Shown here in pieces: positions 1 to 39,294 of a stretch of DNA of 39,294 nucleotides. Source of the stretch: Actinomycetota bacterium (GTDB lineage Bacteria > Actinomycetota > Rubrobacteria > Rubrobacterales > Rubrobacteraceae); contig CADDYV010000033.1 in the NCBI GenBank assembly GCA_902810695.1, forward strand, positions 1 through 39,294, in the 5' to 3' direction. The notes beneath the pieces are model-generated. The model had not been told where the DNA came from, made no database searches, and saw only the letters and a list, made by a program, of their open reading frames with translations. Position 1 is the first letter of the stretch. Every line of letters starts with the position of its first letter. The position numbers and the translations under genes are program-made.

Positions 1-39
1 AAGCATTCTTGGGTTTCTGAGACACAGAGCCAAGAAGAA

Positions 40-62
40 ACCCCGGTGAAGAACACCGGGGT
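40..62 (-). terminator. Rho-independent terminator of the 56-aa charged protein
   Basis: A 9-bp perfect stem (40-48 with 54-62, 5-nt loop) is GC-rich. Read on the minus strand it is followed by a T-rich stretch (tttcttctt). It lies about 35 bp past the stop of the minus-strand gene ending at 97. Confidence 0.75.
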
Positions 63-96
63 CCCTCCTTCCCGCGGTTCAGGTAAGAGCTTCGGC

Positions 97-267
97 TTAC
101 CTGGCCCCCACCAACTCGCGGACTTTCCTGGTTAGCGGTTTGTCTTCCCTGGTCTCGGGCTTCCTAGCCTTCTCTTCCTGCTGGCGGCTTCTGCGGGCCC
201 TCTCTTCTTCGAGCCTCATCCGCCGGGCTTCTTCCTCTAGTCTGTAGTCCCTGTAGCCGTAGCACAT
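97..267 (-). CDS. Small highly charged protein, unknown function (56 aa)
   Basis: I do not recognise a named family. The product is short, rich in Arg, Glu and Lys, and should form one long charged helix (runs such as RLEEEARRMRLEEERARR). The ATG at 267 is chosen because a strong SD (aaaggagg) sits about 8 nt upstream; the frame stays open further upstream, but that part has no SD. A terminator follows the gene. It is probably monocistronic and divergent from the manganese catalase. A nucleic-acid-binding or stress role would be a guess. Confidence 0.6.
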   Translation of the reverse strand: MCYGYRDYRLEEEARRMRLEEERARRSRQQEEKARKPETREDKPLTRKVRELVGAR

Positions 268-378
268 ACGCGCTCTTCCTCCTTTCAAGCAACGTCCCTG
301 TGCTTTTGGAGACAAGTTACCCGCGGGCGGCAACTACTAAACAATAGTTCATCACCGTATGTCGAGGCCTCCGACACC

Positions 379-404
379 GTTTCGAGGGCACACTAAACGG
401 GTAG
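379..404 (+). promoter_or_regulatory. Possible sigma-B-type promoter for Mn-catalase
   Basis: GTTTCG (379-384) and GGGTAG (399-404) are separated by 14 nt. This resembles the general-stress sigma-B type consensus (GTTT...GGGTAT). It would give a leader of roughly 160 nt before the catalase start at 571. The match is partial and was found by eye. Nothing else recognisable lies in the gene-free stretch 268-570 apart from the hairpin at 514-533. Confidence 0.3.
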
Positions 405-513
405 AAAATTTGGCGCGGGGTACCGAAGAGTAGCAGAACAAGGAAGTCCGTGAAGAAGGGGGTGATGGACAAAGCCAGTAGTTGGTAGATAGAGCCAGTT
501 AATCAGCCTTTCG

Positions 514-533
514 CTGCGGGCGTTCGCCCGCAG
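514..533 (+). promoter_or_regulatory. Hairpin in the catalase leader
   Basis: A perfect 8-bp GC stem (514-521 with 526-533) has a GTTC loop and ends 37 nt before the catalase ATG. No U-tract follows, so it looks more like an mRNA-stabilising or regulatory hairpin than a terminator. Confidence 0.35.
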
Positions 534-570
534 ATTTCAGAGCAAGAGTCCACTAGAAGGAGAGTAGTTT

Positions 571-1464
571 ATGTTTCTCCGGATAGACAAGCTACAGGTA
601 GAACTTCCCCGGCCACAGAGTGCGGACCCGGACGCGGCTGCAACGGTGCAGGAGCTGATGGGGGGCAAGTTCGGTGAGATGTCCACCCTGATGAACTACA
701 CCTACCAGTCGTTCAACTTCCGCAACAAGAGCAAGATCCGCCCCTACTACGACCTCATCGCCAACATCGCCGCCGAGGAGATGGGGCACATCGAGCTCGT
801 CTCCAACACGATCAATCTGCTCCTTGACAGGACAGCGGACGACGTAGACGGCGCGGACGGAGCGGCGCCGCTCGGGATGGCCGAGGGTGCTTCCTACCCC
901 GATCACTTCCTCAACGCCGGTCTCGGGACGATGGCCGCCGGGGCTGGAGGAGCGAAGTGGAGCGGAGACTACGTCTTCTCCACGGGCAACCTCAAACTCG
1001 ACCTTCTCCACAACTTCTTCCTTGAATCCGGCGCACGCATGGGCAAGATCCGGGTCTATGAGGCCACCGACAACCCGGTCGCCAGGGAGATGATCGGATA
1101 CCTGATTGTGCGCGGCGGCGTCCATCAGGAGGCCTATGCCAAGGCACTCTCCGATCTCTCTGACGGCGTAGACCTGACCAAGCTGCTCCCGGTACCGGAA
1201 ATAAAGAGCGAGAAGTTCCCGCACGCAAAGAAGTTTATGGATAAAGGCTACCACCGCTTCCTCTACCGCTTCAGCCCCAACGACTACAGGGAGATGTCCA
1301 AGATCTGGAACGGCCCGCAGGCGGACGACGGCCAGCCGCGCGAGGTCGTTGACGATCTCCCGGAGGGCGGCGAAGTCCCCGACCTCAGCGAGGTCTCGGC
1401 GATGTTCGCTCCCGGCGTGAACGCCGAGGACGTGAACGAGCTTGCCCAGAAGTTCGTGCGCTAG
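571..1464 (+). CDS. Manganese (non-haem) catalase
   Basis: Dimanganese catalase that dismutates hydrogen peroxide in the cytoplasm. The 297-aa length fits the family. The ferritin-like four-helix core carries the expected metal ligands: E36 (KFGEMS), E70 and H73 (AAEEMGH), E152 (FFLESGA) and H185 (GGVHQEA). The E152-H185 spacing of 33 matches well-studied Mn catalases (from memory). The ATG has an aaggag SD about 10 nt upstream. A strong terminator follows, so it is probably transcribed alone. A partial sigma-B-like promoter match upstream would fit stress induction (inference). It contributes to oxidative and desiccation tolerance in such bacteria. The family assignment is secure. Confidence 0.96.
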   Translation: MFLRIDKLQVELPRPQSADPDAAATVQELMGGKFGEMSTLMNYTYQSFNFRNKSKIRPYYDLIANIAAEEMGHIELVSNTINLLLDRTADDVDGADGAAPLGMAEGASYPDHFLNAGLGTMAAGAGGAKWSGDYVFSTGNLKLDLLHNFFLESGARMGKIRVYEATDNPVAREMIGYLIVRGGVHQEAYAKALSDLSDGVDLTKLLPVPEIKSEKFPHAKKFMDKGYHRFLYRFSPNDYREMSKIWNGPQADDGQPREVVDDLPEGGEVPDLSEVSAMFAPGVNAEDVNELAQKFVR

Positions 1465-1503
1465 GCTAACGTCGGAACTCTCAGAGCCCGAAGAATCCAG
1501 AAG

Positions 1504-1538
1504 ACCGGCGCGGATAAAATCCGCGCCGGTTCTCTTTA
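1504..1538 (+). terminator. Rho-independent terminator after Mn-catalase
   Basis: A 12-bp perfect stem (1504-1515 with 1519-1530, AAA loop) is followed by ttctcttt. It lies 40 bp past the catalase stop. Confidence 0.9.
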
Positions 1539-1661
1539 GAGCCGTCCCGATAAAACCCGGCGGGTTGACCGGGGCTGATCCGTGCCTGTAGCACCTGATA
1601 AGTAAAATCGAAACCGGGCGACAGTACGCTCTGAGGCCAAGGGATAACAGGAGGTTGCGAA

Positions 1662-2264
1662 ATGGCTGAAGGACCCGGTAGGGCGCTTCCGGGCTACGAC
1701 TTTGGAGCCCAGACTATCGCCAGATCGCCGATAGATCTGGACGAACTCGATCTGCTCAAGCAGACTGTGCTCTTTACCGAAGAAGACGAAAACTATCTGC
1801 ATCTGGCGGGCCAGGTGCTCGAAGATCAGTTAGATGACGTACTCGACACGTGGTACGACTTCGTGGCTTCCCATCCGCATCTGGTTTACTATTTCTCCGA
1901 CTCCGACGGAGAGCCGGATACGAACTACCTTTCCCGCGTGCGCGAGAGGTTCAAGCAGTGGGTTCTGGATGCCTGCAACCGGCCATACGACCAGGAATGG
2001 TTGGACTACCAGCAGGAGATCGCCCTGCGGCATACGCGGGAGAAAAAGAATCAGACGGACGATGTCCCTTCTGCGCCAGAGCACATCGGGCTGCGCTACA
2101 TGATCGCCTTCATCTACCCAATCACCGCGACGCTCCGACCGTTTCTGGCGAACAAAGGCCACTCCGAAGAAGAAGTGGAAAAGATGTTCCAGGCGTGGTT
2201 CAAGTCGGTGGTTCTGCACGTAACCCTCTGGAGCCAGCCGTATACAAAAGAAGGAGACTTCTAA
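1662..2264 (+). CDS. Protoglobin (single-domain haem sensor/globin)
   Basis: A 200-aa protein of the protoglobin family, with an N-terminal extension before the globin fold as in archaeal protoglobins. The typical opening is visible (YDFGAQTIARSPIDLDELDLLK), followed by TVLFTEEDENYLHLAGQVL. The proximal haem ligand is most likely H124 in IALRHTREKKN. There is no fused output domain, so it is a stand-alone protoglobin that binds O2, CO or NO or handles reactive nitrogen or oxygen species. The SD aggagg lies about 8 nt before the ATG. It follows the Mn-catalase terminator and precedes an unknown 163-aa gene by 71 bp. The context suggests a redox or gas-stress role (inference). Confidence 0.92.
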   Translation: MAEGPGRALPGYDFGAQTIARSPIDLDELDLLKQTVLFTEEDENYLHLAGQVLEDQLDDVLDTWYDFVASHPHLVYYFSDSDGEPDTNYLSRVRERFKQWVLDACNRPYDQEWLDYQQEIALRHTREKKNQTDDVPSAPEHIGLRYMIAFIYPITATLRPFLANKGHSEEEVEKMFQAWFKSVVLHVTLWSQPYTKEGDF

Positions 2265-2335
2265 CCCGGATTGTTCAACTTCTTTCGCATCACGCTTCCT
2301 CTCTCGAATTCTTTGCCCGTGGAGCCGGTGATACC

Positions 2336-2827
2336 ATGACCTCGCGTATCCCGCTGCACGGAGGAAGGTACCAGTTGAGCGAGGAGGATCCCATACAGCA
2401 GGATCGGAACCTGGCTCTAGCCTACCTGGATGAGCTTGACGAAGAGACGATGCGCCACGCGTGGGGAGAGAGGTCTCCCGAAGACCGGCGCAGGATCGTG
2501 CTCGCGGCCATCATCTTCGGGCGTCAGTTCGAGGAGAAGATGGCGGAAAACCCTCCAGGTCCGAGACAGGAAGAGAAGCAACGTTTCCTGATGTCCCTGA
2601 TGAACGCCGCCATCAGTGAGTTTGCCAAGTACGAGGGTGTAGACCAGAGCGAAGCGTCACGTTTCCTGAGCGACGTGAACACGCGCGATTACGTCCTGGA
2701 GTTCAACGAGGTGCTGGATGCCTACGACGAAGACGACCCGGAGCTAACCCTCGATGATGTTTTCAAGCGAGCTATCGAAGCCCGAAAGGAAAAGGCGATC
2801 CGGGCCCAGCACTGGAGTTCGGGCTAG
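2336..2827 (+). CDS. Hypothetical acidic helical protein (163 aa)
   Basis: I do not recognise a family. The protein is acidic, soluble and predicted mostly helical, with Asp/Glu-rich patches such as LDELDEETMRHAW and AYDEDDPELTLDDV. The frame is open far upstream, overlapping protoglobin; the ATG at 2336 is chosen because ggag lies 11 nt upstream and the upstream translation reads like a shadow. It lies 71 bp after protoglobin in the same direction and may be co-transcribed. It ends 5 bp from the convergent DUF924 gene. Confidence 0.7.
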   Translation: MTSRIPLHGGRYQLSEEDPIQQDRNLALAYLDELDEETMRHAWGERSPEDRRRIVLAAIIFGRQFEEKMAENPPGPRQEEKQRFLMSLMNAAISEFAKYEGVDQSEASRFLSDVNTRDYVLEFNEVLDAYDEDDPELTLDDVFKRAIEARKEKAIRAQHWSSG

Positions 2828-2832
2828 GGGCA

Positions 2833-3393
2833 CTAGAAAGGAGCATCGGGTCCTCCGAGAAACGCCTCTTCCTCGGGTGTCGAGCTGCGGCCCAGGACCT
2901 CGTTGCGGTGCGGGAAGCGCCCGAAGCGGGCGATAACCCTCTTATGCCGGATGGCGTAATCGAGCAGCTCGTCGGAGTCGAGATCCCGCCCCAGCGCGCG
3001 GAATAGCTCCACGGAACGACGCTGGTCTTCCAGATCCTCGCTGTGCTCGAAAGGCAGGTAGACGAATATCCGCTCTATGGGGCGCAGGCTACGGTCGAAG
3101 CCGCTCTCGATGGCGTGTTTTGCTGCTTCGCGGGCCTGCGGGTCCGTGGCGAAGGCGCGGGTGTCTCCGCGAAACATGTTGCGCGGGAACTGGTCGAGGA
3201 GCAGTATCAGGGCCAGGCACCCGCGCGGTGAAGACTTCCAGCCGTCAAGCTCGCCGGCGGCTGCCCGCTCGTAGTCACCACCGAAGCGCGACTGGATCTC
3301 CTGGTCGAAAGCCTCCCCGCCCCGGAACCAGGTCTCCCGGAAGCCATCTTCATCACCGAACCAGAAATTCAGGATCTCCTCGATACCCGCCAC
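2833..3393 (-). CDS. DUF924 family protein
   Basis: A 186-aa protein matching the DUF924 family, an all-helical TPR-like fold of unknown biochemical role. Family hallmarks are the opening EEILNFWFGD, the central LALILLLDQFPRNMFRG with its DQFPRN core, and the closing region GRFPHRNEVLGR. The GTG start lies 4 nt after the permease stop codon on the same strand, so the two are very likely co-transcribed and perhaps translationally coupled. No signal peptide or membrane segment is visible. Confidence 0.92.
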   Translation of the reverse strand: MAGIEEILNFWFGDEDGFRETWFRGGEAFDQEIQSRFGGDYERAAAGELDGWKSSPRGCLALILLLDQFPRNMFRGDTRAFATDPQAREAAKHAIESGFDRSLRPIERIFVYLPFEHSEDLEDQRRSVELFRALGRDLDSDELLDYAIRHKRVIARFGRFPHRNEVLGRSSTPEEEAFLGGPDAPF

Positions 3394-3397
3394 GAGC

Positions 3398-5347
3398 TTA
3401 ACCGCCGACGTGGATCGCGGGCCGAAGTCTGGGGTCTGGCTCCGCCTCCCTCAAGATCTCACGGGTAACGGGGGCCGTATCTCCCTCCCCGAACAGCAGG
3501 TAGCGGAACAGGTAGACGATAGGGTTACCCTCGGTCCAGCCGAAGTAGCAGTGCGGCTTCTTGCCGGTAGTGTCGCGCAGGTACAGCAGGAGATAGGCGA
3601 TGGCGTTGGGCACACTCGAACTCTCCGCCCGCAAGACCCGGTATTTGCCGACCTGCACCCCTTTCACCTCCAGCACGTCGGTAAACTCCGAGGGGTCTGC
3701 AACATCAACTTCGAGGAAGAGGATCGGTACGTCCGGCGGGATGTGGTTGTCTTCGCGCTGCTCCTTCTCCTTGAAGGCGTACTCCCGCCTCTTGCCCGAC
3801 TGCCTGCGGTTGGCGACGATGTGGATGTCATCGCCGCTGATATCGTCTATAAACTTCTGGGCCATCTCGTCAATCTCTATCTTCTCCTGACGCAACTCGG
3901 TCGTGCGCATCACCCGCGAGAACAGCGAGACGAAGATTATCGCGACGATAAAGAATATGGAGATCTTGATGCCATCCGGCTGCTCGATGATGTTTGCCAC
4001 GGTAGCGTAGATCAGCACTACAGAAACTATGCCGAAGGTGACTACTCCGCGCCTTGATCCCGTGCGTCTGGCGGCCAGCGTAACCGCGATGGCCGCCGAG
4101 GTCATCATCGCCAGAACGCCGGTCGCATACGGGCCGCCCTGGGCGTCTACTCCCGCTTTGAAGAAGATCACGATAGCAAAAGCGATGGCCGTATATACCA
4201 GCACCAGGGGCCTTACCGCCCTCCCCCACTCTGGAGCCATCCCGTAACGCGGAAGGTAGCGCGGCACGATATTCAACAGCCCGGCCATCGCCGAAGCCCC
4301 CGCGAACCACAAGATCGCAATAGTCGAGATGTCGTAGATGGTGCCGAAGATGTTGCCCAGGTGTGTGTGCGCCAGGTAGGCGAGCGCGCGTCCGGCGGCG
4401 GGCCCGCCGTTTACAAATTCCTTGTGCGGAATCAGAACCGCCGTGACGAAGCTGGTGGTGATCAGGAAAAAGCTCATGATGATGGCGGCCACGGCGAGCA
4501 TCTTGCGCGTGTTGCGGATACGCACCCTCGGCTGCTGCGGATCGTCGTCGGGAGCGCCGCGCACGAGCGGCATCATCGAGACACCGGTTTCGAACCCCGA
4601 AAGCCCCAGGGCGAGCTGCGGGAAGATCAAGATCGAAGCCCCGATCATGGCACTCGGACTCCCATAGTTTCTCAGCAATCCATCCTTCCAGTGCGCCAGA
4701 TTGCTCGGGTCAGTCACGATGAGGTACATGCTGAAGGCTACGATGATCAGGTTGAGTAGCAGGTAGGTGCCGACCAGAACGACAGCAATTCCTATGGCTT
4801 CTCTGAATCCTTTGAGAAAGACTCCGCCCAGAATGGCTATCAGAACCAGGGTGATGATAACTTCCTGACCGTTTAGAAACTTCGGCACGATCGGGTTTTC
4901 GGCCAAGTGTGTCGCAGCATCCGATGCGGAGAGGGTGATCGTGAACAGCCACGCGGTCGCCACGAATCCCAAAAGACACAGCACGAACAGCTTGCCTTTC
5001 CAGAACGAGAGCAAATGTTCAAGCATCGCGATGGAGCCCTGCCCGTGAGGGCTGCCCACGGCGACGCGCCGGTAGGTCGGCAGCATCCCAAACAGCGTCA
5101 GGAGCACTATGAACATGGTGGCTATGGGAGAGAGGGTTCCCGCAGCGAGCGCCGCGATGCCAGGGATATAACCTAAAGTAGAGAAGTAGTCCACGCCGGT
5201 GAGGCACACGACCTGCCACCAGGCATGTTGCTCCCGACTCTCCTTGACGTGCGGGCCCTGCACCTCCTCGACGCGATTTTCGAGCAACCAGCGCCTGAAA
5301 CGGCTGGCCTGGCCTTTCGTAGAATCCACCGTTTTAGCCACAGCCAT
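3398..5347 (-). CDS. APC-superfamily permease with C-terminal soluble domain
   Basis: A 649-aa integral membrane transporter of the amino acid/polyamine/organocation superfamily. About 45 hydrophilic residues precede the first helix, whose broken-helix motif [14 protein letters not shown] (50-63) is typical of the LeuT-like fold. About twelve hydrophobic segments follow to about residue 480. A cytosolic tail of roughly 160 residues resembles those of long APC members, including KimA/YdaO-type potassium importers. The substrate (amino acid or potassium) cannot be read from sequence; family-wide annotation is usually amino acid permease. The ATG follows a run of G (gatgggggatg). DUF924 is the downstream partner. 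Confidence 0.88.
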
Positions 5348-5621
5348 CCCCCATCAAGGCCGATAGCCTCACACAGAGACCGGGCAGGAATCGCTCGCGA
5401 GGAGCATCAAACGGAGAAATCTCTGGCATATCGCCCTGATTTTACCCTTTCTCCTGGCCCCTTTCGGAAGCGTAACGCCGCAGGCTCTCATCCTGCAACG
5501 ATTGGATGTATACCCCCGCCACGAATGGTTGTCAATGCCAGTCACATGGACACAAGATCTGGCTCTACTTCTACAATTGTAGCCCCGCTACACAGGACAT
5601 AGTTGGCACCTCAAAGAATTG

Positions 5622-6518
5622 CTATGGCATCAAACCGCCGCCTGTTACTCCTATCACCTCTCCTGAGAGGTAGCTGGAGTCCTCCGAGGCCAGGAACACA
5701 TAAGAAGGTGCTACCTCGGCAGGTTGGGCCGGGCGTCCCATGGGCTTGGAACCCCCAAACTCTGGCACCCCCTCGGTGGGCATCGTAGCCGGGATCAGGG
5801 GAGTCCAGACCGGGCCCGGAGCAACCACGTTAACCCTGATGCCTTGAGAGGTCAACTCCTGGGCAAGTCCCTTGGAGAAGGTAACGATGGCCCCTTTGGT
5901 AGCAGCGTAGTCCAGGAGTATAGGCTTTGGCTGGTAGGCCTCGATCGAAGCGGTGTTGATAATGCAGGCTCCCTCCAGCATGTGCTCCACGGCGGCCCTG
6001 CACAACCAGAACATCGCGTAGACGTTCGTCTTGAAGGTCCTGTCGAACTGCTCCGAGGAGATCTCCCTTATACCGCCCCGGGCCATCTGGAAAGCAGCGT
6101 TGTTGACCAGGACATCTATCCTGCCAAATTCCTCGGTAGCGCGTTCGATAATCTCCTTGCAGTATGACTCGCTCTGAAGATCTCCCGAAACCGCTACAGC
6201 CTTCTTGCCGGCCTCTTCTACCACCCGGATGGTCTCGCGGGCGTCAGATTCTTCTTCCGCCAGGTATGTGAAGAGTACATCGGCCCCCTCGCGGGCAAAG
6301 GCCAGCGCCACAGCACGACCAATTCCTGAGTCACCGCCGGTGACGATGGTTGCCTTGCCTTCGAGCTTACCAGAGCCGCGGTACGATCTCTCTCCATAAT
6401 CGGGCTCGGGCTCCATCTGCGATTCGAGCCCGGGATGGGCCTGCTCCTGCTGCGGATACTCCGGTTGCGAGTACTTCTCTGTTGGGTTTTGCTCCCTGCT
6501 CCGATCTCCACTCACCAC
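5622..6518 (-). CDS. SDR oxidoreductase, general-stress-protein-39 type
   Basis: A 298-aa short-chain dehydrogenase. After a hydrophilic N-terminal extension of about 50 residues comes the NAD(P) motif TGGDSGIG (60-67), then NNAA (139-142), with catalytic S191 (NTASIEAY), Y204 and K208 (YAATK), and the family tail GPVWTPLIPAT. The extension with PGLESQMEPEPDYGE and the overall pattern match Bacillus YdaD/GSP39 and YhxC-like proteins, which are sigma-B-controlled stress proteins. The start is GTG with aaggagag just upstream. It is the last gene of the minus-strand DUF2267 stress operon (97-bp gap to the gene before it). The substrate is unknown. Confidence 0.93.
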   Translation of the reverse strand: MVSGDRSREQNPTEKYSQPEYPQQEQAHPGLESQMEPEPDYGERSYRGSGKLEGKATIVTGGDSGIGRAVALAFAREGADVLFTYLAEEESDARETIRVVEEAGKKAVAVSGDLQSESYCKEIIERATEEFGRIDVLVNNAAFQMARGGIREISSEQFDRTFKTNVYAMFWLCRAAVEHMLEGACIINTASIEAYQPKPILLDYAATKGAIVTFSKGLAQELTSQGIRVNVVAPGPVWTPLIPATMPTEGVPEFGGSKPMGRPAQPAEVAPSYVFLASEDSSYLSGEVIGVTGGGLMP

Positions 6519-6615
6519 GTGCTCTCCTTAATCTGTACTCCGGGCGACCCTTGATCAACCTCTCGGCGCGCTCCACCGCACTGCTGTTTACCCGGATAGC
6601 CACCGGTAGTTCCCG

Positions 6616-6996
6616 CTATTTGGTCTGGAACAACGGCGCGTATTCCTCCGGCAGTTGCGCCCGGACGTCGCCGAACTCGCCCGCCGTGATAGCCTCCCTG
6701 AGCGTGCTCATCACCGCCCTGGCGTGCTGTATCGCCTGTTGTTCTTCTACTCCTTCTTTCGCAGATACTCTCTGGAAAAATTCCTCTAGCGAGAAGGGAT
6801 CTGCCTTTTGCTCCTCGTCGTAGCGGACGTACTCCGCCAGTTCGGGCGGAAGCTGGGAGGCGAGATCGTGGGGCTCCCCACCAGCCAGGCGTTCGCCGAG
6901 GGTACGGAGCGTAGCACTCGCGGCCTTCTCCGCCTCTTCGCGCGAGGCTATTCCCGCTCGCTCCTGAACCGCTTTGATGAACTCGGGATACTTCAT
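6616..6996 (-). CDS. DUF2267 protein (paralogue 3)
   Basis: A 126-aa soluble protein of the DUF2267 family, two related helical halves each of about 60 residues. Hallmarks are EEAEKAASATLRTLGERL with DLASQLPPEL in the first half and AVMSTLREAI with VRAQLPEEYAPLF in the second. The family is abundant in stress-tolerant actinobacteria and has no proven biochemical activity. The ATG follows aaggaggagcg. It is one of three DUF2267 paralogues in the same operon and lies between the DUF2188 and SDR genes. Confidence 0.92.
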   Translation of the reverse strand: MKYPEFIKAVQERAGIASREEAEKAASATLRTLGERLAGGEPHDLASQLPPELAEYVRYDEEQKADPFSLEEFFQRVSAKEGVEEQQAIQHARAVMSTLREAITAGEFGDVRAQLPEEYAPLFQTK

Positions 6997-7044
6997 CGCT
7001 CCTCCTTCTACTCTAAGCTTTCTGGTCTCCGCAGCGAGATATTC

Positions 7045-7230
7045 CTACTGCTCGCTGGCCTCTTCGTTGTGGATAAAGAACTCTACCTTGTCTTTCTCAG
7101 CATCTGCTCTGCCGCGTTTTTCTGCCTGCTCCCGGGTGGAGTGCACGGAGGATGGTTTCTTGTTGCCCTCCCTGAGCACCACCCACTCATCGGCGCGGCG
7201 GACAACATGCACCGGTTTGTCATTGGTCAT
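7045..7230 (-). CDS. DUF2188 small protein
   Basis: A 61-aa protein matching DUF2188, a small compact domain often seen with stress genes. It carries the family pattern VHVVRRADEWVVLREGNKKPS, then a TREQAEKRGR helix and a final beta strand (VEFFIHNEE). The ATG follows an aggag SD. It is embedded in the DUF2267 operon, 48 bp before paralogue 3. The function is unknown; a single-domain ligand- or nucleic-acid-binding role is only a guess. Confidence 0.88.
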   Translation of the reverse strand: MTNDKPVHVVRRADEWVVLREGNKKPSSVHSTREQAEKRGRADAEKDKVEFFIHNEEASEQ

Positions 7231-7254
7231 GATCTCAATCTCCTGAAGCCTCAG

Positions 7255-7455
7255 CTAACTATCCTCTTCTCGCTCCCGGAGCTTTCTAGCAACCCGGCGC
7301 TTCTCTTCATCCTCGCCGGGTTCCTCCGACGCCCCCACCCGCGAGGACTTATCTCCTTTCGACCCACGCCCGAGGTGCGACGTCTGCTTTGGCTCGGGGT
7401 CTGCGGCTTCCTTGGCTATCTCGGGATTGTTCTTCGGCCTCTTGTGCCGGCTCAC
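7255..7455 (-). CDS. Small hydrophilic charged protein (66 aa)
   Basis: I do not recognise a family with certainty. The product is very hydrophilic, Lys/Arg/Glu-rich and probably disordered, with SHLGRGSKGDKSS in the middle and a KRRVARKLREREE tail. The GTG start at 7455 is preferred because ggaggtgaaggc immediately precedes it; the open frame upstream overlaps the neighbouring DUF2267 gene and looks non-coding. Composition and position in the stress operon recall small desiccation or general-stress proteins (inference). Confidence 0.65.
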   Translation of the reverse strand: MSRHKRPKNNPEIAKEAADPEPKQTSHLGRGSKGDKSSRVGASEEPGEDEEKRRVARKLREREEDS

Positions 7456-7507
7456 GCCTTCACCTCCTGTACCACGAACATTCTGAAATCCAGATCTCCT
7501 CCTGCAC

Positions 7508-7882
7508 CTAACCCTGCAAAAGTGGGTGGAACTCGCGGGGTAGCTGCGAACGTACATCGGAGAGCTCTCCGTCAGAGATCGCCTGTCCTAGCACCCGCAT
7601 GGTGGCCGTGGCGTGATCTGTGGCCTTGTTTATGTCCACCCCTTCTTTTTCGCCCACCCTTCGGAAGAATCCCTCCAGGCCAAAGCCCTCGGGGTTGCCC
7701 GAGGCGCGGCGCAGAGGACCTTGCAGCTCTTCTGGAAGTTGCTCCGCAATATCGCTTGCCTCCCCGCCGCTTATGCGTTCTCCCAATGTCTCGAAAGTGG
7801 CGATCACTGCCCGCTCGGCCTCACCGGGGCCCGGGCTTGCTATCCTGTCCTCGACCTTCTCCACAAACTCTACGAACTCCAT
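7508..7882 (-). CDS. DUF2267 protein (paralogue 2)
   Basis: A 124-aa DUF2267 protein with the two-fold pattern: ERAVIATFETLGERISGGEA with DIAEQLPEEL, then ATMRVLGQAISDGELSDVRSQ with LPREFHPLL. It starts 16 bp after the upstream paralogue, with aaggaggg before the ATG. Divergence between the paralogues is substantial, so they may have specialised or form hetero-oligomers (inference). Confidence 0.92.
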   Translation of the reverse strand: MEFVEFVEKVEDRIASPGPGEAERAVIATFETLGERISGGEASDIAEQLPEELQGPLRRASGNPEGFGLEGFFRRVGEKEGVDINKATDHATATMRVLGQAISDGELSDVRSQLPREFHPLLQG

Positions 7883-7898
7883 CTACTGCTCTCCCTCC

Positions 7899-8303
7899 TT
7901 ACCCGCTCTCTGTGCCGCTAAAAAGCGGAGCATACTCCTCTGGAAGCTGGGCCCGGATTTCCTCAAGCTCACCGCCGCTTATCGCCCTCTCCAGAGCCTT
8001 CATGACAGCCGCAGCGTGTATGCTAGCTGTCGCTATCTCCACATCTTCCTTCTGCGCAACGCGGCGGTAAAACTCCCCGAGCGAAAAGCTCTCCCCGCCT
8101 TCTTCAGATTTCAGCCCGATAGGTATCTTGAAAGGATCGGGGAGTTGGGAGGCCAGATCTGCGGCCTCCCTTCCACCAACCAGCTCCCCGAGCGTGGCCA
8201 GGGTGGCTTCGATGGCCCGCTCGGCCTGTCCCGGATCGACGGGGTCCAGTTGTGCCGGACCGAGCTGGCCTTCCACCTCCCCTACTAGCTCCTCACGCCT
8301 CAT
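7899..8303 (-). CDS. DUF2267 protein (paralogue 1)
   Basis: A 134-aa DUF2267 protein. Its first half has QAERAIEATLATLGELVGG and DLASQLPDPF; its second half has AAAVMKALERAISGGELEEI and RAQLPEEYAPLF. The ATG lies 3 bp past the stop of the preceding 71-aa gene, so translational coupling is likely. The end resembles paralogue 3 (LPEEYAPLF), pointing to duplication within the operon. Confidence 0.92.
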   Translation of the reverse strand: MRREELVGEVEGQLGPAQLDPVDPGQAERAIEATLATLGELVGGREAADLASQLPDPFKIPIGLKSEEGGESFSLGEFYRRVAQKEDVEIATASIHAAAVMKALERAISGGELEEIRAQLPEEYAPLFSGTESG

Positions 8304-8306
8304 GCC

Positions 8307-8522
8307 CTATCTTTGCCCGAGCAGGCTCTTGGCTCTCTGGGCGCGCTCGGCATCCTGTCTCTGTACCTCGCGGAAGAAGTCCGCCAACTCCTGATCGCCC
8401 TCTCCTTCAGCATCCTCGATGTACTTGGCATAGACCTGTCCGCCTTCCGCCGCGTGGTAGAAGACGCTGGTGAGGTCGAAGACAGCATCACTTATGCCCG
8501 TCTGCCGCTCTCCGTTACTCAT
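8307..8522 (-). CDS. Small ferritin-like/helical protein, first gene of the stress operon (71 aa)
   Basis: A short helical protein with the pattern SDAVFDLTSVFYHAAEGGQ, then YIEDAEGEGDQELADFFREV. The E...H/Y-rich helices recall half of a ferritin-like four-helix bundle, but a dimetal motif is not complete, so the family call is tentative. The ATG at 8522 is chosen because aaggaggtttggtg precedes it. It heads the minus-strand operon of DUF2267, DUF2188 and SDR genes, behind an AT-rich promoter region. Confidence 0.75.
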   Translation of the reverse strand: MSNGERQTGISDAVFDLTSVFYHAAEGGQVYAKYIEDAEGEGDQELADFFREVQRQDAERAQRAKSLLGQR

Positions 8523-8556
8523 CACCAAACCTCCTTCTTGCTTGCCTGCGAGACGA

Positions 8557-8632
8557 GGTACTAAAGTACCACATACTAGCCTTTAATAAACTTATGTATA
8601 TATAAATTCTATAAAGTGCTCCAAAAGGAGCA
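8557..8632 (-). promoter_or_regulatory. AT-rich promoter/operator region of the DUF2267 operon
   Basis: This AT-rich stretch contrasts with its surroundings. On the minus strand TTGGAG, 16 nt and TATATA make a plausible -35/-10 pair. A perfect 14-bp palindrome (8557-8570, GGTACT-AA-AGTACC) lies between that promoter and the SD of the first gene, and an inverted repeat TGCTCC-AAAA-GGAGCA lies at 8617-8632. These are candidate operator sites; no regulator is identified. Confidence 0.45.
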
Positions 8633-8653
8633 TCGTTTATCAGAAATCAGGCG

Positions 8654-9025
8654 ATGCGGCGTAGACGGCAGCGGGTATATGAGTCGGTTGTGGTAAACGC
8701 ATCAAGGAACAGCGTAGCGCCTGGCTCGGGGATCACCTCTTGGGCGAGGACGAAATTCGTGAGGTTTCGATGCCGGGTGGGCCACGCATATAATGCCGAC
8801 GACCTGCTCGATGAGAAATCCCAGGCGCTGGAGAACGCGCTCTACGTGGCGCTCAACACCCTGGAGGAGAGCGCGATCATGGCAGATAGGATGGCTCTGC
8901 GGGCGCGGGGTCGCGGCCAGGTCCATGCGGCGGCTCGCTTTGAGGGGCGGGCTAAGGAAGCGAGGCAGAAGGCGGTGGTGATCCGCCGGATACTGACGGA
9001 AGAGACATCGGACACCGCCCGATAA
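8654..9025 (+). pseudogene. Remnant of CheB-like methylesterase C-terminal region
   Basis: From about codon 35 this frame gives FVRFRCRVGHAYNADDLLDEK and then ALENALYVALNTLEESA, followed by a long Arg/Ala-rich helix ending VVIRRILTEE. That pattern is the C-terminal extension that follows the zinc-ribbon-like part of stand-alone CheB-type methylesterases in many soil bacteria (from memory). The catalytic methylesterase domain is absent, and the CPxCGG half of the ribbon is not visible in front of FRCRVGHA. The first 30 codons look non-coding and lack an SD. It is best read as a decayed 3' end, although a short expressed protein cannot be excluded. Confidence 0.7.
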
Positions 9026-9040
9026 AACATATTGCCCGGT

Positions 9041-9955
9041 TCAATAACGTGCGGGCCAGCTATCGTCACGCAGGAGGTTGCCCCATTGCTGCGTGTACGG
9101 AGGCCATAACATAGTGTAGTGGTTGGCGCCCTCCAGAATGACCTCCGAGCGCAGGTCGAGCGCACCCGCCATCGCCGTGCGCGTCTCGTCCGGGATGAGA
9201 GGTTCGCTGCCAGGGAAAAATCCCTGCGAAGCCCGCACGAGCGCGACCGGACAGCCCACCTCCCGCATCTCCTCCAGCGTTGGTGCGTGCTGCGAGATCT
9301 GGGGCGCGTCCTCTCTTGCGGCTGCGAGAGAGGCTTTGGGCCGGTACCCCTCAGCAGTCTCTTCGAGATCGTAGAGGTAATAGTCGGCGAGTTCGGGCGG
9401 CAGGTCTTCCATCTTTAAGTTTTGCTCCGGGAACCAGAACTTCAGGTAATCGTCCGGGCTCTCGAAGGTCATCTCCAGCCGGCTGAACGCCCGTTCGAGA
9501 CCTTCCGCGACAGCCTCCGCCTCCCGTTTCCGTTTCTCGGAGATATCTTCTGGCGAAGCTTCCACGCGGGGCCAGCCGCCGTCGAGCAGGACCAGCGCCC
9601 GCGCGCGCTCCGGGTGGGAGAGGGCCGCCTTCAGCGCCACAAACGCTCCCATCGAATGCCCGACGAGGGTCGCGCGCTCCAGCCCGAGACGGTCGAGAAC
9701 CCGGACCACATCTTTCGCGTGGGCTTCGAGGCCGTAGCTGCCGGGACCGGGCTTATCCGAGTCGCCCCTGCCGCGCAAATCCACGCCCACGACGCCGCGC
9801 GAGTCCCGGAGATGCAGCGCCAGCGCGTTGAAAGCCCGGCTCTGGGCGGTGATACCGTGCAGGCAGAGGAGCGGATCACCGTCCGGCCCGGCGCGCCAGA
9901 TCGCCAGCTCCACCCCTCCCGCAACGCGGTCGCCGCTCCAGAGGTTCGGGAGCAT
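9041..9955 (-). CDS. Alpha/beta-hydrolase fold protein
   Basis: A 304-aa cytoplasmic hydrolase. The oxyanion-region motif LLCLHGITAQSRAF (29-42), the nucleophile elbow GHSMG with S101, and a late histidine at about 279 (GANHYTML) make a complete alpha/beta-hydrolase set; the acid residue is not certain. RGRGDSDKP (61-69) is typical of esterase/lactonase/haloperoxidase-like members. The substrate is unknown. Its ATG directly abuts the TGA of the upstream LLM oxidoreductase (TGAATG), so the two are co-transcribed and probably coupled. Its end is 15 bp from the CheB remnant. Confidence 0.92.
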   Translation of the reverse strand: MLPNLWSGDRVAGGVELAIWRAGPDGDPLLCLHGITAQSRAFNALALHLRDSRGVVGVDLRGRGDSDKPGPGSYGLEAHAKDVVRVLDRLGLERATLVGHSMGAFVALKAALSHPERARALVLLDGGWPRVEASPEDISEKRKREAEAVAEGLERAFSRLEMTFESPDDYLKFWFPEQNLKMEDLPPELADYYLYDLEETAEGYRPKASLAAAREDAPQISQHAPTLEEMREVGCPVALVRASQGFFPGSEPLIPDETRTAMAGALDLRSEVILEGANHYTMLWPPYTQQWGNLLRDDSWPARY

Positions 9956-10741
9956 TCAGGCAGCCCCCTCGCGCTTGCGGCGTTCGTCGCGCCAGGAGAT
10001 GAGCTTTTTCAGGGGCGAGAGGTCGTAGTCCGGGCCGCCGCAGTCAACGAGCAGGTGTGTGATGCCATTATCGGCGTACTCGTCGGCCCGGGGTATATGC
10101 TCGGGTTCGACGACGATGGAACGCTCTATCTCCCGCGGGTTTCTCCCTACCTTGCGGCACCAGTCGTCCAGTATGCGGCTTTTGCGGGATGCCTCTTCCG
10201 GGTTTCCGAAGCCGTTCCAGATGTGGGCGTGTTCGGCGACGATCCTGAGCGTCACCCTCTCACCTCCGCCTCCGATGAGGATCGGGATCCCGCGCGTGGG
10301 CGACGGGTTCAGCTTCTTCAGACGATTTTCGATGACCGGCAGCGCGGCGTCGAGATCCCTGAGCCTGCTTCCCGCTGTCCCGAACTCGTAGCCGTACTCC
10401 TCGTAATCCCGCCTGAACCATCCGGAGCCGATACCCAGGATCAGACGCCCGCCGGAGATGTGATCCACAGTCCGCGCCATATCCGCGAGCAGGTTCGGGT
10501 TGCGGTAGGAGTTGCACGTAACCAGCGCCCCGAACTCGACCCGCTCGGTGATCTCCGCCATCGCTCCCAGGACCGTCCAGCACTCGAAGTGCTTGCCATC
10601 GGGATCCCCGTAGAGCGGGAAGAAGTGATCCCAGTTGAAGACCGTATCCGCCCCCATCTCCTCGGCTCGAAGCCAGGCTTCGCGCATCTGCGCCCAACTC
10701 GCCTGCTGCGGGTGGATCTGCACCCCGACTCGTACCGTCAT
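9956..10741 (-). CDS. LLM-class (luciferase-like) F420-dependent type oxidoreductase
   Basis: A 261-aa TIM-barrel flavin/F420 enzyme of the luciferase-like monooxygenase superfamily. Typical motifs are [41 protein letters not shown], then [21 protein letters not shown] and [15 protein letters not shown]. The ATG at 10741 is preferred over a start 9 codons upstream because aaggagg lies 8 nt before it. This type usually uses F420H2 in actinobacteria, but the cofactor is inferred from the class. It is coupled to the alpha/beta hydrolase, suggesting a two-step catabolic or detoxifying reaction (inference). Confidence 0.92.
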
Positions 10742-10839
10742 CCAGAGCCCCTCCTTCCAGAAGCGCAAGTTTTTCGTATTTCCGAACTACGCTACCAGAT
10801 TATGAGGCTCTCTGGGCTGTCGGATCAATCCAGGGGCTC

Positions 10840-11772
10840 CTATTGATCTCCCTCGTTCTCCGAGGGGTCCTCGGCGACCGTCCGGCCACGAGCCTCGACG
10901 CCCGGTTCGGGCTGTTGCTGGCGGGCTTTTAGCACGTTGCCGATGAAAAAGTCGTAGCACAGGCCGCCGAGCACGCCCCCGATCAGGGGCCCCGCAATCG
11001 GCACCCACCAGTAGTCGAGCGGACCCGGGAAGGCTACCTTCCCCCATCCGGCGAGCCAGGCCCAGACCCGGGGACCGAAATCGCGCGCCGGGTTTATGGC
11101 GTAGCCCGCGTTCGCCCCGAAGGACATGCCGATGACTACCACCGCCAGCCCTATCAAAAACGGGGCCAGGTTGGCCCTGGGCGGCTGGTTCATAGTGTCC
11201 AGCAACGCGAAGATGAACAATACCAGGAGGCCCGTGCCCACGATCTGATCAATAAAAGGCCCTAGGGTACTGGTGAAGTAAGGGGCCGGGAAGGTGGCGA
11301 ATATGCTGTAGGAGGGAATCGAGTTGGTCGCACCGCGGGTTATGTGGTGGGCCTGCTCGTAGCTGGAGATAGCTGCGTTGTAAACCAGGTAGATCAGGGC
11401 CGCCGCGGCGAAAGCTCCCACGGTCTGCGCCACCCAATAGGGCACGACCTTCCGCCAGGGAAAGTCCCGCTTGACCGCCAGCGCCAGGGTAACCGCCGGG
11501 TTGATGTGCCCGCCGCTTACGGCACCTGCCACGTATACGCCAAAGACCACGCCAAACCCCCAGCCCCAGGTTATGAGGAGCCAGAGCGCGCCTCCGGAGC
11601 CCGCCCCTATTGCGGTACCGCGCCCGGACTGATTGAGGGCCGCAACCGCCATCGCCACCGACCCGTCGCCGATGAGTACCAGGATAAACGTCCCCAATAA
11701 CTCTGCCGACAGTTCGCCCCAGATCGTCCGCCCCCAGTTTGTCAGGGGTGATGATGCTTTTTCTTCCGCCAC
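10840..11772 (-). CDS. Aquaporin/glycerol facilitator (MIP family)
   Basis: A 310-aa membrane channel with six helices and two half-helices. The two signature loops are GGHINPAVT (NPA at 91-93) and YAINPARDFGPR (NPA at 227-229). The Asp after the second NPAR (D231) is the usual mark of the glycerol-conducting GlpF branch rather than water-only aquaporins. A hydrophilic tail of about 35 residues follows the last helix. The GTG start is preceded by aaggaggataaatt. No glycerol kinase gene is adjacent, so the substrate stays inferred. Confidence 0.93.
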   Translation of the reverse strand: MAEEKASSPLTNWGRTIWGELSAELLGTFILVLIGDGSVAMAVAALNQSGRGTAIGAGSGGALWLLITWGWGFGVVFGVYVAGAVSGGHINPAVTLALAVKRDFPWRKVVPYWVAQTVGAFAAAALIYLVYNAAISSYEQAHHITRGATNSIPSYSIFATFPAPYFTSTLGPFIDQIVGTGLLVLFIFALLDTMNQPPRANLAPFLIGLAVVVIGMSFGANAGYAINPARDFGPRVWAWLAGWGKVAFPGPLDYWWVPIAGPLIGGVLGGLCYDFFIGNVLKARQQQPEPGVEARGRTVAEDPSENEGDQ

Positions 11773-11836
11773 AATTTATCCTCCTTTTCCCTTGACTGCC
11801 TCAATGCCACCATCGGCTGAACAGCCAGCATCAAGG

Positions 11837-11873
11837 CGGTAGAGGTCCGTTCTCAAGGAACGGACCTCTACCG
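11837..11873. terminator. 16-bp perfect hairpin between SatP and aquaporin genes
   Basis: Positions 11837-11852 pair perfectly with 11858-11873, leaving a 5-nt loop. It lies 39 bp past the stop of the SatP-type gene and 65 bp before the aquaporin start, both on the minus strand. There is no good U-tract, so termination may be weak or factor-dependent; a regulatory leader hairpin is an alternative. Confidence 0.65.
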
Positions 11874-11911
11874 AAACCTGATATGCCTGGACGTCTCCCA
11901 AGCTGGTGTAG

Positions 11912-12628
11912 CTATTGTCCGCGCTGGACGCCAGGCTCACCAAGTCCCGCGCTGAACTCTGCCTTTTCCCTGGCCTTCTGGCTCAAGCCCAGAGGAAGAA
12001 GCGGCCTGCCAGCCCCTATGAGCATCATCGCTCCGGCTGTGTACCAGGCCGCTATCGCGGAGAGGATCAGCAGATAGCCCGCTATGACTACCCAGAAAGT
12101 GGTAGCGGTCAGCAGGCCTACAGCGAGACATCCGGATCCCAGCCACAGGGTGTTTAGAACCGTAGCCAGGCCCTTATTCTCACCACCTATGGCAAGCGCG
12201 CCCATGAGTGTGATCGCGGTCAACCCTATAAACCAGTATCCCAGGGGAACACTGGCCGCCGAAGCACTCAGCGTCCCCTTGGCAACCAGCCAGTACAGGA
12301 TGCCATAGCCGAGCCAGAATGCTCCCCAGGTCCCGTGTATTCCGGTTGCTACTGCGTCGCGGGCCTTGTAGGCCCACATGCCGGCTAGAAACTGGGCGAT
12401 ACCCCCAAAAGCAAAGGCAAACGGGAACAGGTATTCTGGGGTCGAAGCCCCCCCGTACCAGCCAGCGAGGTTGGCAGCAACCATGAATGTGGAGGCGGCA
12501 AACCCGAAGAGACCCAGGATCGAGGGCGCCGCTATGGGCTGCAGGAATGCACGCGCGGGCGAGCTCCCGTTCGTTCTCACCTCGCCGCGCACCTCTCTCG
12601 CAGCCGCCCCTGTCGCCGATCTATCCAC
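11912..12628 (-). CDS. Acetate uptake transporter, GPR1/FUN34/YaaH (SatP) family
   Basis: A 238-aa membrane protein with six predicted helices between hydrophilic ends. The family motif at the start of helix 1 appears here as IAAPSILGLFGFA (usually NPAPLGL). Other family features are the Gly/Ala-rich GGIAQFLAGMWAYKARDAV stretch and the GTWGAFWLGYG segment. Such proteins import acetate or succinate with protons, or act as hexameric channels. The GTG start follows aaaggagcgtttc. The downstream aquaporin is on the same strand but separated by a strong hairpin. Confidence 0.92.
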   Translation of the reverse strand: MDRSATGAAAREVRGEVRTNGSSPARAFLQPIAAPSILGLFGFAASTFMVAANLAGWYGGASTPEYLFPFAFAFGGIAQFLAGMWAYKARDAVATGIHGTWGAFWLGYGILYWLVAKGTLSASAASVPLGYWFIGLTAITLMGALAIGGENKGLATVLNTLWLGSGCLAVGLLTATTFWVVIAGYLLILSAIAAWYTAGAMMLIGAGRPLLPLGLSQKAREKAEFSAGLGEPGVQRGQ

Positions 12629-12723
12629 GAAACGCTCCTTTCTTCCGTTAACAACAAGATCTAACGTCCACTCAAAGCCTGTCCATGGGGAACCACCCCT
12701 TTCTTCTGACTCCGAGCCCCGCC

Positions 12724-13074
12724 TCAGATCCTCTCATGTAGCCGGAAGAGACTGCTTCTTTTGCGTTTCAAATTCCTGGCGGAGGTCAACTCGTTCAGAC
12801 GACATACCTCGCAGACCATCTCTATCTGCTCACCCTCCTCCCGGCTCGACGACGGAGACATGATCCCAACCGGTTTGCGGTAAGAACGATGTACCACCGT
12901 CACTACATGCTCCCGGCACGTAAAAGCGCCGCAACGATGGCACACTGCCACCGGCGGTTTCTCCTCATCTTCCTCACAGAGATAACACCGACCTAAAAAC
13001 CTGGGCCTCTGATCCCGCTCCACTTCCCGCAACTCCCGTCTCGCGTAAAATCCCCGTTCGCTTAACGAAGACAT
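12724..13074 (-). CDS. DUF2180-like zinc-ribbon protein
   Basis: A 116-aa protein with a treble-cysteine arrangement: C30/C33 (CYLC), C45/C48 (CHRC), C53 and H56 (CREH) and C88/C91 (CEVC). These would bind two zinc ions and match the DUF2180 pattern (from memory). It is small and hydrophilic, with no catalytic motif, so a protein- or nucleic-acid-binding role is likely. There is no SD: the ATG lies only about 13 nt beyond a good -10, so the transcript is probably leaderless or nearly so. It is divergent from a TetR gene across a shared operator. Confidence 0.8.
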   Translation of the reverse strand: MSSLSERGFYARRELREVERDQRPRFLGRCYLCEEDEEKPPVAVCHRCGAFTCREHVVTVVHRSYRKPVGIMSPSSSREEGEQIEMVCEVCRLNELTSARNLKRKRSSLFRLHERI

Positions 13075-13079
13075 TTTTA

Positions 13080-13115
13080 TACTATACAGTATAGTAATAT
13101 AATGCGATTATTCAA
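13080..13115. promoter_or_regulatory. Divergent promoters with TetR operator
   Basis: A perfect inverted repeat, TACTATAC-A-GTATAGTA (13080-13096), is typical in size for a TetR-family operator. On the minus strand it overlaps the -10 TATACT (13088-13093) of a promoter whose -35 is TTGAAT (13110-13115, 16-nt spacer) and which drives the DUF2180 gene. On the plus strand TATAAT (13098-13103) abuts the repeat and can serve the TetR gene. Binding would repress both genes (inference). Confidence 0.75.
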
Positions 13116-13145
13116 GTAACAAAAAATAAAAAAGGAGAAAAACCG

Positions 13146-13742
13146 ATGGGAAAATCCCCGCCTGGCCGGCCCCGCAGTCCTGAGTCGGATCGGGTGATCC
13201 TTGAGGCTACATTACGTTTGATCGCCTCGGAGGGGTACTCGCGGATGTCTATGGACAGGATCGCCTCCGAAGCGGGGGTGAGCAAGCCCACCATCTACCT
13301 CCGCTACGACTCCAAGGAAGATCTCGCCACCGCAGCCCTGGCTTATCTGCGCATCGAGCAGGCGCCGAGAGTCCACAACGATGTGCGCGGCGACCTCATC
13401 GAGCAGATGCGCCACTTCCGGCACACTTTCGGCGAGCTCTCGGGTATGTCAATGCTCGGCACGGTTCTCATGGAGGAGCGCCACACCCCCAAGCTGCTCA
13501 AGCTCTGGCGTGAACGCACCTCAAAGCCCTACCGGAGATTGCTCAAGGAGATCCTGGAGCACGCCCAGGAGCAAGGAGATATCCGCGTCAATGAAGATAT
13601 CGACACCGCGATTGACATGCTCCTGGGTGCCTACTACGCCCGCTACCTGTCCGGGGAACCCTTCCCCGTCAACTGGCCGGAGCCGCTCGTGGACCTCGTT
13701 TTGAGAAGCCTCACCGCTCCTGGAGGAGGCGAAGAAAGTTGA
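13146..13742 (+). CDS. TetR/AcrR family transcriptional regulator
   Basis: A 198-aa dimeric repressor. The N-terminal helix-turn-helix covers about residues 15-62, with MSMDRIASEAGVSKPTIY as recognition region and the YDSKEDL turn after it. The C-terminal ligand domain is of the type ending WPEPLVDLVLRSL. The ATG follows aaaggagaaaaaccg. A perfect 17-bp inverted repeat upstream overlaps its own and the divergent promoter, so autorepression and control of the DUF2180 gene are likely. The stop overlaps the TTG start of the HAD gene (TTGA), implying co-translation. Confidence 0.95.
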   Translation: MGKSPPGRPRSPESDRVILEATLRLIASEGYSRMSMDRIASEAGVSKPTIYLRYDSKEDLATAALAYLRIEQAPRVHNDVRGDLIEQMRHFRHTFGELSGMSMLGTVLMEERHTPKLLKLWRERTSKPYRRLLKEILEHAQEQGDIRVNEDIDTAIDMLLGAYYARYLSGEPFPVNWPEPLVDLVLRSLTAPGGGEES

Positions 13743-14455
13743 ACACAGGCTCGCACATAAAAGCCCTGGCCTTCGACGTTTTCGGCACCGTGGTTGATTG
13801 GCGCTCGACGATTATTCGAGAAGGCGAAAAACTCGGCAAAAAGAAGAGCATATCCATAGACTGGGCGGATTTCGCCGACGCCTGGCGCAGCAGGTATGTA
13901 CCTTCGATGGGGAGGGTGCGGCAAGGTGATATTCCCTGGACCAACCTCGACGGGTTGCACCGCGCCTCCCTTGAAAAATTGCTCGAAGAGTTTCAGATAG
14001 AAAATCTATCGGAGAGCGAGAAAGAGAACTTCAACAGGGTCTGGCACCGCCTGGATCCGTGGCCCGATGCGGTAGAAGGTCTGGTTCGGCTCAAGAGCCG
14101 CTATATCATAACCCCGCTCTCCAACGGTAATATCGCCCTGCTCACGAACATGGCGAAGCGCGCCGGCCTGCCGTGGGATCTCATACTCTCCGCCGAGCTT
14201 GTCCGCCGCTACAAGCCGGATCCGGAAGTCTACCTGATGGTCCCTTCGCTGCTAGACCTCAAAGCAGGAGAAGTGATGATGGTTGCGGCGCATCCCGATG
14301 ACCTGCAGGCCGCGGGCGAAGCAGGGCTAAGAACCGCTTACGTACCCCGCCCCCTGGAGTTTGGCCCCCACGGTAGAGTGGAGACGCTGGACCCTTCCTT
14401 CGACCTCGTAGCCAGAGACTTCATCGAGCTTGCCGAAAAGCTCGGTGCCCGGTAG
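13739..14455 (+). CDS. HAD hydrolase, 2-haloacid dehalogenase type II-like
   Basis: A 238-aa HAD-superfamily enzyme. Motif I is AFDVFGTVVDW with nucleophile D13, motif II is LSNGN (S128, N129), motif III is K159 in RRYKPDPEVY, and motif IV is AAHPDDLQAA. The FDVFGT and AAHPDDL forms are those of the L-2-haloacid dehalogenase branch, but many such proteins act on phosphates or other substrates. The TTG start overlaps the TetR stop by four bases, so the enzyme is translated with its presumed regulator. It ends 3 bp from the convergent AhbAB-like gene. Confidence 0.92.
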   Translation: MNTGSHIKALAFDVFGTVVDWRSTIIREGEKLGKKKSISIDWADFADAWRSRYVPSMGRVRQGDIPWTNLDGLHRASLEKLLEEFQIENLSESEKENFNRVWHRLDPWPDAVEGLVRLKSRYIITPLSNGNIALLTNMAKRAGLPWDLILSAELVRRYKPDPEVYLMVPSLLDLKAGEVMMVAAHPDDLQAAGEAGLRTAYVPRPLEFGPHGRVETLDPSFDLVARDFIELAEKLGAR

Positions 14456-14458
14456 CTC

Positions 14459-15517
14459 CTACCGGAGAGCGCCGGCGTACAGACGCTCCCAGGCGTCCAT
14501 CTCGGGCGTAAAGTAGCGGACCCGGTTCTTCTTGTACTCGCGTGTCGAGTAGAGCGAATCATACTCGGTGATGCCGCTCTCTTCGGACATCACCCGCAAC
14601 ACCGCTTCACATTCCTCTTTCGAACGGCCGTGAACCATCGAGAAGATCGAGTACGGCCAGTCCTCGTAGACCGGACGCTCGTAGCAGTGGGAAACGGCCT
14701 GGTAGTTGGCGAACATCGTCCCCACCTCGTCCACCCTCTCCTTGGGAACCTTCCACACACCCATCGCATTCGCCCTGAAGCCCGCCTTGCGGTGGTAGAG
14801 AACTGCGGAAAAGCGGCGCATGATCCCACGCCGCTTGAGATCGCGCGCCCGCTCCAGAAGCTCCTCGTGAGACATCCCGGCCTGCTCGCCCCACAGATCA
14901 AACGGCCTCGGCGTGAGCGGTATGTCCTCCTGCAAGACCCGGATGGCAGCCTTGTCATCCTCCGAGATATTCCTGTCGGCCTTCTCCCGGTTGGGCTCGC
15001 CGTAGGCCGGTACCTCCTTCCTCACGGTAGCGCCCTCCTTCATGTCGAGCGTTACCCCGATCTTGAACAGCTTCAGCGTAGGCAGGATGCGGGTCTTCTC
15101 GGCGCCGCTGATTTTATGCAATACGTCCACGGTGCCTTCGAGCCCGAGCCGCGAGTCCGGCGGCACGGCGACGGTGTACCAGAGGTTGAAGTCGTTGTCG
15201 CGCTCGTAGTTGTGCGAGACGCCGGGGTGGGAGTTGATCGCTTTTGCACCCTTGGTTAGATGCTCCGGGGGTATACTGGCTGCAACCAGGCTCGACTCGT
15301 AGCCGAGCACGCGGGTGTCAAAGATCGCGCTGATCTGGCGTATCACCCGGGCCCTTTTCAAGGCTTCTATGCGGCGGATGACCTCATGGTCGGTCATCCC
15401 CACCTCATACCCCAGCGCGGAAAAGGGTTCCCTGACGAGCGGAAGCTCCCGCTGAATGAGATTAAGTATTTCCTTGTCTGCGGTATCCATCATACGGCTC
15501 GAAGCTATGCTAACCAA
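14459..15517 (-). CDS. Fused siroheme decarboxylase AhbA-AhbB-like (Lrp/AsnC fold)
   Basis: A 352-aa protein made of two tandem Lrp/AsnC-like units of about 165 residues, each with a helix-turn-helix and a RAM-like domain. The first has DKEILNLIQRELPLVREPF and GVSHNYERDNDFNLWYTVAV; the second has DKAAIRVLQEDIPLTPRPFD and AVSHCYERPVYEDWPYSIFS. These are the hallmarks of siroheme decarboxylase subunits (AhbA/AhbB; NirD/L/G/H), which convert siroheme to didecarboxysiroheme for haem d1 or alternative haem synthesis. It is often mis-annotated as an AsnC regulator. The start is uncertain: a TTG at 15517 or an ATG at 15493 or 15490, none with a strong SD. No other ahb/nir gene is nearby. Confidence 0.85.
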   Translation of the reverse strand: MVSIASSRMMDTADKEILNLIQRELPLVREPFSALGYEVGMTDHEVIRRIEALKRARVIRQISAIFDTRVLGYESSLVAASIPPEHLTKGAKAINSHPGVSHNYERDNDFNLWYTVAVPPDSRLGLEGTVDVLHKISGAEKTRILPTLKLFKIGVTLDMKEGATVRKEVPAYGEPNREKADRNISEDDKAAIRVLQEDIPLTPRPFDLWGEQAGMSHEELLERARDLKRRGIMRRFSAVLYHRKAGFRANAMGVWKVPKERVDEVGTMFANYQAVSHCYERPVYEDWPYSIFSMVHGRSKEECEAVLRVMSEESGITEYDSLYSTREYKKNRVRYFTPEMDAWERLYAGALR

Positions 15518-15562
15518 AGCTACAAATCCCTCTCAAAGTTTTCCGCTTTGCAAACAGATAAT

Positions 15563-15578
15563 ATCAGGCACACCTGAT
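15563..15578. promoter_or_regulatory. Palindromic candidate operator upstream of the AhbAB-like gene
   Basis: A perfect inverted repeat ATCAGG-CACA-CCTGAT lies 46 bp upstream of the most distal AhbAB-like start, in an AT-rich intergenic region (15518-15658). Its 6-4-6 geometry resembles a dimeric-regulator site (Lrp- or FNR-like spacing). No regulator is assigned. Confidence 0.35.
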
Positions 15579-15658
15579 GATAAGCCAGTGAAAACTTTAC
15601 TTCTCGGTGTCAAAACCGCTTGAATAAGCCCAATTTCTGGCGAAAGAGCCCTGTTTCC

Positions 15659-16321
15659 TCAGCCACGCCTCTCCATCGCCTTCTGATACTCGGCATAGAC
15701 GTTCTGGATATCCTTCCAGACGAGGCGCTTGGTGTTCTGGAGATCCTCGCCGTGCTGCCTTAGAACGTAGGCCGGGTGGAAGGTCGCCATCGCCTTCGCC
15801 CCGAAGACCTCATACCACTTGCCGCGGTCCTTGGTGATCCTGAAGTTCTTGTCTATGAGCGTCTTGGCCGCGGGTCCCCCAAGACAGAGTATGATCTCCG
15901 GCTTTATGGCTTCTATCTGCGCCTGCAGATAGGGGTTGCAGGCATTTACCTCTCCCGTCCTGGGCTGGCGGTTTCTGAGCCTGCCGTTCTCCTCGACCGC
16001 CGCCCGGCACTTGACGATGTTGGTCAGATAGACATCATCTCTGGTGAGGCTCACCGCAGCGAGTATGTCATCGAGGAGCTTTCCCGCCCGGCCCACGAAC
16101 GGCAGGCCCGTGGCGTCCTCGTTCTCGCCCGGTCCCTCGCCGACGAGCATCAGCGGCGAGTAGGGATCCCCGCTCCCGAAGACCGTGTTCGTCCGGCTCA
16201 TCGCCAGCTCGCATTTGGTGCACACCGACACCTGGCGGGCGAGCTCCGAAAGCCTCTCCCCGCGGTCCTCTCCGCCTTCTGCCGTATCAAAAAGACTATC
16301 CAAGACTCCTCCACGCCACAT
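15659..16321 (-). CDS. Uracil-DNA glycosylase, family 4 (Fe-S)
   Basis: A 220-aa DNA-repair enzyme that removes uracil from DNA. Motif A is GEGPGENED (61-69) and the catalytic-loop motif is HPAYVLR with H182. Four cysteines for the 4Fe-4S cluster are in place: C34 and C37 (CTKC), C105 (NIVKC) and C128 (NACNP). The length fits the thermophile/actinobacterial UdgA type. The start could be the ATG at 16321 or a TTG six codons in, preceded by ggagg. It is separate from the AhbAB-like gene, with 141 bp between them. Confidence 0.94.
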   Translation of the reverse strand: MWRGGVLDSLFDTAEGGEDRGERLSELARQVSVCTKCELAMSRTNTVFGSGDPYSPLMLVGEGPGENEDATGLPFVGRAGKLLDDILAAVSLTRDDVYLTNIVKCRAAVEENGRLRNRQPRTGEVNACNPYLQAQIEAIKPEIILCLGGPAAKTLIDKNFRITKDRGKWYEVFGAKAMATFHPAYVLRQHGEDLQNTKRLVWKDIQNVYAEYQKAMERRG

Positions 16322-16361
16322 TCGCGCTCTTACGCCGGGCCATTTTACACGCCCTTCCGGG

Positions 16362-16724
16362 CTATTCCGAACCCTCTTCCTCTTCGGTCTCTTCTTCCAT
16401 TTCGACCGCAGGGGTGCCCAGGGACATCCCCTGGCTCTCTATGAATCGGCGTTCTGAAGTGTAAGCCTGGACCATCATCACCAGTTCGAGCCGGTCACGC
16501 TCGACAGGTAGGGTGCCTTCCTGCTCCTGTTTGACGAGGTCTTCGCCTTTCGCGCCCAACGTGTTCTCCAGCTCACCGATCCGGCGCCGCATCTTGAGCC
16601 GCCCGCCGGGGGTCAGACGCAGGAAGACCCTGTTCTCCGGCCCCTGTACTGGATAAACCCAGGCGCTCCTGAGCCAGGATTGCAGGATCTCGTTCCTAAG
16701 CTCCTCTTTGTTTCTTAACTCCAA
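16362..16724 (-). CDS. Hypothetical charged protein (120 aa)
   Basis: I do not recognise a family. The protein is hydrophilic and helical, begins LRNKEELRNEILQSWLRSAW, has a Gly/Arg-rich turn GGRLKMRRRIGE and ends in a Glu-rich tail (about 10 Glu in the last 14 residues). The TTG start is supported by gagagg just upstream and aggaggag a little farther. It is 40 bp upstream of the uracil-DNA glycosylase gene on the same strand, so co-transcription is possible. Confidence 0.7.
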   Translation of the reverse strand: MELRNKEELRNEILQSWLRSAWVYPVQGPENRVFLRLTPGGRLKMRRRIGELENTLGAKGEDLVKQEQEGTLPVERDRLELVMMVQAYTSERRFIESQGMSLGTPAVEMEEETEEEEGSE

Positions 16725-16814
16725 AGCCTCTCGCTCCTCCTAAAAAGCTCTCTGCACAATTTACCCTCTCCACGGCAGAAACTCTACCGCTACTCTGGCG
16801 TATGAGAGGTTGCT

Positions 16815-17357
16815 ATGGACAATCTATCACGAGACTCAACGCCAAATCCCTGGCATGATCTGCAAAATAGCCTGCCTGAAGCTTTTACGGCCCGCTCCAG
16901 AGGATTGTTTTCGGAGAACTTCGATCTTCTGCGACCGGACGGCGGAAAGTTCGGGCATCTCGATATATCCGGCGCAGGTTTTGAAGCCGGAGAAATCCGG
17001 GGAACCATCGAGGGCGCGAGCGGCGGTTACCGGATGTGGACCGGTAACACAGAAACACTTTTTGCAACTCCCCAGCGGTTTTCGGGAACTCTGGATCTGG
17101 CCGCCGGAGATCGCCGCTACAAGGCGCGAATTAACTTCTTCCGCAACACGGCATCCGCCCAGCACGGCGGGCACAACATTGTGCTCCTTACCGGCAACCT
17201 CTCTGGAAGAAGCTACCGGGCGCAACTGAACAAGTCGTATTCAGATTCCCTGCCGGTCGCCGTCTTCCTGCTCTTCTACGTCGCAGCCGCCCGCAAGAGA
17301 ATCTATCTGGCCCGTCCGGGACGCGGGGGTTTACAATCCCCGAAGAAGATGAAGTAA
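16815..17357 (+). CDS. Hypothetical protein, possibly tubby/scramblase-like beta fold (180 aa)
   Basis: Not firmly recognised. The middle is a series of beta strands with repeated Gly-rich turns (FGHLDISGAGFEAGEIRGTIE, GYRMWTGNTETLF, GRSYRAQLNKSYSDS). This recalls LURP-one/tubby C-terminal-like proteins; the resemblance is by eye only. One hydrophobic segment near the C-terminus (PVAVFLLFYVAAA, about 147-159) may touch the membrane. The ATG follows gagaggttgct. It is 11 bp upstream of the DUF4870 gene and likely in one operon with it. Confidence 0.65.
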   Translation: MDNLSRDSTPNPWHDLQNSLPEAFTARSRGLFSENFDLLRPDGGKFGHLDISGAGFEAGEIRGTIEGASGGYRMWTGNTETLFATPQRFSGTLDLAAGDRRYKARINFFRNTASAQHGGHNIVLLTGNLSGRSYRAQLNKSYSDSLPVAVFLLFYVAAARKRIYLARPGRGGLQSPKKMK

Positions 17358-17368
17358 GGGAACAAGCC

Positions 17369-17851
17369 ATGAGGCCCGAAGACGAGCAAAACTACGGCAG
17401 GCAGCGAGAACCCGACAGGGCGGGCAAAGCTTATAGCGGGCCGGGCTCACCGCAGAGAGATTTGAGCGTCCAGGATGAGAAGGTCTGGGCCGCGCTCTCC
17501 CACGCCAGCGTGCTCGTGTGGCCCTTCACGGGTTTTCTGCCGGTGGCGCCTCTGATCATCTGGTTGCTCTTCAGGGACCGCTCCCCCCGGATCGGGTTTC
17601 AGGCGCTGCAGTCTCTCTGTTATCAGACGGCCTGGCTCATCATCGGAGTGGCTGCGGGGATACTCGCGACCATCCTCACGGTCCTCACGCTGGGGCTCGC
17701 GCTGCTGCTGATCGTACCCCTGGGGCTCTTGCTTTCCCTCGTACCTTTCGCGCACCAGCTCTACGCCGCCTACAGGGTGATGCGGGGCTCGGACTTCCGC
17801 TACCCGCTCATAGCCGACAGGATAGACGCCGGGCGGCGCGGCCTGGTCTAG
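17369..17851 (+). CDS. DUF4870-type membrane protein
   Basis: A 160-aa protein: a hydrophilic N-terminus of about 35 residues, then EKVWAALSHASVLVWPF and two or three hydrophobic segments, including a long one (about 89-120) rich in Leu/Ile/Thr. The arrangement (soluble head, LSHAS, IGFQALQSLCYQ, HQLYAAYRVMRG) is typical of the DUF4870/Tic20-like small membrane family. The ATG has aaggga upstream. It sits between an unknown gene and, convergently, a PASTA kinase (6-bp gap). Confidence 0.88.
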   Translation: MRPEDEQNYGRQREPDRAGKAYSGPGSPQRDLSVQDEKVWAALSHASVLVWPFTGFLPVAPLIIWLLFRDRSPRIGFQALQSLCYQTAWLIIGVAAGILATILTVLTLGLALLLIVPLGLLLSLVPFAHQLYAAYRVMRGSDFRYPLIADRIDAGRRGLV

Positions 17852-17857
17852 AAATCT

Positions 17858-19210
17858 CTAGGACTGTGGTTGGGGATGCAGTTTGGGTGTCGCGTAGATG
17901 GTTACGGTGGAACCGGGAGGAGCCAGAGTCCCCATAGCCGGGTCGGTCGCCCAGGTTACGCCCCGGTTCGCGTATCCCGGATGCTGGTCGTAGACGAATC
18001 TAACCCTGAATCCACGTCTCGCCAGGATATTCTCCGCCGAGTAGTCGAAGAACTCCCGCACGTTCGGCACCATGACGTAGTTAGAGGTGTCCTTGCTCGC
18101 GGTTTTCTTTTCCGCCGAGGCAGTATTCTTCTGCTTCTCCGAAGCCTGCAAATGTTTTGCGGGAGTCTCAGGAGCCTTTCCTTTGGGAGATTTCACAGCC
18201 CCGGATGAAGCGGCGGCCTTCTCGCTCTTCCCGGAATCAGATCCCACGTGCCCGAGTCCGGCTGCGAGCGAGGCTCCGCCCCCGAATACCACGAGCAGGG
18301 CGAGAGCGGCGGCGACAAGCAGTTTCTTCCCGCCCGTTGCGCGCCTACCCAGCGGGCCGGTACTGTTGCCCCGGAGAGCGTCCAACATCGCATCCGCCGA
18401 AGGGTAGCGGTCCTTCGGATCTTTGGAGAGGGCCTTCAGGATCACCGTCTCGACGTGCGGAGATATCTTCTTGTTCAACTCGCGCGGTGGCCGGGGAGCC
18501 TCGTGCAGCTGGCTTTTGACCAGGCTCTTGAGGTCTCCGGCGAAGGGCGGCTCTCCGGTCAGGCAGTGGTAGAGCAGGATGCCAACGGAGTAGATGTCGC
18601 TCTGCGGGGTAACCTCTTTGCCGGAGAGCTGCTCCGGGGACATGTAGCGCGCGCTGCCCACGATCTCCCCCGTCTCGCTCTCTTCGTCTTCAATCATGCG
18701 GGCGATACCGAAATCGGCGACCTTCACGGTGCCGTCCCAGGTATTAAGAATGTTGGAAGGCTTTATGTCGCGGTGGACGATCCCGCGCCGGTGGGCGTAA
18801 GAGAGGGCTCGCAGGACCTGCTCGGCTAGGCTCAACGTGAGCAACTCGCTCAGGCGTCCTCTCTTCTCGATAAGCGTCCCCACGTCGTTGCCGTCAACGT
18901 ACTCGGCGACGATGAAGGGAAGCTGGCCGTCCCGGTAGATATCGTAGATCCTGACGATGTTCTCGTGGTCCAGCAGGGCCATCGCCCTCGCTTCTTGCCT
19001 GAAGCGTATCCTGTAGATCGGGTCCTCGGCGTAACGGTCCCTCAGAGTCTTGAGGGCGACCAGACGGCCCAGAACCGTATCCTCTGCCCGGTAGACGACG
19101 GCCATGCCACCGGAGCCGATCATGCTCTGCACCCGATAACGACCAACGAGGGCTGTTTCCAGCCTGCGATCCAGTGCCTTACCGCCTTTTGACATCATCC
19201 TCCCCATCAA
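17858..19210 (-). CDS. PknB-like Ser/Thr protein kinase with one PASTA domain
   Basis: A 450-aa membrane kinase. The N-terminal kinase domain (about 24-280) is complete: glycine loop IGSGGMAVVY (31-40), VAIK-type lysine K54, HRDIKPSN with D148, DFG with D166, and MSPEQ at the activation-segment end. A TM helix lies at about 297-319, then a Lys/Ala/Ser-rich linker, and a single PASTA domain (about 380-441). PASTA kinases sense muropeptides/lipid II and regulate the cell wall; most have three or four PASTA units, so one is short. The frame begins with TTG-ATG; internal ATGs at 19198/19195 after ggggagg are alternatives. No phosphatase gene is adjacent. Confidence 0.95.
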   Translation of the reverse strand: MMGRMMSKGGKALDRRLETALVGRYRVQSMIGSGGMAVVYRAEDTVLGRLVALKTLRDRYAEDPIYRIRFRQEARAMALLDHENIVRIYDIYRDGQLPFIVAEYVDGNDVGTLIEKRGRLSELLTLSLAEQVLRALSYAHRRGIVHRDIKPSNILNTWDGTVKVADFGIARMIEDEESETGEIVGSARYMSPEQLSGKEVTPQSDIYSVGILLYHCLTGEPPFAGDLKSLVKSQLHEAPRPPRELNKKISPHVETVILKALSKDPKDRYPSADAMLDALRGNSTGPLGRRATGGKKLLVAAALALLVVFGGGASLAAGLGHVGSDSGKSEKAAASSGAVKSPKGKAPETPAKHLQASEKQKNTASAEKKTASKDTSNYVMVPNVREFFDYSAENILARRGFRVRFVYDQHPGYANRGVTWATDPAMGTLAPPGSTVTIYATPKLHPQPQS

Positions 19211-19344
19211 GCAGTAAGTATATACTCAGAGCCGCGACCAGGACTCCCCCCAAAGCCCTTTAGTCGCTTGGCGCACAACATCGTGCAGCATACCATGTCT
19301 AGCCCCAAATTGTGGCATTTTAAGGCTCTTCAAGACTTCAATTT

Positions 19345-21024
19345 TTACTTTTTCAGATACCAGTCGGCATATACAGCCCCGGTCCACACCGGATGCACGC
19401 TGAATCCTCCCACTTTGGGCGATACGAAGTCATACTCCACCGGATAGTAGAGCGGGACTATCGGATGATCGGCGAGGATCTGCTTCTGGATCTTCTGGTA
19501 GAGCACGAGCCGCTTCTTTCTGTCCAGCATGTACTGCGCCTTCTCCAGCTCTTTGTCTACTTTGGGGTTGGAGTATTTCGCGTAGTTGTTGGCCGGGATC
19601 TGGTTCGAGTTGAACAGGATATTCAGAAAGTCCGAGGGGTCCGGGTAGTCCTGGTACCAGTTGGCGAGCCCGGCATCGGTCTTCCCGGCTTTGGTCTGGC
19701 TCAGGTACTCGCTGAAGGAGACATTTCGTATGCTCGCCTTGATCCCGACATCCGACAGATTTTGTTGGATGACCTGGGAGATTTTATCCCCGTCCGGGTC
19801 CTTGGCGGTCCAGAACACCATCTTGGTCCCTTTGGGGAGACCTGCTGCTTTGAGCATCTGCCTGGCCTTCTTCGGGTCGAAGGTAGTCTGCTTGATGCTC
19901 TTGTCGTAGCCGGGCATGTTGGGCGGCAGGATCTGGTTCGCCACAGTTGCCCGCCCGTTTATAACCTGGATGACGCGCCTCTTATCTATGGCGTACTGCA
20001 ACGCCTGGCGCACCTTCGGGTTGCTCCAGGGCTTCTTCTGAGTATTCACATAGAAATACTCCAGCACGTTGAGCGTGCCGCTCCTGATGTAGTCTTTCCA
20101 CTTCGGATTGTTCTTGACGGAGGCGTAGTCGGCAGATGGTATGCCTCCACCCGCAATCTGTGATGAACCCTGCTCCACGCGCAGCAGCGCCACGTGCGGA
20201 TCTACCCCGATGTCGAAGTCTATCTCGTCCAGCCTGGCAGCGGCGGTTTCCGAAGCACCGCTCGGGTTCTTGTAGCCCTGGTTCTTCACCAGGATCAGCT
20301 TCGAGCCATGCTTCCATACCTTGAGCCTGAAGGGTCCGTTCCCAACCGCGTTGGTCGCGAAGTTCGGACCGTATTTCTCGACCGCTTTCTTCGGGACCGC
20401 CGAGGCCGAGGGCACACACATCGTCTGCAGGAAGGTCTGGTCGGGCTTCTCCAGATCGAACTGTATCCTCGTCGGAGAGAGGACCTTTATGCCCTTGATC
20501 TCCCCTTTGGGGTTCTTTTGGTATTCCTTTGCCCCGACGATATTGGTGTAGAAGCCGGTTACGGGGCTCTTGGTCTTGGGGTCCATGATGCGCTCGATGG
20601 CGTACTTGAACGCCGCCGCGTCGGTGGGCTCCCCGTCAACGAACTTTATGCCCGGATGGATGTCGAAGACGTATCTTTTGCCGCCGTTCTGGGGCTTGGG
20701 CACGGACTTCGCTGCCCACGGCACGAAGCTCTTGCCGCTCTTGTCGTAGGTGATGAGCGTAACGAACATGGCGTGGATCAGAGGCCAGCTCACGAAGTCG
20801 TAGGCGAGCGCCGGATCGAGCGTGGGTGGGTCGCTGTCGAAACTCGTCTTGATAGTGCCACCCTTGATGGGCTTTCCGCCGCCCTGCGAGCCGCCTTGCT
20901 GGCTGCTACCGCCGCACCCAGCAACCCCCAGCAGGGCAGCGCCCGCAAGTCCCGCGCCACCGGCCTTCAGAAAGTTCCGGCGGCTGATCCCTGGTCCCCC
21001 CGCCTGTGCTCCATTCTCCCCCAT
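19345..21024 (-). CDS. ABC peptide-type substrate-binding protein (family 5), Tat lipoprotein
   Basis: A 559-aa extracytoplasmic solute-binding protein of the oligopeptide/nickel-type family 5. The N-terminus has a twin-arginine motif SRRNFLKAGGAG and a lipobox ending at C37 (GVAGC), so it should be exported folded through Tat and lipid-anchored. The body shows the family pattern GGTIKTSFDSDPPTLDPALAY (about 54-74) and FDPKKARQMLKAAGLPKG. The ATG at 21024 is chosen because aaaggaag is just upstream. No permease or ATPase gene is adjacent, so it is an orphan and the ligand is unknown. Confidence 0.93.
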   Translation of the reverse strand: MGENGAQAGGPGISRRNFLKAGGAGLAGAALLGVAGCGGSSQQGGSQGGGKPIKGGTIKTSFDSDPPTLDPALAYDFVSWPLIHAMFVTLITYDKSGKSFVPWAAKSVPKPQNGGKRYVFDIHPGIKFVDGEPTDAAAFKYAIERIMDPKTKSPVTGFYTNIVGAKEYQKNPKGEIKGIKVLSPTRIQFDLEKPDQTFLQTMCVPSASAVPKKAVEKYGPNFATNAVGNGPFRLKVWKHGSKLILVKNQGYKNPSGASETAAARLDEIDFDIGVDPHVALLRVEQGSSQIAGGGIPSADYASVKNNPKWKDYIRSGTLNVLEYFYVNTQKKPWSNPKVRQALQYAIDKRRVIQVINGRATVANQILPPNMPGYDKSIKQTTFDPKKARQMLKAAGLPKGTKMVFWTAKDPDGDKISQVIQQNLSDVGIKASIRNVSFSEYLSQTKAGKTDAGLANWYQDYPDPSDFLNILFNSNQIPANNYAKYSNPKVDKELEKAQYMLDRKKRLVLYQKIQKQILADHPIVPLYYPVEYDFVSPKVGGFSVHPVWTGAVYADWYLKK

Positions 21025-21227
21025 GGATCTTCCTTTCTCCTCACGCAGGCGTATCACTGTTTCAGGGAAGCATATAACATGCCACCCTCATTTAAAACGG
21101 AAATCGCTACTGTTTTCTCGAACATTCCAAATCAGCGCAGGAACAACCCCGCGCCCCGACAGTTCAAGCTGGCAACCGCAAATCGAGCTTGCAGCCGCAG
21201 CAAAAGCTCAGCCAGCGAGCCTCGCCC

Positions 21228-21590
21228 CTAGAAGCCCGACGTTTCCGCGCCGCGAACCTCGAACCAGGACTTTCCGCGGCCCAGAATCGGCTCCATAAAG
21301 CTCTCCCGGCCAACGCTTACCAGCTCAAGTGCCGCCTCGGTCTCGATCCCTTGCGGCGGGTCGAGAGCAACCAGCTTGCAACCCCTGCAAGGCCCGAAGA
21401 GCACCGAAATAAGCTCCCCAGCACCGGTCTTCCTCACCCACCAGTCATCCCCACCTCTCGACGGGAGGAAAGCTCTGGCATCCTCTTCACTGCTGAATAC
21501 CGGCAGGACCGCCCCACCGCTCGCAAGACTCCTGCTCAGAACTTCCATCTGACCATGCGTATACTTGACTATCAGCCAGTAATAAGGCAT
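21228..21590 (-). CDS. Hypothetical protein (120 aa)
   Basis: I do not recognise a family. The product is a small alpha/beta protein with a segment LPVFSSEEDARAFL that recalls SseB-like domains, then DDWWVRKTGAGELISVLFG and a CRGC pair. I choose the ATG at 21590 (gcgggaga just before it); the open frame extends 30 codons farther upstream to a TTG, and that region is less convincing. It is on the same strand as the upstream of the SBP gene but separated by about 200 bp of non-coding DNA with AT-rich patches. Confidence 0.6.
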   Translation of the reverse strand: MPYYWLIVKYTHGQMEVLSRSLASGGAVLPVFSSEEDARAFLPSRGGDDWWVRKTGAGELISVLFGPCRGCKLVALDPPQGIETEAALELVSVGRESFMEPILGRGKSWFEVRGAETSGF

Positions 21591-21908
21591 TCTCCCGCGG
21601 GGCGAGCGTCGTACTGGCCCGGATAATTGGGTACTCTCTTCTACTCGCAAAACCTCTCCCCGTCTGTAGTATAGAACCAAACCTCATCTTAGGCTCCCCA
21701 ACTCCCAACGCGCAACGAAAAAACGACGTTCTTAATCGCCGATTAACAATAAATAATCTAGATAACCCGGTTGTAAAGTCAGTCCTACATCTTGTGTAGA
21801 AGCAGAAACATTTGTGTCTATTTAGGTTATTTCGTTAAGCCTTGTTGCTTTATGCAGATAACTTAATGTATAGTGTTGAATGAATTTCACAAAACCTGGA
21901 GGGGGAGG

Positions 21909-22565
21909 ATGGATTCTTTCAGGCATTCTCAAGGCTCGTCTGGTTCTGAGTCCAGAATGATGAGACGCGGCGACTTTCTGAAGCTAGGCGCTTCTTTCAT
22001 CGCGGGAGCGGCGGTGATTTGGGGGGTTCCTGGCGGGGCTTCGGCGCAGCAGTCGTTGCTCTCTGGTCTGACGGCGGAGTTCACGAGAGCGGCCAGGCAG
22101 TATGTAGTGCCGGTGGAGATTCTGCTCGCGATGGGCTATATCAACACGCGATGGGAGATGCCCTATCCCGGCTCCGGATATTACAGGAGGGGCAATCCCG
22201 AAGGTCGCGGCACCTACGGGATGATGGCCCTCGTTCAGAACCCTTCTTCGGACACTTTAGGCGCAGCGGCGAGGCTCACCGGGCTTTCGGAGGAGAGCCT
22301 CATCACCGACCGCTTCTCGAACATACTTGGTGGGGCAGCGCTTCTGGCGGACTCACAAGGGACGCCCAAGCCCTCGACGCTGGGCGGCTGGTACGGGGCC
22401 GTCTCCGGCAATGGAGGATACGGGACAGTCTACAGCGCCGTGGCGGGGGTAGGCGGTGGCACCCTGTATGCTGACCAGGTATTCTCCGCGATCCAGAGCG
22501 GGGCCACGAAGCTGCTAAACACCGGGGAGCACATAAACCTTCGCGCAAAGGAGGCCGTCGCATGA
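21909..22565 (+). CDS. Tat-exported protein with transglycosylase-like domain (amidase partner)
   Basis: A 218-aa protein with a Tat signal: RRGDFLKLGASF, then a hydrophobic stretch and the likely cut after GGASAQ. The mature part (PVEILLAMGYINTRWEMP, GTYGMMALVQ, LTGLSEESL, LLADSQG) looks like a lysozyme/transglycosylase-type domain with a Glu in the family position, though I could not fix the catalytic residue. The ATG is preceded by ggagggggagg. Its TGA overlaps the next start (ATGA), so it is translated with the amidase. In relatives I recall these two parts as one polypeptide. Confidence 0.75.
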   Translation: MDSFRHSQGSSGSESRMMRRGDFLKLGASFIAGAAVIWGVPGGASAQQSLLSGLTAEFTRAARQYVVPVEILLAMGYINTRWEMPYPGSGYYRRGNPEGRGTYGMMALVQNPSSDTLGAAARLTGLSEESLITDRFSNILGGAALLADSQGTPKPSTLGGWYGAVSGNGGYGTVYSAVAGVGGGTLYADQVFSAIQSGATKLLNTGEHINLRAKEAVA

Positions 22566-23488
22566 GCGCCGGATATCCGAACGCGGTCTGGTACCCGGCC
22601 AGTTCCAACAACTACAGCGGGGCCAACCGTCCCTACTCGAACCCCATAAACAAGATCATAATCCACGTAACCCAGGGCTCGTGGTCGGCGACCGTCAACT
22701 GGTTCGAGAACCCGAACGCCCAGGTTTCCGCCCACTACGTGGTGCGTTCCTCCGACGGCCAGGTAGCTCAGTCGGTGAGCGAGCAGAATATCGCCTGGCA
22801 CGCGGACAACTGGACTTACAACCAGATATCGGTCGGCATCGAGCACGAAGGCTACATTGATGATTCCTCTTGGTTCACCGACGCGATGTACCAGTCTTCC
22901 GCCAGGGTTTCCGCCTACCTCTGCGACAAGTACAGCATACCGGCGGACCGCAACCACATAATCGGGCACAACGAAGTACCGGGCTCGGACCACCAGGACC
23001 CCGGCCCCTACTGGGACTGGAACCTCTACATGCGCTACGTAAGCGGGTACGATGGCCCCTCTACCTCTGGCAACGGTGGATACTCCCAGGTCGTGGACAA
23101 CGCCAGCTCCAGCAGGTTCTACGCCTCGGGCAAATGGGGATACGCCAACTGGAACCCGCAGCACTACTACTGGAACTACCGCTACACCACCCCGAAGAAG
23201 AACTCGGACGCCGCGTACTTCAAGATCAGAATTCCGCAGACCGGCAACTACGCCGTCTACGCTCGCTGGCCAGCAAACGCACGGTACAACCCTTCCGTGC
23301 CGTATGGGATCAAGACAACCTCGGGTTTGAAGTGGGTGAACGTCAACCAGACTAGGAACGGCGGCAGTTGGGTCCTCCTCGGCACCTTCAATCTCGCGGC
23401 GGGGGACGACAACAAGGTTCTTATCTCGCGCTGGACGAGCGCGAAAGGCTACATAATCGCCGACGCAGTCAAGGTCGTACAGCGGTAG
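22562..23488 (+). CDS. N-acetylmuramoyl-L-alanine amidase with golvesin-like C-terminal domain
   Basis: A 308-aa peptidoglycan amidase (Amidase_2/PGRP fold, about 25-160). Zinc ligands by alignment with AmpD-type enzymes are H35 (IIIHVTQG), H136 (IIGHNEVPG) and D146 (HQDPGPYWDW). The C-terminal part (about 174-308) is a beta-sandwich of golvesin/xanthan-lyase-like type (FKIRIPQTGNYAVYARWP, GYIIADAVKVVQR), probably carbohydrate or wall binding. There is no signal peptide of its own. It starts inside the stop of the Tat-signal gene (ATGA) and ends 2 bp from the convergent quinone oxidoreductase gene. Confidence 0.93.
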   Translation: MSAGYPNAVWYPASSNNYSGANRPYSNPINKIIIHVTQGSWSATVNWFENPNAQVSAHYVVRSSDGQVAQSVSEQNIAWHADNWTYNQISVGIEHEGYIDDSSWFTDAMYQSSARVSAYLCDKYSIPADRNHIIGHNEVPGSDHQDPGPYWDWNLYMRYVSGYDGPSTSGNGGYSQVVDNASSSRFYASGKWGYANWNPQHYYWNYRYTTPKKNSDAAYFKIRIPQTGNYAVYARWPANARYNPSVPYGIKTTSGLKWVNVNQTRNGGSWVLLGTFNLAAGDDNKVLISRWTSAKGYIIADAVKVVQR

Positions 23489-23490
23489 TT

Positions 23491-24474
23491 TCAGGGGTTC
23501 AGGATGATCTTGCCGGTCGTCCTGCGCCCTTCGAGGTCCGCGTGGGCCCGGGCGGCCTGCTCCAGCGGATAGCGGGCGCCGATGGTCAGCTTCAAATCTC
23601 CGGTCGAGATCCAGCGCACAACCTCTCTGAGGCTCGGGACGGATAGCTCGGGACGCGACATGATGCGGGGCAGGTAGAAGCCGGCTACGGTGTGGTTTTT
23701 GTACATCAGGCTGGCGGGTACGATGGTCCCCCGCTCCCCGCTCGCGGCCCCGAAGACCACCATCCGCCCGAAGGTAGCCAAACACGAGAGGTTCTTCTCG
23801 GGGAAATCGGCGCCGACCATCTCCAGGATGACATCGGCCCCGCGCCCGTCTGTCGCCTCTCTGACCCGCTCCGGCCAGTCTTCCTCCGTGTAGTTGATCA
23901 GCACGTCCGCTCCCAGGGACTCCGCCAGCTCCAGCTTCTCTTGGGTGCCGGCGGTTGCGATCACCATTCCCGCGCCCATGAGCTTCGCCATCTGGACGGC
24001 CAGGGACCCCACGCCTCCCGCCGCGGCATGGACGAGCACGCTCTCTCCTTCCTCCAGCCGCCCGGAAGTCTTGAGGACGTGGTAGGCGGTCAGGCCCTGG
24101 AGCGGAACCGCGGCAGCCTCGTCGAAGTCCAGACCCTCGGGGACGGGTATGAGAGCCCGCGCCGGAGCGAGCGCGTACTCCGCGTAGCCGCCGGTTCCGA
24201 CGAGCGCCACCACCCGGTCGCTGGCGTTCGCGTCCTCCACGCCCTCTCCAACCTCGGAGACGATGCCGGCCACCTCGCTCCCCGGTATGAAAGGCAGCTC
24301 CTGGCGGACGAGGTACTGGTTTCTTCGGCGCATCGTATCCGCGTAGTTAACGCCTATGGAGCGGACTTCGATCAGGACCTCGCCCTCACCCGGCGCAGGC
24401 TTCTCGGCGTCGGTGTAGCGGAGCACCTCCGGCTCCCCGAACTCCTCCACGAGCACGGCTTTCATCTGCGGCAT
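23491..24474 (-). CDS. Quinone oxidoreductase, MDR family (zinc-independent type)
   Basis: A 327-aa NADPH:quinone oxidoreductase of the medium-chain dehydrogenase family. Features are the GroES-like N-terminus (VLVEEFGEPEVLRY, GVNYADTMRRRNQY), FIPGSEVAGIV, the segment VPLQGLTAYHVL and the Rossmann motif AAAGGVGSLAVQMAK. No structural zinc cysteines are seen, as in Qor. The ATG follows aaggagtcctgg. It may reduce quinones or enones. It is divergent from the acyl-CoA dehydrogenase operon. Confidence 0.93.
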   Translation of the reverse strand: MPQMKAVLVEEFGEPEVLRYTDAEKPAPGEGEVLIEVRSIGVNYADTMRRRNQYLVRQELPFIPGSEVAGIVSEVGEGVEDANASDRVVALVGTGGYAEYALAPARALIPVPEGLDFDEAAAVPLQGLTAYHVLKTSGRLEEGESVLVHAAAGGVGSLAVQMAKLMGAGMVIATAGTQEKLELAESLGADVLINYTEEDWPERVREATDGRGADVILEMVGADFPEKNLSCLATFGRMVVFGAASGERGTIVPASLMYKNHTVAGFYLPRIMSRPELSVPSLREVVRWISTGDLKLTIGARYPLEQAARAHADLEGRRTTGKIILNP

Positions 24475-24595
24475 CCAGGACTCCTTCCGCTTGTAGACTT
24501 CTCGCGCAGCAGACTATACCAACGCTCGCGCGCCGGACTGGTTGCGGCGTCCGGTATACTGGGGCGCACGCGGTATGGAAAGGGAGTAAACGCTT

Positions 24596-25795
24596 ATGCT
24601 AGATCTCTCGCTGACAAAGGAACAGACGGAGCTTCAGGAGCGCGTCAGGGAGTTCGTGGACGAGCGCGTCCTGCCCGTCGCGAAGGAGAACGACGAGAAC
24701 CACTACGTGGACGTGGGCATCATCGAGGGGATGGCGGAGATGGGCCTCCTCGGGGCCACTATCCCCCCGAAGTACGGCGGCCTGGGGCTCGACTTCGTCT
24801 CTCTAGCGATCATCGCCGAGGAGATAGAGCGCGGGGACGCGGCCTTCAGGACGCTGCTCTCGGTCCACCTCGGGCTCAACTCGATGTCGCTTTTGAAGTT
24901 CGGGAGCGGGATGCAGAAGCAGAAATACCTCGCGCCGCAGGCCAAAGGAAGCGTCCTCGCCTGCTTCGGCCTGACCGAACCCGAGGCCGGAAGCGATGTG
25001 GCCTCGATGCGCTCGACCGCGCGCAAAGACTCCGACGGCAGCTACATCCTCAACGGGCACAAGCGTTGGATCGGCTACGCCACGATGGCGGGGCATCTCC
25101 TCGTCTTCGCCAAGACCGACCCCGAGGCCGCCCACAAGGGCATAAGCGCCTTCATCCTCGAACAGGACATGGACGGGATCACCACCCGCGACATCCCCAA
25201 CAAGCTCGGCCTCTGGTCCTCCTCAACGGGTGAGATCTTCATGCAGGACGTGCGCGTCCCGGAAGAAAACCGCCTCGGCGAAGAAGGCGAAGGATTCAAG
25301 ATCGCCATGTACTCCATAGACATGGGTCGCTTCACCGTAGCGTCGGGCGCTCTGGGTACCATCAAGGCGTGTCTGGATCTCTCGGTCGAGCGGGCGAAGA
25401 AGCGCCGAACCTTCGGGCAGGAGATCGGACGCTACCAACTCGTGCAGGACATGATCGCCAAGATGGTGCTGAACTACGAGACGAGCCGCTTGCTGGTCCT
25501 CCAGGACGCCTGGCTCAAGAACGAGGGCAGGCGCGACACCCGCGAGGTCTCTTTAGCGAAGTGGCACGCCACCGAGTCGGCGTTTGCGGCGGCCAACGAC
25601 GCACTCCAGATCCACGGCAACGCGGGCTACTCCGACGAGGAGTCCCCGGTCGGGCGCTACTTCAGGAACGCCCGCGCCCCGATCATCTACGAGGGCACGA
25701 CCCAGATCCACAAGATGATGCAGGCCGAACACGCCCTCGGCTACCGCCACCTCAACGGCAGGTCTCCCGCGACGAAAAAAGAGATCATCTCCTAG
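24596..25795 (+). CDS. Acyl-CoA dehydrogenase
   Basis: A 399-aa FAD enzyme of the acyl-CoA dehydrogenase family. It has N-terminal helices (LTKEQTELQERVREFVDERV), the FAD/substrate motif ACFGLTEPEAGSD (about 121-133), the DVRVPEENRLG region, GNAGYSDEESPVGRYFRNAR, and the typical catalytic-base stretch IIYEGTTQIHKM with Glu. The exact chain-length substrate is not readable; a glutaryl-CoA-type role is possible because a CoA-transferase follows, but this is inference. The ATG follows aaagggag. It leads a three-gene operon with PPOX and CaiB/BaiF genes (15-bp gap). Confidence 0.94.
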   Translation: MLDLSLTKEQTELQERVREFVDERVLPVAKENDENHYVDVGIIEGMAEMGLLGATIPPKYGGLGLDFVSLAIIAEEIERGDAAFRTLLSVHLGLNSMSLLKFGSGMQKQKYLAPQAKGSVLACFGLTEPEAGSDVASMRSTARKDSDGSYILNGHKRWIGYATMAGHLLVFAKTDPEAAHKGISAFILEQDMDGITTRDIPNKLGLWSSSTGEIFMQDVRVPEENRLGEEGEGFKIAMYSIDMGRFTVASGALGTIKACLDLSVERAKKRRTFGQEIGRYQLVQDMIAKMVLNYETSRLLVLQDAWLKNEGRRDTREVSLAKWHATESAFAAANDALQIHGNAGYSDEESPVGRYFRNARAPIIYEGTTQIHKMMQAEHALGYRHLNGRSPATKKEIIS

Positions 25796-25810
25796 AAGGC
25801 AGGAGAACCC

Positions 25811-26239
25811 ATGCCGCAGATGAGCGACGACGAACGCAGGAAGTTTCTCGTGGAGGGCACGCGCACGGCCATCGTCGCCACCACCCGCAAGGACGGCAGG
25901 CCGCACGTCGCTCCGGTCTGGTTCGTCCTCGACGGGGACGATGTGATCTTCACCACCGGACGCGACACGGTCAAGGGGCGCACCATCCGCCGTGAGGGAC
26001 GGGTGGCGCTCTGCGTGGACGAGCCGAGGATGCCCTACGCCCACATCATCATCGAAGGTACAGTGACCATCTCCGAAGACCTGGACGAGATGCTCCCGTG
26101 GGCTACCCGCATCGCCGCCCGCTACGTGGGCGAGGAGAAGGCCGAAGCCTACGGCAAGAGGAACGCCGTGCCAGGCGAACTGCTCATCAGGGTAACGCCG
26201 GAGAAGTTCGTCACCGAGCGCAGCGCGACCGGTGAGTAG
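25811..26239 (+). CDS. PPOX-class F420/flavin-dependent protein
   Basis: A 142-aa pyridoxamine-5'-phosphate-oxidase-like split-barrel protein, of the PPOX class F420-dependent type found in actinobacteria. Motifs are RTAIVATTRKDGRPHVAPVW, VIFTTGRDTVKGRTIRREGR and VALCVDEPRMPYAHIIIEG. The ATG follows aggagaaccc. It lies between acyl-CoA dehydrogenase and CoA-transferase genes and overlaps the latter by 8 nt. The actual substrate is unknown. Confidence 0.93.
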   Translation: MPQMSDDERRKFLVEGTRTAIVATTRKDGRPHVAPVWFVLDGDDVIFTTGRDTVKGRTIRREGRVALCVDEPRMPYAHIIIEGTVTISEDLDEMLPWATRIAARYVGEEKAEAYGKRNAVPGELLIRVTPEKFVTERSATGE

Positions 26240-27380
26240 GCCAGCCGTGCTACCACTTGAAGGGTTGAGGGTTCTGGATCTCTCGCGCGTCCTGGCGGGG
26301 CCGTACGCGACGATGGTGCTGGCGGACCTCGGGGCGGACGTCATCAAGGTCGAGCACCCGGAACGCGGCGACGACACCCGCCACTGGGGGCCGCCGTTCG
26401 CGGGCGGCGAGTCCGCCTACTTCCTCTCCGTCAACCGCAACAAACGCTCCGTCGGCGCGGACCTCAAAGATCCCGGCGACCTGCAGAAGATAAAGCGCCT
26501 GGCGGCTGACGCGGATGTGCTCATAGAAAATCTGCGCCAGGGAACCCTGGAGAAGTTCGGGCTCGGCTACGAGTCGCTGAAGGAGTCCAACCCCGGCCTC
26601 ATCTACTGCTCGATCTTGGGCTTCGGACCGGGGCCGGACGCGGGCAAGCCGGGCTACGACTTCCTGATCCAGGCGCGGGCCGGGATCATGGGCATAACCG
26701 GCCACCCGGACGGCGAGCCGACGAAGGTGGGCGTAGCGGTCGCGGACATCGTGTGCGGGCTGCACGCAGCGACGACCATCCTCGCCGCCCTGCGCCGCCG
26801 CGAGAAGACCGGCGAGGGAGCCCGCATCGAAGTCCCGCTCTTCGAGTCAACGCTCTCCTGGCTCGCCAACCGGGGCCAGGAGTACCTGGTAACCGGCGAG
26901 GACACCGGGCGCATGGGCAACGAGCACCCCTCCATCGTCCCCTACCAGACCTTCCGCGCCGCCGACAAACCCATCGCGCTCGCCGTCGGCAACGACACCC
27001 AGTTCGCCAGGATGTGCGATGCGATAGGCCACGAAGACCTCGCCCGTGACGAACGCTACGCCACCAACCCGGGCCGCGTGGAGAACAGAAAAGAACTAAC
27101 TGCCGCCCTGCAGGAAGAGTTCTCGAAACGACCCGCTGAGGAGTGGGTCGCGGCGATCCGGGAAGCGGGCGTCCCCTGCGGTCCCGTAAACAGCCTCGCG
27201 GACGTCTTCTCGGACGAGCACACGCTAGGCTCCGGCATCCTGCAGAATATCGAGCACCCCGCCGCTGGAACGCTGAGGATGCTCGCCTCGCCCGTGCTCG
27301 TGGACGGCGAGCGTCCTCCCATCCGGCGTCCCCCGCCGACCCTCGGCCAGCACACAGAAGAAGCCGGGTGGGAGGAATAA
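26232..27380 (+). CDS. CaiB/BaiF family (class III) CoA-transferase
   Basis: A 382-aa class III CoA-transferase that moves CoA between carboxylates. It shows the N-terminal LEGLRVLDLSRVLAGP, DVIKVEHPERGDDTR, FLSVNRNKRSV, and the catalytic aspartate D143 in the PGYDFLIQARAG loop. The GTG start overlaps the PPOX stop by 8 nt. With acyl-CoA dehydrogenase in the operon it probably activates a carboxylic or dicarboxylic acid for oxidation; succinyl-CoA:glutarate CoA-transferase is one possible identity. A strong terminator lies 31 bp after the stop. Confidence 0.94.
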   Translation: MSRPAVLPLEGLRVLDLSRVLAGPYATMVLADLGADVIKVEHPERGDDTRHWGPPFAGGESAYFLSVNRNKRSVGADLKDPGDLQKIKRLAADADVLIENLRQGTLEKFGLGYESLKESNPGLIYCSILGFGPGPDAGKPGYDFLIQARAGIMGITGHPDGEPTKVGVAVADIVCGLHAATTILAALRRREKTGEGARIEVPLFESTLSWLANRGQEYLVTGEDTGRMGNEHPSIVPYQTFRAADKPIALAVGNDTQFARMCDAIGHEDLARDERYATNPGRVENRKELTAALQEEFSKRPAEEWVAAIREAGVPCGPVNSLADVFSDEHTLGSGILQNIEHPAAGTLRMLASPVLVDGERPPIRRPPPTLGQHTEEAGWEE

Positions 27381-27411
27381 TTCGGCAGTAGTCGGCCCTT
27401 ACAACGAAAGA

Positions 27412-27441
27412 GGCGCTACCGGCTTCGAAGCCGGTAGCGCC
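27412..27441. terminator. Bidirectional terminator, perfect 30-bp palindrome
   Basis: Positions 27412-27426 are the exact reverse complement of 27427-27441. As RNA it would form a GC-rich stem with a small central loop. It lies between the ends of the CoA-transferase gene (+) and the peptidoglycan-binding protein gene (-), so it can stop both. There is no strong U-tract. Confidence 0.8.
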
Positions 27442-27466
27442 CTGAGAACTCCGCCTGGTTGTCGAA

Positions 27467-27991
27467 CTAGCGGCTGCTTATGATCGAATGCCAGGTCACC
27501 GGGCCTACCGCAGAGCCGTTGACCTTGAGCCCGTGCTTCTTCTGGAAGTCGGCAACGTCAGAGCGAGTGATGTTGCCGTAGAAGCCGGTTACGGGGATGT
27601 TGTAGCCGTACTGCTGCTGCAACTCGGTCTGCAGAGCCTTGACCGCGGAGTTTGTCTGGCCGAAGTGAACCGGAACCACGAGTTTCTGCCAGCTTCCGGC
27701 GAACATCACGCCGCTCATGGGCAGGTTGTTGGCCTTCTGGAAGCTCTTTACCGCAGAGACAGTCTGCGCGCCGTAGTAGCCGCCGTTGGGCTTGAAGGTT
27801 GCGAAGTGGCGGTCTATGAGGAAGTACTGCACGGCTGTCACGTCGGTATCCTGATCCCCGAAAGAGTAGCGAGGCCAGCAGCCATTTCCCGAGCAGCCTA
27901 CCTGCGGTCTCATCTTGGCCTGGGCCATCGCCGGGGCGGCCAGGGCCGCAACCAGCGCCAGCAGCACCGCGAGCATCATCAATTTCTTCAT
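27467..27991 (-). CDS. Secreted protein with two peptidoglycan-binding domains
   Basis: A 174-aa secreted protein. The signal peptide (about 1-23, LMMLAVLLALVAALAAPAMA) is followed by two PG_binding_1-like helical repeats: one at about 45-105 with GAQTVSAVKSFQKANNLP, the other at about 112-170 with TRSDVADFQKKHGLKVNG and a GPVTWHSI ending. There is no catalytic domain, so it may bind wall, modulate hydrolases or be a spore/surface-associated factor. Two cysteines (CSGNGC) follow the signal. The ATG follows gggagaga. Confidence 0.9.
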   Translation of the reverse strand: MKKLMMLAVLLALVAALAAPAMAQAKMRPQVGCSGNGCWPRYSFGDQDTDVTAVQYFLIDRHFATFKPNGGYYGAQTVSAVKSFQKANNLPMSGVMFAGSWQKLVVPVHFGQTNSAVKALQTELQQQYGYNIPVTGFYGNITRSDVADFQKKHGLKVNGSAVGPVTWHSIISSR

Positions 27992-28087
27992 TCTCTCCCT
28001 ACTCCCTTCCGTTCCAGGAACCTGGCGATCAAAACCAAATCATCATGCCAGGGAATACCGGAACAAACATCCCCCAAATGGACTAAT

Positions 28088-28107
28088 TTTTTCTCACAAG
28101 AGAAAAA
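28088..28107. other. AT-rich inverted repeat in the 28.0-28.3 kb gap
   Basis: An 8-bp inverted repeat, TTTTTCTC-ACAA-GAGAAAAA, lies about 100 bp upstream of the minus-strand PG-binding gene. It may be an operator or a weak structure. The rest of 27992-28305 (about 314 bp) is AT-rich leader/promoter sequence for the two divergent secreted-protein genes; I see no gene there. Confidence 0.35.
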
Positions 28108-28305
28108 TCAGAGCGTATGTTAAGGCTTCCATCAGCAGGACAGGAACACCTGAAACTTCATCTTTCGCCAGATACGACCTTTTGCCAGCTTTCTTCGTTA
28201 TCGTTCTCATCCACTCAAAAAGCCAAGCTGGAACCGCTTGAGTTAAGGATGCGTATAACCACCCGGCAGAGCAAGCGTTGTTGTTTCCCCAAAAAGGAGG
28301 AATAT

Positions 28306-28722
28306 ATGAAGAGGATACCCGCCCTATTCGCATTGGTAGTATTATTGTCAGCTTTATTTACGAGCGTAGCACTGGCCAAGACGATTATCGGCAACAATGG
28401 TGAGAACACCCTCACCGGCACCAATCGCGCCGACACCATAGATGGCCGTGGCGGTCAGGACAGCATCTTCGGTCGAGGAGGCCAGGATACCCTGATCGGC
28501 GGTACTGGCGAGGATAGCATCTTCGGAGGTCGGGGGGCGGATCACATTCGAGCGGTGGACAAAAGCGAAGACACAATCTCTTGCGGTGCCGGCATTGATC
28601 GGGTGAGAGCCAATCCTGGTGATCGCGTAGCGAGCGATTGCGAGAAGGTTGTGCGAGAGGGTTCCAGAGTTGATGACCATGGTGGCGGCCATGGAAGAGA
28701 TGATTCAGGAGGCGACATCTAA
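28306..28722 (+). CDS. Secreted RTX-type calcium-binding repeat protein
   Basis: A 138-aa protein with a Sec signal peptide (about 1-24, ending SVALA) and four to five RTX-like nonapeptides in a row: GRGGQDSIF, GRGGQDTLI, GGTGEDSIF, GGRGADHIR (about 47-83). Such GGxGxD repeats bind Ca2+ and fold outside the cell. The C-terminus is charged, with His/Gly/Asp (DDHGGGHGRDDSGGD). The ATG at 28306 follows aaaaaggagg; the upstream open frame is not used. A terminator follows the gene. RTX proteins usually use type I secretion; this one has a signal peptide instead. Confidence 0.88.
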   Translation: MKRIPALFALVVLLSALFTSVALAKTIIGNNGENTLTGTNRADTIDGRGGQDSIFGRGGQDTLIGGTGEDSIFGGRGADHIRAVDKSEDTISCGAGIDRVRANPGDRVASDCEKVVREGSRVDDHGGGHGRDDSGGDI

Positions 28723-28757
28723 TCATCACCGCTTCTTTTCGTTAACGTTCTGGCTCT

Positions 28758-28800
28758 GGGGCTGCCTCACAGGATCTCCTCTTCAGGCAGCCCCTTTATT
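28758..28800 (+). terminator. Rho-independent terminator after the RTX-type gene
   Basis: A 10-bp perfect stem (28758-28767 with 28785-28794, 17-nt loop) is followed by tttatt. It begins 35 bp past the stop of the RTX-type gene. Confidence 0.8.
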
Positions 28801-28827
28801 ACTCTTGTTTGCAGATTGGCGTTTCTT

Positions 28828-29262
28828 CTAGCGCCAGCAGCCTGAACTCTTGTGCTTGGGATACTCCCTCGGACACTTTCCGTTTGGCATCAAGGGCACA
28901 GGCCCGTGCCTGGGGCCGCCAGAGTTGAAGCCGGTGCTCGACGCGGGGCTCGATGTCGCCGGAGAGGAAGTAGCGGGGGATGTCGAGGCCGGAGAGGAAG
29001 ACGCCGGTGTGGACGATGTCGGAGACGAAGAAGCCGACGTGGATGACGCCGTAGACGAAGGAGACGAGAAGGAGCTTAGAGAACTCGAACTGCTACCGCT
29101 AGAGCTTGAGGAGCTTGAAGCGGCGCTGGAGGAGCTACTGTTCGAACTCTGAGCCAGAGCGGGTCCCGCGTACTGTAGTCCAACGTGAAAAGTAAACACG
29201 CAGGCCGCGGCCAGGATAGTCAGGGCTACCCAGCGGCTTGCAGGCCAGGAACGAATATCCAT
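28828..29262 (-). CDS. Secreted Ser/Thr-rich low-complexity protein
   Basis: A 144-aa protein with a signal peptide or anchor (about 10-38, WVALTILAAACVFTFHVGLQYAGPALA). About 75 residues of Ser, Pro, Thr and Ala follow, in an almost pure repeat. A short conserved-looking tail carries two Cys: MPNGKCPREYPKHKSSGCWR. The low-complexity part is likely an extended, possibly glycosylated surface spacer, and the Cys-tail a small folded tag. I do not recognise a family. The ATG has aggaggagagta upstream. Confidence 0.8.
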   Translation of the reverse strand: MDIRSWPASRWVALTILAAACVFTFHVGLQYAGPALAQSSNSSSSSAASSSSSSSGSSSSSLSSFSSPSSTASSTSASSSPTSSTPASSSPASTSPATSSPATSSPASSTGFNSGGPRHGPVPLMPNGKCPREYPKHKSSGCWR

Positions 29263-29565
29263 TACTCTCCTCCTCTCGCGCCGGATGACCTCAAGGTTAG
29301 CATACCTTGGTTATCGGTTGGAGCGGGACAAGCCTTTAGCTTCTCTCCCCGGTACAACAAAAGTGCCTCCGGCCTCAAAGCCAAGAATATCCGGAACGGG
29401 TTGCTTACCAATTCTCGGAGAAGATTTTAGAAATTTCTCCCGGCTCTTCGGCGCTCTACGGGCGGGGATGAGAGAAGATGGGATAAGATATTCGTGGAGC
29501 GTTATGAGAGCTTTCGGAGGGGAGCAGGTGCTTCCGGCGTCGCAGGATGCGATGTCGGGCGATTT

Positions 29566-30273
29566 ATGGCGGAGATAACCGGCAAGGATACGAGGAGCGC
29601 CAGAGTAGTGCTCGCTGACGACCTGGAGTTGATCCGGGTCGGCATCCGCAGCATCCTCTCTGCCCAGCCGGGTGTGGAGGTCGTCGGCGAGGCTTCCACG
29701 GGCGAGGAGGCTGTGGAGGTGTGCCGCAGGTTGAGGCCGGATCTCGTCCTGATGGACATAGAGATGCCGGGGATGGATGGGATCTCGGCGACCAGGGAGA
29801 TCAAGCGCGAGCTTCCTTCGACCGTCGTTCTGATGCTGACTGTCCACGACGAGCCCGAGTACCTGCTCGATGCGGTGCGGGCGGGGGCGGCGGGTTATCT
29901 GCTCAAGGAGAACGCCTTCCAGCGGGTTCCCGGCGCGGTCCGCCGAATCATAAACGGCGAGTCGCCGCTAGATCAGGAGCTGGCGATGCAGCTCTTGCAG
30001 CGCATCTCGGAGGATCAGAAACCGTCCGCCCCGCAGGACGATGCCAGCGCCAGGAAGTCTCGCGAGAAGGTGCTCGGGGATCTCACCGGGCGGGAGCGGG
30101 AGATTCTTTCGCTCATCGTCGCCGGGCGGAGCAACCAGCAGATAGCGGAGGAGCTATACCTGAGCGTCGGCACGGTCAAGACCCACGTACACCGCATCAT
30201 CTCCAAGCTCGGCGTCTCCGACCGCACCCAGGCCGCTGTGCTCGCGATCCGGCTGGGGCTCGTCTCTCCGTAG
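29566..30273 (+). CDS. NarL/LuxR-type response regulator
   Basis: A 235-aa two-component regulator. The receiver domain (about 12-130) has the acidic pair D18/D19, phospho-acceptor D64 (LVLMDIEMPGMDG) and K114 (GYLLKEN). The LuxR/GerE helix-turn-helix at the C-terminus is LTGREREILSLIVAGRSNQQ with VGTVKTHVHRIISKL. The ATG at 29566 is my choice; a GTG 24 codons upstream (29494) is an alternative, and neither has a strong SD. No histidine kinase is adjacent. It converges on the degenerate GGDEF regulator. The preceding 300 bp hold no recognisable gene. Confidence 0.92.
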   Translation: MAEITGKDTRSARVVLADDLELIRVGIRSILSAQPGVEVVGEASTGEEAVEVCRRLRPDLVLMDIEMPGMDGISATREIKRELPSTVVLMLTVHDEPEYLLDAVRAGAAGYLLKENAFQRVPGAVRRIINGESPLDQELAMQLLQRISEDQKPSAPQDDASARKSREKVLGDLTGREREILSLIVAGRSNQQIAEELYLSVGTVKTHVHRIISKLGVSDRTQAAVLAIRLGLVSP

Positions 30274-30294
30274 CGGACCTCGCGGCTCCGCTAC
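30270..30294. terminator. Inverted repeat covering both stop codons of convergent regulators
   Basis: An 8-bp perfect stem (30270-30277 with 30287-30294, 9-nt loop) includes the TAG of the LuxR-type gene in its left arm and the TAG of the GGDEF regulator (minus strand) in its right arm. It may act as a compact bidirectional terminator. The stem is short and no U-tract is present. Confidence 0.45.
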
Positions 30295-31160
30295 TGCCGC
30301 CATCTCCTCTCGCTCTCGCGCAGCGCCCGCTCCGCCTCTCTCAGAAGCTCGCCAGCGGATTTCCGTTCGGCGGGGGCGAACCTGGTGAGGCCGACGCTCA
30401 GGGTGACGTATCCCGCTCCGTTGCCTTCGAGGATTCTTCCGGCGCTCTGGCGCAGGCGCTCGGCTGCTGCCGCCGCACCTTCGATGCTCTGTTCCGGCAG
30501 CACCAGGATGAACTCGCTGTCGCCGTAGCGGTAGGCAATGTCTCCGGCTCTGGAGCCGGCGGAGATCACCTCCGCCACCCGGCGCAGGAGCGCATCGCTT
30601 TCGGCCCGCCCGTAGCTGCCGCTGTACTCCTCGAAGGAGTTTATCCCGAGCGTCATGAGGCAGTAGCAGTGCCCGTACCGTCCGGCCCGGCTCCGCAGCG
30701 CCGCGAGGTCTTCGGCCAGGCGGCGCCGGTTTCCGAGTCCTGTGAGCGGGTCGCGCAGGGTCCGCTCGGCGAGTTCCCTGTGCATAGAGGTTACGCGCTC
30801 TACGGAGATCAGGCACAGCCGGAGGCGCTCGCGGTCCAGGGGCTTGAGCATGTAGTCATCGGCCCCGGCCTGCATCCCGGCGGCCAGATGCTCCGGCTCG
30901 TCCATCGTGGTCAGGAAGATGAAGTACGGGTAGCGTTCCCGATCCATCTGGGAGGCGCGTATCCTGCGGCAAAGCTCCAGACCGTCCATGCCGGGCATCA
31001 TCCAGTCGCTTATGATGACGTCCAGATCTGGCGTTTTCTGGAACAGATCCCAGGCTTCCTCTCCGTCAGCGGCGACCACGCTCTGGTGGCCCAGCTTCTC
31101 GACGGACTTTTTCAGGATGGTACGGGAGACGGCGTCGTCCTCCGCTAGAAGAAGCTTCAT
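30291..31160 (-). CDS. Response regulator with degenerate GGDEF domain
   Basis: A 289-aa protein. The receiver (about 1-120) has D8/D9, phospho-acceptor D52 (VIISDWMMPGMDG) and K106, all intact. The GGDEF domain (about 130-289) starts with RDPLTGLGNRRRL as normal. However, the signature reads RYGDSEF (211-217) instead of RYGGDEF, and the first metal-ligand motif DxD is LGIN (171-174), with the following N-D replaced by S-G. It should not make c-di-GMP; it may bind GTP/c-di-GMP or partner proteins. The ATG at 31160 is chosen over the upstream GTG/ATG because of the receiver start. Confidence 0.88.
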   Translation of the reverse strand: MKLLLAEDDAVSRTILKKSVEKLGHQSVVAADGEEAWDLFQKTPDLDVIISDWMMPGMDGLELCRRIRASQMDRERYPYFIFLTTMDEPEHLAAGMQAGADDYMLKPLDRERLRLCLISVERVTSMHRELAERTLRDPLTGLGNRRRLAEDLAALRSRAGRYGHCYCLMTLGINSFEEYSGSYGRAESDALLRRVAEVISAGSRAGDIAYRYGDSEFILVLPEQSIEGAAAAAERLRQSAGRILEGNGAGYVTLSVGLTRFAPAERKSAGELLREAERALRESERRWRQ

Positions 31161-31278
31161 CTCAATTTCACCTTCCTCCGATCCCGTCTCCACGAAGTGC
31201 TCTCCCGGCCCGGATTCTGCATCAGTAACGGCAGCGAGATTCTTAACCCGCCTCTGTCATATTGCAACAGCATCCCGC

Positions 31279-31485
31279 TCATCCGCTGTGTTCCCCGCGC
31301 GGCACGATCCTCCACACAGCACACGTCACGCACACCAGCGCGAACAGCGCGAGCCAGAAGTATATGCTCGCCGGGTCCGTGACCAGTCCCAGCATCGCCA
31401 GCGGCGATCCTCCGGTGTCCGGCAGCGTCTGGGCCGCAGCCACGCCCCCCGCTCCCACTCCTACTCCAGCAACTTTTCCGTACAT
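31279..31485 (-). CDS. LPxTG sorting-signal microprotein (68 aa)
   Basis: A 68-aa protein that is essentially a sortase sorting signal: LPDTG at 21-25, a hydrophobic segment (about 40-58, YFWLALFALVCVTCAVW) and a basic tail (RIVPRGEHSG). Its N-terminal 20 residues are Gly/Ala/Val-rich, without a clear separate signal peptide. The ATG is preceded by gagaggt and ggagg. It lies 30 bp after the GT2 gene on the same strand, so it is likely co-transcribed. It could be a sortase substrate, a decoy, or a membrane partner of the glycosyltransferase; no sortase gene is in the window. Confidence 0.7.
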   Translation of the reverse strand: MYGKVAGVGVGAGGVAAAQTLPDTGGSPLAMLGLVTDPASIYFWLALFALVCVTCAVWRIVPRGEHSG

Positions 31486-31515
31486 ACCTCTCTATCCTCC
31501 TCTATCCGTCTTCTC

Positions 31516-32604
31516 TTACCACTCGGTCGAATTTCTGAACAACGCTTTGTAGTAGCTGTAGGCGTGGGCCGCGAGCAGGAAAAACTCGTAGGGCATCTCG
31601 AACAGCAAAGTAGCTCCTATAAGGGCACGTCCCACACCTCCTCTCCTGAATACCGTTATTGCGTGCTCCAGCGCGAACACGGCGGTTGCTGCGATCCATA
31701 TCGGGTAGAGCGTGAAGTGCCCGGTCCCGATACCCCAGAGAAGCGTTGCGAGGTAAGTGGCTACAGCCGCCATCCCCACGGCTCCCCAGGCGAGCATCAG
31801 CCCCAGCGTCCTGGTTCCGGGCACCAGGCCGTACTCCAGCACCGTGCGCACCGCGCCCTCCTTCCAACGGACACGCTGCTTCCAGAGCCTCCTCCATCCC
31901 CCCATCGTCTCCGTAGTGAGCGAGCAGGCCACGGGCGCTACGACCCGGTGTCCCAGGTTGACCAGCCTCACCGATATCTCCAGGTCCTCGACGAGGCTCG
32001 ACCTAGTGTAGAGTTTCCGGTAGGGACGGGAGTCCCGCACATCGCGCGCCGCGCTTACCCGGATCATCATCGCTGTGCCAGTAAGCGTGAGCGCCTTACC
32101 GTGCTTGCGGGCCACGTCGCGTTCGTAGCGCAGATACTCCTGCTGCTCGCAGAACGCCACGTACCGGCTCATGGGGCCTCCCCTGATGTCATCACGGCCC
32201 CGGAACACCCCTCCCACAGCCGAGTAGCCTTTCTCCATCCACGCCTCGCCGGTTGCGATGAATCCAGAGGAGATATAGGAGTCGGCATCCACCACCATCA
32301 GCACGTCGTCGCCTTCAAGCGTGCCGTCCAGACGCTCGAACGCCTCGTTGAGAGCATCAGCCTTGCAGTTTCCTCCCTCGACTACCACCACCTCCGCTCC
32401 GGTCTCTCGCGCTCTCCCGGCGGTTCCGTCGGAGCAGTTGTGCGCTATAACCACTACCCTGTCGGGAGTCCGGCTCTGGCTTAGCACGTGCTCTACGCAC
32501 CGCGCTATGGCCGCCTCCTCGTTGTGGGCTGGTATCAGGACGATTACCTGGGAACGGTCTTCTTTGTGGCTTGCTTCGGTGGACTTTTCTCTCTGCTCTT
32601 TCAT
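31516..32604 (-). CDS. Membrane glycosyltransferase, family 2 (processive-type)
   Basis: A 362-aa GT2 enzyme. The catalytic domain (about 18-250) has VIVLIPAHNEE, the nucleotide-sugar DAD (106-108), an acceptor-site ED (206-207) and the QRVRW motif (243-247), as in processive synthases of cellulose, hyaluronan and poly-GlcNAc. Three to four hydrophobic segments follow (about 263-350). It is shorter than full cellulose synthases and has no PilZ domain. The start ATG lacks an SD. It neighbours an LPxTG microprotein and, across about 670 bp, a c-di-GMP-riboswitch-controlled GH26-like gene. The product polymer is unknown. Confidence 0.92.
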   Translation of the reverse strand: MKEQREKSTEASHKEDRSQVIVLIPAHNEEAAIARCVEHVLSQSRTPDRVVVIAHNCSDGTAGRARETGAEVVVVEGGNCKADALNEAFERLDGTLEGDDVLMVVDADSYISSGFIATGEAWMEKGYSAVGGVFRGRDDIRGGPMSRYVAFCEQQEYLRYERDVARKHGKALTLTGTAMMIRVSAARDVRDSRPYRKLYTRSSLVEDLEISVRLVNLGHRVVAPVACSLTTETMGGWRRLWKQRVRWKEGAVRTVLEYGLVPGTRTLGLMLAWGAVGMAAVATYLATLLWGIGTGHFTLYPIWIAATAVFALEHAITVFRRGGVGRALIGATLLFEMPYEFFLLAAHAYSYYKALFRNSTEW

Positions 32605-32803
32605 ACAGCAAAGTCTGCTGCGCAGAGAGGAAAACGTCGTCTACCGGCGGTTTATTCCACGTCTATCCGAAGATTTATCTTTCGCCTACATCCAGAGATA
32701 TACAGTGCAAGAAGTCCAGGCGGCAAAGAGGCCCCTGCCGCCTGGAGACCATCAGAGGCTTACTGGAAACCGTAGTTGGCGGCCTACAGGCCGATTCTGC
32801 GGC

Positions 32804-33094
32804 TCAAGGAGCGTTGATCAGGGCACGCACTATCCGGCAGAGGGCGTACAGGAACGCATACCCGAAAAACTGCCTCTTGCCCGGCGTAAACATTCGGATA
32901 ACCAGTTTGTGGATCGGGCTCTGGGCAAAGCCACCTTTCCTGGCCTCATCCTCCGCCACGTTCTGTTGATCAGCGCGCTCCTTCGGCTTGGTTTCGCTCA
33001 TCTGTGCATCTCCCGTCGCAGCTTGCTCATCATCTGCGTATATCAATGCTAGCACTAGATAGAGTAGTGCAAATCCCGCAACGTTGCCCAGCAT
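32804..33094 (-). CDS. Small membrane protein, unknown (96 aa)
   Basis: A protein with an N-terminal hydrophobic helix (about 3-19, NVAGFALLYLVLALIYA), a charged middle of about 45 residues rich in Glu, Lys and Gln, and a second, weaker hydrophobic segment (FFGYAFLYALCRIVRALI) near the C-terminus. I do not recognise a family. The ATG at 33094 is preferred; a TTG two codons upstream (33100) also opens the frame. It lacks a strong SD. It lies between the GT2 gene and the riboswitch, with the start facing the riboswitch side. Confidence 0.55.
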   Translation of the reverse strand: MLGNVAGFALLYLVLALIYADDEQAATGDAQMSETKPKERADQQNVAEDEARKGGFAQSPIHKLVIRMFTPGKRQFFGYAFLYALCRIVRALINAP

Positions 33095-33172
33095 GAACAA
33101 AAACTTTCACATTTTCTCAAAGAGAAGCTAAAGTTTTCGCGCTTCCAATCCGATAATCCAGGTATTCAGAAA

Positions 33173-33243
33173 AAGGCAAACCCGTCGCGAGGCGGGGACG
33201 CAAAGCCACGGGCCTCCTGAAAAAGAGGCAGCCGGGTTGCCAA
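33173..33243 (+). ncRNA. Cyclic di-GMP-I (GEMM-I) riboswitch aptamer
   Basis: The sequence carries the strongly conserved GEMM-I core in order: GGCAAACC at 33175-33182, a 6-bp stem (33181-33186 with 33191-33196) closed by a GCGA tetraloop of the GNRA type, then GGGACGCAAAGCC (33195-33207), a second stem GCCTC...GAGGC, and the 3' strand GCAGCCGGGTTGCC. It stands 37 nt in front of the start codon of a Tat-exported GH26-like gene. The aptamer reads c-di-GMP; whether it switches ON or OFF cannot be read directly. Confidence 0.93.
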
Positions 33244-33245
33244 AG

Positions 33246-33278
33246 TGCGTTCCTCCTGACGACGAAAGGAGGAACGCA
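33246..33278 (+). promoter_or_regulatory. Expression platform: hairpin sequestering the SD of the GH26-like gene
   Basis: A perfect 12-bp stem (33246-33257 with 33267-33278, 9-nt loop) directly follows the aptamer. The right arm contains the SD aggagg (33267-33272), 7 nt before the ATG at 33280. When formed it blocks ribosome binding; there is no U-tract, so control is likely translational. The aptamer's last strand does not overlap the left arm, so the coupling mechanism is unclear. Confidence 0.8.
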
Positions 33279-33279
33279 G

Positions 33280-34332
33280 ATGTCGAAAGCGCAAATCTCT
33301 CACTCAACCAGAGGGTACTCCCCCGGTATACTCGATCGCAGGATAAGCCGCCGGGATTTTCTGAAGGCTGGCGGCGCGGGACTTGGAGCGATGGCGCTCT
33401 CGACTATTTTGCCAAACTTCGTAACTGATCAGAAAGCGGAAGCCGCTACCGGAAGCTCCGGCATAGCCCTGGGCGCTTTCGCACCCAGTCTGCCCTGGAG
33501 CTTCGAGGACATAGACAATTTCTCCACTTTGACGGGGCACAATCCGGCCATCATCCACTGGTTCCAGGACTGGACGATGGACTTCGATCCGGACTACATG
33601 AACCAGGCGGCTTTAAGAAAGGCGATGCCGCTCGTAAGCTGGGAGCCCTGGGACTGGAACGGAGATAGGACCAACCAGCCCGAATACTCGCTCCGGGCGA
33701 TTCTGCGGGGAGACCACGACGCCTACATTCGCCGGTGGGCGCGGGCCGCAGCGGCGTGGGGCAGGCCCTTCTACCTGCGGTTCGCGGCGGAGATGAACGC
33801 CGACTGGGACACCTGGAGCCCGCAAGTCAACGGCAATACCTCATCCGAGTACATCGCCGTCTGGAGAAAGGTGCACAGGATGTTCCGCCGGGCCGGAGCA
33901 ACCAACGCGCGGTGGGTCTGGTGCCCGGTCGTCTACTACAAAGGCTCGACGCCGTTCAAGGCCGTCTACCCCGGCGACGCCTACGTGGACTGGGTCGGGC
34001 TCGACGGCTACAACTGGGGCAATCTCCAGTCCTGGTCGCACTGGCAGAGCGCGGGCGATATCTTCGGCCAGTCCTACCGGATGCTCACCCGTATGACCCG
34101 CAAACCCGTAATGATTCCAGAGGTAGCCTCAACCGAGCACGGCGGTAACAAGGCGCGCTGGATCCTGGACGCCTTCCTCAGGGAGATCCCCTACAAATTC
34201 CCCCGCGTGAAGGCCATCGTCTGGTTCGACGCCGACAAGGAGACCGACTGGCGAGTCAACTCCTCCAGCCCCTCGCTCTCCGCCTACCGCAAGATAGCGG
34301 CCAACCGCCGCTTCCGGGCGCACCTGACGTAG
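33280..34332 (+). CDS. Tat-exported glycoside hydrolase, GH26-like
   Basis: A 350-aa exported hydrolase. A twin-arginine motif (RRISRRDFLKAGGAGLG, about 21-36) and a hydrophobic stretch lead to a likely cut near AEA-A (about 53-56). The TIM-barrel catalytic domain has YLRFAAEMNADW with likely acid/base E171 and MIPEVASTE with likely nucleophile E281, as in GH26-type beta-mannanases and beta-1,3/1,4-glucanases. The c-di-GMP-I riboswitch and SD hairpin control translation. A GT2 gene lies upstream on the other strand. It may trim or release a surface polysaccharide (inference). Confidence 0.9.
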   Translation: MSKAQISHSTRGYSPGILDRRISRRDFLKAGGAGLGAMALSTILPNFVTDQKAEAATGSSGIALGAFAPSLPWSFEDIDNFSTLTGHNPAIIHWFQDWTMDFDPDYMNQAALRKAMPLVSWEPWDWNGDRTNQPEYSLRAILRGDHDAYIRRWARAAAAWGRPFYLRFAAEMNADWDTWSPQVNGNTSSEYIAVWRKVHRMFRRAGATNARWVWCPVVYYKGSTPFKAVYPGDAYVDWVGLDGYNWGNLQSWSHWQSAGDIFGQSYRMLTRMTRKPVMIPEVASTEHGGNKARWILDAFLREIPYKFPRVKAIVWFDADKETDWRVNSSSPSLSAYRKIAANRRFRAHLT

Positions 34333-34390
34333 CTTTCTAAGTAAGCATCCTCACTAGCGCAAATCAGTGTGTAGTAATCTCGCTTTTGAG

Positions 34391-34396
34391 TAGAAT
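34391..34396 (+). promoter_or_regulatory. -10 element of the methyltransferase gene (leaderless start)
   Basis: TAGAAT lies only 6 nt before the ATG at 34403, so transcription would start at or next to the start codon. No SD is present. A convincing -35 is not seen. Confidence 0.4.
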
Positions 34397-34402
34397 TTAG
34401 GT

Positions 34403-35293
34403 ATGGATCAGCCTTCTTTATTTGGAGAACATCCCCATTTATTTGAAGTTGGGGGTGGCAAGATTTTCAACGTAGCTACAGTGCCGATGCGCAGTCCTTT
34501 CAGGTATCCAGGCGGGAAGACATGGCTGGTCCCATACATCAGACAATGGTTACTCAGCCGACAGACTAGAGTCAAAGAATTCATAGAACCATTTGCCGGC
34601 GGCGGGATAGTAGGACTCACGGCTGCTTTCGAGGGCCTTGCGGACCACGTGACGATGGTCGAACTAGATGACCAGGTAGCTTCCGTATGGCGGGCTATTT
34701 TGTACGGCTACGGTGAGCAACTCGCTAACAGGATCGCCTCGTTCGAGTTGTCCACCGAGTCCGTAAAGAAGGTACTTGACTCACCCGCTAACTCTCTACT
34801 GGATCAAGCGTTTGCAACCATTTTGAAGAATAGAGTCAACCGGGGCGGAATACTCGCTCCCGGAGCCAGCCTGGTAAAGAGTGGAGAAAATGGGAAGGGA
34901 TTATCTTCTCGCTGGTACCCGGAAACTCTCAAAAAGAGGATTCTGGATATTGCTCACATAAGCAACCGCATTACCTTCATCGAGGGCGATGGTATGGAAG
35001 TGATGAGGCAGAACGCCCATCGCAAAGATGCCTCTTTCTTTATAGACCCCCCATACACACTGGCCGCCAGACGACTATACAGTCAGTGGAAGTTGGACCA
35101 CGAAGAGTTGTTCAGAACAGCAGAGGGGCTTGCGGGTGATTTCCTGATGACTTACGACAACGATGAGCTGATACGCTCTCTGGCAGCCACTCATGAGCTC
35201 CAGATCAGGGAAGTGGCTATGAAAAACACTCACCACGCCAGGATGACCGAGCTGCTAATAGGTCGAGACCTCTGCTGGTTAGGTGCTCAATAG
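34403..35293 (+). CDS. D12-class DNA adenine-N6 methyltransferase
   Basis: A 296-aa Dam-like (D12 class) DNA methyltransferase. It shows the order FRYPGGK (33-39), the SAM-binding motif IEPFAGGG (61-68) and the catalytic DPPY (215-218). It methylates adenine in a specific site, presumably protecting the host DNA from the facing NotI-like endonuclease. A putative -10 (TAGAAT) close to the ATG suggests a leaderless message. The gene and its partner have visibly lower G+C than their surroundings, in line with horizontal transfer. It ends 1 bp from the endonuclease's end. Confidence 0.93.
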   Translation: MDQPSLFGEHPHLFEVGGGKIFNVATVPMRSPFRYPGGKTWLVPYIRQWLLSRQTRVKEFIEPFAGGGIVGLTAAFEGLADHVTMVELDDQVASVWRAILYGYGEQLANRIASFELSTESVKKVLDSPANSLLDQAFATILKNRVNRGGILAPGASLVKSGENGKGLSSRWYPETLKKRILDIAHISNRITFIEGDGMEVMRQNAHRKDASFFIDPPYTLAARRLYSQWKLDHEELFRTAEGLAGDFLMTYDNDELIRSLAATHELQIREVAMKNTHHARMTELLIGRDLCWLGAQ

Positions 35294-35294
35294 A

Positions 35295-36165
35295 TTAACT
35301 GCTTATGATGTCTCCCATTGTTGGAGCATCAGGAGGATTGTCTAACTCCTCATTGAGTTTACCCTGAAGGACTTCTACAAAATCCTCAATCGGTCCGGCC
35401 TCTGGAGAAGTAATCTTTACCAGGGCTGGTTCAAATTCTGTGTAGACTATCTCATCCAGAACCAGATTGTACCGGTTGGTATCCTCATCTTTCTTGAGAT
35501 CGTAAATCATCCAGGCAACCTCGGCTTCTTCCCGAGAGACTGTTGGTGGGGCGGGAAGCGTTGCGAAGAAGTTCTTGTGTATGGCAATCGCCTGCTTCTT
35601 GCCCCAGGCCTTGAGAATCCCTCCTTTGTAGACCATCTGTGGTAGCAGGCGTTTTCTGGAAGATGAGAGGTAGTCTGGGCGAACGTTGGTATCAGACCAG
35701 ACCATGTTCTTGCGACGCTCCATGTCGGCTATGTAGTGCTCAAAAGGACGACGCACGTTCCCCGAGATATAAACGGCCTGCACCTCCAGAGAACCGAAAT
35801 CGTTAACTTGGCCCTTCTCGTCATAGGAAGCTATCACTACGTCTATGTTTCCCGCCGAGCGACCGTTTTTGTCCGTAAGCCTGACCTCTGGCAAAGAAGT
35901 CCAACTTCCTGAAGAGAAGCCGAAAAAACCTGGCTGCGTCCCCAGCGATCAACCAGTCTTGCCGAAAGCGTATCGGGCAAGTGATCGCGGGAGTGTTGCC
36001 TTCCATGACACTACAAACTCCGAGAGGATCGTTAGCCTTATCTTTGGTGCAGTTGGGAGATTTGTTGTTGAAAGGACAAAGCTTGTTGATTTTGTATCGT
36101 TTGGCCTCGGGTGAGAGGTCGTCCGTGGGAAATCCGAACACCTCTGCCAGAGGATTCTGCGCCAT
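35295..36165 (-). pseudogene. NotI-like restriction endonuclease, frameshifted
   Basis: Two frames together make a NotI-family type II endonuclease of about 289 aa. The 5' frame (36165 to about 35925) has the four-cysteine metal site seen in NotI: C30 (LCPF), C39 (NCTK), C51 (GVCSV), C63 (TCPIRF). The 3' frame (from about 35921) has SLPEVRLTDKNGRSAGNIDVV and SLEVQAVYISGNVRRPF, giving the D...ExQ catalytic pattern of NotI. The break is at a run of six T (35923-35928 as A on the plus strand); removing one joins the frames in register. It may be a real mutation, an assembly/sequencing error, or slippage. The ATG follows aaagga. Confidence 0.88.
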
Positions 36166-36201
36166 CGAGATTCCTTTCAGCTACTATGCCTAGCTACCAC
36201 C

Positions 36202-36996
36202 TTAGACGACCGCCAGCGGCCTTACCGGAGCCCCCGTTGCTCCCACGAATTTCGGCGGCGTGCACACGAACAGGAAGCTGTAGGCTCCCGCGGCGGAAAG
36301 CTCTTCGAGGGTCAGGTTCTCGACGATGTAGATGCCGCGTCTTGCCAGCAGGATCAGGTGTCCCGGCAGCAGGCATCCGAGCTCTGGATCCTTGACGCCC
36401 GGAACGTCCCACGCCATGTTGTCCACCCCCACCGCCAAGACCCTTCTCTCCGCGAGCCAGCGAGAAGCCTCCGCCGAGACCCCCGGTCCCGCCAGGTAGC
36501 CTTCGGCGTCGTCCCAGCGGCGGGCGTTGCCGGTTCGGACGAGCGCGACGCTCCCTTCCTCGACATTGACACCCTGCCGCTCGCAGCACTCTTCGAGGTC
36601 TCCGGCGGTTACGGCGTACCCTGGTTCCAGGGATTCGACACCTTCTTTTGAGGCCACGTCCAGCAGCACTCCGGGAGCGAAGATCGGGGGTATCGTCTCT
36701 ACGCCGAGGTGCGTGAAGCCGCGTGAGGTCGCCACATCTTCTGTCATAAGGTCCCCATAGAGCTTGAGGGCATCAGACTGGTGGCAGATCGCATCTATGT
36801 GGGTTCCGGTGTGCTCGGTGCAGACGATTATCCCCGAGGCGCTGGTGCGAGGGCCGCCTCCTTCCGGGTCATATTCGTCCTCGTGGCGACGGTGGAGCAG
36901 GTAGGAGTACCCTGGCCGGTGAGCAGGATAGACCGGCATCTCCGCCGTGCGCGGCTGTTCGAGGTCGAAGATTTGCGTTCCTTCAGGCAGCCTCAC
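36202..36996 (-). CDS. Cyclase-family (kynurenine-formamidase-like) hydrolase
   Basis: A 264-aa metal-dependent hydrolase of the cyclase family, which includes bacterial kynurenine formamidase and isatin hydrolase. The metal-binding signature is TEHTGTHIDAICH (HxGTHxD). Other family parts are AEMPVYPAHRPGY near the start, APGVLLDV, and the late IVENLTLEEL with the Glu that is usually a ligand/catalytic residue. The GTG at 36996 is chosen because aaggagagg lies just upstream; a GTG 7 codons farther up also exists. It is divergent from hydantoinase A (227 bp between starts) and may work in the same cyclic-amide catabolism (inference). Confidence 0.92.
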   Translation of the reverse strand: MRLPEGTQIFDLEQPRTAEMPVYPAHRPGYSYLLHRRHEDEYDPEGGGPRTSASGIIVCTEHTGTHIDAICHQSDALKLYGDLMTEDVATSRGFTHLGVETIPPIFAPGVLLDVASKEGVESLEPGYAVTAGDLEECCERQGVNVEEGSVALVRTGNARRWDDAEGYLAGPGVSAEASRWLAERRVLAVGVDNMAWDVPGVKDPELGCLLPGHLILLARRGIYIVENLTLEELSAAGAYSFLFVCTPPKFVGATGAPVRPLAVV

Positions 36997-37223
36997 GTGA
37001 TCCTCTCCTTCTTCCACGTTGCGACGTTATGCACGCTCCTTCGGGAGTGTGATTTTCCATCGCGAGCTTGACGTCGAATCACCGTCCAGAATACTATCCC
37101 AAAACGAGAAGAAGGAGAACGAAGGATTGCCAACCGAAAAAACGAGCAGCAGGGAAGTATCGCCGTGAACGCACCTTCCGGGCAGGCGAGAGGCAGATCG
37201 CCCTTGACCGATCAGGAGATGTC

Positions 37224-39194
37224 GTGAGCCGCCTCGGAGTAGACGTTGGCGGGACGTTCACCGACCTGGTGGCCCTGGGAGATGGCGACATCTTTACGGC
37301 GAAAGTCCCCTCCACCCCGCGCGATCAGTCCGAGGGCGTCATGGCGAGCCTGGGGGCGGCGGAGATCCGTGCAGAGGATGTCATGGCTTTCGCGCACGGG
37401 ATGACGGTCGCCACGAACGCGCTGCTGGAGCGCCGGGGGGCGAGGACCGCCATCGTAACCACCGAGGGCTTCAGGGACGTGCTGGAAATAGCGCGCCAGA
37501 ATCGCCCATCCCTCTATGACCTGACCCGCGACCGTCCACCCGCGCTCGTGCCGCGCGAGCTGCGGTTCACCGTGCGCGAGAGGATGGGCCCCGAAGGAGA
37601 GCTAGAACCCCTCGACGAGCGGTCGCTGGAAGAGGCCGTCGCCGCTCTGAAAGAAGCGCAGGTGGAGGCGGTGGCCGTCTGCTTTCTCTTCTCGTTCTTG
37701 CACCCGGAGCACGAGCAGCAGGTCGGGGAAGTCTTGAGGAGCGAGCTTCCGGGGGTCCATGTCTCTTTGAGCAGCGAGGTTCTGCCGGAGTTCCGGGAAT
37801 ACGAGCGGTTCTCGACGACCACTGCCGACGCCTACCTCGGGCCCAGGCTGGCGGCGTACCTGAAAAACCTCTCCGGCAAGGCCGAAGAGGCCGGTTTGCC
37901 CCCACTCATGGTCATGCAGTCCTCGGGCGGGGTGGTGGACGTGGAGACCGCCGCGCGCGGGGCCGCGGCGTGCGTGCTCTCGGGACCGGCTGGCGGGGTG
38001 GTGGGCGCAGCGTACGTCGCGCAGGCCAGCGGTTACGAGGATCTCCTCACGCTCGACATGGGCGGGACCAGTTCCGACGTCGCCCCCATCATCGGGGGGG
38101 AGGCGCTCACGACCACGGAGGCGACGGTGGCGGGAGTACCCATAAAGCTGCCGATGGTAGACGTGCACACGGTGAGCGCGGGTGGCGGCTCCATCGCCTG
38201 GGCGGACGCCGGGGGAGCCCTGCGCGCCGGTCCGCACTCGGCGGGAGCGGACCCCGGTCCCGCGGCCTACGGCCAGGGTGGTGAGGAGCCCACGGTTACG
38301 GACGCTAACCTCTTTCTGGGGTATCTCGCGGACGGCGCGACTTTGGGCGGTGAGGTCGTCTTGAGGCGCGATCTCTCGGAGAAAGCGCTGGGGCGGCTGG
38401 GCGAAAAACTCGGCATGGACGCCCTGGAGGTCGCGCTGGGGGTCGTACAGGTAGCGAACACGGAGATGGTCGGGGCGCTGCGAGTGATCAGCGTCGAGAG
38501 GGGCCTGGACCCCCGCGACTTCGCCCTCGTCGCCTTCGGCGGGGCCGGTCCCATGCACGCCCTCGCCCTTGCCGAGGAACTGGGCATAAGCACCGTGCTC
38601 GTCCCCAAGGCCAGCGGCGTCCTCTCCGCCCTGGGTCTCGCCGTCTCCGACCCGCGCCGCGACTACGTAACGCCGTTTCTCTCGCCCCTGGATGATGCCG
38701 ACGAAAGCGATCTGGAAGAAGCCTTTGCGCAGATGGAGAGCGCCGCCGGAAACGACCTCGAATCCGCCAGCTTTCGCCGCCGGGCCGACCTGCGCTACAG
38801 AGGCCAGTCCTTCGAGCTTACGGTCGAGGCCAGCGATTTCGGCAAGCTCGCCGCGCGCTTCCACGCCGCCCACGAGCGGCGCTACGGCTACCGAATGGAG
38901 GAAGAACCGGTCGAGCTGGTAAATTTGCGCCTGACGGCGACCACCCCGGTCGAGAAACCAGAGCTGCGTGAGCCCGAACCGGAAGGCGAAGCTCTAACCG
39001 GACGCCGCCAGGCCAACTTCGACAGGGAGTGGCGCGAGGTGTCGGTTCTGGAGAGAGGCAGGATGGGGCGCGGCTCTGAAGTTGAAGGGCCGGCCATCGT
39101 CGAGTTCGCCGAGGCGACCTGCGTGGTGCGTCCCGGCTGGCGCGGGGAGGTAGACGAAGCGGGCACGCTGGTTCTGGAGAGAAAAGATGGCTGA
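37224..39194 (+). CDS. hyuA: Hydantoinase/oxoprolinase family, subunit A
   Basis: A 656-aa ATP-dependent cyclic-amide hydrolase subunit (HyuA/5-oxoprolinase A). The N-terminus RLGVDVGGTFTDLVAL is the ATP-binding start of the ASKHA-like fold. Other motifs are AHGMTVATNALLERRGART, MQSSGG, the LSGPAGGVVGAAY loop, LDMGGTSSDV and FGGAGPMHALALAEELG. The GTG at 37224 is chosen because aggag lies 5 nt upstream and the start then fits family length; the longer frame upstream is not used. It overlaps the following HyuB gene by 8 nt. The exact substrate (hydantoin, N-methylhydantoin, acetophenone or 5-oxoproline) is not readable. Confidence 0.93.
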   Translation: MSRLGVDVGGTFTDLVALGDGDIFTAKVPSTPRDQSEGVMASLGAAEIRAEDVMAFAHGMTVATNALLERRGARTAIVTTEGFRDVLEIARQNRPSLYDLTRDRPPALVPRELRFTVRERMGPEGELEPLDERSLEEAVAALKEAQVEAVAVCFLFSFLHPEHEQQVGEVLRSELPGVHVSLSSEVLPEFREYERFSTTTADAYLGPRLAAYLKNLSGKAEEAGLPPLMVMQSSGGVVDVETAARGAAACVLSGPAGGVVGAAYVAQASGYEDLLTLDMGGTSSDVAPIIGGEALTTTEATVAGVPIKLPMVDVHTVSAGGGSIAWADAGGALRAGPHSAGADPGPAAYGQGGEEPTVTDANLFLGYLADGATLGGEVVLRRDLSEKALGRLGEKLGMDALEVALGVVQVANTEMVGALRVISVERGLDPRDFALVAFGGAGPMHALALAEELGISTVLVPKASGVLSALGLAVSDPRRDYVTPFLSPLDDADESDLEEAFAQMESAAGNDLESASFRRRADLRYRGQSFELTVEASDFGKLAARFHAAHERRYGYRMEEEPVELVNLRLTATTPVEKPELREPEPEGEALTGRRQANFDREWREVSVLERGRMGRGSEVEGPAIVEFAEATCVVRPGWRGEVDEAGTLVLERKDG

Positions 39195-39294
39195 GAGGAT
39201 GGACCCCGTAACCCTCTCGGTGCTCTCGCACGCCCTCTCAGGAATCGCCGAGGAGATGGGAGCACTCCTCATCCGAGGCGCCTACTCCTCTAAC
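39187..39294 (+). CDS. hyuB: Hydantoinase B subunit, partial (cut by window end)
   Basis: The first 36 codons of a HyuB-type subunit are visible: MDPVTLSVLSHALSGIAEEM and LIRGAYSSN, typical of the HyuB start. The ATG at 39187 overlaps the HyuA stop (ATGGCTGA). The gene continues beyond the window. With HyuA it should form the two-part ATP-dependent hydrolase. Confidence 0.9.
   Translation, partial: MAERMDPVTLSVLSHALSGIAEEMGALLIRGAYSSN

Follow-up and report, generated by a model that had tools for sequence, protein, structure and literature searches.

Among the closest described systems is the Cd1 riboswitch of C. difficile, in which a transiently stable antiterminator refolds to the terminator only after extended periods (Landgraf et al., PMC9262584). 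The Vc1 riboswitch of V. cholerae stands before gbpA, the gene of a secreted carbohydrate-active protein; it has no apparent anti-Shine-Dalgarno (anti-SD) sequence and lowering c-di-GMP reduced expression (PMC4744006). As far as its citation in PMC11218506 goes, a 2018 report concerns the masking of a distant ribosome binding site by a c-di-GMP riboswitch. In R. radiotolerans, RsiG together with c-di-GMP binds WhiG; this switch was assigned to type IV pili and c-di-GMP enzymes, and the flagellar/WhiG promoter type defines the WhiG targets. Riboswitches are not mentioned in that work (PMC8325347), whereas the putative promoter described below feeds a c-di-GMP aptamer.

The window, i.e. the whole stretch of 39,294 nucleotides that was analysed, comes from a genome of the Rubrobacteraceae and, like the Vc1 locus, has a riboswitch before the gene of a predicted secreted carbohydrate-active protein. 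The likeness to Cd1 includes a predicted OFF logic with four strands, an aptamer and a downstream hairpin that can coexist, a transient pairing of a switching strand with the aptamer that competes with them, and a P1 stem that is weak or absent (PMC9262584). A Cd1-like alternative that would destroy the binding pocket is modelled in the window as the pairing of 33194-33202 with 33246-33254. The two systems differ in their output, which is a terminator in Cd1 and apparently occlusion of the SD in the window, and in the strand that is captured: the Cd1 antiterminator takes G86/C87 at the 3' end of the aptamer, whereas the switching strand of the window is antisense to stem P2. In the best reading of this comparison, the window leader would be a translational version of the Cd1 switch.

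Other Actinobacteriota have aptamers of the same family (RF03167), with secreted enzymes and type IV pilins encoded downstream. Unlike the window, however, the other three copies in the genome and many relatives have the SD directly after the aptamer, without a hairpin; an assigned start within 20 nt was counted in 63 of 143 relatives, the start codons being assigned by a simple rule. In L002, L003, L004 and many relatives the SD GGAG abuts the 3' end of the aptamer (CCGAAAGGAG), which is a very common layout.

The aptamer and the hairpin at the start codon

The Rfam scan of the whole window gave one match only, RF03167 (c-di-GMP-I-GGC) at 33166-33245 on the forward strand, where the promoter, the hairpin and the GH26 gene described below lie too. 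The match covers the full length of the model (1-80) with 76.8 bits (gathering threshold 59, E = 1.1e-16). An initial annotation had proposed a GEMM-I core at 33175-33241, with a covariance-model search as the check; this search supports the riboswitch class with a score above gathering, but the clan winner is the GGC variant, which outscores the generic GEMM-I model. The motifs quoted there, GGCAAACC at 33175-33182 and the GCGA loop at 33187-33190, were correctly placed.

According to the Rfam alignment and its pairs, stem P2 with the GCGA tetraloop, the target of the switching strand, spans 33181-33196 and stem P3 33204-33238. Mapping by eye, with the Vc2 numbering of PMC4744006, suggests that G33175, A33202 and C33240 are equivalent to Vc2 G20, A47 and C92; G33175 is the predicted ligand contact and selectivity residue. 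Judging by the match to the family, the aptamer presumably binds c-di-GMP. Among the relatives, the G20-equivalent position is G in 169 of 172 and A in the other 3. A20 is a mark of cGAMP-type GEMM-I riboswitches, and an A is present in L014 and L015, the leaders of GH26 orthologs in genus g2 (AAAGAGCAAACC), where the choice of ligand may differ from that of the G-type relatives. Stem P1 is almost missing in the window aptamer, with A-A at 33168/33242, so that the usual handle for coupling is absent.

The perfect hairpin reported by the initial annotation was recovered with all of its 12 pairs, TGCGTTCCTCCT at 33246-33257 with AGGAGGAACGCA at 33267-33278, around a loop at 33258-33266; alone, it has a folding energy of -22.0 kcal/mol. 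Also as reported, the right arm holds AGGAGG (33267-33272), 7 nt before the ATG at 33280. The claim of a secreted, GH26-like product agrees with Pfam, where the ORF at 33280-34332 matches GH26 (34.5 bits) and a TAT signal, i.e. it is predicted to be a TAT-exported GH26 glycoside hydrolase. The nearest solved relatives in the PDB search are GH26 endoglucanase H structures (E = 1.5e-54), with which both putative catalytic glutamates, E171 and E281, align; we take endoglucanase H to be a lichenase-type GH26.

An intrinsic terminator was rejected as the output of the riboswitch, as no terminator-like site was found in 33040-33300 and the SD hairpin is present. The same result speaks against transcription attenuation, in which blocked translation would expose the RNA to Rho or the hairpin would pause the polymerase; this explanation is compatible with an identical RNA switch, and we consider it the least probable of those weighed here.

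Proposed competition for stem P2

The initial annotation had found the coupling between ligand and SD not obvious, since the hairpin does not overlap the 3' strand of the aptamer. A plausible alternative is that the left arm and the loop pair with P2. The switching strand (33246-33264), defined by prefix folding, the list of pairs and randomisations, consists of the left arm and most of the loop and is a degenerate antisense of the P2 region 33183-33202 with 17 possible pairs. The nine bases 33246-33254 can pair with 33194-33202, 33255-33257 with 33190-33192, and the loop bases 33260-33264 (CGACG) with 33183-33187 (CGTCG); the A equivalent to Vc2 A47 would be drawn into this pairing. Pairing of the leader with the 3' tail of the aptamer or with P3 was considered too and is not significant for the window leader.

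The folds of successive transcript prefixes show the aptamer up to end 33249, the anti-P2 fold at ends of about 33258-33270, and the aptamer together with the SD hairpin from about 33276; the two pairings are mutually exclusive. At ends 33263-33271 the anti-P2 fold is better than any fold keeping P2 by 3.5-7.1 kcal/mol in ViennaRNA, which takes no account of the ligand or of tertiary contacts. The penalty for enforcing P2 is maximal (7.1 kcal/mol) at ends 33265-33269, and the advantage of the anti-P2 fold is lost once the right arm has emerged. The maximal value was reached by 1 of 300 dinucleotide-shuffled leaders and by 5 of 300 randomisations in which the hairpin at the SD was preserved along with the anti-SD hexamer.

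The full-length transcript behaves differently. Its minimum free energy fold keeps the aptamer and the SD hairpin together, the probability of an unpaired SD is about 0, and the closed form (-53.3 kcal/mol) is favoured over the open one (-42.6 kcal/mol) by about 10.7 kcal/mol. It follows that at equilibrium the gene would be silent whether ligand is present or not, and that a kinetic trap is needed.

The full-length fold and the stability of the hairpin (-22 kcal/mol) would also be expected if the hairpin were a permanent brake in which the aptamer is not involved. It would then be opened by another factor, such as a helicase, an RNase, temperature or coupled translation, or the riboswitch would affect only the stability of the RNA. 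We regard this as rather unlikely, because the antisense match to P2 beats nearly all randomisations, including the hairpin-preserving ones, and because it recurs in orthologs.

The reading that we prefer, with a probability of roughly 0.6, is a kinetic translational OFF switch with a WhiG layer that would push the same way. The transcript would start just past the sigma-28/WhiG-type promoter, with the aptamer coming first. Binding of c-di-GMP before the following strand exits the polymerase would keep P2 closed and the left arm free; the SD hairpin would form, and translation of the GH26 gene would be off. If no ligand has bound, the emerging left arm and loop would invade P2 and dismantle the pocket; the anti-P2 pairing would then occupy the anti-SD strand and leave the SD open long enough for ribosomes to load. 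Translational control by c-di-GMP, the lifetime of the open state and the direction of the switch are all inferred. For the direction, the aptamer can coexist with the SD hairpin while the anti-P2 fold excludes the two of them, so that ligand should favour the closed state.

An ON switch, in which the ligand-bound aptamer would favour an open SD and c-di-GMP would raise the GH26 output, has precedent among c-di-GMP-I riboswitches, and less c-di-GMP lowered Vc1-dependent expression (PMC4744006). We nevertheless judge it very unlikely in the window, where the only competing pairing that was found sets the mutually compatible aptamer and SD hairpin against the open form.

Leaders of the relatives

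Beyond the GH26 protein of the window, 38 other family genomes yielded only three strong homologs (G001, G013 and G022). The riboswitch lies upstream of all three, G001 and G022 being near-identical. The orthologous proteins share 66-69% identity, and both types of leader retain the arrangement with different loops. The left arm GCGT-CC is unchanged in four leaders, including L019, which belongs to a beta-helix (non-GH26) gene of another genus; the lengths and the loops of the leaders vary.

The prefix-folding shuffle test covered seven leaders. The anti-P2 fold had an advantage of 9.3 kcal/mol in L012 and 7.2 in L015, both leaders of GH26 orthologs, and 6.3 in L019, and the numbers of shuffles that did as well were 0, 0 and 1 out of 60, respectively; L021 was negative in this test. 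L012 was not significant in the single-duplex test (p = 0.41), and its support comes from prefix folding. The loop of L012 pairs with the 5' strand of P2 via GGCGGGUU, that of L015 via GCGG and that of the window via CGACG. In L025 and L171 the 3' strand of P2 is altered (GGAGAGGGCGC) and the complementary leader is altered too.

Complementarity at p<=0.05 was counted in the 104 leaders whose start was distant or had not been assigned. Matches to the P2/core 3' strand were seen in 15 leaders, to the 5' core in 11 leaders, to P3 in 3 and to the tail in 5, against an expectation of about 5; the sequences are related and the counts are a rough guide. Since complementarity to the P2 strand is found in only 15 of these 104 leaders, the anti-P2 design is not general. 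A genome-wide scan for an aptamer plus GCGYYCC, which serves as an illustration only, gave 76 loci, many of them ordinary GEMM-I or unrelated.

Other arrangements were seen as well. In L144, L155, L170 and L172 the left arm of a terminator (GTGGTTTGCC) is complementary to the 5' core of the aptamer (GGCAAACC); by its sequence, this is a different anti-aptamer strand, one predicted to feed a terminator. L181 and L188 have two aptamer-like cores per locus and are possible tandem riboswitches.

The putative promoter and the downstream genes

A sigma-28/WhiG-type promoter, TAAAGTTT-N12-TCCGATAA, was recognised by eye in upstream alignments at 33129-33156. It ends 9 nt upstream of the aptamer and is absent from the initial annotation. 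The -35 TAAA is matched, and the -10 TCCGATAA has one mismatch to the consensus GCCGATAA. Across the genome, 15 exact matches to TAAAGTTT-N8..14-CCGATAA were counted, against 0 in the reversed control, and a promoter match lies upstream of all four riboswitch copies of the genome. TAAAG-N14..18-CCGATAA stands before 17 of 70 riboswitches of the family, in 0 of 70 reversed sequences and in 1 of 2034 control tiles from other parts of these loci, and a relaxed pattern gives 22, 1 and 7, respectively; these patterns were picked after viewing the alignments, so the enrichment is somewhat inflated, yet the contrast with the controls is still large.

The genome shares with the R. radiotolerans system both the promoter type (TAAA / GCCGATAA) and a WhiG homolog (PMC8325347). 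The latter scores 246.5 bits with TIGR02479 (cut-off 189.6) and matches the WhiG of 7LQ4 (E = 2.9e-58). From its sequence, the promoter is probably used by WhiG. Two motif searches of the genome gave no plausible RsiG protein among the matches listed. The motif E(X)3S(X)2R(X)3[Q/H](X)3D had 13 DNA matches, none plausible, the best-looking of which (L283) runs antisense to a large ORF that resembles a transporter gene; with the S relaxed, a candidate on contig 52 is in the wrong frame. With no RsiG among the listed matches, the idea that c-di-GMP governs WhiG here is an inference from R. radiotolerans. At high c-di-GMP, WhiG would presumably be held back, in which case both layers would act in the same direction.

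Among 53 proteins of the family encoded downstream of riboswitches, Pfam identifies 10 subtilases, 7 GH16, 5 beta-helix, 3 GH26 and 2 GH5 proteins; some of the downstream genes in other families are type IV pilin-like. RF03167 aptamers before such pilin-like genes were seen at L080, L087, L090, L101 and L106, with a sigma-28-type promoter at several of them.

GGDEF domains were matched 15 times in the genome and EAL domains 9 times. In the window, a response regulator plus GGDEF protein is encoded on the reverse strand at 30291-31193, about 2 kb from the riboswitch. Between the two lies a gene for a GT2-family glycosyltransferase (31516-32604, reverse strand); c-di-GMP-linked beta-glucan synthases are GT2 enzymes. 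Further on, a NotI-like restriction gene (35295-36165, reverse strand) looks frameshifted, since Pfam NotI matches two overlapping ORFs in different frames, and a D12-class adenine methyltransferase gene (34403-35293) adjoins it.

With the proposed P2 pairing, the hairpin, which had been puzzling, becomes a concrete and mutually exclusive switching scheme, and one signal, c-di-GMP, may gate the GH26 gene twice. More tentatively, and with less than even confidence, we propose that in the Rubrobacteraceae and related Actinobacteriota the genes for matrix-degrading enzymes and for pilins are under a double lock, in which RsiG-c-di-GMP would sequester WhiG and the RF03167 riboswitch would close the mRNAs made from WhiG promoters, the GH26 branch using the left arm of its SD hairpin as an antisense of P2. 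If the riboswitch were ON, the same layout would be a band-pass filter and not a double lock. It is a consistent reading that low c-di-GMP would free matrix-loosening enzymes. The data suggest that in a basal actinobacterial lineage c-di-GMP riboswitches act on the same transcripts as a sigma factor that is under c-di-GMP control in a relative; if true, this would explain how secreted glycanases, proteases and pilins come to depend on a single signal.
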